From an uncultured Planctomyces sp. (GTDB lineage: Bacteria; Planctomycetota; Planctomycetia; Planctomycetales; Planctomycetaceae): a DNA stretch of 50,473 bases. The stretch's first letter is position 1; each line of letters starts with the position of its first letter. Positions 1 through 50,473 of the stretch are shown here, one piece after another. A program made the translations under genes and the position numbers. Under the pieces are notes generated by a model. That model had not been told where the DNA came from. It worked only from the letters and a program-made list of their open reading frames with translations, and ran no database searches. Location of the stretch: the NCBI GenBank assembly GCA_937904325.1, contig CALGTK010000124.1, positions 1 to 50,473 on the forward strand. Direction: 5' to 3'.

Positions 1-70
1 AACCAAACAGCGTCAAACCAAACAGCGTCAAACCAAACAGCGTCAAACCAAACAGCGTCAAACCAAACAG
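1..70. repeat. 15-bp tandem repeat at window edge
   Basis: The unit AACCAAACAGCGTCA occurs four times in full and then for ten more bases, with no mismatch between copies. The array begins at the first base of the window, so its true length is unknown. It lies downstream of the minus-strand isomerase gene, just beyond that gene's terminator hairpin. No coding role is seen. Confidence 0.95.
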
Positions 71-71
71 A

Positions 72-107
72 AACGCCCCGCAGGACAACTTGATCCTGCG
101 CGGCGTT
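72..107 (-). terminator. Rho-independent-type terminator of the isomerase gene
   Basis: Bases 72-85 and 94-107 form a 14-bp stem with one C/C mismatch and an 8-base loop. Read on the minus strand the stem is followed by TCTGTTTGG, a loose T-rich tract. It starts 47 bases after the stop codon of the minus-strand isomerase gene, which fits its terminator. Confidence 0.7.
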
Positions 108-153
108 CTTAATCTGTAGCGATTCTATCTTGCGTCTGATTCTTGCTGCGAAC

Positions 154-1314
154 TCAACGTCGCTGCTGTGTTCCCGTTGCTGGGCGAGTAGCCGCTGCTG
201 GTCGAACGTTGTTGAGCCCAGGCTTAACCTGTCCGGACACCTGGCTGATATTGCCCGTTCTGGTGTGGTTCCAGAAGTTGTCGACCGTTGAGGCCTTCTT
301 CAGATTTTCAAACATCTTCGCAACGCCTTCCTGAACTTTTTCTTCAATCAAGTCGGTGTGCAGCTGCTCACGAACTTCGTCGATGCTCTGCACGATTTGC
401 TCGGTGTAACCTTCGCACTTCAGAATGAAGTAGCTACCGTGTCCCTTCTGGATGATCCCGGAAATCTCGCCGGGCTTAAGGCTGAATGCAGCCTGTTCGA
501 TTTTGGATTCACCCGAATAGCGAGCGATCGGAGGAATCGCTCCGTTCATCGCTCGGCTCGTTGGATCGATCGAATGCTCGCGAGCGAGTCGATCAAAGTC
601 CTTTGGATTCAGCGATGCTTTCTGCCAGACATCGTTCGCTCGACGATGGTTGTCGAGCATGATCATCTTGCACTCGACTCGCGATCCGAAGTTTCGGACA
701 AATGCTTTGTGCATGTCCTCTTCGGTCACCTGGGCCTTGTCGCCAGCCAACTTCTTCAGAGCCAGCATAGGCCAGATAACGTCGGTGCTGTATTGCTCGG
801 GTGTAATATTTCGTTCGCTTTGCAACATCTGCAGCCATGTCTGGACTGGAATGTTGAACTGTTTGGCGATGCGAGTAATTTCCTGCTCGACTTCCGCCTG
901 AGTCACGACGACGCCGGCGCCTTCGCAGGCGAGCTGAATCACAGCCCGGTTAATCATGCTGTCGAGTACTTCGTTGCCGACCCGCATGGCACATCGTTCG
1001 TACAGATCTTTCAGAGGAATCTTGATGCTGCGTCCGTCGCGTGTGATCACAGCGGCTGAGGTGCCTTGTTGCTGCTTCGGCCCGACCTGGGCACGCCCGG
1101 GAGCTGGCCTCTCGGCAGCAGTTCCTGAACTTGGCGACGTAAAGGCCTGGAAAGCCAACCCAGCGACGAGCACGCACACGGCGGTGCCGGCAGAGATCAT
1201 CAGAGCTTTCTTCGTCTGAAACGAGCTCAATCCAGTACGAGCTGTCTGAGCCTTATCAGTCTTCGAGACCTCTTCGGGGGCGGCGTCTCGAACGACGTGA
1301 TTCCCTTCACTCAT
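154..1314 (-). CDS. Membrane-anchored parvulin-type peptidylprolyl isomerase (SurA/PpiC-like)
   Basis: The 386-residue product starts MSEGNHVV. This ATG is chosen because GGAG lies 7 bases upstream; the open frame continues further 5' but reads as non-coding there. Residues 37-57 form one membrane segment after a short N-terminal tail, so most of the chain is predicted to be extracytoplasmic. A SurA-like helical region (about 105-205) precedes a PpiC rotamase domain (about 211-302), with the family pattern DFDRLAREHS, then PGEISGII and the GHGSYFILK strand. The C-terminus (about 345-386) is Asn/Arg/Thr-rich and probably disordered. The family catalyses cis-trans isomerisation of prolyl bonds during folding of exported proteins. 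The gene is divergent from mutS. The fold assignment is firm; the client proteins are unknown. Confidence 0.88.
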   Translation of the reverse strand: MSEGNHVVRDAAPEEVSKTDKAQTARTGLSSFQTKKALMISAGTAVCVLVAGLAFQAFTSPSSGTAAERPAPGRAQVGPKQQQGTSAAVITRDGRSIKIPLKDLYERCAMRVGNEVLDSMINRAVIQLACEGAGVVVTQAEVEQEITRIAKQFNIPVQTWLQMLQSERNITPEQYSTDVIWPMLALKKLAGDKAQVTEEDMHKAFVRNFGSRVECKMIMLDNHRRANDVWQKASLNPKDFDRLAREHSIDPTSRAMNGAIPPIARYSGESKIEQAAFSLKPGEISGIIQKGHGSYFILKCEGYTEQIVQSIDEVREQLHTDLIEEKVQEGVAKMFENLKKASTVDNFWNHTRTGNISQVSGQVKPGLNNVRPAAATRPATGTQQRR

Positions 1315-1577
1315 CGCAAAACTCCAATTCAAGATATAGCAGGCGGTGCCCGCGCACGATCCAATCCGTTGGCCATGTGTTATCGGCTGCGGTTTATAGG
1401 GTAGTTTCGAAAACGAGGTCAACGTCGCTTTTAGCAACAAATTTGTTGCTCTGAATGCGACAAACACAGCACCGCGAGCTGTAGAGTGGAAATCCGCCGG
1501 CCGGGCAGGGACGATTCGCGGATCTACGAATTATCGATGCACACGACATTCACTCTCGACGGAAAGCCCGCGCCACG

Positions 1578-4199
1578 ATGGCCAGTTCGAAGGACCCCAC
1601 CAAGCTGACACCGATGATGGAACGGTATATGGAGGTCAAGGGGCAGAATCCCGGCTCGCTCCTGCTGTTTCGAATGGGCGACTTTTACGAACTGTTCCAC
1701 GAAGACGCCGAAATTGCGTCGAAGGTCCTCGGGCTGACGCTGACCAGTCGCGACAAGAACTCAGCGAATCCGACCGCGATGGCCGGCTTCCCGTACCACG
1801 CGCTGGAGAATTATCTCCACAAACTGATCCGAGCTGGACACCGCGCCGCAATCTGTGATCAAGTCGAAGATCCGAAGACAGCAAAAGGGCTCGTCAAACG
1901 CGAAGTCACCCAGGTTGTCACGCCAGGCACGTTAACGGACGAGGCACTCCTCGACCCTCGCGAAAGTAATTACCTGGCCAGCGTCTTCGTTGGAAAAAAA
2001 CTCGTCGGACTGTCATGGCTGGAATTGTCGACAGGTCGATTCATTGCAGCAGACATTGAACTTGCAGGTCTGGCTGACGAACTCGCACGACTTCGCCCGG
2101 CAGAGCTGCTTGTTTCGGAAAGTCCGGCTCGCGAGGAAGAGCTGTTACCAAAGCTCGAACTGCGAGACATGTTCGTCACAAAGCGACCACCCTGGAGCTT
2201 TGCTTCGGATAATTGCCAGAAAATCCTGTTGAAGCATTTCGGACTGAAGACACTGGAAGGCTTTGACCTGGAACCTGACACGCCAGGCGTCGTCGCGGCT
2301 GGCGCGTTGATCGAGTATGTCCAGGAAACGCAAAAAAGTTCACTGACTCACATCATCCGGCTCGAACCCTGGCGACAAGGGCGAAACCTGATCATTGACG
2401 AGGCAACACGAGCAAGCCTCGAACTGACCCGCACGCTTCGCGAAGGGCGTCGCGAAGGCAGCCTGCTCGAAGTCATCGACGAAACTGTCTCACCGATGGG
2501 TGCGCGCCTGCTGGCCGACTGGCTGTCGAACCCGCTGCTCGACCTTAAGCCGATTAACGATCGTCTGGACGCCGTCGAAGAGCTGACTCAGAACCTGCCG
2601 CTTAATCGTGACCTTCGCGATGAACTGAGCAAGGTCTACGACCTGCAAAGATTGACGGCCAAAGTCGCGACATTGCGAGCTTCACCGCGAGACCTCAGTT
2701 GCCTGGCTCGAACACTCGCACTGCTGCCAAAGTTAAAGGCTCAACTGGCCGGCAGAAAGTCGGACCAGTTGCAGTTACTTGAGGCGGATCTGGATCTTTG
2801 TGCGGAAGTTCGAGCGGACGTCGAAACCGCACTTGCCGACGATCCGCCGTTGCTGACCACCGACGGAGGCATGATCCGCGACGGCTACAACGCGAAACTC
2901 GATGAACTGCGAGAACTCGCGAAGGGAGGCAAAGCCTGGATCGCGAAGTACCAGGCCGAGGAAATGGATCGAACGGGCATCACGAATCTAAAAGTTGGAT
3001 TCAACAGGGTTTTCGGTTATTACCTTGAGGTGTCAGCAGCCCATCGCGACAAGGTTCCGGAAGACTACATTCGCAAGCAGACGCTGAAGAATCAGGAGCG
3101 CTTCATTACGCCGCAGCTCAAGGAGTACGAAGAGAAGGTTCTGCGAGCCGAAGACGAATCAAAAAGTCTGGAACAGGAACTGTTCACGTCGCTGCGTGAT
3201 CGAGTCGCCAAACACGTCACCCGTTTGAAGAACACGGCTGAAGTCGTCGCCGAAATCGACGTACTGGCAGCGCTGGCAACACTGGCCGTCGCGCAGGGTT
3301 ACACCCGGCCTCAGATGACTGATGAACCAGTTCTCGACATCCGAGAAGGTCGGCATCCCGTTCTCGACAAGTTACAGCCGACCGGCGAATTTGTTCCCAA
3401 TGATTCACTACTTGGCGACGACAACCACGGCCGCGTTCAAATCATCACTGGTCCGAATATGGCCGGTAAGAGTACTTACATTCGACAGGCGGCACTGCTG
3501 ACACTGATGGCTCAGATGGGTTCGTTCGTGCCGGCCAGCGAAGCACGCATCGGAGTCGCCGACCGAGTGTTCGCTCGAGTCGGGGCCAGCGACGAACTCG
3601 GCAAAGGCCAGAGTACGTTCATGGTCGAAATGACCGAAACCGCAAGAATCCTGAACACGGCTACCGAACGCAGCCTGGTAATTCTCGACGAAATCGGTCG
3701 TGGCACCAGCACTTACGATGGCATCTCGCTGGCCTGGGCGGTGACCGAACATCTGCATGACGTGCTGAAGTCTCGAACGCTCTTCGCGACGCACTACCAC
3801 GAACTGACTGATCTGACGTCGACGCTCAAACATGCGTCGAACTGGAACGTCGCGGTCCACGAACAGGACGACGGCATCATCTTCCTGCACCGCATCATCG
3901 AAGGCTCCGCCGACAAGAGTTACGGCATCCATGTCGCTCGACTGGCCGGAGTCCCTCGCGACGTAGTCGACCGAGCCACCATCATCCTTAAAACGCTCGA
4001 AGCTGATCACCTGGACGAAACCGGAAAACCTACCGTACCTGTCCGCCCGGCGAGAAAAGACAATGCCCGCCAGTTATCCCTTTTCGTCGTAGAAGAACAC
4101 CCCGTCTTCGACGAAATTCGCCAGTTGAAGATCGAAGAAATGACCCCTCTGGCTGCCCTGGAAGAACTAAACCGCCTCCGCGACGAGTTGAACAAATAG
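1578..4199 (+). CDS. mutS: DNA mismatch repair protein MutS
   Basis: This is a full-length MutS1 (873 residues, the usual size). Near the N-terminus it has the mismatch-wedge motif in GDFYELF (Phe36, Glu38), which inserts into mispaired DNA. The connector, lever and clamp regions follow. The ATPase domain carries the Walker A motif GPNMAGKST at about 625-633, Walker B in [16 protein letters not shown], and the FATHYHEL signature. MutS recognises mismatches in duplex DNA and recruits MutL using ATP. The C-terminal tail contains the usual QLSLF-type beta-clamp-binding segment. No mutL is present in the window. A GGAAAG sits somewhat far upstream of the chosen ATG, so the exact start is less certain than the identity. 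Confidence 0.98.
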
Positions 4200-4345
4200 G
4201 AAGCCACGGCAAAACGAAGCCTGCCGGTCTGCTTCTGACCTGGTAGAAGCCGATTGATCCACACGGTAGAGACTTCTGAGTGCCCGGACGGCAATCATTG
4301 TTTTGTCTCTCCCGCGTCTTTTGAAATAATCAGTTGAGGTCGTCA

Positions 4346-5113
4346 GTGAAAATTGGATTCATTGGGATTGGAGCAATCTCCGAGCACGTGATTACAGGAC
4401 TGATTCAAACCGGCGGTTTTGACGAAATCGTGGTTGTTTCGGAACGAAGCAGTCACCGCTCCGCACGATTGGCTGACCGATTTACCAACGTCGAAGTTGA
4501 GCCTGACAACCAGACGATTGTTGACCGAGTCGACGTCGTCTTCGTGGCGACGCTGCCGGAACAGACTCTGGAATTGCTGGACACTCTTTCGTTCCGACAG
4601 GACCAGGTCATCGTCAGCATGGCAGCGATCGTTTCCGTCGAACAGATCGCTGAGAAAGTCCATCCGGCTTCCCGAATTCATCGTCTAATTCCCATGCCGC
4701 CGAATGAACTGGGCGTTGGGCCAATTCCAATCTACCCATCATGTCCCGATCTGGCGGCGTTGTTGTCGCAAATCGGCACGGTTATTCCGGTCGAAGATCA
4801 ACAACAGTTTTCAACGTTTTCGGCGAGCAGTGCTCTCATGGCAACGTTGTTCGAACTGGTCGCAACGAACGCTCGATGGCTCGAGTCCAAAGGCGTAGCC
4901 GCCGAAATCGCGAGTCAGTATTCGACCGCGCTGTTTCATTCGTTGGCGACTCAGTCGAAAGAACTGAGAGCTGAAGAACTTCGAACGCTCAGCACCGACT
5001 GCTTGACTGCCGGAGGTTTGAATGAGCAGGTTCTTAATGCGACACGAGACGCAGGCTGGTACAAGGAACTGGAGGCCGAACTCGACAAAATACTCGACCG
5101 AATCTCTAGTTGA
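4346..5113 (+). CDS. ProC-like NAD(P)-binding oxidoreductase
   Basis: The 255-residue product begins with a Rossmann fold containing GFIGIGAI, typical of the F420-oxidoreductase/pyrroline-5-carboxylate reductase superfamily. A C-terminal helical dimerisation region contains STDCLTAGGLNEQVL, at the place where ProC has its TxPGGTT-like motif. A GTG start at 4346 is preferred to the TTG at 4334, because GAGGT lies 5 bases before the GTG. ProC reduces pyrroline-5-carboxylate to proline. The dimerisation motif diverges here, so a related imine or ketone substrate is possible. The gene lies 146 bases after mutS, with no obvious functional link. Confidence 0.75.
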   Translation: MKIGFIGIGAISEHVITGLIQTGGFDEIVVVSERSSHRSARLADRFTNVEVEPDNQTIVDRVDVVFVATLPEQTLELLDTLSFRQDQVIVSMAAIVSVEQIAEKVHPASRIHRLIPMPPNELGVGPIPIYPSCPDLAALLSQIGTVIPVEDQQQFSTFSASSALMATLFELVATNARWLESKGVAAEIASQYSTALFHSLATQSKELRAEELRTLSTDCLTAGGLNEQVLNATRDAGWYKELEAELDKILDRISS

Positions 5114-5207
5114 GCGATTGCAGGTCACGGATATGATCGGCAAGAATTACCCACACGATCTACACCACGAATAAACCCGCGCCGCAGACAGTCACGAAAG
5201 TATTCTC

Positions 5208-6614
5208 ATGATCAAGTCACTCCTTTGCGCGATTGTCCTTCTGCTCGCGTCGACATCCACGGCGTTTGCTGACTCCGTTTCGTATTTTCGTCAGCACTCC
5301 GGCGTTGCCAACAGCAAGGGATTGCCTTCCGACCTGACCGCTGCTCGACCGCGTTGGGTCAGTCCACTCAAGCCGGGGAATTCGACGCCTTGTGTTCATG
5401 AAGACTCGATCTATCTGACGACGTGGGACGAGGAAAGGAAAGAACTCGCCACCGTCTCGATTGATCGATCGACTGGAGACATGAACTGGAAGCAGGTTGC
5501 CCCTGCACAAGCGGTGGAAAAGTTTCACCGCGTGGGCAGCCCTGCATCCTGCAGTGTGGCGTGTGATGGCGAACGGATCTTCGCGTTCTTCGGCAGCTAC
5601 GGAATGCTGTGCTACGACCTGGCCGGTACGGAGCTCTGGAAAAAGCCAATGGGCCCGTTCCAGGACGAATTCGGAGCCAGCAGTTCTCCCATTCTGATCG
5701 ACGGTAAATTGATCCTTAATTCGGACCACGATCTCGACAACTTTCTGATCGCACTCGATCCGATAACAGGCAAGCAACTCTGGAAAACCAATCGAAACGA
5801 CTTCACTCGCAGCTACTCAACACCGGTGGTGTGGAACGTCAACGGCAGAAATCAGATCGTGGTGGCCGGGTCGCTCAAACTGGTTGCGTACGATCCGTCG
5901 AATGGCAAGTCAATCTGGTGGATTAACGGACTCTCTCGAATTGTCGATACCACACCAGTCGTCAGAGGCAACCGCTTGTTTGTTGCGACGTGGACTCCTG
6001 GCGGAGATCCCAGCGAGCGGATTTCAATGGAGTCATTCGAAGAAGCTCTGAAAGCCTACGACAAAAACAGCGATAACGAAGTCGGCAAGGACGAACTGCC
6101 CAAGGGCAGTCCGGTCACGCCGCGATTCTTCCGGATCGATCTGGATCAGAACGAAAAACTGAATCTGGAAGAATGGAATGCTCACGCCCGAGTCTTCAAA
6201 CTCGCTCAGAATGTCGCGATGTCGGTCAAGGCCGGCGGCCAGAGCGACGTGACGGAGACTCATGTTGATTGGATTCAGCGAAAGAGCCTGCCGACCGTAC
6301 CCAGTCCATTGGTCTATCGAAACGAATTCTACATGATCAAGGATGGCGGAATAATGACGGCACTGGATGTCACCAACGGAGAGATTCTGCAACAGGGTCG
6401 ACTGGAAGGCCGAGGCAACTATTACGCATCACCCGTGGCCGGCGACGGCTTGATCTACACTGCCAGCGAACAGGGAGTCGTCACAATTATCAAAGCCGGA
6501 CCTAAGTGGGACGTTCTGTCATCGCACGATTTCAAGCAACGAATCATGGCAACGCCGGTAATTTCGCAAGGCCAGTTGTTTATCCGAACGGATGCGGCGC
6601 TGTACTGCTACTAA
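5208..6614 (+). CDS. Exported PQQ-like beta-propeller protein with EF-hand insertion
   Basis: The 468-residue protein starts with a signal peptide (MIKSLLCAIVLLLAS...TAFA, cleavage near residue 22). The chain then shows repeated propeller blades of the YWTN/PQQ_2 type, with recurring 'GK-LWK' and 'V.Y..S..G' elements. Two EF-hand-type loops interrupt the propeller: residues 285-296 (DKNSDNEVGKDE) and 311-322 (DLDQNEKLNLEE). The second keeps the acidic or amide ligands at positions 1, 3, 5 and 12. PQQ-type propellers are ligand-binding scaffolds or dehydrogenases. No catalytic assignment is possible here, and PQQ binding is not demonstrated. Calcium binding is inferred from the loops. Confidence 0.85.
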   Translation: MIKSLLCAIVLLLASTSTAFADSVSYFRQHSGVANSKGLPSDLTAARPRWVSPLKPGNSTPCVHEDSIYLTTWDEERKELATVSIDRSTGDMNWKQVAPAQAVEKFHRVGSPASCSVACDGERIFAFFGSYGMLCYDLAGTELWKKPMGPFQDEFGASSSPILIDGKLILNSDHDLDNFLIALDPITGKQLWKTNRNDFTRSYSTPVVWNVNGRNQIVVAGSLKLVAYDPSNGKSIWWINGLSRIVDTTPVVRGNRLFVATWTPGGDPSERISMESFEEALKAYDKNSDNEVGKDELPKGSPVTPRFFRIDLDQNEKLNLEEWNAHARVFKLAQNVAMSVKAGGQSDVTETHVDWIQRKSLPTVPSPLVYRNEFYMIKDGGIMTALDVTNGEILQQGRLEGRGNYYASPVAGDGLIYTASEQGVVTIIKAGPKWDVLSSHDFKQRIMATPVISQGQLFIRTDAALYCY

Positions 6615-7429
6615 CAGAGATGACGGCATCTGCTCTTGTCGTCACGAAATGCAGCGGCACAGTTTCGATCTCCACGGATTGCGAATTATCGCATAGCTTT
6701 CCATTGGCGCACGAGCCACAACCGACAGACGAATGACCGTCTGGAGTGCGTATACCAGCACCTGATCTGGAACACTCAACGATGTGTCAGTCATTAAGTG
6801 CAATGAAGCAACATGCAAACGAGTCCTGTTTCTGCAACGCCGGCATGCACAATCGAATTCGAGTGTCAGTCTCCGATCACAACGCCGGTGCTCGCTCGCT
6901 CTAAGTTGACAGCGCTCTCTGCTGATCCAACCGCAGTCTTCTTAAAAGAATCGATCGGACAGTGATGCACGATCACTCCAGAAATTGAATCCGATCGAGA
7001 AACCGTGTGATACGTAGATATCCTCAAGAGCTATGACGAAGAATCAGTTGTTGTCGAGAGACCGTCTCTGATCGTCAAGGCAGATCAAGCGGTCCCAGTC
7101 ATCGGCAAGCTGCCAATCGTGAATCGCAACTTCAAGAACGTCGGCATGCTCAGAGAATCGCTCAAGTCAAACGTGACCATCGCGCGGGACCGAATCGCGA
7201 AGTTAAGGCTCAACTGATTCGTAATATCGACCGATTCTGAAAGCTTGGGTGATCGTTGGGAAAAACTCCGCCGCGCAGGATTTGTTATTGAGTTCGGCAC
7301 ATGCCAGAACTTCGTTAACGCTTCGAGTCGCCTCCGCCAGACCAAGGTTACCGGCTCCAGAAGCGTGTTTCGGCGGGCTGTAGCATCCACAAGACGTGAG
7401 AGTGGAATTCGCTCAGAGACTTACGGTGC
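6615..7429. other. Gene-poor stretch, no recognisable gene
   Basis: About 800 bases follow the propeller gene with no open frame that has a ribosome site, signal peptide or recognisable family. Several short frames exist on both strands, but none reads like a conserved protein. Because a decayed gene follows directly, this stretch may also be decayed coding sequence. Confidence 0.5.
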
Positions 7430-7855
7430 TTACAGTTTATTAAGTACTCTGTTGACAGTAACGATGTTCTGGCAATCGGTTCCGGACTCAATCTCGGGGA
7501 TACTGGAGAGCATTGTGGCGGTAATTTGTGCCATAGCATCCCGAGTAAAAATGCCTGGTGTCCGGTGACCAGCACATCCGGAAAATCCAGTAGTCTCGCC
7601 GCTGCTGAAAGATCAACGTTGTTGAAGCCGGCACAACGTAACGACCCGCGGACCATGCTGTGCGAGATCGGTCAAAGTTGCCTCGACCACGACATCGTTG
7701 ACGAAGATGCTTACGGCAGGAAACTCGCGAGCGACTGATGCAGATACTTTAGTGAGCCGAGTTTTGAAAAATTCCAACGAGTGACCGTGGCTGTCGTTTA
7801 CTGCTGTCAGAAATTCCCGGTCGTACTTCTTTGCGCTGAAAACGGCGACCCGCAT
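7430..7855 (-). pseudogene. Decayed D-lactate dehydrogenase-like (2-hydroxyacid dehydrogenase) gene
   Basis: Three fragments of one D-2-hydroxyacid dehydrogenase can be read in order on the minus strand. The N-terminus (7613-7855) begins MRVAVFSAKKYDREFL and has a good ribosome site (AGGAGAGG, 7 bases before ATG). A second frame gives LRCAGFNNVDL, the segment that normally follows. It then jumps directly to FPDVLVTGHQAF, which belongs near the C-terminus. The first frame returns for FTRDAMAQITATMLSSIPEI and ends at 7430. There are thus two frameshifts. A deletion of roughly 200 residues removes the NAD-binding Rossmann core and the catalytic Arg/Glu region. The product cannot be active. The family reduces pyruvate to D-lactate. 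Confidence 0.85.
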
Positions 7856-8406
7856 TAGCTTGCCTCTCCTTTGGCAAAACCGATACCTGTTTGTGAGCTA
7901 ACGAATGACTCAGAAAAAGGTATTACCGTCGGTTAATGCTGGTGTCCGTTAACAGTTCTGCGAATGTTTGCTGTCTCGTGGCGACAAGAACCTGGTCTTT
8001 CACAGCGCCGTCTCATGAACACTTCCTCGCACTAAACCGGTCGTTGACTCGTGAACTTTCCCAGGGAGCTTTCTGGTGTAAAGCAGGTTTTTTTGTTGCT
8101 GGGCCGCTTATCGCTGTAGCTCATGAGTTGCAGAATAACTTCGACCGTATCGACACCGTTCTCGATATGGATTCTTAATGGTCTTACGACTGGTGCTGAT
8201 GAGACCCGGGCTTGCCGTCTTCGGCGCAATTGCGGGGCCGTCAGCTTTTTCAGGTTTAGAGAACGTGCCATCAGTTTGAATCGTAACACGATCGCCTGTG
8301 CTCTTATCGCTGACGTGACTGTCGGCATTTCAGGATTTCTGTTGACGTGGCTGATCCGGAATTGAGAGGGAATTCAAATTGATGGAACATCATCCAAAGC
8401 CGTCGA
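7856..8406. other. Gene-poor stretch between pseudogene and amidohydrolase
   Basis: No convincing gene is seen. The longest frames here (about 80-98 codons on either strand) lack ribosome sites and recognisable motifs. The only clear signal is the ribosome-binding site of the lactate dehydrogenase remnant just above 7855. Confidence 0.5.
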
Positions 8407-9354
8407 TCAGACGAAGAATACGGATTCGGCAGTTCTTCGAAGCAACCACTGCTTGTCTGATTCGGACAAGAAGCCGATACGGTCAGTGATGAGCGAGATG
8501 GATGCTTCGTAGCTGTTACCATCGTTAAGCTGGTAGGGGCAGTCGCTGGCCCACATCAGTCGCTCCGGGCCGAAGACGTCGTAAAGACGTTTGATCATCG
8601 GGACGAGATCGTTGTATGGCGGCTTCTTTTTGCCGAGTGCGTAGTACGCTGAAATCTTGACGTGCGTCTTCTTGTACTTCGCCAGACCGCACAGGTTGTC
8701 GAGATCTTTTTTCCTCATTTTCCCGTCTATGCCGATCCGAGCAAAATGGTCAATGACTACCGGCGTATCCGGATGTTTTCGGCACATCGCATCGATACCA
8801 GGCAGGTCAGACGGATTGATCAGGCCGCACATATTCTGCCCCGTTTCGGCTCCAGTGTTCCACATTTCGGCCATACCCGGTGTGTCCAGCCAGTCCGGCC
8901 CCAGACGCGATGGCGTGATTCGAAAACCGGTAACGCCTGTTTTGTGTAAGGCTCGCATGGTTTTGCCGGAACCCGGCTTTCGTGAATCGACCATGCCGAC
9001 GACTCGATAGCGATGGGGGTGAGCCTTCCAGGCGTCGACCAGGTAGGAATTGTCGAACCCGTGATAGCCGTTGTGCTGAATGAGTACGACTCGTCGTACT
9101 CCGACCGGCCGGGCAATTGCCATCAATTCTTCGCCGGTAAAGCTGGGCGGTGCCAGATCGGCAACAGTCTTGCCAGCTTCCAGTGGGTACTTATCGACGG
9201 TCGGCGGCCAGATGTGTGAGTGGGCGTCGATCCAGCCGGTGTCTTTATCTGAGTCTCGAGCGGAGAGGCTCGCTGGAAGAGCGGCGGCTCCGGCCGCGGT
9301 AACTGCCGTTGTCATGAGCATTTCTCGTCGCGTGAAAGTCGATTGGCTGGTCAT
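8407..9354 (-). CDS. Tat-exported metal-dependent amidohydrolase (Amidohydro_2, TIM barrel)
   Basis: The 315-residue protein starts MTSQSTFTRREMLMT. The ATG is supported by GGAG 9 bases upstream. The twin Arg (residues 9-10) and following hydrophobic stretch ending ALPASLSA form a Tat-type signal peptide. The mature chain opens with WIDAHSHIWP, whose HxH pair (His45, His47) is the first metal-binding element. Later come DHFARIGIDG and the ASDCPY segment, which supplies the family's conserved C-terminal Asp. The family (COG3618-like) includes lactonases and decarboxylases acting on small carboxylates or lactones. The substrate cannot be told from sequence. The gene is divergent from folE, and the 234-base gap must hold both promoters. 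Confidence 0.88.
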   Translation of the reverse strand: MTSQSTFTRREMLMTTAVTAAGAAALPASLSARDSDKDTGWIDAHSHIWPPTVDKYPLEAGKTVADLAPPSFTGEELMAIARPVGVRRVVLIQHNGYHGFDNSYLVDAWKAHPHRYRVVGMVDSRKPGSGKTMRALHKTGVTGFRITPSRLGPDWLDTPGMAEMWNTGAETGQNMCGLINPSDLPGIDAMCRKHPDTPVVIDHFARIGIDGKMRKKDLDNLCGLAKYKKTHVKISAYYALGKKKPPYNDLVPMIKRLYDVFGPERLMWASDCPYQLNDGNSYEASISLITDRIGFLSESDKQWLLRRTAESVFFV

Positions 9355-9588
9355 CTGGCAAACTCCGGTTGAATTGGCGGCAACTGACGACACACCCGAC
9401 CAGCGGGTACATGGGCCGCGTGGGGTGAAGATCAACGGGCATTCATTCTTCCGAGTCAGCAATCGCTCAGCAAGCGGACACGGCTGTTTCCTGTTCTCAT
9501 TTCGGCCGCTCGACGACTCACCATGCAGTTCCTAACCTACGCCGCGAACGGAATACTTTGATTTGCCGCACTGCCATGAGAGTTATTC

Positions 9589-10185
9589 ATGTCTGAAGAC
9601 ACAGAACATAAAGTTGATCTGCCTCGTATTGAAAAGGCGGTTCGCGAGATCCTGGAAGCTGTTGGTGAGGATCCGGATCGAGACGGCCTGCTCGAAACGC
9701 CGGCAAGGGTCGCGAGGATGTACGCCGAACTTTTCAGCGGGCTGAAACTGAATCCGGGCCGACATCTCAAGAAGGTGTTCGAGGAAACTTACGACGAGCT
9801 GGTCCTCGTTCGGGACATCAGCTTTAACAGCATGTGCGAGCACCACATGCTGCCGTTCATGGGTGTCGCTCATGTTGGCTATGTGCCGAACGGGAAAGTC
9901 GCGGGACTCAGCAAGCTGGCTCGCGTTGTGGAAGAAGTGTCAAAGCGGCCGCAGGTTCAGGAACGAATGACACACCAGATCGCCGATCTAATGTCAGCCG
10001 AACTGGATGCCAAGGGCGTGATCGTCGTTCTGGAGGCAACGCATTCGTGCATGACGATCCGCGGGATTCGCAAGCCGGGAAGCCTGACGATCACCAGCGC
10101 GGTACGAGGGTTACTTCGTTCCAATGAGGCAACTCGATCCGAAGCGATGTCGTTAATTCAGTCCAAACAGTCCAACCTGATTTAA
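9589..10185 (+). CDS. folE: GTP cyclohydrolase I (FolE)
   Basis: This 198-residue protein is a full-length type I GTP cyclohydrolase. It converts GTP to 7,8-dihydroneopterin triphosphate, the first step of folate and pterin synthesis. The zinc ligands are visible as Cys83 and His86 in [10 protein letters not shown], with Cys154 in [15 protein letters not shown]. The substrate-binding [10 protein letters not shown] and [10 protein letters not shown] segments follow family spacing. The start ATG is preceded by a GAG-containing stretch. A DUF971 gene follows after 39 bases and may be co-transcribed. Confidence 0.97.
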
Positions 10186-10224
10186 AACAAACGACTTTAC
10201 AGTCGTGCTTCAATGGGATGCTTC

Positions 10225-10542
10225 ATGGCTTTGTCTCCGCAAAATCTTCGCGCCATCCGTGCCGAACGGGTTTTTGAAATTACCTGGCCGGACGGAGTGA
10301 CAGTTCAGATTCCGTTTCGCTATCTACGAGGCCGATGTCCGTGCGCGGGGTGCGTCAATGAGTTCACCAACGAACGTATGGTTGACGTTGAGGACATCCC
10401 GGAAGGCATCGATCTGGAGACCGCTCAACTCACCGGTAACTACGCGGTGAAGATCCGGTGGAACGACCAGCACGATACCGGGCTGTACACCTGGGAGCAT
10501 CTTCACGAACTATCCGTCACTCGGGAGTGGGAACAGGCTTGA
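10225..10542 (+). CDS. DUF971 (GBBH-like N-terminal domain) protein
   Basis: The short protein (105 residues from the second ATG) is a single DUF971 domain. It has ITWPDGVTVQIPFRYLRGRCPCAGC, then LTGNYAVKIRWNDQHDTGLYTWEHL, where the final Y-W-H-L pattern is diagnostic. Two Cys in PCAGC resemble the zinc-binding part of gamma-butyrobetaine hydroxylase N-terminal domains. An ATG at 10213 would add four residues. I prefer 10225 because GGGA lies 6 bases before it and MALSPQ resembles a normal N-terminus. Stand-alone DUF971 proteins have been linked to iron-sulfur or carrier-protein pathways; no specific role is claimed. It sits 39 bases after folE. Confidence 0.85.
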   Translation: MALSPQNLRAIRAERVFEITWPDGVTVQIPFRYLRGRCPCAGCVNEFTNERMVDVEDIPEGIDLETAQLTGNYAVKIRWNDQHDTGLYTWEHLHELSVTREWEQA

Positions 10543-10677
10543 CTCGATAATAGCCAGACCGGAGCCCATACTCCGCTACTCAGTGACTATGTGTTGCCAA
10601 CTAACCTGCGATCACGACAAGGGAGACTGGATCGAGAACTGTTCTATCTGAATCAGTTTGGAAGACTCGCCGCAGAT

Positions 10678-10720
10678 GTCGCGATGAGTGCTTCACGAGA
10701 ATTCGGGTGCGACTTTTTTT
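10678..10720 (+). terminator. Possible terminator after folE-DUF971
   Basis: GTCGC at 10678-10682 can pair with GCGAC at 10709-10713, followed at once by seven T residues. The stem is short and the loop is 26 bases, so this is a weak candidate. Confidence 0.35.
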
Positions 10721-10779
10721 GCTCCGCTTTGGCGTCTTACCCACCTTCTCGACCACCCACCAGAATCAGGAGAACTCTC

Positions 10780-11529
10780 ATGCGGATTCAAACATTCGCG
10801 ATTGCGTGTACCGTCGCCGCCGTATCAACGATTTCAGTTTACGCTCAAGACGCTGCGAAACCGGCCGTTGAAACTGCGAAGCCAAAACCGGCAGCACCGG
10901 CGATGACCCCAAAGCAGAAGGCCAGCTACGGCATCGGAATGAACGTTGGACGGAGTATCAAACAGCAGGGTCTTGGAAGCGACGACCTGGATGTTAATGC
11001 AGTGGCGCGCGGAATCTTCGACGCATTGGCTGGAAAAGAACCGGCTCTTAGTCAGGCGGAACTGTCCGCTGCGTTTGCCGAACTGCAACGAATGATTGAA
11101 TCAAAAAAGGCAGCAGTGACTGCTGAAAATGCCGAAGGTGGAAAAAAGTTCCTCGTCGCCAACGCTAAAAAACCGGGTATCAAGACAACAAAAACCGGTC
11201 TTCAGTATGAAATCATTCGCTCTGGCAACGGACCGACCCCGACGAAATCTGACACGGTCACAACGCACTACAAAGGCCAGTTGATTAACGGAGACATCTT
11301 TGACGGTTCGTATCGAGGCAAAGCTCCAACACCAGCCGATGAACCGATCAGCTTTCCCGTCGGAGGCGTGATTGCCGGTTGGACCGAGGCGTTGCAGATG
11401 ATGAAAGTCGGCGACAAGTGGCGTCTATTCATTCCGTCAGAACTCGCTTACGGAGAACGCGGAGCTGGTGCAGACATTGGCCCGGGAGCGACGCTGATCT
11501 TCGAAATTGAGTTGATCGCGATCAAGTAA
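10780..11529 (+). CDS. Exported FKBP-type peptidylprolyl isomerase
   Basis: The 249-residue protein starts at the ATG with AGGAG 8 bases upstream; the open frame runs further 5' but is not coding in character. A signal peptide ends at about residue 22 (VYAQ). A linker rich in Ala, Lys and Pro is followed by an FKBP N-terminal dimerisation domain (KASYGIGMNVGRSI...), as in FkpA/Mip. The C-terminal FKBP domain runs from about 150 to 249 and contains TTHYKGQLINGDIFDGS, VIAGWTEALQMMKVGD and SELAYGERGAG. The family assists folding of extracytoplasmic proteins. Together with the parvulin at the left end, the window encodes two unrelated exported or anchored prolyl isomerases. Confidence 0.95.
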   Translation: MRIQTFAIACTVAAVSTISVYAQDAAKPAVETAKPKPAAPAMTPKQKASYGIGMNVGRSIKQQGLGSDDLDVNAVARGIFDALAGKEPALSQAELSAAFAELQRMIESKKAAVTAENAEGGKKFLVANAKKPGIKTTKTGLQYEIIRSGNGPTPTKSDTVTTHYKGQLINGDIFDGSYRGKAPTPADEPISFPVGGVIAGWTEALQMMKVGDKWRLFIPSELAYGERGAGADIGPGATLIFEIELIAIK

Positions 11530-11552
11530 ATCAAATCGCGCCGCGAATAATC

Positions 11553-11599
11553 AAGCACGCGTGCAGGCAGTTTCGATCTGTTGGCCGCGTGCTTTTTTT
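11553..11599 (+). terminator. Terminator of the FKBP gene
   Basis: AAGCACGCG at 11553-11561 pairs perfectly with CGCGTGCTT at 11586-11594, with a 24-base loop. A run of seven T (11593-11599) begins inside the right arm. It lies 23 bases after the FKBP stop codon and before the convergent methyltransferase gene. Confidence 0.8.
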
Positions 11600-11646
11600 G
11601 TAGATGCCTTTTGGGACACAACAGTCAAAATCAGGTAGCAAGGGCC

Positions 11647-12705
11647 TTATGCACGATCCGGCTTTTCGAAGAGGTAGTGCGAGATCCACCATTCTTCACC
11701 TTTGTTAAAATCGAAGAGCTCGGCGCACGACATGAAGAACATTCGCCAGCGCATGAACCAGCGGTGAGCATCGGCTTTGCCGTAAGTTTCTTCGAGGACC
11801 GGCATCAGCTGATGTCGAGCAGCGTCCTGGCGAGCGAGCCAGGCATTGCTGGTTTTTCCGTAGTGCCGACCATTCCATCGCCATTGATCGATGATCTGTA
11901 AGTCTGACTGGTAGTGGTAGAACAGATCGTCGCTCGGCATTGTGCCACCCGAGAAGAAATATCTACCCATCCAATTGGACGCCCCGTCAGTTTCGAAGAC
12001 ATACGGCGTCCGTTTGTGACAGAAAATGTGAACGAACAGGCGACCGCCTGGAACGAGCCATCCGGCGACTCGCGAAAGCAGTAATTCGTAGTTTCGCATG
12101 TGTTCAAACATTTCGATCGAGACGCAACGATCAAACGTTTCGTCCGTCGAGAAGTCATTCATGTCGGCCGTGACGACCTGCAGGTTAGTTAATCCTCGCT
12201 GCTCTGCTCGCGACATGATGTACTCACGCTGCGATGACGAATTCGACACCGACGTGATCTGGCTCTCGGGATACTTCTCGGCCATCCAGAGCGACAGCGA
12301 CCCCCAGCCGCAGCCGAGTTCCAGAATACGCTGACAGTTGGTCAGACCAGCTCGCTGACAGGTGACTTCCAGTGCTCGATCTTCGGCCTGATCGAGCGTT
12401 GTGATTCCGTCTTCAAAGCAGCAGCAACTGTATTTCAGCCGATGCCCGAGCGCCGCTTCATAGAATGCTGCGGGCACTTCGTAGTGTTGCTCGTTGGCTT
12501 TTTCGGGGAGAAAGGCAATCGGCCCCTGACGCGTACTTTGAACGAAATCATGGAAAGCACGGGCGTGCTCTTCACAGTTGCTCGATTCCTGATTCTTCAG
12601 CCGCTTCCGAAGCAGCTTTCGAATTCCGGCTCGAACGAGCGTGTCGGGAATAAGTCCGCGTTCGATAGCCTCTATCGCGAATCCAGCAAACGATTCTCCT
12701 GACAC
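11647..12705 (-). CDS. Cyclopropane-fatty-acid-synthase-like SAM methyltransferase
   Basis: This 352-residue protein has the CFA-synthase core. HYEVPAAFYEAALG precedes the SAM-binding motif LELGCGWGSLSLW (about 128-140), then TSVSNSSSQREYI, EMFEHM and GGRLFVHIFCH. The family transfers a methyl or methylene group from S-adenosylmethionine to unsaturated phospholipid acyl chains. A sub-branch including plant coclaurine N-methyltransferases shares the SNSSSQ pattern seen here, so an amine substrate is also possible. The typical N-terminal CFA lipid-binding extension is short. It is the last gene of a minus-strand run, 47 bases after the phosphatase gene, and may be co-transcribed with it. Confidence 0.88.
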   Translation of the reverse strand: MSGESFAGFAIEAIERGLIPDTLVRAGIRKLLRKRLKNQESSNCEEHARAFHDFVQSTRQGPIAFLPEKANEQHYEVPAAFYEAALGHRLKYSCCCFEDGITTLDQAEDRALEVTCQRAGLTNCQRILELGCGWGSLSLWMAEKYPESQITSVSNSSSQREYIMSRAEQRGLTNLQVVTADMNDFSTDETFDRCVSIEMFEHMRNYELLLSRVAGWLVPGGRLFVHIFCHKRTPYVFETDGASNWMGRYFFSGGTMPSDDLFYHYQSDLQIIDQWRWNGRHYGKTSNAWLARQDAARHQLMPVLEETYGKADAHRWFMRWRMFFMSCAELFDFNKGEEWWISHYLFEKPDRA

Positions 12706-12752
12706 AGCGGTTCCTTCCCTGGATAAAAATCAAAGTAGAAGCGACGGACACT

Positions 12753-14093
12753 CTATCCGTGACTGTCATCGTTCTTACGCATCGCGTCAGTACTGCCTGT
12801 CTGACTGGAGATATGTGTGCTGCGGATGCGTTTTCGATGAGCGTGCAGTCCGACGACCAGAATCTCGATCGCTTTTCCCATTTCACTCATCGCCCGACGA
12901 GTCTGTTTTTTGTCGAGCGCTTCGCGAGCGGCTTTAATTGAATTTGCGTGTGAAGGCCAGTCAATCTCCCAACTCTCTTCGTTGGCGATGCGGTGCAGTT
13001 CTCGTTCGATCTTTGCCAGGCCCGCCATGAACTCCTTCGTTGTCCGGGCACTCGACATCGTGTATGCCTGAGTGTGAATCTTCGCACCTGAACCCCGGGC
13101 GGCAGCAGATTCGCATTTCGCCAACCACTGCCAGATCAGCACAAACAAACTAACTGCTCCAATACCGGTGACGGTCCCTCCCGCAACGAAGCGCTGCGTG
13201 GCCAGCAGAATGCCACCTATTCCGAGTACGACAACCGTAATCCAGAAGGCCAGCGTCCAGAACGGCCCCATACCACTCGAACTTTTACGTCGACCGGCGA
13301 CCGGCGTCTGCGTACCGGGTGCTTTGGTCGCTGCCTCTTTACTGGCTTCGGCCACGACCACGGTGATGTTGTCAGAACCGCCTCGAAGGTTCGCCAGATT
13401 GACGAGAAGTCTCGACGATTCCTCGATCGGTAACTCCCGGACAATCATGCCGATTTCCGTATCTTTCACATGGCCAGTCAAACCGTCCGAGCAAAGAACG
13501 AAGCGATCGCCCGGTAGCACTGGATGTGGTCCGTTGATGTCAACTTTGACCGACGGCTCTGGACCAAGCGATCGAGTAATGACGTGCTTGGCTTCGGGAA
13601 GAAAGACGTCTCCTGGTTTGAGACGGCCAGCACGTTGCAGTTCCCAGTGGAGGCTGTGGTCGAAAGTCAATTGCTCGATGCGATCTTCGCGGATTCGATA
13701 GATTCGACTGTCGCCAACATGGCCGGTGATAGCGCCGTGCGGCGACAGCACGAGTGCAACGCATGTTGTCCCCATGCGTTTGAAGTCTTCGTTCTGCGAA
13801 CCGCGTTCATGAATCGCAGCGTTGGCATTTTCGATCGCTTCGAGCAGTGCATTCTGCGTGACGTCAGCTCGGCTCTTGAAAAATGTCAGAGGGATCGTGT
13901 CGACAGCGATCTTACTCGCGAGTTCTCCGACTGCGTGACCGCCCATTCCGTCGGCGACGATGAAGAGGTGACCGTACTGGTTCCAGGTTTCGTGGTCTCC
14001 ACACAGTTGTACGGTAGCCGAATCCTGATTGTTCTTTCGGCGCATGCCGATATCGCTGATCGTTGCGTACTGGACTTTCTGTTCCCAGCGCAT
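12753..14093 (-). CDS. PP2C-type Ser/Thr protein phosphatase with membrane segments
   Basis: The 446-residue protein has an N-terminal PPM/PP2C domain (about 8-245). Its metal-binding motifs are all visible: RRKNNQDS (Asp24), VADGMGGH (Asp48), GHVGDSRIY, LCSDGLTGH and GGSDNITVVV. Two hydrophobic segments follow at about 275-320, so the catalytic domain is probably cytoplasmic and tethered to the membrane. The C-terminal 120 residues are helical and carry no family I recognise. Such phosphatases remove phosphate from Ser/Thr residues and often oppose a neighbouring Hanks-type kinase. Here the kinase gene lies 250 bases upstream on the same strand. Confidence 0.93.
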   Translation of the reverse strand: MRWEQKVQYATISDIGMRRKNNQDSATVQLCGDHETWNQYGHLFIVADGMGGHAVGELASKIAVDTIPLTFFKSRADVTQNALLEAIENANAAIHERGSQNEDFKRMGTTCVALVLSPHGAITGHVGDSRIYRIREDRIEQLTFDHSLHWELQRAGRLKPGDVFLPEAKHVITRSLGPEPSVKVDINGPHPVLPGDRFVLCSDGLTGHVKDTEIGMIVRELPIEESSRLLVNLANLRGGSDNITVVVAEASKEAATKAPGTQTPVAGRRKSSSGMGPFWTLAFWITVVVLGIGGILLATQRFVAGGTVTGIGAVSLFVLIWQWLAKCESAAARGSGAKIHTQAYTMSSARTTKEFMAGLAKIERELHRIANEESWEIDWPSHANSIKAAREALDKKQTRRAMSEMGKAIEILVVGLHAHRKRIRSTHISSQTGSTDAMRKNDDSHG

Positions 14094-14343
14094 CGGGGGT
14101 TCCCGTCGAAAATCGCAGTGTTCTAACCGGCTGCGAGATGTCGTTCCTGAAAGGCCTGGCCCGGCGTTCCGTTGATTTTGAAATTACAATTGGGGATTCA
14201 GTTTTGCGGACGTGTACCATTGACCGCAAGTCCGTGCCGGTCTTCAGACAACTCTGCCTCGTCAGTTCACAACATCGAATTCGTCATTACGTGACTGTTC
14301 TGCCAGACATAGCGAAATCTGTTTGCCGGTGTCGACAGACTGT

Positions 14344-16215
14344 TTACGTATCAAAATGCCGATTGAGCAGACGGATTCGATTGACCTGGTGTGAGATAAC
14401 AACGCCAATCACGACGAGAATTGCCGAAAAAATCATGGGATAATGCCAGGGAGTCGCTTCGATCGGCTTCGTGTAGAGAAAAAGTGCATACGAAATCAGC
14501 GAAACGCTGGTCATAAAAAGGACAAGGGATTCCTGGATAAACAACCCGGACGCGGCAATCAGTAAAGGGTAAACGACCAACAGCGGACCGGCCGGCGGTG
14601 CCGAAAGTACGAGCATCTTTGTGATGAAGATCGCGTCGGATCCGAGCCAGATAAATCGCGAAACGGTGGCAAGCTGCTCGCTGCGCTGCAGTTTTTGAAA
14701 CATGAATGCAGTCACCGCCCAGAACGCCAGCAACTGGAAAAACATATCGCGGACACCGAAACTGACCTCTCCAGCGAGATGCGACAGTTCCAGAATCGCC
14801 GCTCCGCAGACAATCGCTGACCAGCGTGAAGCGAGCGCCGGTTCGCGCCGCATCCAACGGCGAAGTCGGTGATAGATTCCTCGCGGACCGGCGGCGACAG
14901 GGTCTCCTTTGAGGAATCGGTCAAGGTCGTCCACCAGTGCGTCTGCCGATTCGTAACGCTGCAAAGGATCTTTATCGAGACATCGCAGGCAGATTGATTC
15001 GAGTTCCCGCGGGATATCTCGATTAAAGTAGCGTGGGACTTCCGGATCTGATTCGATGACTCGGACCAGTGTCTCCATCGCGTTGGCACCTTTATTAGGA
15101 AGCTGGCCAGTCAACGCTTCGTACAGAATGACTCCAAGACTGTAGATATCGCTGGCCGGTCCGACTTCATCCAGCCGCCCAGTTGCCTGTTCCGGGGACA
15201 TGTAATTCGGCGTTCCGACGATCGTGCCGCTGTCTGTACGATCGTCATCATTCTGACGATCACCTGGCTGAGTCACTCGCGCGAGTCCAAAGTCGGTCAC
15301 ACGCGGCTGGCCGGACTCGTCGATGAGTATGTTGCTCGGTTTCAAGTCTCGATGAATGATGCCGTGAGCGTGCAAATAGCCAGCCGCTCGAGCCACGTCC
15401 CGAATTGTTCGAGCTATCTGTTCAAACGTCAGCCGCGCGTCCGGACGAAGTCGTCGGGTCGATGACGATATGTCGTCTGATGACGAACCGTCTGCGGCCG
15501 TTTCTGCATCTGACGTTTGAATGGGAGTTGGCAACATCGAACGAATTTCCAATGTTGAATGTGCCGGCCCCGCTGCCAGTACTTTTTTTAAGTCGACTCC
15601 CTCGATGCAATCCATCGAAAAAAAGTGCTGACCATGAACATCACCGACTTCGTGAATGCCGACGATGTTGGGATGACTTAATCGTCCGGCCGCTTGCGCC
15701 TCCTGATAGAAACGGCGAATTTGATCCTGCGAGGCCAGACGGTTTACCAGAATCATCTTGATGGCGACGATTCGGTTGAGGTCTGTCTGCCGAGCTCGAA
15801 AGACGACGCCCATCCCTCCACGTCCGAGTTCCTCAAGTAGCTCGAACCGGCCAAACTGACGCGTAGCCATTGTTTCCGCAGGTGATTCAGAATCTCCACC
15901 GTCAGTTGCGTCGCTGTCAAACGGCAATTCAGGAAACGCTTCGAGTAACGTCGCCGCAAATTCTACATCCGGAGTCATTCGGTCGAGTGTTCCGAGTGGC
16001 TCGACAAAATCCTTTAGAACGATATTTGCTTCCAGCAAGGCGTTCTGCTGGGGAATGTCGTTCCGATGAACTGCCGATACATATTGATCGAGTACGTTGA
16101 CCAGGTGGCTTTCAAGATCGTCCAGCGGAGTCGCTTCGTTCAATTCGGCATCAAGCAAACCGGATTCGCCGCTCGTATCTTCTGACAAATCATCCGTGTC
16201 CTGAGTGTCTGTCAT
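14344..16215 (-). CDS. Hanks-type Ser/Thr protein kinase with polytopic membrane domain
   Basis: The 623-residue protein has a 120-residue acidic N-terminal region and then a complete kinase domain. It shows the Gly loop GRGGMG (131-136), Lys153 in AIK, HRDLKPSN (catalytic loop, about 289-296), DFG at 308-310, GTPNYMSPEQA in the activation segment and SDIYSLGVILYE. A Ser/Asp-rich insertion of about 45 residues (about 215-260) interrupts the domain before the catalytic loop. About six hydrophobic helices fill residues 465-615, so a C-terminal membrane domain may sense a signal or anchor the kinase. The adjacent PP2C phosphatase is the likely antagonist. Substrates are unknown. Confidence 0.95.
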   Translation of the reverse strand: MTDTQDTDDLSEDTSGESGLLDAELNEATPLDDLESHLVNVLDQYVSAVHRNDIPQQNALLEANIVLKDFVEPLGTLDRMTPDVEFAATLLEAFPELPFDSDATDGGDSESPAETMATRQFGRFELLEELGRGGMGVVFRARQTDLNRIVAIKMILVNRLASQDQIRRFYQEAQAAGRLSHPNIVGIHEVGDVHGQHFFSMDCIEGVDLKKVLAAGPAHSTLEIRSMLPTPIQTSDAETAADGSSSDDISSSTRRLRPDARLTFEQIARTIRDVARAAGYLHAHGIIHRDLKPSNILIDESGQPRVTDFGLARVTQPGDRQNDDDRTDSGTIVGTPNYMSPEQATGRLDEVGPASDIYSLGVILYEALTGQLPNKGANAMETLVRVIESDPEVPRYFNRDIPRELESICLRCLDKDPLQRYESADALVDDLDRFLKGDPVAAGPRGIYHRLRRWMRREPALASRWSAIVCGAAILELSHLAGEVSFGVRDMFFQLLAFWAVTAFMFQKLQRSEQLATVSRFIWLGSDAIFITKMLVLSAPPAGPLLVVYPLLIAASGLFIQESLVLFMTSVSLISYALFLYTKPIEATPWHYPMIFSAILVVIGVVISHQVNRIRLLNRHFDT

Positions 16216-16368
16216 GAAGGTCGGCTCGTGTTGTTGCGTCTACCAGTGAAGCATTCTCTCGGTCAGATTCCATAGAGAATCAGTTCGGACATCCTACTGA
16301 GCTACTCAATTTCTTCGGTTATTCGGAAGATGGCAGGGAGAAGCTAACGTACTGAAAGCCATCCGTCG

Positions 16369-16500
16369 TTAGAGCAGCCCAGGTTGCCGTCGTGAGAAGG
16401 ACGGAGTCTCATCGGCGGTTACAACACTTGAAGCGACTGCCTGGAAAAGTACGACCGTCGAAAGAACAGCGACGACTCGAAACGCGTGTTGAGTTTTCAT
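16369..16500 (-). CDS. Small exported peptide (43 residues)
   Basis: A short frame starts MKTQHAFRVV with GAGGAG about 10 bases upstream. It continues through a hydrophobic run (VVAVLSTVVLFQAVASSVVTA), which fits a signal peptide with cleavage near TADE. Only about 17 residues would remain after cleavage, ending RRQPGLL. It lies 117 bases downstream of the CxxCH lipoprotein gene on the same strand. It could be a genuine small exported peptide, or the 5' end of a truncated gene. I recognise no family. Confidence 0.5.
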   Translation of the reverse strand: MKTQHAFRVVAVLSTVVLFQAVASSVVTADETPSFSRRQPGLL

Positions 16501-16617
16501 CGCCGAACAACTCCTCACCCTTTCGGAACCCGACGTGTTTATCGGACACTCGGTCAAATCCGTGCTACCTGAAACTGACGGCCATCCTGCCATCGCATGC
16601 CAATGTCCGTGCTTCGC

Positions 16618-17706
16618 TTAGCCGTTTCGGTGAACGCCATGGCAAGCGGTGCATGACTGACTGATTTTCGACCTTGCCTCATCGAACTCGTTGAACGCTT
16701 TTGCGGGAACGGCTTTGTGCATGGCCTTGGCGGCGTCTCTCATGCCGTTAGCCCATTCGGCGAAGTCTTCATACTCGTTGTAGCCGAAGCCTTCGGTCAT
16801 AAACGATTCGCTGATTGCGGCAAACACGCTGACCTCGCGTTGAGCCAGTGGGCCGTTCTCGTTGAAACTGTCTTCGCTGCCCGTGTTGTTTTTCAGCCAT
16901 TCTTCGCCGCGTTCGAGCCGCTTCATCAGATAGCCCATCTCAACGAAGTCGACAAAGTCAGCCTCGGCCTCGACTTCCGGAAGTTCTGGTGGATCGTTGC
17001 TGTCGAGGATGTCGCAAATTTTGAGGTAGGACTCGTTGACTTTGTCATACGATTTCTTGACGCCAGCGGTTGAACTGCTGGTCACGTCGACCATTTCGAT
17101 CGCCAGTGCGCGGATGAAGTGAGCCTTCTCTTTCCACTTAACTTCGCCGTCGTGTCGTCGCGCGATGTCTGCGAGGAACGCGAGCGTCGAACCGAAGACG
17201 GGAATCTCAAGCGTCGAGCGTTTGTAAGCTCCGAAGTTCACCATGCGGGAGTTCAAATTGTTGCGAATCGACTTAACTTCTCCGAGCAATTCTTCAACGG
17301 TAATTAACTCGGACCAGTTGGGACCACCCGCGCTGGCAACAACCGGTTCTGGTTCCGGCTCGGCAGGAGACGGCGTTGTATTCCCACCAGTGTTCATGCC
17401 GCCGTCGGTACCGGCTGGTCCAACGACACCTCCGCCTGCTACCAGGCGTTGATCGGATGCTTCGCCAAGCGGATTTTCAAAGTACACATCGAACGGAATC
17501 CCTCCGACAGTGCGTCGACCTTCGTCACCCGCCTTTGTTATGGATGGCTTGGTTGAACTGCCGGACTTAGGCTTGCTTTTCGTCGACTTGCCGGCGGTTT
17601 CTGTTTTCTTCCTGTCACCGCCGCAGCCGGGTAAGACGAAGACCATTGCCGCCAGGACAAACGCGATGCTGTATTGTGTGATTGCTCGACCAAAAGGGCC
17701 CATCAT
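16618..17706 (-). CDS. Lipoprotein with C-terminal CxxCH (cytochrome c'-like) motif
   Basis: The 362-residue protein begins with a lipoprotein signal whose lipobox is LPGC (Cys28). A long Lys/Ser/Thr- and Pro/Gly-rich linker (about 30-125) follows. The rest is mainly helical. Near the end is SCTACHGVH (Cys352, Cys355, His356), a single c-type heme attachment motif. A helical bundle with the CxxCH in the last helix is the arrangement of cytochrome c', so a heme-binding lipoprotein on the outer face of a membrane is inferred. The start is supported by GGAGAG six bases upstream of tandem ATGs. No obvious electron-transfer partner is adjacent. It is divergent from the phosphohexomutase gene. Confidence 0.8.
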   Translation of the reverse strand: MMGPFGRAITQYSIAFVLAAMVFVLPGCGGDRKKTETAGKSTKSKPKSGSSTKPSITKAGDEGRRTVGGIPFDVYFENPLGEASDQRLVAGGGVVGPAGTDGGMNTGGNTTPSPAEPEPEPVVASAGGPNWSELITVEELLGEVKSIRNNLNSRMVNFGAYKRSTLEIPVFGSTLAFLADIARRHDGEVKWKEKAHFIRALAIEMVDVTSSSTAGVKKSYDKVNESYLKICDILDSNDPPELPEVEAEADFVDFVEMGYLMKRLERGEEWLKNNTGSEDSFNENGPLAQREVSVFAAISESFMTEGFGYNEYEDFAEWANGMRDAAKAMHKAVPAKAFNEFDEARSKISQSCTACHGVHRNG

Positions 17707-18057
17707 GAGAACTCTCCGAATGTCATCCGCATTTGCAGATTGAGAATCTGCGGAATCGTATCACTGCAAGAACTGTCTCGACTGTTGATTTCAGGCGATA
17801 GGTACAGATCGCGTACGAAATCCGAAGTATAAGAATTCGGTAACCTTGGAGTTCGATCAACGTTTTGCAGCATCGGCAACGATTATGGAAGCGGACGACG
17901 ACTCTTGCAACGGGCACTTCTGGTTACCGCCAGTTCGGGACGTATTCGTAACCACTTCGGTGGACGGTGCCTATGGACTCTGCAAGACTTCCAGCACCGT
18001 TCACGGATTGACGAAAACTCGCTTCACAGCGGCAAGGAAACAGGCTGAAAATACAGT
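17707..18057. other. Divergent intergenic region, no gene
   Basis: This 351-base gap separates the minus-strand lipoprotein gene from the plus-strand phosphohexomutase gene. It must hold both promoters. I see no clear operator, riboswitch or coding frame in it. Confidence 0.5.
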
Positions 18058-19932
18058 ATGACAAGACAGTCAGGACAATCTGCGGACACATTAATCGCAG
18101 AAATCGACAAAGCAGTAGCAGCAGGAACAATCCGTTCTGAGACGGGCGAATTTGCCAACCGCTGGATTACCGAGCCGCAGTTTAAAAAATTTCGAGAAGT
18201 CATCGCCGCTGACATCTCCTCAGGAAACTGGGAGAAAGTCGAGTCGTGCTTCTGGGAAGAAATCGCATTCGGAACCGGCGGCCGCCGAGGCCCGATGGCC
18301 GAGTACGGCTCCGCAACGATCAACGAACGGACGATCGCCGAGTCTGCTTACGGACTCGCTGCCTACTTCCAGGCAACGACCGGCCGGACTGACGGCCGAG
18401 CGGCAATCTCACACGATTCGCGAAATCGCTCGCGTGAGTTCGCCGAATTGACGGCTTCGGTTATGGCGGGGCTGGGACTGAAGGTGTTCCTGTTCGATGC
18501 AATTCGATCGACGCCCGAACTATCCTTCGCCGTCCGGCACTTGAACTGCGACGTCGGTGTCATGATTTCGGCATCACATAATCCACCGGCCGATAACGGC
18601 TTCAAGGCTTACTGGAATACCGGTGGGCAGGTGGTCGCCCCTTACGACAAAGGGATTGTTCAAAAGGTCTACGAAGCAAGTGACATCCCAACCGCCAACT
18701 TTGATGAAGCAGTTGCCGATGGACGGATCGAGATCATTGGAGAGACCGTTGACAACTCATATATCGACGCGATGCTCAAGCTGACGCTTTCTGAAAATCG
18801 CAATCTAAAAGCGATATTTTCACCACTGCACGGTGTAGGAGAAACGTCGGTCTACAAGCTTCTGCAGGCCACCGGATTTGGCGACATTTCGATATTCGAA
18901 CCGCACCGTGCACCTGATGGAAACTTCCCCAACGTGCCGGACCAGCTTCCGAATCCGGAGAACGCTCGTGTCTTTGAACCCATTGTCGAGTTTGCCAAAC
19001 AGAAAGACATCGGCCTGATCCTCGCGTCCGACCCGGACGCGGACCGGATTGCGGCTTCCGTCCGATGTACATCCACCGGCAAGTACTTTGTTCTTAGCGG
19101 AAATCAAATCGGAGCGTTGATCTGCGACTACATAGTCAAGAAACGGTCCGCCGCACGGCCTCCGATCGACGGCGCTATCGGCAATCCCTTCACCAGCCAT
19201 CTGACGTCTGAGCATTACATCGTCGAGACGCTGGTCACCACTCAACTGACAGCAACCATCGCGAAATCTGCAGGCTTGAAAGTTGTAGATCAGCTGCTGG
19301 TCGGTTTCAAATTTATTGGCGAGGCAATGGACCAGCACGGTCCGGACAAGTTCGTTTTCGGAACAGAAGAATCACTCGGCTATCTGGCCGGCGATTACGC
19401 TCGCGACAAAGACGCCGCCATCGCTGCGTTGTACCTTTCAGAACTCGCGGCCGAACTGGCGACCGATGAAAAAACTCTGCTCGATCATCTCGACAGTTTA
19501 TACGCGGAACATGGCTACTTTTCGGAACGGACTCGCAACGACTATGCGTACGGTCCGACCGGTAAAGCTCTGATCGATGGCCTGATGGAGATTCTGCGAA
19601 CAACTCCGCCGACTGAACTCGGCGGAGTGACTCTGACTTCGGTTTCCGACTACGGAAATCACGAAGTCCGCGACCTTCTATCAAACGCAAAGTCAGCAGA
19701 CCTTCCTCAGCCGCGGGGCAACCTGCTGATTTTCCACGGAACTCACGACGACTGTCGAATTCGATTCGCCGCTCGTCCTTCGGGCACAGAACCAAAAATC
19801 AAGTTCTACCTCTTTGCCGAACCGCACGACCCAGCCGGAGACGACGTCGACGGACATCGTGCTCGCACGGAAGCTCGGCTTGATGAGTTCGAAGCAGCAC
19901 TCGGAAGCTGGATCGAGCCGAAGCTGAAATAG
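18058..19932 (+). CDS. Alpha-D-phosphohexomutase (phosphoglucomutase/phosphomannomutase, PgcA-like)
   Basis: This full-length 624-residue enzyme interconverts hexose 1- and 6-phosphates. Domain landmarks occur in order: FGTGGRRG near the N-terminus, the phosphoserine loop MISASHNP with catalytic Ser173, the metal-binding DPDADR (Asp325-Arg330), the sugar-binding GTEESLGYL, and RPSGTEPKIKFY binding the phosphate at the C-terminus. The length (over 600) matches the PgcA/PGM2-like branch. Substrate choice between glucose and mannose phosphates cannot be fixed. The UbiA gene begins 42 bases after its stop and may be co-transcribed. The product could feed nucleotide-sugar synthesis, as does the dehydrogenase at 27.4 kb. 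Confidence 0.95.
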   Translation: MTRQSGQSADTLIAEIDKAVAAGTIRSETGEFANRWITEPQFKKFREVIAADISSGNWEKVESCFWEEIAFGTGGRRGPMAEYGSATINERTIAESAYGLAAYFQATTGRTDGRAAISHDSRNRSREFAELTASVMAGLGLKVFLFDAIRSTPELSFAVRHLNCDVGVMISASHNPPADNGFKAYWNTGGQVVAPYDKGIVQKVYEASDIPTANFDEAVADGRIEIIGETVDNSYIDAMLKLTLSENRNLKAIFSPLHGVGETSVYKLLQATGFGDISIFEPHRAPDGNFPNVPDQLPNPENARVFEPIVEFAKQKDIGLILASDPDADRIAASVRCTSTGKYFVLSGNQIGALICDYIVKKRSAARPPIDGAIGNPFTSHLTSEHYIVETLVTTQLTATIAKSAGLKVVDQLLVGFKFIGEAMDQHGPDKFVFGTEESLGYLAGDYARDKDAAIAALYLSELAAELATDEKTLLDHLDSLYAEHGYFSERTRNDYAYGPTGKALIDGLMEILRTTPPTELGGVTLTSVSDYGNHEVRDLLSNAKSADLPQPRGNLLIFHGTHDDCRIRFAARPSGTEPKIKFYLFAEPHDPAGDDVDGHRARTEARLDEFEAALGSWIEPKLK

Positions 19933-19974
19933 TTGTTGCATGATTCCCGCACAAAAACGTCTACAGCAGTCTTC

Positions 19975-20916
19975 ATGAGCGACTCCGAGAACACATCTGA
20001 AACAGACTCACCCGAGCGGCCAACCGGCGGCAAAGGGCTCGCCCTGTTGCAGCTTGTGCGAATCCCGACCGTCTTCACCGCGATGGCGGATATCTTTCTC
20101 GGGTTTCTACTGACGCGGCCGTCGCTTGCACCCGTCGACACATTTGCGTTTCTGCTGGCAGCTTCCGTCTGCATTTACTGGACAGGGATGATTCTCAACG
20201 ATTACTTCGATCGCGATGTCGACAGCCAGGAACGGCCGGGTCGACCGATTCCGTCCGGTAGAATCCCTGCGGGCTCTGCGTTGAAGCTGGGAGTGATGCT
20301 GAACGTAGCAGGGCTTGGGCTGGCGGCTTGTGCCGGGCAACTCTCTTTGCAGATTGCCTTACTGCTGACGCTTTGCGTCTGGCTTTACGACGGAGTCTTG
20401 AAGAAAACTCCGGTGGCTCCGTTGCTGATGGGAAGTTGCCGACTTTTTAATGTGCTGCTTGGAGCCAGCGCGTCTCCAACGGGAGCGATGTGGTGGTGCC
20501 CGCAGATGCACGTAGCCATTGGCCTGGGAATTTACGTTTGTGGTTTAACCTGGTTCGCTCGTCAGGAAGCAAAGACCAGCGCACGACCGCAACTGATTTC
20601 AGCGTCGTTTGTGATCAACGCCGGACTGGCAACGTTGTTTGGTTTTGTACACACGGCGCCGGACAATTCGCAGCGTGAGACCGCGATGTTCGTGCTGGCG
20701 GTAATTTCGGTCACGATCGTACGGCGGCTTCTGCGCGCGATCTCGCAGCCGGAACCTGCACGAGTTCAGACGGCGATCAAGATGATGTTGCTTTCGTTGA
20801 TCATGCTCGACGCAACGCTGATCCTCTTTGCGACGGGAACGCCTGCACTGGCAATTGCAGTCGCGCTGCTGATGGTCCCAGCATTTCTGCTCGCTCGCTG
20901 GATCCCGATGACTTAG
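19975..20916 (+). CDS. UbiA-family prenyltransferase
   Basis: The protein (313 residues from ATG 19975) is strongly hydrophobic, with about eight membrane helices. The first Asp-rich motif is NDYFDRDVD (75-83), followed by RPGRPIPSGRI. The second motif region reads YDGVLKKTPVAP. UbiA enzymes transfer prenyl chains to aromatic or other acceptors in the membrane. The acceptor here is unknown; quinone, heme O and lipid pathways are all possible. A TTG 42 bases further upstream keeps the frame open but lies immediately after the mutase stop and is less likely to be the start. Confidence 0.9.
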   Translation: MSDSENTSETDSPERPTGGKGLALLQLVRIPTVFTAMADIFLGFLLTRPSLAPVDTFAFLLAASVCIYWTGMILNDYFDRDVDSQERPGRPIPSGRIPAGSALKLGVMLNVAGLGLAACAGQLSLQIALLLTLCVWLYDGVLKKTPVAPLLMGSCRLFNVLLGASASPTGAMWWCPQMHVAIGLGIYVCGLTWFARQEAKTSARPQLISASFVINAGLATLFGFVHTAPDNSQRETAMFVLAVISVTIVRRLLRAISQPEPARVQTAIKMMLLSLIMLDATLILFATGTPALAIAVALLMVPAFLLARWIPMT

Positions 20917-21062
20917 CGATCCGCCGGAGCAGACGTCGTCTGTGGAAAATCGGGGGAACTTTCAGAATGCGCGCAACGTCCAACCCGCCTGATTCGATTC
21001 TGGAAGTGTTCCAGGCAGTCAGCAACGTTGCTGGCCGCATGAAGGAAAACTGGGATTTGTCC

Positions 21063-21283
21063 CGACCGAAGAGTTGAGAGTGTTCTCAGGGGACGGAGTC
21101 TGGTGCCGGAGAACGGGATATGCTCACGGAAGTCGTGAGAGAACCTCGAGACGCAGAAGTCACAGGTCCGTCGGTACTTGCACGGCCGGGGTTGTGACGA
21201 GGAGTGTTCCGGTGAGTCGCGGTGTTCCCTGTCGACTTTTGCGTTTTTCGATGGAACGCGTTCGGAGCACTCCTTTTTATTTT
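21063..21283 (+). ncRNA. Candidate structured RNA
   Basis: Between the UbiA and EF-hand genes, several consecutive stems can form on the plus strand. One is a 6-bp hairpin at 21123-21139. Another is GTCACA/TGTGAC enclosing a GC-rich interior at 21159-21198. The last is an 11-bp stem ending in a T tract at 21273-21283. I checked by eye for the conserved cores of RNase P RNA, tmRNA and SRP RNA and saw none. The boundaries and even the existence of a distinct RNA are inferred. Confidence 0.25.
21201..21283 (+). terminator. Terminator-like hairpin, first of two
   Basis: GGAGTGTTCCG (21201-21211) pairs with CGGAGCACTCC (21263-21273), with one G-T pair. The 51-base loop holds a further bulged stem. 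TTTTTATTTT follows. It could end a transcript from the UbiA gene or from a small RNA. Confidence 0.5.
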
Positions 21284-21372
21284 CTGCTGAAACGAAGCGT
21301 TCGCAGGTGGGCTACTGTTTTTGTGCCATTCGAGTCTGACGCAAATGGACTCGGACCGGCCATTTTGATTGG

Positions 21373-21410
21373 AGCGGCGATTGGAAACGTGTTCCAGGTC
21401 GCCGCTTTTT
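21373..21410 (+). terminator. Strong terminator hairpin, second of two
   Basis: AGCGGCGA (21373-21380) pairs with TCGCCGCT (21399-21406). The loop contains an inner TGGAA/TTCCA stem. A run of five T starts inside the right arm. It lies about 237 bases before the start of the EF-hand protein gene and would isolate that gene from upstream transcription. Confidence 0.75.
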
Positions 21411-21646
21411 CATGCGCGGTCAAATCGTTGGCTCCAGGACTACAATCACCACCCACGTCCGTCGAGAATCGAGCGAGCACACGACGAAAATCCCACCAGC
21501 TTTCAACAGCGAAAATCAAAAACATCGCCACTGGCTGTGGACAATTCAACGGCGAGTACGGAACTTAAAGTATCAAAAGATCGCATACGCCAAGGCCACT
21601 GCCCGGCTGGCAGTCACTTTTACACTTGATTTCGTGGAGAGTCTGG

Positions 21647-23326
21647 ATGAACAGGATTTCGAAATGGCTGGCGGGGGCCGCCGCTACAGTTGCCATTGTA
21701 CTGGGATCGGCCGATGCAGAAGCTCAGCGTGGACGTCCCGGTGGCGATTCATCAGACCGCCCTGACCCGTCGGAAATGTTTCAGCGGATCGACAAGAATA
21801 AAGACGGCGAGTTGTCGAAAGACGAACAGGATGGTTTGCCGGAATTTATTCAGGAACGAATCAAAGGTGCCGACGCGGATAACAACGGTTCGCTGACGAA
21901 AGAAGAAGTGCGAGCGTTTTTCCAGAAAACTGGCGGACGACCTGGTGGAGAAGGCGGCCGTCCCGGCGCCGGACGCGATGACGATCGACGTGGCCCCGAC
22001 GGTCCGCCGTCACGAGGCGATGGTGACCGACGCGGCCCTGAAGGTCGGGATGGAGATCGTCCTCGCCGACCAGACGGTCCGCCACCGCGACGTGATGAGG
22101 ATCGACGTGGTCCGGCTCACGAACGCGACGATCGTGGTGGCGGAAGCCCCGGCGGACCTCCACACATGAATGGACGCGGACCATCGAAAGGCGGCAACGC
22201 TCATCGAGGCCCCGGTCGCGATGCTGGTAAGCGGGGAGAAGCTAAGAGAGGCGGCCCAGCAAAAGGTGGTCACAACTCCCGCAATACAGGAAAAGGAAAA
22301 CCCGGAGTCAGCAAGTCTGGCAAAGACCGTGGACCATCGGCTCGCAAGGGCCGGAGCGGCCGGTCATTCGGACCTCCCATGCGAGCTGGACGACCTTCGT
22401 TCTCAGGTCACAGGGTTGGCCCTGGCGGACCTCCGTGGGCACAAGGTGGCGGAAATGGGCGTGACGGAAAAGGTCGTCCATCATTTGGCCAAGGTCCTTC
22501 CAGAATGGGACCACCATGGCTGCAACGCGGTAAGTCATTTGGCCGTGGACCATCGTTCGGCAACTCCCGCTCAGGACGCCCTCAGATGGGGCCACCGTGG
22601 GTGAACCAGCGAGGGCCGTCGAAAGGCGGACCATCCAAAGGACGAAGCTCGTCCCGCGGTAAGTCTCCACAGAGCAAGTCCCACGGCCGCTCACAGGCCG
22701 GACGAAAGCCTTCACATGGCTCTCGTGGAGCGGGTCCTGATCGAGGTCGGCCAGAGCACGGCAGTAAACCAGGTTCAGCTGGTCGTCCTGGTCATCGCGG
22801 GCCTGAGCACGGTCGACGAGCAGGTAACCGTGAAGGACGACCTGAGCATGGTACGCGCCCAGAAGGCGGACGAGAAAGTGGACGGCCGCCGGGACCTCCA
22901 CATGGTGGACCTCGTGACGGTGGACCTCGTGACGGTGGACCTCGTGACGGTGGACCTCGTGGTGAACAGGGTGATCGACAGGGTCTTCCTCGTGGAAAAG
23001 GTCGGCCTGTTCGACCAGAAGGCAAAAGCCAACCGGATCGACGTCAAGCTTCTTTGACGGCTAACACGGAAACAGTTGTTGAATCGGCAGCGGAAGAAAT
23101 TGTCGAAGAGCTTGAAGTCGCCGAAATCGAAGAGTTGAAACCGACTCTAGTCACGGCTGAAGAACTGCCGGAGATCGTTCCGGGACTGATCGTTCCGGAA
23201 AGTCCGGCACTCCCTGAGGATGATTCAACAGTCGCTGCCGAAGAATATGTGCCGCCCGAACGGTTTGTTGAATCAGTCGATTCAGTTGTCGCGACACCTG
23301 TCGAAACAATTGCTACGCCTGAGTGA
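21647..23326 (+). CDS. Exported EF-hand protein with long Arg/Gly/Pro-rich region and acidic tail
   Basis: The 559-residue protein starts MNRISKWLAGAAA, with GGAGA 6 bases before the ATG. The signal peptide ends at AEA (residue 26). Two complete EF-hand loops follow: DKNKDGELSKDE (49-60) and DADNNGSLTKEE (76-87). Residues about 96-465 are low-complexity and almost entirely Gly, Pro, Arg, Ser, Lys, His and Asp, with many GPP, GGP and RDGD steps. The last 90 residues switch sharply to an acidic, Glu/Val-rich tail. I infer a secreted or surface calcium-binding protein with a polybasic disordered region; it could bind polyanions. It is 200 bases upstream of the EF-hand kinase gene, with a strong terminator between them. 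Confidence 0.8.
   Translation: MNRISKWLAGAAATVAIVLGSADAEAQRGRPGGDSSDRPDPSEMFQRIDKNKDGELSKDEQDGLPEFIQERIKGADADNNGSLTKEEVRAFFQKTGGRPGGEGGRPGAGRDDDRRGPDGPPSRGDGDRRGPEGRDGDRPRRPDGPPPRRDEDRRGPAHERDDRGGGSPGGPPHMNGRGPSKGGNAHRGPGRDAGKRGEAKRGGPAKGGHNSRNTGKGKPGVSKSGKDRGPSARKGRSGRSFGPPMRAGRPSFSGHRVGPGGPPWAQGGGNGRDGKGRPSFGQGPSRMGPPWLQRGKSFGRGPSFGNSRSGRPQMGPPWVNQRGPSKGGPSKGRSSSRGKSPQSKSHGRSQAGRKPSHGSRGAGPDRGRPEHGSKPGSAGRPGHRGPEHGRRAGNREGRPEHGTRPEGGRESGRPPGPPHGGPRDGGPRDGGPRDGGPRGEQGDRQGLPRGKGRPVRPEGKSQPDRRQASLTANTETVVESAAEEIVEELEVAEIEELKPTLVTAEELPEIVPGLIVPESPALPEDDSTVAAEEYVPPERFVESVDSVVATPVETIATPE
22904..22963 (+). repeat. 15-bp tandem repeat within the coding region
   Basis: GGTGGACCTCGTGAC occurs three times and is followed by a fourth copy ending GGT. 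It encodes repeated GPRDG steps and keeps the frame, so copy-number change would alter protein length without a frameshift. Confidence 0.9.
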
Positions 23327-23355
23327 GTTATTGAGAGCGATCCATGATGAATGCG

Positions 23356-23396
23356 AGCGGTGTCTAAACGAATAAGTTCGTTTAGACACCGCTTTT
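23356..23396 (+). terminator. Very strong terminator after the EF-hand gene
   Basis: A perfect 17-bp stem pairs 23356-23372 with 23377-23393 across a TAAG tetraloop, followed by TTTT (counting the last base of the arm). It lies 29 bases after the stop codon and separates this gene from the kinase gene. Confidence 0.9.
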
Positions 23397-23526
23397 CCAT
23401 TGGAGAACCTGTTTCTCGCAGCCTTCATTATGGAGTTGGTGCAGCGCCGGTGGACTGTTCGTTATGCTTGATGGTATTTACCCTGTTGATTCTTCGCTGC
23501 TGTCGACCGCTTGAAGGGAACCCGGC

Positions 23527-26046
23527 ATGACAACTCCATCAGGTCAACCGGAAAGCCAATCTGACACTCCGCCGAACGATGCTGAACCAACGCTGATCGG
23601 CGACGTCCCGCTGCCATCAGTTTCCAGCAATACCGACGATGATGCAGAACCCACCGATGTGAAGCCACTTGATCCCACCGCCACTCTCGATGAAATCCCG
23701 ATCGGAGATACCAAAAACGTCGATGAAACGCTGATCAGTCAGACGGCCCACTCGCTGGGCGAAGCCGTTTCGAAGTCCGGCGTCCCAGCGGCCTCAAAGA
23801 AAAAAACAACTGTCAACGAGTCCAATTTCCCGGACGAGTTCGGTCGATACACGATTAAAAAGGAACTTGGCAAAGGGGCTATGGGCGCCGTTTTCCTTGC
23901 ACGAGACACGCAACTGAACCGCGATGTCGCGCTGAAAGTGCCCACATTTACGGACAGGTCTCCGGCCAACATGATCGAGCGTTTCTATCGCGAAGCACGC
24001 TCGGCTGCGACACTGACTCATCCCAACATTTGCCCGGTGTACGACGTCGGCGAGCACGACGGCACACACTTCATTTCGATGGGGTTTATCAAAGGTCGAC
24101 CGCTTTCGGCGTACATCGAATCTGGCAAGAAGCAGCCAGAGCGTCAGGCTGCGGCCGTGGTGAAGAAGCTGGCACTCGCTCTGCAGGAGGCTCATGACAA
24201 GGGCATCATTCATCGTGACTTGAAGCCCGCCAACATCATGATCGATCAGCGCAGCGAGCCGGTCGTCATGGACTTCGGGCTGGCCCGCCTGACCAACGAT
24301 AAGGAAGAATCTCGACTGACTCGTGAAGGTGCGGTGATGGGGTCGCCGGCTTACATGTCACCAGAACAGGTTGAGGGAAAGAACCTGGGGCCGCACTGCG
24401 ACGTATATAGCCTCGGCGTAGTATTCTACGAATTGCTGACCGGACAGACTCCGTACCAGGGGACCGTCGTCAGCGTCATCGGTCAAATTCTCGCCGCGAA
24501 TCCGAAGACGCCTATCGATCTGCGACCAGACATCTCACCTGAATGTTCGGCCGTCTGCCTGAAAGCGATGGCCAGTAACAAAGCGGAGCGGTTTCAGTCG
24601 ATGGCCGAATATGCCAAAGCGCTGGATGCGTTTATCAAAGGTGATTCGGAGGCAATCGGAACATTTGTTGAACTTGAGCCCGAAGAAGATGGCCCTTCGC
24701 TGGATGAACTGAAAGAGCAAAAGGCATCGGTCACTTCATTCATCAAAAAGAAGCAGTACAAGAGCGCAGTTTCGGTCTTGGCTACAATGTCTGAACTAAA
24801 AGGGAAGGACGTTGATGACGCCGCCGCGTGGGCGAAGAAGCAGCTTCCGCGAGCACAGGAACACTACGAAAAGTCCGCTGAGGAATCGAAAGCTCTGTTC
24901 CGCCGCGCTAAGAAAAACATGGCCGCTAACGACTACGAACGTGCGTCGCAGCAGCTTGGCCAGATTCCGAAAGACCTCAGAAGCAACGCGGTGTCTGATC
25001 TGAAGGCAGAAGCCGACGACATTGTGAAAGAAGTTAAACGATTGTCGGACGACGTGGCTCACGCTACACAGTCAGGCGTTCATGACGAAATGTTGCCTAC
25101 AGTCGAACGGCTTCTCGAGCTAAAACCGCAGCATCGCCAGGCCAACGATCTCTACGAGCAGCTTTACAGCAGTAAACGCGGCGCAAGACCGACCCGCAGT
25201 GCATCGACGCGAGGAAAGTCGCCACGCGGAAAATCGAAAACCGGTACGAGTGTCGATCCGAAACTGATCGGCGGGACTGTTGCTGCAGTCGTGTTGCTGG
25301 TAGTGATCGTGGCTTTCTGGCCGCGTAGTAATTCGGATCCCAGGGACCAGATAAAAGTCGACACGGGTACAGCACAGCCTGACGGTAACGATTCCATTTC
25401 TAGTGAGCTGGCAATCGCCGCCTCGTCATCAACTGGTACAAAACGGGTCGAGGGCAGAGACGAGAACTCGAACGATGACTGGCAGTTGGCTCGAGAATCC
25501 CTCAAAACTAATCGCCACCGAACGCCGGAAGACCTCTTTTCGCACTTCGACAGGAACGACGATCGGCGACTCGGTCAGTCTGAAATCAACCCGGCAATTA
25601 TTTCTCAATTTGATCAAAACAACGACTTAAAATTGGATATCCAGGAAGTACGTGACAGCTTTGACCAGATTTTCGACCGACCTCGCGGGCCGAGAAATGA
25701 CGACCAAGGTGAGCTTTCTCCACCACTGGCTGGTTCGCCCGACAACAATCCCCCGTTTGATAAAGGACCGCCGCGAGAGAATCGTCCAGGCCGAGGTTTC
25801 GGTCGACCGGAGGATATCTTCTATCGACATGACAAGAACCAGGATGGGATCATCGCGGGCGATGAGTTTCCACCATTTTTCAGCGACAAGATTGACCAAA
25901 ATGATGATGGCGAGATCACTCTCGACGAACTTCGCCGCACGGTGAAGGATTTCGGAACAGACGCGTTTCTTCGGCCACCAGGCGGTGACGGTGGTCGCCC
26001 AAGACCTCGAGACCACGGCCCACGGCTTCCCCGTCTTCGAGATTAG
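23527..26046 (+). CDS. Transmembrane Ser/Thr protein kinase with four extracytoplasmic EF-hand loops
   Basis: The 839-residue protein opens with an acidic 100-residue segment and a complete Hanks-type kinase domain (about 105-375). The Gly loop is GKGAMG (114-119), the catalytic loop HRDLKPAN (229-236), DFG is at 249-251, and GSPAYMSPEQ lies in the activation segment. A helical, TPR-like region (about 395-555) follows. One membrane helix lies at about 580-600 (LIGGTVAAVVLLVVIVAFW). The outer part has four EF-hand loops starting at residues 675, 696, 769 and 790, in two pairs, and ends with a Pro/Arg/Gly-rich tail. I infer a receptor kinase whose outer domain binds calcium. The second and fourth loops look best conserved (DQNNDLKLDIQE, DQNDDGEITLDE). 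Confidence 0.93.
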   Translation: MTTPSGQPESQSDTPPNDAEPTLIGDVPLPSVSSNTDDDAEPTDVKPLDPTATLDEIPIGDTKNVDETLISQTAHSLGEAVSKSGVPAASKKKTTVNESNFPDEFGRYTIKKELGKGAMGAVFLARDTQLNRDVALKVPTFTDRSPANMIERFYREARSAATLTHPNICPVYDVGEHDGTHFISMGFIKGRPLSAYIESGKKQPERQAAAVVKKLALALQEAHDKGIIHRDLKPANIMIDQRSEPVVMDFGLARLTNDKEESRLTREGAVMGSPAYMSPEQVEGKNLGPHCDVYSLGVVFYELLTGQTPYQGTVVSVIGQILAANPKTPIDLRPDISPECSAVCLKAMASNKAERFQSMAEYAKALDAFIKGDSEAIGTFVELEPEEDGPSLDELKEQKASVTSFIKKKQYKSAVSVLATMSELKGKDVDDAAAWAKKQLPRAQEHYEKSAEESKALFRRAKKNMAANDYERASQQLGQIPKDLRSNAVSDLKAEADDIVKEVKRLSDDVAHATQSGVHDEMLPTVERLLELKPQHRQANDLYEQLYSSKRGARPTRSASTRGKSPRGKSKTGTSVDPKLIGGTVAAVVLLVVIVAFWPRSNSDPRDQIKVDTGTAQPDGNDSISSELAIAASSSTGTKRVEGRDENSNDDWQLARESLKTNRHRTPEDLFSHFDRNDDRRLGQSEINPAIISQFDQNNDLKLDIQEVRDSFDQIFDRPRGPRNDDQGELSPPLAGSPDNNPPFDKGPPRENRPGRGFGRPEDIFYRHDKNQDGIIAGDEFPPFFSDKIDQNDDGEITLDELRRTVKDFGTDAFLRPPGGDGGRPRPRDHGPRLPRLRD

Positions 26047-26339
26047 GTATCATCATAGTTATTGTGCGGGACTGGCTCGCTGAAGAATCGTTGTTTCTCT
26101 GGTACCCTCATGCGGGACAGTGAAGACAAACTTTGAATGTGTTCCGGCGGTTTTTCTGAGTGGACTCGGCAGGTCGCAATCCGGTAATCAAAAGACGGTG
26201 ACTGATCTCGCATCAAACTTTTCTGCAGATTTATCGGCTGCTTATCAATTCGGAACAAATCAAAACATACGTGAGTCCATAATTTAAGTTGTGCCGACCG
26301 CAAAGCAGCGGCGGACTTTTGTCTCAGGAGTGCATCTCG

Positions 26340-27149
26340 ATGAAAAAGTTTGGTATCAGTCTGGTAGTTGTGGCAGTGGCCGCAATGGTCAGTTCCGTCG
26401 TTATTGCTCAGCCCCCTGGTGGTGGCGTGCGGCCTGGTGACGGCGAGCGACGAGGCTCACAAGGTCAGCGCAGTGATGGCCCTCCTTCCCGTCGAGAAGG
26501 CGATCGTGACGGTGGCCCACCACCACGCCGTGACGGCGGACGTGGCGGAGAAAGTGGACGCGGTGGCGAGGAACGAGGCTTCGGACCTCCGCCGAATCCA
26601 GTCATGATGGCTCTGGACGCCGATGGCGATCACATCATCTCGGCCGCTGAGATCAAAAACGCTGCCAGGGCTCTCGCCAAACTCGACAAGAACAAAGATG
26701 GAAAACTCACTCAGGACGAACTACGTCCAGACGGCCCACCGTCACGCGACGGAGAAGGCGGTCGCGGTGGACAGCGTGGACGACCTGGTGAAGGTGGGCG
26801 TGGTGGTGAAGGCGGTCGTCCCGGCAACGCTGACGAGTTCCTCGATCGAGTCATGAGCTTCGACGAGAACAAAGACGGAAAAATCAGCCGCAAAGAGATG
26901 CCCGAGCGGATGCAGCGAATGCTCGATCGAGGAGACACTAACAAAGACGGGGCACTGGATCGTGACGAACTCAAGAAGATGTTCGAAAGCTTCCAGGGCG
27001 GCCGTGGTGGTCAGAGCAGTGGTGGTCAGGGCAGTGGACGCCCTCAGCGAGATGGCGATCGACCAACTCGTGACGGTGATCGCCCACCGCGGGACGACGA
27101 TGCAGGTGGTGGTGGGCAGCGTCCAAAACGGCCGGCTGCTGAAGAGTAA
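26340..27149 (+). CDS. Exported EF-hand protein with four loops and Gly/Arg-rich linkers
   Basis: The 269-residue protein starts MKKFGISLVVVAVAA, with AGGAG 9 bases before the ATG. The signal peptide ends near residue 24 (VIAQ). Four canonical EF-hand loops are present: 93-104 (DADGDHIISAAE), 116-127 (DKNKDGKLTQDE), 175-186 (DENKDGKISRKE) and 199-210 (DTNKDGALDRDE). They form two pairs. Gly/Arg/Asp-rich disordered linkers (about 25-85, 130-165 and 218-269) separate and flank them. It resembles the 21.6-kb protein in plan but lacks the acidic tail. Calcium binding is strongly expected from the loops; the role is unknown. It lies 293 bases after the EF-hand kinase. Confidence 0.85.
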   Translation: MKKFGISLVVVAVAAMVSSVVIAQPPGGGVRPGDGERRGSQGQRSDGPPSRREGDRDGGPPPRRDGGRGGESGRGGEERGFGPPPNPVMMALDADGDHIISAAEIKNAARALAKLDKNKDGKLTQDELRPDGPPSRDGEGGRGGQRGRPGEGGRGGEGGRPGNADEFLDRVMSFDENKDGKISRKEMPERMQRMLDRGDTNKDGALDRDELKKMFESFQGGRGGQSSGGQGSGRPQRDGDRPTRDGDRPPRDDDAGGGGQRPKRPAAEE

Positions 27150-27191
27150 ACTCAATAGTTAAAAATGTTCTCCTGAACGAAGGCTGAAACG

Positions 27192-27230
27192 CCCGATCGG
27201 TGACCAACGCGGTTGCCGATCGGGTTTCTT
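27192..27230 (+). terminator. Terminator after the second EF-hand protein gene
   Basis: CCCGATCGG (27192-27200) pairs perfectly with CCGATCGGG (27216-27224) and is followed by TTTCTTC. It lies 43 bases after the stop codon and closes the EF-hand group. Confidence 0.85.
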
Positions 27231-27401
27231 CGTTTGGGCTACCTGGAATCTGAGTTTGACGCACATTGCCTGCTGGTCCTAAAGTCCCGACAGAATCGCA
27301 GCCGACCGCCAGAAATCCACAGAGCGGACGCTCAGGCTGCTGTCACGGATGTAGTTTTTCGGCCTTATTCGCTGCGGGCCCTCACGGATGGAATATCGCA
27401 T

Positions 27402-28721
27402 ATGAACCAGTCGCTTGAACAAAAAATTAACGACCAGTCAGCAGTCATCGGCATTATCGGCCTGGGTTACGTTGGTCTGCCGCTGATGTCTGCTTTCGTA
27501 AAAGCCGGCTTTAAGACGATAGGTTTCGACGTCGATCAGAAAAAAGTCGACATGCTCAAGGCTGGGCAGAGCTACATCAAACACATTGACGCCGCGAAAG
27601 TGTCTACTCTGATTGAAGAAGGACAGTTCGATCCAACAGCGGATGTGTCCCGCATGGTAGAGGCAGACTGCCTGCTGATCTGCGTGCCGACGCCGCTGAA
27701 CGACAGCCGCGATCCAGACCTGAGCTACGTCGAAGGCACTACCGAAGCGATCGCAAAATCGCTGCGACCCGGACAGCTCGTCGTGCTCGAAAGTACGACT
27801 TACCCGACGACGACTCGCGACGTCATGCTGCCAATTCTCGACGCAACCGGATTGAAGGTCGGCGAAGATTTCTACGTGGCGTACAGCCCCGAGCGTGAAG
27901 ATCCAGGCAACCCTGATTTCACGGCCGACGGGATTCCCAAAGTCGTCGGCGGCATAGACGAACAAAGTGGAAAGCTGGCCGAAGCTCTCTACAAGCAGGC
28001 GATCGTAAAGATCGTCCGAGTCGGAACTCCTGAAGTTGCCGAAGCCTGCAAGATCCTTGAGAACACTTACCGAGCCGTGAATATCGCTCTGGTCAACGAG
28101 CTGAAAGTTCTATTCGACCGAATGGGCATTGACGTTTGGGATGTAATCGACGCGGCCAAAACAAAGCCGTTCGGCTTTCAGGCGTTTTACCCTGGTCCCG
28201 GCCTGGGCGGACACTGCATCCCCATCGACCCGTTTTATCTGACGTGGCTGGCTCGACGGTACGGACTGACGACTCGATTCATCGAACTGGCCGGCGAAGT
28301 CAACTCGAAGATGCCTGAGTATGTCATCACACAGTTGATGGGGTTTCTTAACAACCAGGGAAAAGCATTAAGAAACAGCAAAATTTGTCTGTTGGGAATG
28401 GCCTACAAGAAAGACGTCGACGATCCTCGCGAAAGCCCGTCGTTTGTGCTGATGGAACACTTGCTAGACCGAGGCGCAGATCTGACTTACAACGATCCGC
28501 ACGTTCCACACCTGCCAAAGATGCGACACCACGACCTGCCCGAGATGTCCAGCCAGGAATTGACACCCGAGTTTCTTGCAGCTCAGGATTGCGTGCTGAT
28601 CGCCACCGACCATTCGATTTACGACTACGATTTCATCGTTAAGCATTCCGCGATGGTATTGGACACTCGCAACGCCACGAAAGAAGTGGCTGACGGCCGC
28701 GACAAAATCTTCAAAGCCTGA
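27402..28721 (+). CDS. UDP-sugar 6-dehydrogenase (WbpA/UDP-GlcNAc dehydrogenase-like)
   Basis: The protein (439 residues from ATG 27402) is a complete nucleotide-sugar dehydrogenase. It has an N-terminal NAD-binding fold with GIIGLGYVGLPL, the substrate segment YSPEREDPGNP, and PGPGLGGHCIPIDPFYL with catalytic Cys272. A C-terminal domain contains LGMAYKKDVDDPRESPS. These enzymes oxidise a UDP-hexose to the uronic acid in two NAD-dependent steps. The PEREDPG pattern and length fit the WbpA/WecC branch, which acts on UDP-N-acetyl sugars, better than UDP-glucose dehydrogenase. The in-frame region 5' of 27402 overlaps the previous gene's terminator and is not coding. Confidence 0.93.
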   Translation: MNQSLEQKINDQSAVIGIIGLGYVGLPLMSAFVKAGFKTIGFDVDQKKVDMLKAGQSYIKHIDAAKVSTLIEEGQFDPTADVSRMVEADCLLICVPTPLNDSRDPDLSYVEGTTEAIAKSLRPGQLVVLESTTYPTTTRDVMLPILDATGLKVGEDFYVAYSPEREDPGNPDFTADGIPKVVGGIDEQSGKLAEALYKQAIVKIVRVGTPEVAEACKILENTYRAVNIALVNELKVLFDRMGIDVWDVIDAAKTKPFGFQAFYPGPGLGGHCIPIDPFYLTWLARRYGLTTRFIELAGEVNSKMPEYVITQLMGFLNNQGKALRNSKICLLGMAYKKDVDDPRESPSFVLMEHLLDRGADLTYNDPHVPHLPKMRHHDLPEMSSQELTPEFLAAQDCVLIATDHSIYDYDFIVKHSAMVLDTRNATKEVADGRDKIFKA

Positions 28722-28751
28722 CGCCCTGATGCGGCAGAATCTAAAACCCTG

Positions 28752-28789
28752 AACAGGGTCGGCAGAACAACTGTCGGCCCTGTTTCTTT
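28752..28789 (+). terminator. Terminator after the UDP-sugar dehydrogenase gene
   Basis: A 14-bp stem with two G-T pairs joins 28752-28765 and 28771-28784 across a 5-base loop, followed by TTTCTTTG. It lies 30 bases after the stop codon. Confidence 0.88.
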
Positions 28790-28911
28790 GATTGTGTTCT
28801 CGGTGACGAACGATGAGTGTTTTGTGGTCAGTCCAGGAGAGCTGTCTAAAATGGGATTTTTAGTGTCCACTAGCTTTGCTTTTACCAAAACCAAGATTGG
28901 GCGAAAACGCA

Positions 28912-30405
28912 GTGTCGAGTGTTCCCGAAATTCGTGTCCGGCACGTCAACGATGCTCTCGTCAACGACAACGGCTCCTTCGTCTTGTACTGGATGACCGC
29001 CTCGCGGCGAACGACCTGTAACTTCGCACTTCAGCGAGCCATTGACTGGTCAACAAATCTCAACAAGCCACTGTTAGTTCTTGAGGCTTTGCGTACTGGC
29101 TACGAATGGGCAAGCGATCGACTACACCGATTCGTTCTGGAAGGGATGGCCGATAACAAAGCAGCTTTCGGCGACAAACCGGTTCGATACTACCCGTACG
29201 TCGAGACCAGTCATGAAGCAGGCAGCGGGCTTGTCGACAATCTCGCCGCTCACGCTTCGGTCGTCGTGACTGATGATTTCCCGTGCTTTTTCATTCCGCG
29301 CATGCTGAAGAAAACGGCCAGGCGATTGCCGACGCTTCTGGAAGCTGTCGACTCCAACGGCCTGTTACCGATGCGGGCCGCAGACTCGTTTTTCCCAACG
29401 GCTTACGCCTTCCGACGTTTTTTGCAGCGTGAGCTGACGCCGCACTTGTGCGAGTTGCCTGATCCTGACCCCTTCGCCGGTGCGAAGATTCCCGAACCAA
29501 CACACGTCGACCCCTCGATCCTTGCAAAGTGGCCTGAAGCAACCGATGAGCTGCTCGAAGCTGGCAGGAAAGTTCTGTCCGAACTGCCGATCGATCATGC
29601 AATCGGCCCTGCCGCGTTTTCAGGTGGAAGCTCAGCGGCGCAGGACGCGCTGCAAACATTTCTCGACGACAAACTAAATCGCTACCATGAAGATCGAAGT
29701 CAACCGGAAGCCGACGTCGTCAGTGGTTTGTCGCCGTGGCTACACTTTGGCCACATTTCGGCGAGCGACGTTTTTGCTCAACTGGCAATGCGTGAGAACT
29801 GGTCGCCGGACAAGCTTGCTGACAATGCGAAAGGGTCTCGGCAGGGCTGGTGGGGGATGAGCGAGCCGGCGGAATCATTTCTCGATGAGCTGATCACCTG
29901 GCGGGAACTCGGCTACAACTTCTGCTGGCAACGCGATGACTACGACCAGTATGAGTCGCTGCCCGACTGGGCTCGCACGACACTGGAAGAACACGCGTCG
30001 GACGAACGGCCGTACGTTTATTCGCTTGAAGAGTTCGAAACCGCGCGAACACATGATGAACTCTGGAATGCGGCTCAGACCCAACTCGTCTCTGAAGGCC
30101 GCATGCACAACTATCTGCGAATGTTGTGGGGCAAGAAGATTTTGCATTGGTCAGCGTCGCCTCGCGAAGCTCTACGCATCATGATTCAGCTCAACAACAA
30201 ATATGCAATCGACGGGCGAAATCCGAATTCGTACTCCGGTATCTTCTGGGTCCTCGGTCGCTACGATCGAGCCTGGGGCCCCGAACGTTCGATCTTCGGC
30301 AAGATTCGCTACATGACGAGTGAAAACACAGCCCGAAAATTCAAAGTCAAAAACTACATTTTAAAATACAGCCAGCCGCAGAGTTCTCAACTTGAACTGT
30401 GGTAA
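28912..30405 (+). CDS. Class II CPD photolyase (deoxyribodipyrimidine photo-lyase)
   Basis: The 497-residue protein matches class II photolyases, which use FADH and blue light to split cyclobutane pyrimidine dimers. Seen landmarks are the N-terminal VLYWMTASRRTTCNFAL, GLSPWLHFGHISASDVF, ELITWRELGYNFCW, and the C-terminal MHNYLRMLWGKKILHW with NSYSGIFWVLGRYDRAWGPER. The start is a GTG at 28912 giving MSSVPEIR; a TTG at 28876 would add twelve residues. Neither has a strong ribosome site. The ferrochelatase gene begins very close downstream, so the two are probably co-transcribed. Confidence 0.93.
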   Translation: MSSVPEIRVRHVNDALVNDNGSFVLYWMTASRRTTCNFALQRAIDWSTNLNKPLLVLEALRTGYEWASDRLHRFVLEGMADNKAAFGDKPVRYYPYVETSHEAGSGLVDNLAAHASVVVTDDFPCFFIPRMLKKTARRLPTLLEAVDSNGLLPMRAADSFFPTAYAFRRFLQRELTPHLCELPDPDPFAGAKIPEPTHVDPSILAKWPEATDELLEAGRKVLSELPIDHAIGPAAFSGGSSAAQDALQTFLDDKLNRYHEDRSQPEADVVSGLSPWLHFGHISASDVFAQLAMRENWSPDKLADNAKGSRQGWWGMSEPAESFLDELITWRELGYNFCWQRDDYDQYESLPDWARTTLEEHASDERPYVYSLEEFETARTHDELWNAAQTQLVSEGRMHNYLRMLWGKKILHWSASPREALRIMIQLNNKYAIDGRNPNSYSGIFWVLGRYDRAWGPERSIFGKIRYMTSENTARKFKVKNYILKYSQPQSSQLELW

Positions 30406-30456
30406 TGACTGAAAATGACTTACTCAGATGATCAGATCAGGAAAGTAAATACTTCG

Positions 30457-31491
30457 ATGAGTTACGACGCAATTCTGCTGGTTTCATTCGGTGGTCCAGA
30501 AGGCCGGGACGACGTCCTGCCGTTCCTTGAAAACGTGACGCGCGGCCGAAACATCCCACGCGAACGGCTATTGGAAGTCGCCGAGCATTACTATCACTTC
30601 GACGGCGTCAGTCCGATCAATCAACAGTGTCGCGATCTGATCGAGGCGTTGCGTCCGGAACTGGATGAGCACGGAATTGATCTGCCGATTTTCTGGGGAA
30701 ACCGGAACTGGGATCCCCTGCTGCCCGACACACTTCAGGAAATGAAAGAAGCCGGCGTCAAGCAAGCCCTGGCGTTCGTCACGGCGTCGTACAGCTCCTG
30801 GTCAAGCTGTCGGCAATATCGGGAAAACATCGCTGACGCTCAGGAAGCAGTTGGTGAAGGGGCTCCGGAAGTCGACAAGATCCGAGCTTTCTACAACCAC
30901 CCTGACTTTGTCGCAGCGAACGCCGAACTTGTTCAAAAGAGTCTCGACCAGATCCCCGTAGAACGACGGAACAAAACGCGGATCGCGTTTACAGCGCACA
31001 GCATCCCGAATTCGATGTCTGACAATTGCGACTATGTCCAGCAGCTCACCGAGTGCTGCCGACTTGTGGCAGAAGCCCTGGGCGTCTCACCGGATCATTG
31101 GCGACTTGTTTATCAAAGCCGAAGCGGCCGACCGCAGGATCCCTGGCTGGAACCAGACATTTGCGATCACCTTTTGACGTTGAAAGAATCAGGCGCTGAA
31201 GATGTCGTCGTAGTCCCAATTGGATTTCTGTCAGACCATATGGAAGTGCTGTTCGATCTGGACTGCGAAGCTGTAGATGCCTGCAAAGAACTCGGTCTGA
31301 ACATGGTTCGATGCGAAACGGTCGGCACTCACCCAACTTTCGTCGGCATGATTCGTAAACTGATTATGGAGAGAATCGCTGAATCACCAAAGGAAGCTGT
31401 CGGTCAATTCGGACCCAATCACGATCAGTGCCCGTTGGACTGTTGCCCGGCTCCTCGACGTCCGGGCCCGCCTCGCGATCCGAATTCGTGA
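30457..31491 (+). CDS. hemH: Ferrochelatase (coproporphyrin/protoporphyrin type)
   Basis: The enzyme (344 residues from ATG 30457) inserts iron into a porphyrin to make heme. The start MSYDAILLVSFGGPEGRDDVLPF is typical of the actinobacterial-type CpfC branch. The catalytic His is in FTAHSIPNSM, and the conserved acidic pattern is in LSDHMEVLFDLD. Cys residues in YSSWSSCRQY and in the C-terminal CPLDCC sit where [2Fe-2S] ferrochelatases carry cluster ligands, so a cluster is inferred. An ATG at 30415 would add 14 residues. It lies nine bases after the photolyase stop, but the shorter form matches the family N-terminus. The chain ends in a Pro/Arg-rich tail. Confidence 0.93.
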   Translation: MSYDAILLVSFGGPEGRDDVLPFLENVTRGRNIPRERLLEVAEHYYHFDGVSPINQQCRDLIEALRPELDEHGIDLPIFWGNRNWDPLLPDTLQEMKEAGVKQALAFVTASYSSWSSCRQYRENIADAQEAVGEGAPEVDKIRAFYNHPDFVAANAELVQKSLDQIPVERRNKTRIAFTAHSIPNSMSDNCDYVQQLTECCRLVAEALGVSPDHWRLVYQSRSGRPQDPWLEPDICDHLLTLKESGAEDVVVVPIGFLSDHMEVLFDLDCEAVDACKELGLNMVRCETVGTHPTFVGMIRKLIMERIAESPKEAVGQFGPNHDQCPLDCCPAPRRPGPPRDPNS

Positions 31492-31823
31492 CTGACGACA
31501 TATTCATGCCCAGAGACCAAGGTTTTCGGACGTCTCCGAGATGATGATTGTCCAGTTCCGAATCTATCGATCCGTTCAAATGTAACTGGATCCTGCAAAA
31601 CTCAGCATCTTCATATCTGACAGGGACTTGCGGCTCCTTGACACTCGAAATCGGCGTCTGTACAACATCAGGCTTCGATTTCGGAGCTGGTTGTGACGAT
31701 TGCGGACGTTCGCAGCCTGCACAGTAAACTGTTGCAGGGTCATTATTTAAGCCAGTATCAGGTTTATCCGACGCCGACTGGTACGCCGATTCTAGCCGTA
31801 CTCGTTGTGGCGAAAGGGCTCCC
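31492..31823. promoter_or_regulatory. pheA upstream region with an imperfect palindrome
   Basis: The 332-base gap upstream of pheA holds an imperfect dyad at 31716-31738. CCTGCA and TGCAGG flank CAGT-AA-ACTG, with one bulged T, ending 85 bases before the pheA start. It could be an operator or an mRNA hairpin. A minus-strand frame across the gap reads protein-like in part (see findings). Otherwise nothing is recognised. Confidence 0.35.
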
Positions 31824-33014
31824 ATGGCGAAGAAGAAGACTGCCGCGACTAAATCAACAACTCGTCGCGCCTCAGCAAAGACCGCGAAATCGGCTGCTTC
31901 CACCAAAAAAACAGCTTCAAAACCGAAGTCTTCGTCCCGCAAGAAGACACCCGATCAGATTCAATCTGCGGCTTCGAAGCTTGATATGGAGATTCTCAAG
32001 CTGATCAACCAGCGAGCGAAGCTCTCCATCGACTGGATCGAAGCTCATGAGGATCCGCGGCAAGTCCTTTTTTCACCACAACTTGAGGACGAGGCGATCA
32101 ATCGGATGCTGGCCAGGAACTCTGGCCCGCTTTCGACTCTGGCTGTCAGCGGCGTCATGCGGCACATCTTCGGCAGCGCTCGCCGCCGGGTCCGAATGCA
32201 GCGAGTGGCCTACCTTGGGCCTGCGTTTAGTTACTCGCACCAGGCCTCGATCGAGCGATTCGGCGAAGCAGCCGATCTGATTCCTGTCAGTACGATTGCT
32301 TCGGTCTTTGAAGAAGTGAATCGCGGACACGCTGAATTTGGGATCGTGCCTATTGAAAACAGCACTGACGGACGAATTGTTGATACGTTGGACATGTTTA
32401 CTCGCCTACCTCTGCGGATTTGTGGCGAAGTTCAATTGAGTGTTAACCACAACCTTCTGGCTCGTTGTGCGAGAAGCCAGATCACCGAGATTTACAGCAA
32501 GCCACAGGCGTTTTCTCAGTGTCGAAACTGGCTGAATCGCCACATGCCGCACGCTCGCCTGCACGATGTGACCAGCACGTCGACCGCCGCACAACTCGCT
32601 CGCGACAAACCAGGTGCTGCGGCGATTGCCAGCGGGCGAGCGGCTGTTGAATATGGTCTCGAAGTCGTAGCCGCGGACGTTCAGGACAATAAAAATAACG
32701 TCACACGGTTCGCTATTATCGGCGACCACGTGCCGGCTCCAACGGGTAGTGACCGGACGGCTCTGCTGCTGCAGATTCCGCACAAACCGGGCGCTCTTTC
32801 AGACGCGTTGGTCGCATTCAAGAAGAACAAAGTGAATCTGAGTTGGATCGAATCGTTCCCTCTGCGTGGGCCGGAAGCCGGATATCTGTTCTTCCTCGAT
32901 TTCGAGGGGCATCAGAAGGAAGCCAAGGTCAAACGAACACTCGACCACCTCGCAAAACCGGCCGTTCGCATGGAAGTCCTCGGCTCGTTCCCGCGTTCCG
33001 AAGTTCTGCCATAA
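31824..33014 (+). CDS. pheA: Prephenate dehydratase (PheA) with Lys-rich N-terminal tail
   Basis: The 396-residue protein converts prephenate to phenylpyruvate in phenylalanine synthesis. It starts with a 45-residue tail rich in Lys, Ala, Ser and Thr. Residues about 46-125 align with an AroQ chorismate mutase domain, but expected catalytic residues look altered (see findings). The dehydratase domain (about 128-300) begins [15 protein letters not shown] and contains the TRF motif (294-296). A C-terminal ACT domain (about 312-385) has [10 protein letters not shown] and LSWIESFP and is the expected phenylalanine-binding site for feedback control. AAGGG lies about 5 bases before the ATG. Confidence 0.93.
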
Positions 33015-33321
33015 CGCATTTTTCTATCGAAAGGCGTGACCGAGTCGAAGATAGGACGGCCGTGACAAGTCCCAAATCCGCCCTCAGAGGCATTTCGAGA
33101 CGGGTTGTCCGGAATGAATCGGGAAGCAGCCAGCACTTGAGGGCGTGATTCCTTGGGAAGACTGTCCATTGTTGGTACAGTTTCGTGTATTTACGCTCTC
33201 CCGCCAGTATGAGGCAGCTCAACTAACGCTGACGTAGAGCGTCCCGGCTGCAATGAATGTCGCCGTGGAGCTGCGTTCAGCTCCTGTCAAATTACGATTA
33301 ATACCGAGGTAGCGTTCTCCA
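33015..33321. promoter_or_regulatory. tpiA upstream region with two inverted repeats
   Basis: This 307-base gap has no gene. CGCCCTCA at 33079-33086 is complementary to TGAGGGCG at 33138-33145. A perfect 7-bp hairpin, GGAGCTG/CAGCTCC with a CGTT loop, lies at 33267-33284. That is 37 bases before the tpiA start, close enough to influence translation. No T tract follows either, so these are not terminators. Their function is unknown. Confidence 0.4.
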
Positions 33322-34092
33322 ATGAGACGACCAATTATTGCTGGCAACTGGAAGTTGAATACCTGTAGCAAATCTGGCCCTGAGCTTGTTGCAGCACTGA
33401 AAGCCGAAGTACCTGCTCCGAGCGGTAAAGTCGAAGTCGTGGTCTGCCCACCGTATCCGTATCTCGGTCTGGCTGTCGCTGAAGCCGCCAGCTCGGGAGT
33501 TGAAGTTGGTGGTCAGAACGCCTGGCACGAGACTTCCGGAGCATTCACCGGCGAAGTCGCTTGTGAAATGCTGCAGGATGTCGGTTGCAAATGGGTCGTT
33601 CTAGGTCACAGCGAACGTCGCCAGATCAATGGCGAATCTGACGAGCTGATCAATACAAAAGTTCGCAAGGCCTTGGAAGTGGGCCTGAAAGTTATTCTTT
33701 GCGTCGGCGAATTGCTCGAAGACCGCGAAGGCGATCGGACTGAGGCAGTTCTTGAAACTCAAATGACCGGTGGACTGGTCGACGTTTCAGCAGAGCAAAT
33801 GGCCGAAGTCGTCATCGCTTACGAACCTGTCTGGGCCATCGGCACCGGCAAAGTAGCCAGCGACGAACAGGCTGAAGACGCTCACAAGTTTCTGCGATGC
33901 TGGCTCGAAGGCCGCTTCAGCGGCGACGTCGCTGGTGCCACTCGAATTCTCTACGGCGGAAGCGTGAAGCCTGACAACGCCAACGGACTGCTCGGGCAAC
34001 CGAACGTCGATGGAGCGTTAGTCGGCGGTGCGAGTCTCAAAGCAGAATTGTTTATCCCAATCATCCAGGCTGGTGTTGCCTCTGTATCCTAA
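33322..34092 (+). CDS. tpiA: Triose-phosphate isomerase
   Basis: The 256-residue enzyme interconverts glyceraldehyde 3-phosphate and dihydroxyacetone phosphate in glycolysis. All active-site residues are seen: Lys11 in GNWKLN, His96 in LGHSERR and Glu168 in [11 protein letters not shown]. Loop 6 and the phosphate-binding [10 protein letters not shown] are intact. The Leu in NWKLN replaces the usual Met and is harmless. secG follows after 102 bases, a common bacterial order. Confidence 0.98.
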
Positions 34093-34194
34093 GACGGTGA
34101 GTCATAGGGGCAGTGGTCATCAACCTTTCGGAATTCAGACATCGCGACAGAGTGAGTCTGAGACCTGAACGACCGCAGTCGGAAGGAAAGTCAA

Positions 34195-34734
34195 ATGCAG
34201 GATTTTCTGGCAGATTTTGCCATGCTTTTGTTAGGCGTGATTAGCGCTTTATTGATCCTCGTCGTGCTTCTTCAACGAGGTCGCGGTGGCGGACTCGCCG
34301 GAGCTTTCGGCGGTCTCGGCGGACAAAGTGCGTTCGGGACAAAAGCTGGAGATGTCTTCACCAAGATCACAATTGGCCTGGTCACTGCCTGGGTTCTACT
34401 GGCTGGTGTCAGTGGAGTGCTTGCACGAAAGGCCAGTGAAAAGTTCGATTTTACCGAGCCAGCAGCTGCGACGGAAGGTGACTCCAAGGATACCGGCAGC
34501 TCCATGAGTGCTACCGGAGATACGCCAAGCGATGACGAAGACGCCGCAGCAAGTGACGACATGACAGGCGATGACGCAGCATCTGGCGATCCAGAAGAAG
34601 AAGCTGCGAAAGACGATTCTGAGACCGAATCTTCAGAAAAATCGGAAACGGAAGCCGCGCCGGCCGATGATAAAGACGATGAGGACGCGACTTTGTCAGA
34701 ACCTGAAACTGTCACACCCGACAGTAACGAGTAA
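34195..34734 (+). CDS. secG: SecG preprotein translocase subunit with long acidic tail
   Basis: The first 85 residues are a normal SecG: two membrane helices joined by the family loop [25 protein letters not shown]. SecG assists SecYE during protein export. The remaining 95 residues form an acidic Asp/Glu/Ser/Ala/Thr-rich tail, so the protein (179 residues) is about twice the usual length. The tail is predicted to be disordered. The order tpiA-secG supports the call. AAGGAAAG precedes the ATG. Confidence 0.95.
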
Positions 34735-34807
34735 TTGTCGATCGAATTGGAAGTCTTGTGACGGTATCTCGACTAACCGCCTGCCACGCTGCCGATGGAG
34801 TGCCACT

Positions 34808-35692
34808 TTGCTGTTGAGTATGACGGGTTTTGGAAGCGCGAGCGGTCAAAGTGATCGCTTCACGGCTTCCGTCGAAATAAAGGCGGTTAACAATCGTCAT
34901 CTCAAGGTGTCCACGCGCCTTCCCGATGTGCTTGGCTCATTGGAATCTCAAATTGAGAAAGCCGTTCGAAAGACGGTGGCACGAGGTACGGTTTCGATAA
35001 ACGTCCGATTCTCACCAGTCGGCCAGGCAAGTCGCTACCAGATCTCGTCAGAGTTGCTCACCACTTACTGGAATCAACTAAAGGCTATCAGCGAAACCAA
35101 CGGAGTTCCGCTGCCTGATTCGGTGAACTCGTTGTTGACGCTGCCGGGGGTAATTTCCGACGAAATGAATTCGTCACTCGACGCTGCCTCAGAATGGCCG
35201 TTTCTGGAAAGAGTCGTCGCAGAAGCACTGTCAGGCTTGAACGAATTTCGTCATCGTGAAGGTGAGTCCATGCGGGCTGAACTGGAACAATGCTGCCAGC
35301 AGATCGCTACGAACCTCGACGCTGTAGTCGAGCGCGCACCGGAAGTCGTCAACAACTACCGTGACAAAGTTCTTGAGCGAGTTCGAGAATTGCTGGGGGA
35401 TTCGGGAGCAACCGTTGAACCCGACAACCTGATCCGAGAAGTTTCGATTTTTGCGGACCGCTGCGACATCAACGAAGAGATCACGCGACTCCGCTGTCAC
35501 ATCGATGAATTCCTGAAAGTTATTAACGGGCCGACTTCACAGGGCCGAAAGCTCGATTTTCTCAGCCAGGAGATGTTTCGAGAAATTAATACAACGGGCT
35601 CAAAAGCAAGTAACGTCGAAATCGCTCACCACGTTGTCGAGATGAAAGCGGCTGTTGAGAAGATTCGTGAAATCCTTGGCAACGTCGAGTAG
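34808..35692 (+). CDS. YicC-family endoribonuclease (DUF1732)
   Basis: The protein (294 residues) has the YicC N-terminal domain starting [13 protein letters not shown] and a C-terminal DUF1732 domain with [48 protein letters not shown] and [19 protein letters not shown]. The start is a TTG at 34808. GGAG lies exactly 7 bases before it, whereas the in-frame ATG at 34820 is 19 bases from that site. YicC proteins are reported as RNA-cleaving or RNase-associated factors. The gene lies directly before gmk, as in many bacteria. Confidence 0.93.
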
Positions 35693-35715
35693 CCAGCCTT
35701 CAGGGAGAATTCACG

Positions 35716-36330
35716 ATGACTGCTCATAACAATCCAGAGAACACAGGTCACCAGTCACTGCAGGTCGTCGTTCTGTCAGGTCCCAGTGGCAGCGGAAAAT
35801 CGACGATCGTCAACAGGCTTGTCGCCGAGTCATCGGTTAAACTGGTAAAAATGATTTCGGCGACGACGAGGCCAATACGAGTCAACGAGACGCACGGACA
35901 AGACTATTACTTTTTAAGCGACAAGGACTTCAGCCAAAAGAAAGCTGCTGGTGAATTCGTAGAGTGTGAAGAAGTGCATTCTTCGGGGTTCTGGTACGGA
36001 ACTCTGCACTCTGAATTGCACCGAGCGGCGGAAGAGAGTGGCTGGGCGTTTCTCGAAATTGATGTCAAAGGTGCTCTCAGCGTCATGGAGCAATACCCGA
36101 ACGCAGTCACAATCTTTCTGGAGACACCTTCGGAAGAGGTGTTCGAACAACGATTGCGGGCACGGGGAACGGAATCAGAAGAAGTTATCCAGCGGCGGCT
36201 GAGGACGTCGCGGGAAGAATTAAAATCGGCTGACCGGTATCGTTATCAAGTATGCAATGATGACCTTGACCGAGCGGTCAACGAAATTATCGAGGTCCTC
36301 GTGTCGAGGGAGGCAGAATCCAATGCATGA
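35716..36330 (+). CDS. gmk: Guanylate kinase
   Basis: The 204-residue enzyme phosphorylates GMP to GDP using ATP. The P-loop [10 protein letters not shown] is at residues 21-30. The GMP-binding segment [20 protein letters not shown] and the lid region [10 protein letters not shown] follow. AGGGAGA lies before the start ATG. Its last 8 bases overlap the start of rpoZ, so translation of the two is probably coupled. Confidence 0.97.
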
Positions 36331-36604
36331 AGAATTCAAAGAAGAAACTATCGTCAACAAAGTTGGTGGGCGATTCAAACTGTCAACACTGATTCAGAAG
36401 CGGCTCGTCGCTTTGAACCGAGGTTCGCGGCCACTGATCGAACTGCCGACGAAGAACCACATGGACATCGTGGTCGCCGAGATCATGGATGACAAAATTT
36501 TTCTGGACACGTCCGGTGAACTCGCTGTCAACGATGACGGAACACCGCTGGACCCAACTATCGCTGCTCCAGAAGCTGGTCCGACACTCGACGACCTTCG
36601 CTGA
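36323..36604 (+). CDS. rpoZ: RNA polymerase omega subunit
   Basis: The 93-residue protein has the omega core: [29 protein letters not shown], where the R-x3-L-x6-RL pattern and following RG match the family. The C-terminal part is acidic. Omega binds the beta' subunit and helps RNA polymerase assembly. The ATG lies inside the end of gmk, with GGAGG about 8 bases upstream. The gene order gmk-rpoZ is widely conserved and supports the call. Confidence 0.88.
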
Positions 36605-36735
36605 GGTTCAGCGATCGAAGAATCGAAGCCCCATCGAAGTTGCTAACCGCAACGGTAACAAGACCCGAATTCGTCCGGCCATCGTGTCTGCGGCGAACGG
36701 GCAAAAGTGTAGTTACTGATAACTGTCCATCAGCC

Positions 36736-36759
36736 GGTCGAACGTTGTCGCGTTCGACC
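36736..36759. terminator. Hairpin between convergent rpoZ and esterase genes
   Basis: GGTCGAACG (36736-36744) pairs perfectly with CGTTCGACC (36751-36759) across a 6-base loop. There is no T run on either side. Its position, 19 bases below the minus-strand stop and 131 bases after rpoZ, suggests a shared terminator. Confidence 0.4.
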
Positions 36760-36778
36760 AGCCTGAGGTAAGCGGCGA

Positions 36779-39382
36779 CTATTTCCGGGGATGCTGCACG
36801 GTCAGCTTTCGCCGATAGAGCCTTTTGCCGTGGGCGATATACAACGTGCTATGGTCACTTCCTGCCAGCATGCAGGTTGTCAGTGGCTGATCTTTGTCTA
36901 CTTTTGGCAAGACTCCACACGGGCGACCGGTTGGATCAAATACTTGAACGCCCAGTTCACTGGTTACGTAGTAACGGCCAGCCTTGTCAACGGCCATACC
37001 GTCTCCACGAGCAACACTCACGTACGGCGGTGGTTCGTTAAAGCGGAATTCGCCTTTGGGTTCAATGGCAAGCCTCATGGGCATGGTCGGCATCTTAGCG
37101 TCGAGGACTGCACGATCGTTAACTCGAAACGTCCAGGTGTGAGTTCCGCCGTAGTCGGAAACAGCCAGAGTGCCGCCGTCGTTCGACAGAGCGATGCCGT
37201 TGGGTCTTGTGATGCCGGTATCGACGGCGATGACTTCGCCGGTTTGCGGATTAATTCTCGTGACCTGCGATTTGCCAGTGTCAGTAAACAGAATGAAGCC
37301 GTCGCGTGTAACGGCCAGATCGTTCGGCTTCACACCTTCGGCGACGGTCTTCACTTCGCCGGTCGCTGGTTTAATTGAGATAACTCGGTTTTTCGATCCC
37401 TGGCAGGCGTACAACAGCGAGCCGTCCGGATTGAACTCAAGACCGCTGACCGATTCCTTCGCGATCTCAGTCTTAGTTCCATCGGCTGCATTGATACGAA
37501 TGACCGCCGGCGCTCTCATGTCGCAGAAATACAAATTGCCGGCTCTGTCTGAGCATAAAGCGTCGGCAAACCCGAGGTTATCCGCGACAAGTTCCCAGGA
37601 TTCACCGGAGATCAGCAAATTCAGGAGTGTCAGATCGCCACCAAGGTCTCCGCGAGTGTCGAGTACGGGAGTGTGAGCTTCCTTTCGCCACAACCATTTC
37701 ATGGCGTCGGGGAATCGAGCACTGCCGAAGTCGGCGTTGTGAGCGTAACCTTCAGCCCAGTCGAAACGCACGTCGTAGCCCATGTACTTCAAGGCCGACG
37801 CCATCCGCTGGTTCGACCACGGCCAACTGCCAAAGGCATTATCCACATCACCGCTCGTATCTGCCATGTAAACGCGGATTGGCTTGGGTTCTGTTTTTCG
37901 GACCTGAGCCGGATAGAAGTTGCCACCTCGCAGATTTGTAAAGCTGCCGACGCTCGAAAACACCTTTCGGAAGTAGCCGGTTCGTTCCCAGGCCGCTGTG
38001 AACGCGCAGATGGCTCCTGAACTGGAACCACCAATAGCGTGCATGTCTGGATCGTCGGAGATTGTGTAACGCTTGCTGACTTCCGGGATGATCTCATTCA
38101 GCAGAAAACGAACGTAGCGGGCACCCAGGCTGTCGTATTCGAAGCCGCGATTGGAGTGTTTTCCTTTCTTTGTCTTTTTCGACCTGTCATGGCCTGGATT
38201 GAGAAAAACTGCAATTGTTGGGGGCATATCTCCGCGCGCAATCAGGTTGTCAAACACGGTGGGAATCCGCCAGCGCCCGTTGATGTCTCGCATCCGCTCG
38301 CCGTCCTGAAAGACCATCAGCGCCGCGGGCTCGTCAGCCTTATACTGAGCAGGCACATAGACGGCCCAATCGCGAGTGGTGCCCGGAAAAATCTTCGATT
38401 CCCAGGAGCCCATCTGTTCGACCGTCCCCTTTGGAACATTATCCTGAGCGATCGCGTCGGGATGTGGTTCCCATTTGGGTCGAGTTTCAACAATTGGAAT
38501 GTTTGTCGATTCTGCGTTGTCATCCCATAACCACTTCAAAGCATCCGGAAGTCGTTCGCCGCCCCACTTGCTGCTGTGTCCACCGTCGGTCATTTCCAGG
38601 CGGTACTGATAACCTGCAAACTGTAAAGCCGCCGCCAGATCCTGATTTCCCAGCGGCCAGTTTCCATGCAGATTGTTCAAGTCGTCTCGACCATCCTGCA
38701 GGTAGACCTTGATCGCCTTCGGTTTGACTTTCGTCTTTCGAACCAACCCCGGATAAGCCCAGCCGCCGCGGATGTTGGTGAAGCTGCCGATGTGACTCAT
38801 GACCTTTCCGAACTGGTCGGGCTTTTCCCATGCCACAGTAAAAGCACAGATGCCGCTGGATGAAATCCCACAGACAGCTCGGTCAGCGGGATCGATCGAT
38901 ACGTTCAACCCTTTCAAGGCAACGGGCAGAAATTCATCGATCAGAAAATTCGCATATCGATCCCCAAGAGAATCATATTCGAACGAGCGATTGCTGCGGT
39001 TCCTGGCTCCCTGCACTGTCGCGGGAATCGTGCCTGGATTTACGAACACAGCAATCGTGACAGGCATCGCTTTTTGATGAATTAGATTGTCGAACACCAC
39101 GGGAACTCGAAACGATCGCTTCGGGTTTGAGTAGCCGCCGCCATCCATGAAAACCATCAACGAGGCTGGATCGTCCGCCTTGTACTGAGCAGGCACGTAC
39201 ACGCTGTATGCGCGGACCGTTCCCGGAAACATCTGACTGTCTGCAAATTGCCCAGACGTGACCTGTCCATGAGGAACTCCTGGCTGCACTGTGCGATCAG
39301 GATGATCTTCAGCGCCCACCGGAACAGCTGGCAGCGAGACGGCAATACATACCAGAAACAGAGCACTCGTAAGACGATTCAC
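36779..39382 (-). CDS. Exported fusion: two enterochelin-esterase-like domains plus SMP-30/gluconolactonase-like domain
   Basis: The 867-residue protein has a signal peptide (MNRLTSALFLVCIAVSLPA...GAE). Two related alpha/beta-hydrolase modules follow (about 35-290 and 310-580), each beginning FPGT-R-VYVPAQYKAD-PA-LMVF-DG. Module 2 has the nucleophile elbow GGSSSGAIC and module 1 the variant GISSSGIC. Both keep a His before the last helix (GGHSSKWG, YAHNADFG). Residues about 590-860 form a propeller of the SMP-30/gluconolactonase type, with repeated NGIALSNDG-like and GDGMAVDKAGRYYV segments. Esterases of this class hydrolyse ester bonds in siderophores or in acylated polysaccharides. The SMP-30 part suggests a sugar lactone or carbohydrate target, but the substrate is not proven. 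Confidence 0.9.
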   Translation of the reverse strand: MNRLTSALFLVCIAVSLPAVPVGAEDHPDRTVQPGVPHGQVTSGQFADSQMFPGTVRAYSVYVPAQYKADDPASLMVFMDGGGYSNPKRSFRVPVVFDNLIHQKAMPVTIAVFVNPGTIPATVQGARNRSNRSFEYDSLGDRYANFLIDEFLPVALKGLNVSIDPADRAVCGISSSGICAFTVAWEKPDQFGKVMSHIGSFTNIRGGWAYPGLVRKTKVKPKAIKVYLQDGRDDLNNLHGNWPLGNQDLAAALQFAGYQYRLEMTDGGHSSKWGGERLPDALKWLWDDNAESTNIPIVETRPKWEPHPDAIAQDNVPKGTVEQMGSWESKIFPGTTRDWAVYVPAQYKADEPAALMVFQDGERMRDINGRWRIPTVFDNLIARGDMPPTIAVFLNPGHDRSKKTKKGKHSNRGFEYDSLGARYVRFLLNEIIPEVSKRYTISDDPDMHAIGGSSSGAICAFTAAWERTGYFRKVFSSVGSFTNLRGGNFYPAQVRKTEPKPIRVYMADTSGDVDNAFGSWPWSNQRMASALKYMGYDVRFDWAEGYAHNADFGSARFPDAMKWLWRKEAHTPVLDTRGDLGGDLTLLNLLISGESWELVADNLGFADALCSDRAGNLYFCDMRAPAVIRINAADGTKTEIAKESVSGLEFNPDGSLLYACQGSKNRVISIKPATGEVKTVAEGVKPNDLAVTRDGFILFTDTGKSQVTRINPQTGEVIAVDTGITRPNGIALSNDGGTLAVSDYGGTHTWTFRVNDRAVLDAKMPTMPMRLAIEPKGEFRFNEPPPYVSVARGDGMAVDKAGRYYVTSELGVQVFDPTGRPCGVLPKVDKDQPLTTCMLAGSDHSTLYIAHGKRLYRRKLTVQHPRK

Positions 39383-40270
39383 AGTCGGACTCCAGACTTG
39401 TTATGCGGTTACAGCACCTTGCCATCGCAGGTGAATAGCCTTAGAGACGCATGCCAGACACGTTCGATGTACGTCCCGAGCGACAGGCAACCGCGATGCG
39501 ACCGAATTCTTGCAGTTGGCAGAGACAATTTCACGCCGGTTGCGTCAACGAAGTTGCGTCCCACCAGGACTTTCTTCAACGTGCCTGAGCGGATAGTGCA
39601 GACTGCGTTTGGTTCGAAATCGCAGCCACCATTGGACAACCACACCAAAACGCAGTGATTTGTGAGATACTGCGACTCAGAGCAAAAAGTAGCGATAGCC
39701 GAGGCAGGACTCGAAATTGTGCGGAATTCCCCAGCAAATACGCAATTCCTGAAGGCAGGCGGTGCAGTGTCTGTAGATGGAAAACATGATAAGCGTCTAC
39801 AGCTGCTGATAGACGTCTGGCCCACACTTCCTAATGTCAATCGGGAACGACTCATCATTCTGATCTCTGATCGGCTTAGAGAAGACCGTTGAGTGTTCCA
39901 GTCAATGTGTAAGGGGCTGTTGCGCCTGAATGCGTAATTGCATCCGATTTTGTCGACTGATGCATTTCAGTCGCGTGCCACTCAGGCTGGATCGCCACGT
40001 TCATGCGTCCTCACACTGATGACAGCCGGCGTTGCAACAGTCCGACCATTCGCAGCTCCGGTCCCGACCGGATGCAATTTGAATGTTTCCCTTCGTGCTG
40101 CTGGTCGCGATACCGGGCGCAGACTGGCAGATTTCCAGCAGTCATCCATTTCAGTACGAGACCCCGATGCCAGCTATTCTGGTGGGTTAAACTCGACGCG
40201 ATTGTGACATTGCACGCAAAAACGGAAAAGAATGTCAGGATTTCGCTCCTGTATCCGTTCTACTTCTGAC
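39383..40270. other. 888-base region with one short frame and little else
   Basis: Between the divergent esterase and ECF sigma genes I see only the small frame at 39662-39892. A CAGGA/TCCTG dyad lies at 40236-40251, 20 bases before the sigma factor start. It must also contain the promoters of both flanking genes. No sigma consensus was identified with confidence. Confidence 0.4.
39662..39892 (+). CDS. Small hypothetical protein, possibly a fragment
   Basis: A 76-codon frame starts at a GTG with no evident ribosome site; a stop codon lies just upstream in the same frame. The C-terminal half, LQLLIDVWPTLPNVNRERLIILI, resembles a 'WPTLP' helical tail I associate with short planctomycete reading frames that often lie near recombinase genes. 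It may therefore be the 3' remnant of a larger element. No recombinase is seen here. The function is unknown. Confidence 0.35.
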   Translation: MRYCDSEQKVAIAEAGLEIVRNSPANTQFLKAGGAVSVDGKHDKRLQLLIDVWPTLPNVNRERLIILISDRLREDR

Positions 40271-40795
40271 ATGGCACTTTCCGAGCAAGATATTCTCTGC
40301 GTTCTGATGAAGTCCCGCGACCGTATTGCGGCAGCGGCGTGGGTCGTTGTTCGTGATGCTCAGGCGGCGGAAGACATCTTTCAAAACGTCGCTATCAAGG
40401 CGATGACGAAGGAAGTCAGCTTCGACGCGGAAGGAGCAGTGCTTTCCTGGGGCTTTATAACGGCTCGACGGGAAGGCATTGACTGGATGCGTCGGCATCG
40501 GAACGAAACGTCAATTCTGGACGCAGAAATCCTGATGCTGCTCGAAAAGGATTGGCTTTCGGAGAGCCAACGCGAAGATTCCCGCACCAAAGCACTGCGC
40601 AATTGTCTTCGCGAGTTGCCTCAGAAATCAGCCGAGATACTTCGTCTGCGGTATTCTAAGGGCCTTGCCTGTGGGGCAATTGCCGAACGCCTGGAAACGG
40701 GACGTGACGCCATTTACAAGAGGTTGTCTCGGCTGCATCAGGCTTTAAGGGAGTGTGTTGAGACGCGTCTCGCAGATGCAAGAGTGGACGTATGA
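40271..40795 (+). CDS. ECF-type RNA polymerase sigma factor
   Basis: The 174-residue protein has region 2 (AWVVVRDAQAAEDIFQNVAIKAM, which matches the sigma-70 'DAEDLVQEVFLRA' helix) and region 4 (LRELPQKSAEILRLRYSKGLACGAIAERLETGRDAIYKRLSRLHQALRECV, a helix-turn-helix). Region 3 is absent, as in ECF factors. The ATG at 40271 is the best start because the 13 codons before it are not family-like. It overlaps the FecR-like gene by four bases (ATGA), which implies coupled translation with its likely anti-sigma partner. It probably directs transcription of this operon. Confidence 0.93.
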   Translation: MALSEQDILCVLMKSRDRIAAAAWVVVRDAQAAEDIFQNVAIKAMTKEVSFDAEGAVLSWGFITARREGIDWMRRHRNETSILDAEILMLLEKDWLSESQREDSRTKALRNCLRELPQKSAEILRLRYSKGLACGAIAERLETGRDAIYKRLSRLHQALRECVETRLADARVDV

Positions 40796-42150
40796 ATGAC
40801 CGTAAATCCACTCTCGAGCTGCTGCTGCGGTATCTCGACAACGACTTGCCTTCGGACGAACGAACTGACGTCGAAGACCTGCTGCGACAGGACGGGGCTG
40901 CGAGAGAGATATTTCGAGAGATCGCGCAACAGGCGGTGGTCGTTGCAGATGTGGCACGGGTCGGTGGCGCATCGCGCGTCGAGAAAACCGCCAAAGTATC
41001 CAGCGGCATCCGGGGACGTTCGGCAACACGCCAGAGATTGATGCTGGCCGTTGCCGCCATCGCGCTTCTCGCGGTGACTGTAAGCTTGTTGCGTCGAGGC
41101 GGTGAGCCAGAGATCGTCACGATTAAGGCATTGAATGGTCCGGTCGAGTGGATCGGCAGTGGCGGCTGCGTGACAAGGGAGCTCGTTGTTGGCGGAACTT
41201 TGCCTGGCGGTACGATTGAGTTGCTGAGTGCGTATTCGTGGATCGAGTTTGAATTTCTCGATGAATCAACAGTCACACTCTCCGGGCAAGCGGCCGTCAC
41301 CATTTCTGAACAGAAGCAAAAAGAATTACATCTGCGGTATGGCAGTCTTTCTGCCAACGTCCAGCCACAGCCCACCGATTGTCCGATGCTCGTGCACACT
41401 CCGTCTGCCGAATTAAAGGTCCTGGGAACGCAGTTTAATGTTGATGCCCTCTTTGAATCGACACGGCTCACCGTGAATAAGGGCCGCGTAAGACTCAAGC
41501 GGTTGACTGATGGCAGAGAAGTCGACGTGACGGCGAAGTACGAGGTGACGGCTTCGATGGAAGGCCAGGATGGACTGCCTCTGAGCACACGAGGGCGAGC
41601 CGTTTCTGTCTGGAAGAGTGCTCTAAGGACGGATGTCGTTCGTGGAAAGTGGCTTTCCGATCATTGGATGCTCGGGATGCAGCTCAAGAAAGCTGTTGCA
41701 AGCGGTCAGATGAGCAAGGCCGATGCCGTTGCTGCTTATAAAAACGCTGCAGCGTTTGACGCCGAGGGCGGAAGCGTCTGGGCCGATGCTTCACCGTACG
41801 GGTCATTGGTGCTGCTTTCGGTGACGCAGTTGTCAGCGACGCCGGTTGTGCTCAGCGCCACCGCAAGCATTCGGATCAAGGGCCGACTGCATTCGAGCGA
41901 TTCAGTAAAGTTTGGACTCACGACGAAGAAGTCCGCCGGCGGGTTTGGCGGAAAGTACAGCGTCTCCGTTGAAGGTGACGCTTTGCGCAGTGACGACAAC
42001 TCGTTTGAGATTGAACTGCCATTGAACGAGTTTGACGAAGTGACAGAATCTGGTGATTCGTTGATTGGAAAAGAGCTCAGTGATTGGTGGTGTGTGGCCG
42101 AATCATCGTCAGCGAAATTTGAGATCACTAGCGTCGAAATGATAGAGTAA
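40792..42150 (+). CDS. FecR-like anti-sigma/regulator with one membrane helix
   Basis: The 452-residue protein has an N-terminal cytoplasmic segment (ELLLRYLDNDLPSDERTDVEDLL), the helical anti-sigma pattern that usually binds the cognate ECF factor. One membrane helix spans about 82-100. The FecR domain (about 110-240) contains LLSAYSWIEFEFLDESTVTLSG, LHLRYGSLSANV and HTPSAELKVLGTQFNVD. A further region of about 180 residues holds a helical segment at about 295-320 and a beta-rich end. It is translationally coupled to the sigma gene. FecR-type proteins sense an extracytoplasmic signal and control the sigma factor. Confidence 0.9.
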   Translation: MNDRKSTLELLLRYLDNDLPSDERTDVEDLLRQDGAAREIFREIAQQAVVVADVARVGGASRVEKTAKVSSGIRGRSATRQRLMLAVAAIALLAVTVSLLRRGGEPEIVTIKALNGPVEWIGSGGCVTRELVVGGTLPGGTIELLSAYSWIEFEFLDESTVTLSGQAAVTISEQKQKELHLRYGSLSANVQPQPTDCPMLVHTPSAELKVLGTQFNVDALFESTRLTVNKGRVRLKRLTDGREVDVTAKYEVTASMEGQDGLPLSTRGRAVSVWKSALRTDVVRGKWLSDHWMLGMQLKKAVASGQMSKADAVAAYKNAAAFDAEGGSVWADASPYGSLVLLSVTQLSATPVVLSATASIRIKGRLHSSDSVKFGLTTKKSAGGFGGKYSVSVEGDALRSDDNSFEIELPLNEFDEVTESGDSLIGKELSDWWCVAESSSAKFEITSVEMIE

Positions 42151-42155
42151 TTCTG

Positions 42156-42177
42156 GACGGGATTTTCAGGATCCCAT
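42156..42177 (+). repeat. Copy 1 of an operon-spacer repeat
   Basis: On the minus strand this reads GATCCTGAAAATCCCGTC, close to the copies at 44536-44597 and 47200-47226. It also forms a GGGAT/ATCCC hairpin (42159-42175). It lies between the FecR-like gene and the propeller gene. Confidence 0.6.
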
Positions 42178-42224
42178 CAATCGAGTTCATGTTGTCAAAG
42201 AACCCAAACCCCTACCCACAAACC

Positions 42225-44528
42225 ATGAAACATATCACCTTCACATTGATCACATTGGTCCTTTCTCAATTCGCCAACGCCGACGAGCACTGGAACCAGT
42301 TCCGCGGCCATGAAGGGAACGGCATTTCCTCTGCGAAAAGACTACCGGTTGAGTTCGACGAGGCAAAAAACGTTCGTTGGAAAACCAGAATTCCTGATCA
42401 GGGCTGGTCGTCACCCGTGGTGTGGGGCAATGAAATCTGGCTGACCACCGGCAGCGACGAGAAAAAGGAACTCCGCACGATCTGTGTCGATATCGACAGT
42501 GGGAAAATCATCAGGAACATCAAGGTATTTAACACGATCGAGCGGAAAGTTGATCCGGCTTACGCTCACGACTCGCCGCACCTGAACAGTCCTGCAACTC
42601 CGACATCGGTTGTGGAGAAGGAGCGAGTGTTTGTCAGCTTCGGATCGCAGGGCCTCGCATGCCTCAATCGAGAGACGGGCAAAAAGATATGGGAACGCCG
42701 GGATCTGAGGATCTACCAGCCGGTTCGGCAAGGATCGTCTCCTATTGTTGACGATAGGAATCTGTACGTTGCATTTGACGGAACCGACCAACAGTTCGTC
42801 GTGGCGCTCGACAAGGCAACCGGCGACACGCGTTGGAAAACAGATCGAAACGTCGGTACCGACTGGGCAGCAACGTTGAGTGCGAAGGGATTCTCATCGA
42901 AGAAAGGCGGCAAGCCCAACGACAATAAAAAGTCCTTCGCGACCGCCACACTGATTGAGATCGATGGTCAGCGACAACTGATTGCTCCGGCGGCCGAAGC
43001 CACGATCTCGTACGATCCAGCAACCGGCAAAGAACTCTGGCGCGTGCTGCATCCAGGTGGCTTTAACGTTGCGTCGCGACCGATTTACAACAATGGTTTG
43101 GTTTACGTTTTTACGAGCGGATTGACTGGCTATTTGATGGGAATCCGACCGGACGGCACCGGGGATGTCACCCAGACCCATGTTGCATGGTCGACCACCA
43201 AAGGCACACCGGGAATCCCTTCGCCGATCATCGTGGGCGACCTGCTGTTCATGGTGACGGACAAGGGAGGCATTGCGCGATGTCTGAACGCCAAAACCGG
43301 CGACGAAATCTGGAAGTTGCGTCTCGGCGGTACCCACTGGGCATCACCTGTCCTGCTTGACGGAAATCTTTATTTCAGCAGCAAAGAAGGCCAGGTGATC
43401 GTCCTGCCCGCTTCAAAAAAACGACCGGAAATCGCTGCGCTAAATGCGCTGAATGGAAGCTTCATCGCTTCGCCCGCGATTGCCGGTGATTCATTGATTC
43501 TGCGATCAACAACGCATCTTTACTGTCTCGCGGCGGGCTACAAACGCAGCGAACAGGAAGTCGCTGCGGATGTCTACCCGGATTCAAGAGTCGTAGCCCG
43601 CTCGGCTGATATCAAGTCTGGAAAGAGCTGGGACGCGGCCTATGAGCAACTTCTGAAGAAGAATTCTGAAGTTCGAGAAAAGGTAGAGAGTGGCCAGGCA
43701 ACAAAGGAAGACGTCATCGCATGGATGAAGTCCACCGCCAAAAAAGAAGGAAAACCAAAACCTGCGGACCTGAAATCATTAGCTGCCAGTCTGAAAGAAG
43801 CCGTGCGAACCGGCAAGATGAAGGAGTCCGAAGCGCGAGCCGCTTACGAAAAAGTAGCGGCCAGTCAGGGCGGTAAGAAATTCGGTAAAGGCAAAGGACG
43901 CGGCAAACCGGGAGCCAGGCCGGGCAGCATCAATTTCTATGCGATCGTCATCGGTAAGCTGAAGTCAAAGGACATTGAAATCGGCGAGTTGGAAATCGAT
44001 GTCGATTACGTGATCAGCGACAACTCAGGAGTGAAGGATTCCATTGTCGGGAAGCGTGTCAAATTGGTTGGTGTCGCGGGTGCATTCCTGGACAACCTGC
44101 TTCAGATCAAACGCGGCGAAACCATCAAAATTCGAACGGGCAATTACAACCCGGATAAGCAGGAAATCGGCTTCGGTTACAAGTTCCAGGTCCTTGAACG
44201 GACATCCCCCTTCAAGCCGGAAGACTTCGGCGTTCCGCCCCAGGAATTTCGAGGATTCCGTGGCGAACTCGTTGGAAAAGTCATCGAAGCGGTTGGTTAC
44301 GAAGTGTTACTGGAAGTCCGGGACGTCAAACCGGCCGACAGCAACAAAGCTGCGGACGCGACCAGTATCAAAGGCAAACGCATCCGTATCGCAGGATTCT
44401 ATAACGAGCACGCTGACGCTTTCGCAGACCTGCACAAAGGCGACATAATTCGCGTCAGTACTACTCACGGCAATCCCAAAAGCGACGCGCTCAATGTCAC
44501 AGACGTGCTTGAGATGGTCGGGAAGTAA
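42225..44528 (+). CDS. Exported PQQ-like beta-propeller with C-terminal duplicated domain
   Basis: The protein (767 residues from ATG 42225) starts with a signal peptide ending near FANADE; an ATG at 42189 would add 12 residues. Residues about 20-445 are propeller blades of the PQQ_2 type, with WNQFRGHEGNGIS near the start, a planctomycete hallmark, and repeated blade ends. A helical linker (about 470-545) carries two copies of a motif of the form K-x-V-x-S/T-G-x2-x3-x-A/D. A Lys/Gly-rich hinge (about 546-566) leads to two similar beta-rich domains (about 568-660 and 678-767), with related segments IVGKRVKLVGVAG and IKGKRIRIAGFYN. The domains' family is unknown to me. The first part resembles outer-membrane or periplasmic ligand-binding propellers. 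Confidence 0.88.
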   Translation: MKHITFTLITLVLSQFANADEHWNQFRGHEGNGISSAKRLPVEFDEAKNVRWKTRIPDQGWSSPVVWGNEIWLTTGSDEKKELRTICVDIDSGKIIRNIKVFNTIERKVDPAYAHDSPHLNSPATPTSVVEKERVFVSFGSQGLACLNRETGKKIWERRDLRIYQPVRQGSSPIVDDRNLYVAFDGTDQQFVVALDKATGDTRWKTDRNVGTDWAATLSAKGFSSKKGGKPNDNKKSFATATLIEIDGQRQLIAPAAEATISYDPATGKELWRVLHPGGFNVASRPIYNNGLVYVFTSGLTGYLMGIRPDGTGDVTQTHVAWSTTKGTPGIPSPIIVGDLLFMVTDKGGIARCLNAKTGDEIWKLRLGGTHWASPVLLDGNLYFSSKEGQVIVLPASKKRPEIAALNALNGSFIASPAIAGDSLILRSTTHLYCLAAGYKRSEQEVAADVYPDSRVVARSADIKSGKSWDAAYEQLLKKNSEVREKVESGQATKEDVIAWMKSTAKKEGKPKPADLKSLAASLKEAVRTGKMKESEARAAYEKVAASQGGKKFGKGKGRGKPGARPGSINFYAIVIGKLKSKDIEIGELEIDVDYVISDNSGVKDSIVGKRVKLVGVAGAFLDNLLQIKRGETIKIRTGNYNPDKQEIGFGYKFQVLERTSPFKPEDFGVPPQEFRGFRGELVGKVIEAVGYEVLLEVRDVKPADSNKAADATSIKGKRIRIAGFYNEHADAFADLHKGDIIRVSTTHGNPKSDALNVTDVLEMVGK

Positions 44529-44535
44529 TCTTTTT

Positions 44536-44597
44536 CAGACAGGATTAGCAGGATGACATGCTCAAGGACTGCCGTACGCGTTGCCTGATCCTGTTAA
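44536..44597 (+). repeat. Copy 2 of an operon-spacer repeat (two elements)
   Basis: The 44536-44560 segment read on the minus strand gives CATGTCATCCTGCTAATCC, nearly the same as plus-strand CATGTCGATCCTGTAAATCC at 47200-47219. A second partial copy, CCTGATCCTGTTAA, lies at 44584-44597 in the opposite orientation. The two elements form an imperfect inverted repeat between the propeller and DUF1549 genes. Confidence 0.7.
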
Positions 44598-44605
44598 ACA
44601 AACAA

Positions 44606-47185
44606 ATGAAGCAACTTACCGTCACTATTGTTTTGCTGTTTGGAACGGTTGGAACGGCCACCGCAGCAGAAGACCTTGTTCCGCCAGCGTCATCGCGATT
44701 TGCGCAGCGTGACACGCAAGCCGTACCGGATTTCCAGAAGCACGTCGTTCCGTTGCTCGGAAGGCTCGGCTGCAATTCAGCGAAGTGTCATGGGTCGTTT
44801 CAGGGACAGGGCGGTTTTCGTTTGTCGTTGTTCGGGTTTGACTTCAATTCGGATCACCAGGCTTTGCGCGCCGACAGCCGTATTAGCAGCAATAATTCTG
44901 ATCAGAGCCTTGTCCTTCGCAAGCCCACCGAACAAACCGACCACGAAGGCGGCAGGCGATTCAACATCGATTCGTGGGAACACAATCTGCTGCGGCGGTG
45001 GATTCAATCCGGAGCTCATGGCGTTAAGCCCGCGACCATTCCCACGCCAGGTACGTCAACAGATGGGAGACCTACCAGGGACGGAATTGACTTTTTCACA
45101 TCGAAAATCAAACCACTGATCGAGGACCATTGCTATGAGTGCCACGGGTTCAATAATCGCAAAGGCGGCCTCAGCCTGAGGACACGCGACGGATTTCTGA
45201 CCGGCGGCGAATCGGGGGCGGCAGTTATTCCGGGCAAGCCGGACAACAGTTTGTTGCTAAGCGCTGTCCGCTACTCCGACGAAAGCCTGCAGATGCCACC
45301 CAGCGGGAAGCTCAAACCCCAGCAGATCGCGGACATTGAGCAGTGGGTACGGCTGGATACTCCCTGGCCTGATCGGTACCAGGCGGGCGCTGGCGACACC
45401 AATCAGGTCCTCATCAGTCTTCGGTATGAGCCAGAAGAGATCGTCTTCCGGCAAGACGGCGAGACATCACAGATCAAAGTCATCGCCCAGTGGAACAGCG
45501 GCGAGCGCGAAGACGTAACCTGCCTGAGTCGGTTCCAAACCAACAACGATGGCGTCGTGACTGTCGACCGTGACGGGCTGACGACATCAATGGGGAAAGG
45601 CGACACCCACATTGTCGCGTTCTATGACAATGGGGTGGCGGCCATTCCGGTGCTGCGACCAGTGTCGCCTTTCGCTTCACGAAAGATACGCAACTTTCGC
45701 AGAGCCATCAGTGATCATCCCATCGACCGATTCATCAACGCAAAACTGAACAAGCTGAGCCTCATCCCGTCGGAACTCTGTACAGATGCAGAGTTCCTTC
45801 GCCGAGTCAGCATCGACATGACGGGGACACTGCCAACTCCAGATGAAGTCAAATCATTCCTTGCCGACAAATCAAAAGACAAACGCAATCGAAAAATTGA
45901 AGAACTACTTCAGCGCCCGATCTATGCGGCATGGTGGGCGAATAAGCTTTGCGATTTCACTGGCTGCAATCCGAGGTCCATTAGCAGCTTGCTCGAAGTC
46001 GCTCGAGAAGACGGTTACGTCAAAGCGACCGAGTGGTACGACTGGATTCACGAGCGCGTCGCCAATAACGATCCCTACGACAAGCTGGCGGAAGGCATCA
46101 TGCTCGCCGAGTTATCCTTCGGAGCGGAGGGCATGCCATACTTTTGGACGCGACAAAGTTTGCAGGATCCGAAAGACACCGCCATGTCGGTGGCTCACGC
46201 CTTTCTGGGGATCCAACTTCAATGTGCGGAATGCCACAAGCATCCGTTCGATCGCTGGACGCAAGCCGACTTCAATCAGTTTTCTCAATTCTTCGAATCT
46301 GTGACAACGACCAAACGCAGATCTTTCGCGAAAGCTAATCAGTCACTGAGCCTTCTGCGCAGCCACGTTGTATCTCTGCAAGCAGGCGACGACCCGCGCA
46401 AACCGATCATGGATTGGATGCGAGACCCAAAAAATCCGTGGTTTGCTCGGGCCTTTGTCAACAGAGTCTGGGCAGGCTACTTCCACATTGGCATCGTCGA
46501 TCCACCGGGCCAGTTCACGCCGTCTAATCCGCCCAGCAATCCACAAGTCCTTGATTGGCTGACGCAAGGCTTCATCGAAAACGGCTTCGATATGAAGTGG
46601 CTTCATCGCCAAGTCACCAGCAGTGCAACCTATCAGCGGGGTTGGAAGCCGAACGAAACGAACGCCAGCGACCGCCGGAACTTCAGTCGCGCCATTCCTC
46701 GCCGCATTCCAGCGGAAGTCGTCTACGACGCCATGAAACAGGCGACGGCCGCGACTGATAAGCAGAACGAAGTACGCATCAACCTTAGGCGACGCGCATC
46801 GGGACATTTGTCGATGCGAATGGCCGGCACCCATGCGATGAAAGTCTTCGGTAAGCCGGATCGATCGATCAACTGCGATTGTGAACGAGTAAATGAACCT
46901 ACGTTACTGCAGGCCATATTTGCTCAGAACGATCCGCTCGTCCGCATGCGGATCGCCGACAGCGGCTGGATCATCGAAATCGAAGATGCGGACGCGGCAG
47001 GAAGACAACTGGACAATCACGAGTTAGTCGAACAAGTGTGGTTGCGCACTGTGAGTCGAAGGCCCACGGATGAGGAACTTGCACGATCTGTGAGGCACGT
47101 TGAATCGGTCGACACAGTCGTCGAAGGAGTGTCCGACTTAATGTGGGCAATGTTGAATACAAAAGAGTTCTTGCTGAATCATTGA
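44606..47185 (+). CDS. PSCyt/DUF1549/DUF1553 exported cytochrome-like protein
   Basis: The 859-residue protein starts MKQLTVTIVLLFGTV..., a signal peptide cleaved near TAAED. It carries an atypical C-x4-CH motif (Cys56-His62, CNSAKCH), a CxxCH at Cys176-His180 (CYECH) in a planctomycete cytochrome C domain, and a third CxxCH at Cys540-His544 (CAECH). An Ig-like BIG_2 domain lies at about 270-355. DUF1549 begins near HPIDRFINAKLNKLSL and contains LRRVSIDMTGTLPTPDEV. DUF1553 spans roughly 600-840. Such proteins are almost confined to Planctomycetes and are commonly paired with DUF1501 proteins, as here. A redox or degradative role at the cell envelope is the usual guess; the activity is unproven. 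Confidence 0.93.
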   Translation: MKQLTVTIVLLFGTVGTATAAEDLVPPASSRFAQRDTQAVPDFQKHVVPLLGRLGCNSAKCHGSFQGQGGFRLSLFGFDFNSDHQALRADSRISSNNSDQSLVLRKPTEQTDHEGGRRFNIDSWEHNLLRRWIQSGAHGVKPATIPTPGTSTDGRPTRDGIDFFTSKIKPLIEDHCYECHGFNNRKGGLSLRTRDGFLTGGESGAAVIPGKPDNSLLLSAVRYSDESLQMPPSGKLKPQQIADIEQWVRLDTPWPDRYQAGAGDTNQVLISLRYEPEEIVFRQDGETSQIKVIAQWNSGEREDVTCLSRFQTNNDGVVTVDRDGLTTSMGKGDTHIVAFYDNGVAAIPVLRPVSPFASRKIRNFRRAISDHPIDRFINAKLNKLSLIPSELCTDAEFLRRVSIDMTGTLPTPDEVKSFLADKSKDKRNRKIEELLQRPIYAAWWANKLCDFTGCNPRSISSLLEVAREDGYVKATEWYDWIHERVANNDPYDKLAEGIMLAELSFGAEGMPYFWTRQSLQDPKDTAMSVAHAFLGIQLQCAECHKHPFDRWTQADFNQFSQFFESVTTTKRRSFAKANQSLSLLRSHVVSLQAGDDPRKPIMDWMRDPKNPWFARAFVNRVWAGYFHIGIVDPPGQFTPSNPPSNPQVLDWLTQGFIENGFDMKWLHRQVTSSATYQRGWKPNETNASDRRNFSRAIPRRIPAEVVYDAMKQATAATDKQNEVRINLRRRASGHLSMRMAGTHAMKVFGKPDRSINCDCERVNEPTLLQAIFAQNDPLVRMRIADSGWIIEIEDADAAGRQLDNHELVEQVWLRTVSRRPTDEELARSVRHVESVDTVVEGVSDLMWAMLNTKEFLLNH

Positions 47186-47199
47186 CACGATCATCTCAT

Positions 47200-47226
47200 C
47201 ATGTCGATCCTGTAAATCCTGCTCAG
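47200..47226 (+). repeat. Copy 3 of an operon-spacer repeat
   Basis: The segment contains GATCCTGTAAATCCTG and aligns along its whole length with the reverse complement of 44536-44560. It lies between the DUF1549 and DUF1501 genes, ending 9 bases before the DUF1501 start. Confidence 0.7.
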
Positions 47227-47235
47227 AACAGAATC

Positions 47236-48516
47236 ATGAAAGATCAACTCTCCCGTCGCCAAATCCTGAACGTTGGTGCGCTAGGCGCCAGTCTGACGCT
47301 GACGCAATATCTGCGTCTGCGAGCCGCAGAAAATTCGCCAGCGAAGAAACGCAGTGCCATCTTAATTTTCATGGAGGGTGCGCCGTCACATCAGGACACA
47401 TTTGATTTAAAGCCCCACGCGACTGCTCAGGTTCGCGGCGAATTCAAACCAATCGCTACCAACGCGGTCGGAGTTCAAGTCTGCGAACATCTGCCGAAGC
47501 TGGCCCAGCGAGCCGACAAGTTCGCCGTCATCCGAGGCATCACTCATAATGTCGCTGATCACGGGCTCGCCAAGAAGTATCTGCTGACAGGAAACAAACC
47601 GTCACAGACAGTCAGCTACCCGGAATACGGCAGCGTCGTCAGTCACGAGTATCCGTCGGCGGAGGTACTGCCAACGTATGTGTCGATCGACGAATCATTT
47701 GTCGGCCCGGGGTACCTGGGTTCGCAATACAGTCCGCTGACTGCCGACAAGCCACGACACGGCATGCCCTACGCCGTCCGAGGCGTTTCGCTCGAAGACG
47801 GTTTGACCATCGAAAAGTATAAGTCGCAGAAGAGGCTGCTGGATGATCTCGACACTGCGTTTCGAGGGTTTGAGGACCTCGACGATCAGGTCCGCGGCAT
47901 GGACCGATTCTCGCAGCAGGCTTTTAACATCATCAGCTCGCCGCAAGCGCGAGCGGCATTCGATCTTTCGACAGAGAAACCCGTAGAAAATGATCGTTTC
48001 GGAAAACACGAGTTCGGCCAATCACTGCTGCTGGCCGCGAGACTGATCGAAGCCGGAGTCCACTTTGTCACCGTTCGACTCCGTCCAGCCGAATTCGACT
48101 TCGATACACACGCGGACAATTTTTCAAGACTGCGCACTCTGCTGCCACCCTTCGATCGAGCACTCGCCGCATTGATTGACAGATTGGATGAACGCGGTCT
48201 GCTCAAATCCACCGCAATCATGGCCACAGGAGAGTTTGGCCGCACACCTGAGATCAACAAATCAGGAGGCCGGGATCATTGGGCAAGAGCTATGTGTGCC
48301 GTCATGGCAGGCGGAGACGTGGCTGGTGGCCAAGTCATTGGCGAAACGGACGCAAATGCCGCCGAGCCAGTATCGGTTGGTTACACACCGGACGATCTTG
48401 CCGCTTCTTTGTTCGCGAATGTTGGTATCCCACCGAATACCGAGTTTCAAACCAATGTCGGCCGCCCAGTCACCCTCGTTCGAGATGGCTCGCCAATCAG
48501 TAAGCTGTTTACGTGA
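47236..48516 (+). CDS. Tat-exported DUF1501 protein
   Basis: The 426-residue protein starts MKDQLSRRQILNVG with a twin-Arg (residues 7-8) and a hydrophobic stretch, a Tat signal. The DUF1501 domain covers most of the chain, with SAILIFMEGAPSHQDTFDLKP near the N-terminus, DHGLAKKYLLTGNK, and TGEFGRTPEINKSGGRDHW near the C-terminus. DUF1501 proteins have an alkaline-phosphatase/sulfatase-like fold and occur next to DUF1549/DUF1553 proteins in planctomycetes; their reaction is unknown. The chosen start replaces an upstream in-frame codon that lies inside the DUF1549 gene. Confidence 0.93.
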   Translation: MKDQLSRRQILNVGALGASLTLTQYLRLRAAENSPAKKRSAILIFMEGAPSHQDTFDLKPHATAQVRGEFKPIATNAVGVQVCEHLPKLAQRADKFAVIRGITHNVADHGLAKKYLLTGNKPSQTVSYPEYGSVVSHEYPSAEVLPTYVSIDESFVGPGYLGSQYSPLTADKPRHGMPYAVRGVSLEDGLTIEKYKSQKRLLDDLDTAFRGFEDLDDQVRGMDRFSQQAFNIISSPQARAAFDLSTEKPVENDRFGKHEFGQSLLLAARLIEAGVHFVTVRLRPAEFDFDTHADNFSRLRTLLPPFDRALAALIDRLDERGLLKSTAIMATGEFGRTPEINKSGGRDHWARAMCAVMAGGDVAGGQVIGETDANAAEPVSVGYTPDDLAASLFANVGIPPNTEFQTNVGRPVTLVRDGSPISKLFT

Positions 48517-49007
48517 TTGACCTGCCCGAGTCAGGTCCCGCTACGGCCATCCGAGACGGTAAATATTCACTGGTCGCGCATCGCAGCTACAAATTCCCGC
48601 ATGACCGAAAGCAAATGGCTTCACTAATGAAGCAGATCGAAGACACGTTGCGGAAAGACGGAACGTTCGAAACAGAGATCCGCGGCAGCACGTTTAAAAA
48701 AACAGATGTTCGAGGGCTTCAACAACAAAGCAGCGGAGAAACTTCGCGGTCAATATATCAAGCTGAACATGTTCCATGAGTCGTGGATTCCCTCAATCAA
48801 GGTCGGCAGCATCCCGAACTGTTTGCCCGACTCAGAAAGCAGCTACTTGATATCAACGCAAGTGTTATCACTGACACTCCCGATTGGAAAAAACCGTCTG
48901 CAGGAGTCGGAATAGGGATCCACGCACTCTACACTTTCCGCCAGTTCGGAAGATCCATCCGGACGCCGTACTGGGACGATCGTGCTCACTTCACACACAT
49001 GAAATGA
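48513..49007 (+). pseudogene. Decayed 3' end of a sulfatase gene
   Basis: Fragments of a planctomycete sulfatase C-terminus are read in three successive frames. Frame 1 runs from a GTG at 48513 (ATAIRDGKYSLVAHRSYKFP...RGSTFKK). A run of seven A at 48696-48702 then breaks the frame. Frame 2 gives MFEGFNNKAAEKLRGQYIKLN and ESWIPSIKVGS. About 20 residues are missing before frame 3 resumes with HPELFARLRKQLLDINASV and DTPDWKK, ending at 49007. The catalytic N-terminal two-thirds, with the formylglycine site, is absent. The GTG overlaps the DUF1501 stop and the final TGA overlaps the next start (ATGA), so the gene was once in the operon. Confidence 0.8.
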
Positions 49008-50266
49008 AGACCATGCAAACCAGATCGATCGCCATCACGGTGACTTTCGCTGCACTGTGCGCCGGCAGCGCATCGCTGGCTAATGATGACTGGACCGGTT
49101 GGCTGGGGCCGCAGCGCAATGGCTGGGTCAGCAACTTTCAGCCGCCCGCTCAGTGGCCGGCAAGCCTGACGAAGGTCTGGAATGTCAAAGTCGGAACGGG
49201 CTACGGCTCACCCATTGTTGCCGATGGCCGCGTCTATCAGCACGCCCGTCAGGCGAACGACGAGGTCGTCTGGTGTGTCGATCTTAAAACCGGTGACATC
49301 AAATGGCGGAAGAGTCTGGCCGTCCCGTTCAAGGTTGCCGGCGGCGGTGACTATCACGGCAAGGGGCCGAAGTCGTCGCCAGTCATAGCGGACGGTCGCG
49401 TTTTTACGATGAGCATCACCGGGAGGCTGTCGGCCTGGAGTACGGATTCGGGCGAACTGTTCTGGCAACGCGACTACGACTCACAGTTTGGGAAGAGCCA
49501 TCCGAACTGGGGTGCCTCCACGTCGCCGATCGTTGACAGAGATCGAGTCATCGTCCACTTCGGTACAGACGCGCAAGGTGTGCTGGTCGCGCTGGATGTA
49601 GCCAGCGGTGAAGAAGTCTGGAGTCACGGTAAAGACGGCCCTTCGTACTCGTCGCCGCTTCTGGTTGAGATCCAGGGAGTTCGGCAGGTCGTCGAGTGGA
49701 ACCACCGAGCGCTTGTCGGCGTGGACAGCGAGTCGGGAAGTTCTCTGTGGGAGTATCCGTTCCCCCACATCGGTTCCGATCAGAACATGCCGACTCCGGC
49801 CTTTCACCACGGACGGATTCTTCTGGGCGGTGAAAACCGAGGCGTGCACAGCATCCGACCAACTTTGCAGGACGGAAAATGGAAAGTCGATCATGAGTGG
49901 CACCAGAAGAGCGTGGCTCTTGACATGAGTTCGGCGGTGATGAATGGCAAGTTCCTGTTTGGCTTCTCCCATTACGACCGCGGGAGACTGTTCTGTCTCG
50001 ATTCGGAGACCGGAGAAGTTCGCTGGGAGGGCACGCCCCGAACGGGTCGGAATGTAATGTTCCTGTCGATGCCCGGTTACGTTGCCGCCCTCATCGACAA
50101 CGGTGACCTTCAAATCATCAAGGCGACTGCCGATCGCTTTGACAAGGTGGCGTCCTATCAAGTGGCCGCTGGCCGCACATGGGCACCGCCGGTGCTGCTG
50201 TCTGACGGGGTTCTGGTGAAGGATCACGAGACGTTGACGTTGTGGTCACTGAAAGGCTCCAGATAG
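49004..50266 (+). CDS. Exported PQQ-like beta-propeller protein
   Basis: The protein (420 residues from ATG 49004) starts MKTMQTRSIAITVTFAALC, a signal peptide with cleavage near SLAND. The mature part begins WTGWLGPQRNGW and shows repeated propeller blades with the recurrent 'G-S-PIVADGRVY...GDIKWRK' and 'TGEVRWEG' patterns. It is of the same superfamily as the propellers at 5.2 and 42.2 kb but lacks EF-hand loops and C-terminal extra domains. The start overlaps the stop of the sulfatase remnant by four bases. Its role may be sugar or small-molecule binding or dehydrogenation; no cofactor evidence is seen. Confidence 0.88.
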   Translation: MKTMQTRSIAITVTFAALCAGSASLANDDWTGWLGPQRNGWVSNFQPPAQWPASLTKVWNVKVGTGYGSPIVADGRVYQHARQANDEVVWCVDLKTGDIKWRKSLAVPFKVAGGGDYHGKGPKSSPVIADGRVFTMSITGRLSAWSTDSGELFWQRDYDSQFGKSHPNWGASTSPIVDRDRVIVHFGTDAQGVLVALDVASGEEVWSHGKDGPSYSSPLLVEIQGVRQVVEWNHRALVGVDSESGSSLWEYPFPHIGSDQNMPTPAFHHGRILLGGENRGVHSIRPTLQDGKWKVDHEWHQKSVALDMSSAVMNGKFLFGFSHYDRGRLFCLDSETGEVRWEGTPRTGRNVMFLSMPGYVAALIDNGDLQIIKATADRFDKVASYQVAAGRTWAPPVLLSDGVLVKDHETLTLWSLKGSR

Positions 50267-50362
50267 TGACTCGCTGCGGCAGTCCAATGACTGTGAGCCG
50301 GCGATGCTCATGGCCAATGATCCCTCGATCGAAAAACACGCAATGGCCAGGTAATTGTGGTT

Positions 50363-50473
50363 GTGAATCGACTTGCTGGCGTGCTGCTGGTCGTTCTGTG
50401 TTCGACGCCTGCAATGTACGCTCAGAACGCCGACGATGCTGATTCGCGTGTCAGGCCCACCATCCCGTTTCTG
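50363..50473 (+). CDS. Exported protein, N-terminal part (runs off the window)
   Basis: A GTG at 50363 opens a frame that stays open to the last base. The 37 visible residues are a clear signal peptide (MNRLAGVLLVVLCSTPAMYA) followed by QNADDADSRVRPTIPFL. A second GTG six bases upstream is also in frame. CAGG lies upstream at a fair distance. It begins 96 bases after the propeller stop on the same strand and may extend the operon. Identity cannot be told from what is visible. Confidence 0.6.
   Translation, partial: MNRLAGVLLVVLCSTPAMYAQNADDADSRVRPTIPFL

Follow-up and report, generated by a model that had tools for sequence, protein, structure and literature searches.

Three adjacent EF-hand genes

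The stretch of DNA analysed here, referred to as the window, is C124, a 50,473-nucleotide contig from a planctomycete assembly of 8.0 Mb, the source genome (G000); other genomes are cited by G, genera by g and families by f. Three consecutive plus-strand genes in the window, here called A, K and B, all encode EF-hand loops (Table 1), and their coordinates and anatomy agree with the first-pass annotation that had described them. Each of the three exceeds at least one Pfam EF-hand cut-off, and EF-hand_6 passes its curated cut-off for all of them. Measured against paired 12-residue loops with ligands at positions 1, 3, 5 and 12 and glycine at position 6, they qualify as EF-hand proteins, although in K this glycine is absent from loops 1 and 2.

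Table 1. Features of the A-K-B region, in window positions, and location of the g40 locus
Feature	Position	Strand	Remarks
Gene A, EF-hand protein	21647..23326	+	559 aa, exported-looking
A signal-peptide-like N-terminus MNRISKWLAGAAATVAIVLGSADAEAQ	21647..21727	+	read from sequence
A EF loop 1 DKNKDGELSKDE	21791..21826	+	
A EF loop 2 DADNNGSLTKEE	21872..21907	+	
Terminator-like hairpin between A and K	23357..23392	+	16-bp perfect, then TTTT; DNA folding
Gene K, receptor-like Ser/Thr kinase, PknB-like	23527..26046	+	839 aa, intact
K catalytic domain, residues 108-357	23848..24597	+	Pkinase 1.6e-48; VALK, HRD, DFG, APE-region residues
K cytoplasmic helical (TPR-like) region, residues ~392-551	24700..25179	+	
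K single membrane helix, residues ~579-598	25261..25320	+	strongly hydrophobic; basic toward kinase
K EF loop 1 DRNDDRRLGQSE	25549..25584	+	degenerate, lacks Gly6
K EF loop 2 DQNNDLKLDIQE	25612..25647	+	degenerate, lacks Gly6
K EF loop 3 DKNQDGIIAGDE	25831..25866	+	canonical; D1 and E12 invariant in 13 kinases
K EF loop 4 DQNDDGEITLDE	25894..25929	+	canonical; D1 and E12 invariant in 13 kinases
Gene B, four-EF-hand protein	26340..27149	+	269 aa, exported-looking, signal-like N-terminus
B EF pair 1 (DADGDHIISAAE, DKNKDGKLTQDE)	26616..26720	+	
B EF pair 2 (DENKDGKISRKE, DTNKDGALDRDE)	26862..26969	+	
Terminator-like hairpin after B	27191..27225	+	15-bp
g40 EF-kinase/ECF sigma/small exported EF locus	L221:891-4453, L222:1796-5392, L225:7060-10730		

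Signal-like N-termini read from the sequences of both A and B support the earlier claim that these proteins are exported. Beyond its two EF loops, A has a Gly/Arg/Pro-rich middle and an acidic tail; this part (window 21938-23326) comprises about 370 Gly/Arg/Pro-rich residues with repeated MGPPW motifs, its acidic tail is conserved, and the protein is strongly polyampholytic and predicted to be exported. Among the relatives searched, A is found in its own genus only. The B family, in contrast, is present in 133 of the 150 genomes of the taxonomic family, and a kinase almost never lies beside it. B has a conserved C-terminus, RPKRPAAEE, and across the family (window 26340-27149, L235-L258) the C-terminal motif RPKRP(A/E)..E is kept behind low-complexity sequence. 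In the congener G001, a REP-like inverted repeat (CGTCATTCCCGC ... GCGGGAATGACG) lies immediately upstream of B, near a contig end (L267:200-240). The Gly/Arg/Pro character said to be shared by all three proteins is borne out only in part: A and B are 20% glycine, the outer part of K 9%.

Matches of A and B to lanmodulin and to a type III effector (XopAW) lie far under the respective cut-offs and reflect generic EF-hand similarity. Lanmodulin is marked by proline at position 2 and aspartate at position 9 of its EF loops. We rejected this identity; no loop has Pro2, and B scores 39.6 bits against an NCBIfam cut-off of 135.

At a loose threshold (E <= 0.1) the 8 Mb source genome yields about 30 ORFs with EF-hand matches, and the neighbour statistics for this genome rest on these listed matches. 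Among them, A, K and B are the only ones that lie side by side; assuming about 6,300 genes, three EF-hand genes in a row would be expected about 0.001 times. The same genome has 55 Pkinase-family matches. Elsewhere in the window, a second membrane kinase on the minus strand (12753-16215) adjoins a PP2C-type phosphatase with two membrane helices, and the two are likely a kinase-phosphatase pair. The exported protein encoded at 5208-6614 is a PQQ/BamB-like propeller whose middle bears a weak EF-hand insert, and overlapping genes at 40232-42150 encode an apparent ECF sigma factor and then a FecR-like membrane protein, after which come cytochrome and DUF1501-type genes.

K, a receptor-type kinase with a predicted EF-hand ectodomain

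K has the features of a Hanks-type Ser/Thr kinase: its Pkinase match is over the curated cut-off, and the lysine, HRD, DFG and APE-region residues are in place. All of its catalytic residues (K137, E156, H229-R230-D231, D249-F250-G251 and E280) are invariant in an alignment of 13 kinases drawn from six genera (g1, g4, g9, g14, g40 and g85). AlphaFold2 models the kinase and the helical region with confidence and includes a membrane helix, and the closest solved fold to the whole-chain model in Foldseek is PknB of M. tuberculosis. The single hydrophobic helix, also present in the model, is flanked by a net charge of +9 N-terminally and -3 C-terminally, a positive-inside pattern that by this heuristic makes K a receptor-like transmembrane kinase. 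Since the basic flank is on the kinase side and the kinase needs ATP, the EF loops are placed outside. The proposed layout, with the catalytic domain (Pkinase, 108-357) before one membrane helix (~579-598) and four EF loops after it, is borne out, and the predicted location of the EF-hand domain on the outer face is supported, given a cytoplasmic kinase, a single helix and positive-inside charge.

The four loops form two pairs, of which the distal one is canonical, and K scores 27.8 against the EF-hand_6 cut-off of 25 in Pfam. Aspartate at position 1 and glutamate at position 12 are invariant in both distal loops of all 13 aligned kinases, and the K orthologue of the congener G005 (L041:6426-8660) has lost the degenerate membrane-proximal pair and kept the distal one. 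Some g4 homologues lack Gly6 in both distal loops. Between congeners, dN/dS is 0.04-0.05 in the kinase domain, about 0.15 in the distal EF pair and about 0.5-0.65 in the linker after the helix; by these sequence comparisons, the distal EF pair of K is under purifying selection. The predicted EF folds have a pLDDT of about 70-80: in the AlphaFold2 model of K an EF pair at 760-815 shows short strands that pair, as is usual for EF hands (pLDDT ~76), and in the ectodomain modelled alone both pairs reach ~75-82. Foldseek matches the ectodomain to calcyphosine, calmodulin and troponin C, if modestly (E 3.5e-4 and up, TM ~0.25-0.3), the low TM being due to a disordered linker that joins the two EF pairs. 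The EF pairs of these kinases are carried on long disordered Pro/Arg/Gly-rich linkers, and an RPP/RPRP tail is conserved.

Like the PASTA kinases (PknB/Stk1), K has a Hanks-type catalytic domain, one membrane helix and a C-terminal outer ectodomain. It differs from them in that its ectodomain consists of EF-hand pairs without PASTA repeats, of which a Pfam scan of K found none, and in an extra cytoplasmic helical region before the helix. Its score against NCBIfam PknB_PASTA is 310.6 bits, under the cut-off of 450, and the match covers residues 106-427 only, so we do not assign it to that class. The CDPK/CPK kinases of plants and apicomplexans likewise combine a Ser/Thr kinase with four following EF-hand loops in one chain, but their kinase and EF domains are both cytosolic and touch through an autoinhibitory junction. 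K is bacterial and PknB-like, and a membrane helix parts its kinase from its EF loops, which excludes a CDPK identity; the likeness is one of domain order. K is a variant of the receptor-type Hanks kinase, distinct from both CDPK and PASTA kinases. At most by analogy, it could work like a CDPK split across the membrane.

The kinase-TM-EF architecture recurs in related genera

Proteins with a kinase domain, a membrane helix and an EF pair occur in at least seven genera and two families of the class (g1, g4, g9, g14, g40 and g85, and g110 in the other family, f5). Besides the genus of K, the carriers are G008 and G146 (g4), G013 (g9), G018 (g14), G128 (g85), G214, G204, G159 and G195 (g40), and G235 and G244 (g110). 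All five relatives scanned have kinase and EF-hand Pfam matches, with several EF scores near the cut-off. A contig scan with general kinase motifs yielded neither relatives of the window nor further true EF-kinases among the matches listed. We judged single-loop EF matches in WD40-type and other kinases (L142, L159, L175, L183, L198) to be chance matches, and left out as uncertain two single-loop cases, L181 from Anaerolineales and G331, whose loop lies between other domains.

In a tree of 110 kinase domains, built by quick search with SH-aLRT support only, the EF-kinases cluster, and a supported clade holds those of g1, g85, g14 and g40. Three rows in this clade are labelled non-EF; contig ends cut them before the ectodomain. 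The EF-kinases of g4 and g9 are placed elsewhere, so that EF-kinases are not all one clade, and the EF label must have changed at least three times, by gain or loss, given the supported branches. These placements and forced changes argue that kinases acquired or exchanged the EF ectodomain on more than one occasion. As read from this tree, it is a module gained or swapped repeatedly among planctomycete kinases. Most kinases of the clade of K bear other ectodomains (LamG-like, sulfatase-activating-like, repeats), and the EF pair may be one among many interchangeable binding modules.

Do A, K and B belong together?

Orthologues of K are present in four of the six genomes of the genus. G003 preserves A, K and B in full order; G005 has the tail of A followed by K and B, and G004 has K and B, with A at a contig end. 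The first-pass annotation had asked whether the genes stay together elsewhere: within the genus they do where the order is readable, as in G003, whereas beyond it the relatives compared show no triad, only a partial echo in g40. The conserved order is in any case weak evidence for a system because the entire surrounding region is syntenic in the genus, from cytochrome c', phosphoglucomutase and UbiA through A, K and B to UDP-glucose dehydrogenase-like and photolyase-like genes, hemH and pheA.

Folding of the intergenic DNA revealed the hairpin between A and K. Three species share it, the two congeners among them showing paired base changes, and A and K are therefore probably separate transcripts. 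The terminators that had been placed between all the genes are clear here and at the end of B, but none is evident in the K-B gap, where folding of the intergenic DNA gave no clear hairpin. In G001 (93% complete), A sits at the end of one contig and B at the beginning of another. No K is encoded in the 383 bp preceding B, nor was K found elsewhere in the assembly; contig ends hinder this test. This arrangement suggests that A and B are able to exist without K, subject to the assembly gaps of G001.

These comparisons do not support the three genes forming one system as proposed. The triad is restricted to one genus among the relatives compared, a conserved hairpin parts A from K, and B occurs family-wide, normally away from kinases. 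No EF neighbour lies beside the EF-kinases of g4, g9, g14, g85 and g110 in the stretches read. An EF gene is linked to the kinase in two of the seven EF-kinase lineages, which looks higher than a rough expectation of 2%, but the pattern was noticed post hoc and does not serve as a formal test. A and B are best described as separate exported EF-hand proteins for which a pathway shared with K is possible; a single pathway joining all three is a guess.

The second linked lineage is g40. In three g40 species a convergent ECF sigma gene, which is TIGR02984, Planctomycetaceae-specific and over its cut-off, comes after the EF-kinase gene, and beyond it lies a gene for a small exported protein of 149 aa that has a single EF loop (Table 1). 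The C-terminus of this small protein resembles that of B, and the two have a signal region and a PKRP..E end in common; with one EF loop and low-complexity sequence, it was rejected as a B ortholog. In a fourth g40 species (G195) the EF-kinase lies elsewhere, without ECF sigma or exported EF neighbours. From gene arrangement, the g40 locus lends partial independent support to a link between EF-kinases and exported EF proteins.

Discussion

On present sequence evidence, the outer-face EF-pair kinase is real, selected and recurrent. Ca2+ as its in vivo ligand, Ca2+ control of the kinase and the targets of that control are what we infer. We lean slightly toward a reading in which K is a receptor kinase whose outer EF pair binds Ca2+ and so controls the kinase. 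The catalytic domain and helical region would lie in the cytoplasm, one helix would cross the membrane, and the EF-hand pair would be held outside on disordered Pro/Arg-rich linkers, where it would most likely bind Ca2+. Binding would change the folding or dimerisation of the ectodomain, and this in turn would alter trans-autophosphorylation of the kinase. In PknB, ligand-induced dimerisation is likewise thought to affect trans-autophosphorylation.

Several observations count against calcium sensing: two of the four loops of K are degenerate, the distal loops of some g4 homologues lack Gly6, and EF hands in millimolar Ca2+ may be permanently filled and hence structural. Alternatively, the EF pair could be an always-loaded, Ca2+-stabilised docking or adhesion module, with calcium as a structural cofactor and K sensing another cue, such as contact with a surface, the cell wall, the matrix or a partner protein. 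Related kinases within that clade do bear other binding-type ectodomains, the long disordered linkers and conserved RPP/RPRP tail suit a docking role, and EF-hand proteins are common in these genomes, as the roughly 30 ORFs of the source genome illustrate. The EF ligand positions, however, are as strictly kept as either role predicts, so that sequence cannot decide, and the exported EF proteins near two EF-kinase lineages fit a calcium theme; we consider a docking module rather unlikely. That the EF hands are meant for a metal other than calcium, for instance Mg2+ or a lanthanide, is very improbable. B does match lanmodulin weakly (E 5e-10 in NCBIfam, far under the cut-off, and 0.0007 in a PDB search), but the loops are of the ordinary Ca2+ type, none with proline at position 2 or aspartate at position 9.

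A further alternative concerns A and B and is compatible with Ca2+ control of K. The triad could be a neighbourhood of descent, in which EF modules were duplicated locally or the order was inherited within one genus, and A and B are independent of K. The synteny of the whole region, the family-wide spread of B, usually away from kinases, the restriction of A to the genus and the conserved A-K hairpin all point this way, as do the EF-kinases of five other genera (g4, g9, g14, g85, g110), beside which the stretches read show no EF gene, and the congener G001, which retains A and B with K not found. Against it stand the three g40 species in which an exported EF protein, its C-terminus resembling that of B, is encoded close to an EF-kinase, and the fact that the triad is the only side-by-side EF cluster among the listed ORFs of the source genome. 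To us this is an even call. That exported EF proteins and EF-kinase jointly read outside Ca2+ and pass the signal to transcription, in g40 via the adjacent ECF sigma factor, seems doubtful to us.

Ser/Thr kinases are an accepted means of regulating ECF sigma factors (PMC8103513), and the ECF sigma gene beside the g40 EF-kinase is a plausible output of the kinase. The g40 locus is a compact candidate system in which calcium may control an ECF sigma factor. In Caulobacter, the periplasmic EF-hand protein CaBP acts on the ECF sigma factor SigV via an unknown membrane component (PMC13171946); by analogy, the EF-kinase at the g40 locus could fill this role. By description, CaBP and EfhP of Pseudomonas (PMC9132961) resemble A and B as exported or envelope EF-hand proteins, and both have been linked to gene control, CaBP through its tie to an ECF sigma factor (PMC13171946, PMC9132961). 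Unlike the triad, they come without a kinase.

The expansion of Ser/Thr kinases with varied extra domains in planctomycetes has been described (PMC8567305). K resembles these kinases (PMC8567305 and references there), which are of the same phylum, have swapped extra domains and in some cases lie beside ECF sigma genes. The open literature examined makes no mention of an EF-hand ectodomain on planctomycete kinases. Prokaryotic EF-hand fusions listed in PMC7016017 include 7TM, NOS/NADPH oxidase, cNMP-binding, thioredoxin and sulfatase proteins and no kinase, and the words EF-hand and calcium are absent from a survey of kinase architectures (PMC1262709).

EF-kinases illustrate the exchange of ectodomains among planctomycete kinases. 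For the conversion of outside calcium to regulation in bacteria, periplasmic EF-hand sensors are known and the membrane step is missing (PMC13171946); kinases with EF hands across the membrane are a concrete candidate for that step. This architecture, recurrent in related genera, makes calcium sensing by bacterial kinases directly testable, in a single-protein test. If true, a pathway from calcium to transcription through such kinases would be a bacterial counterpart of the CDPKs, built across the membrane.
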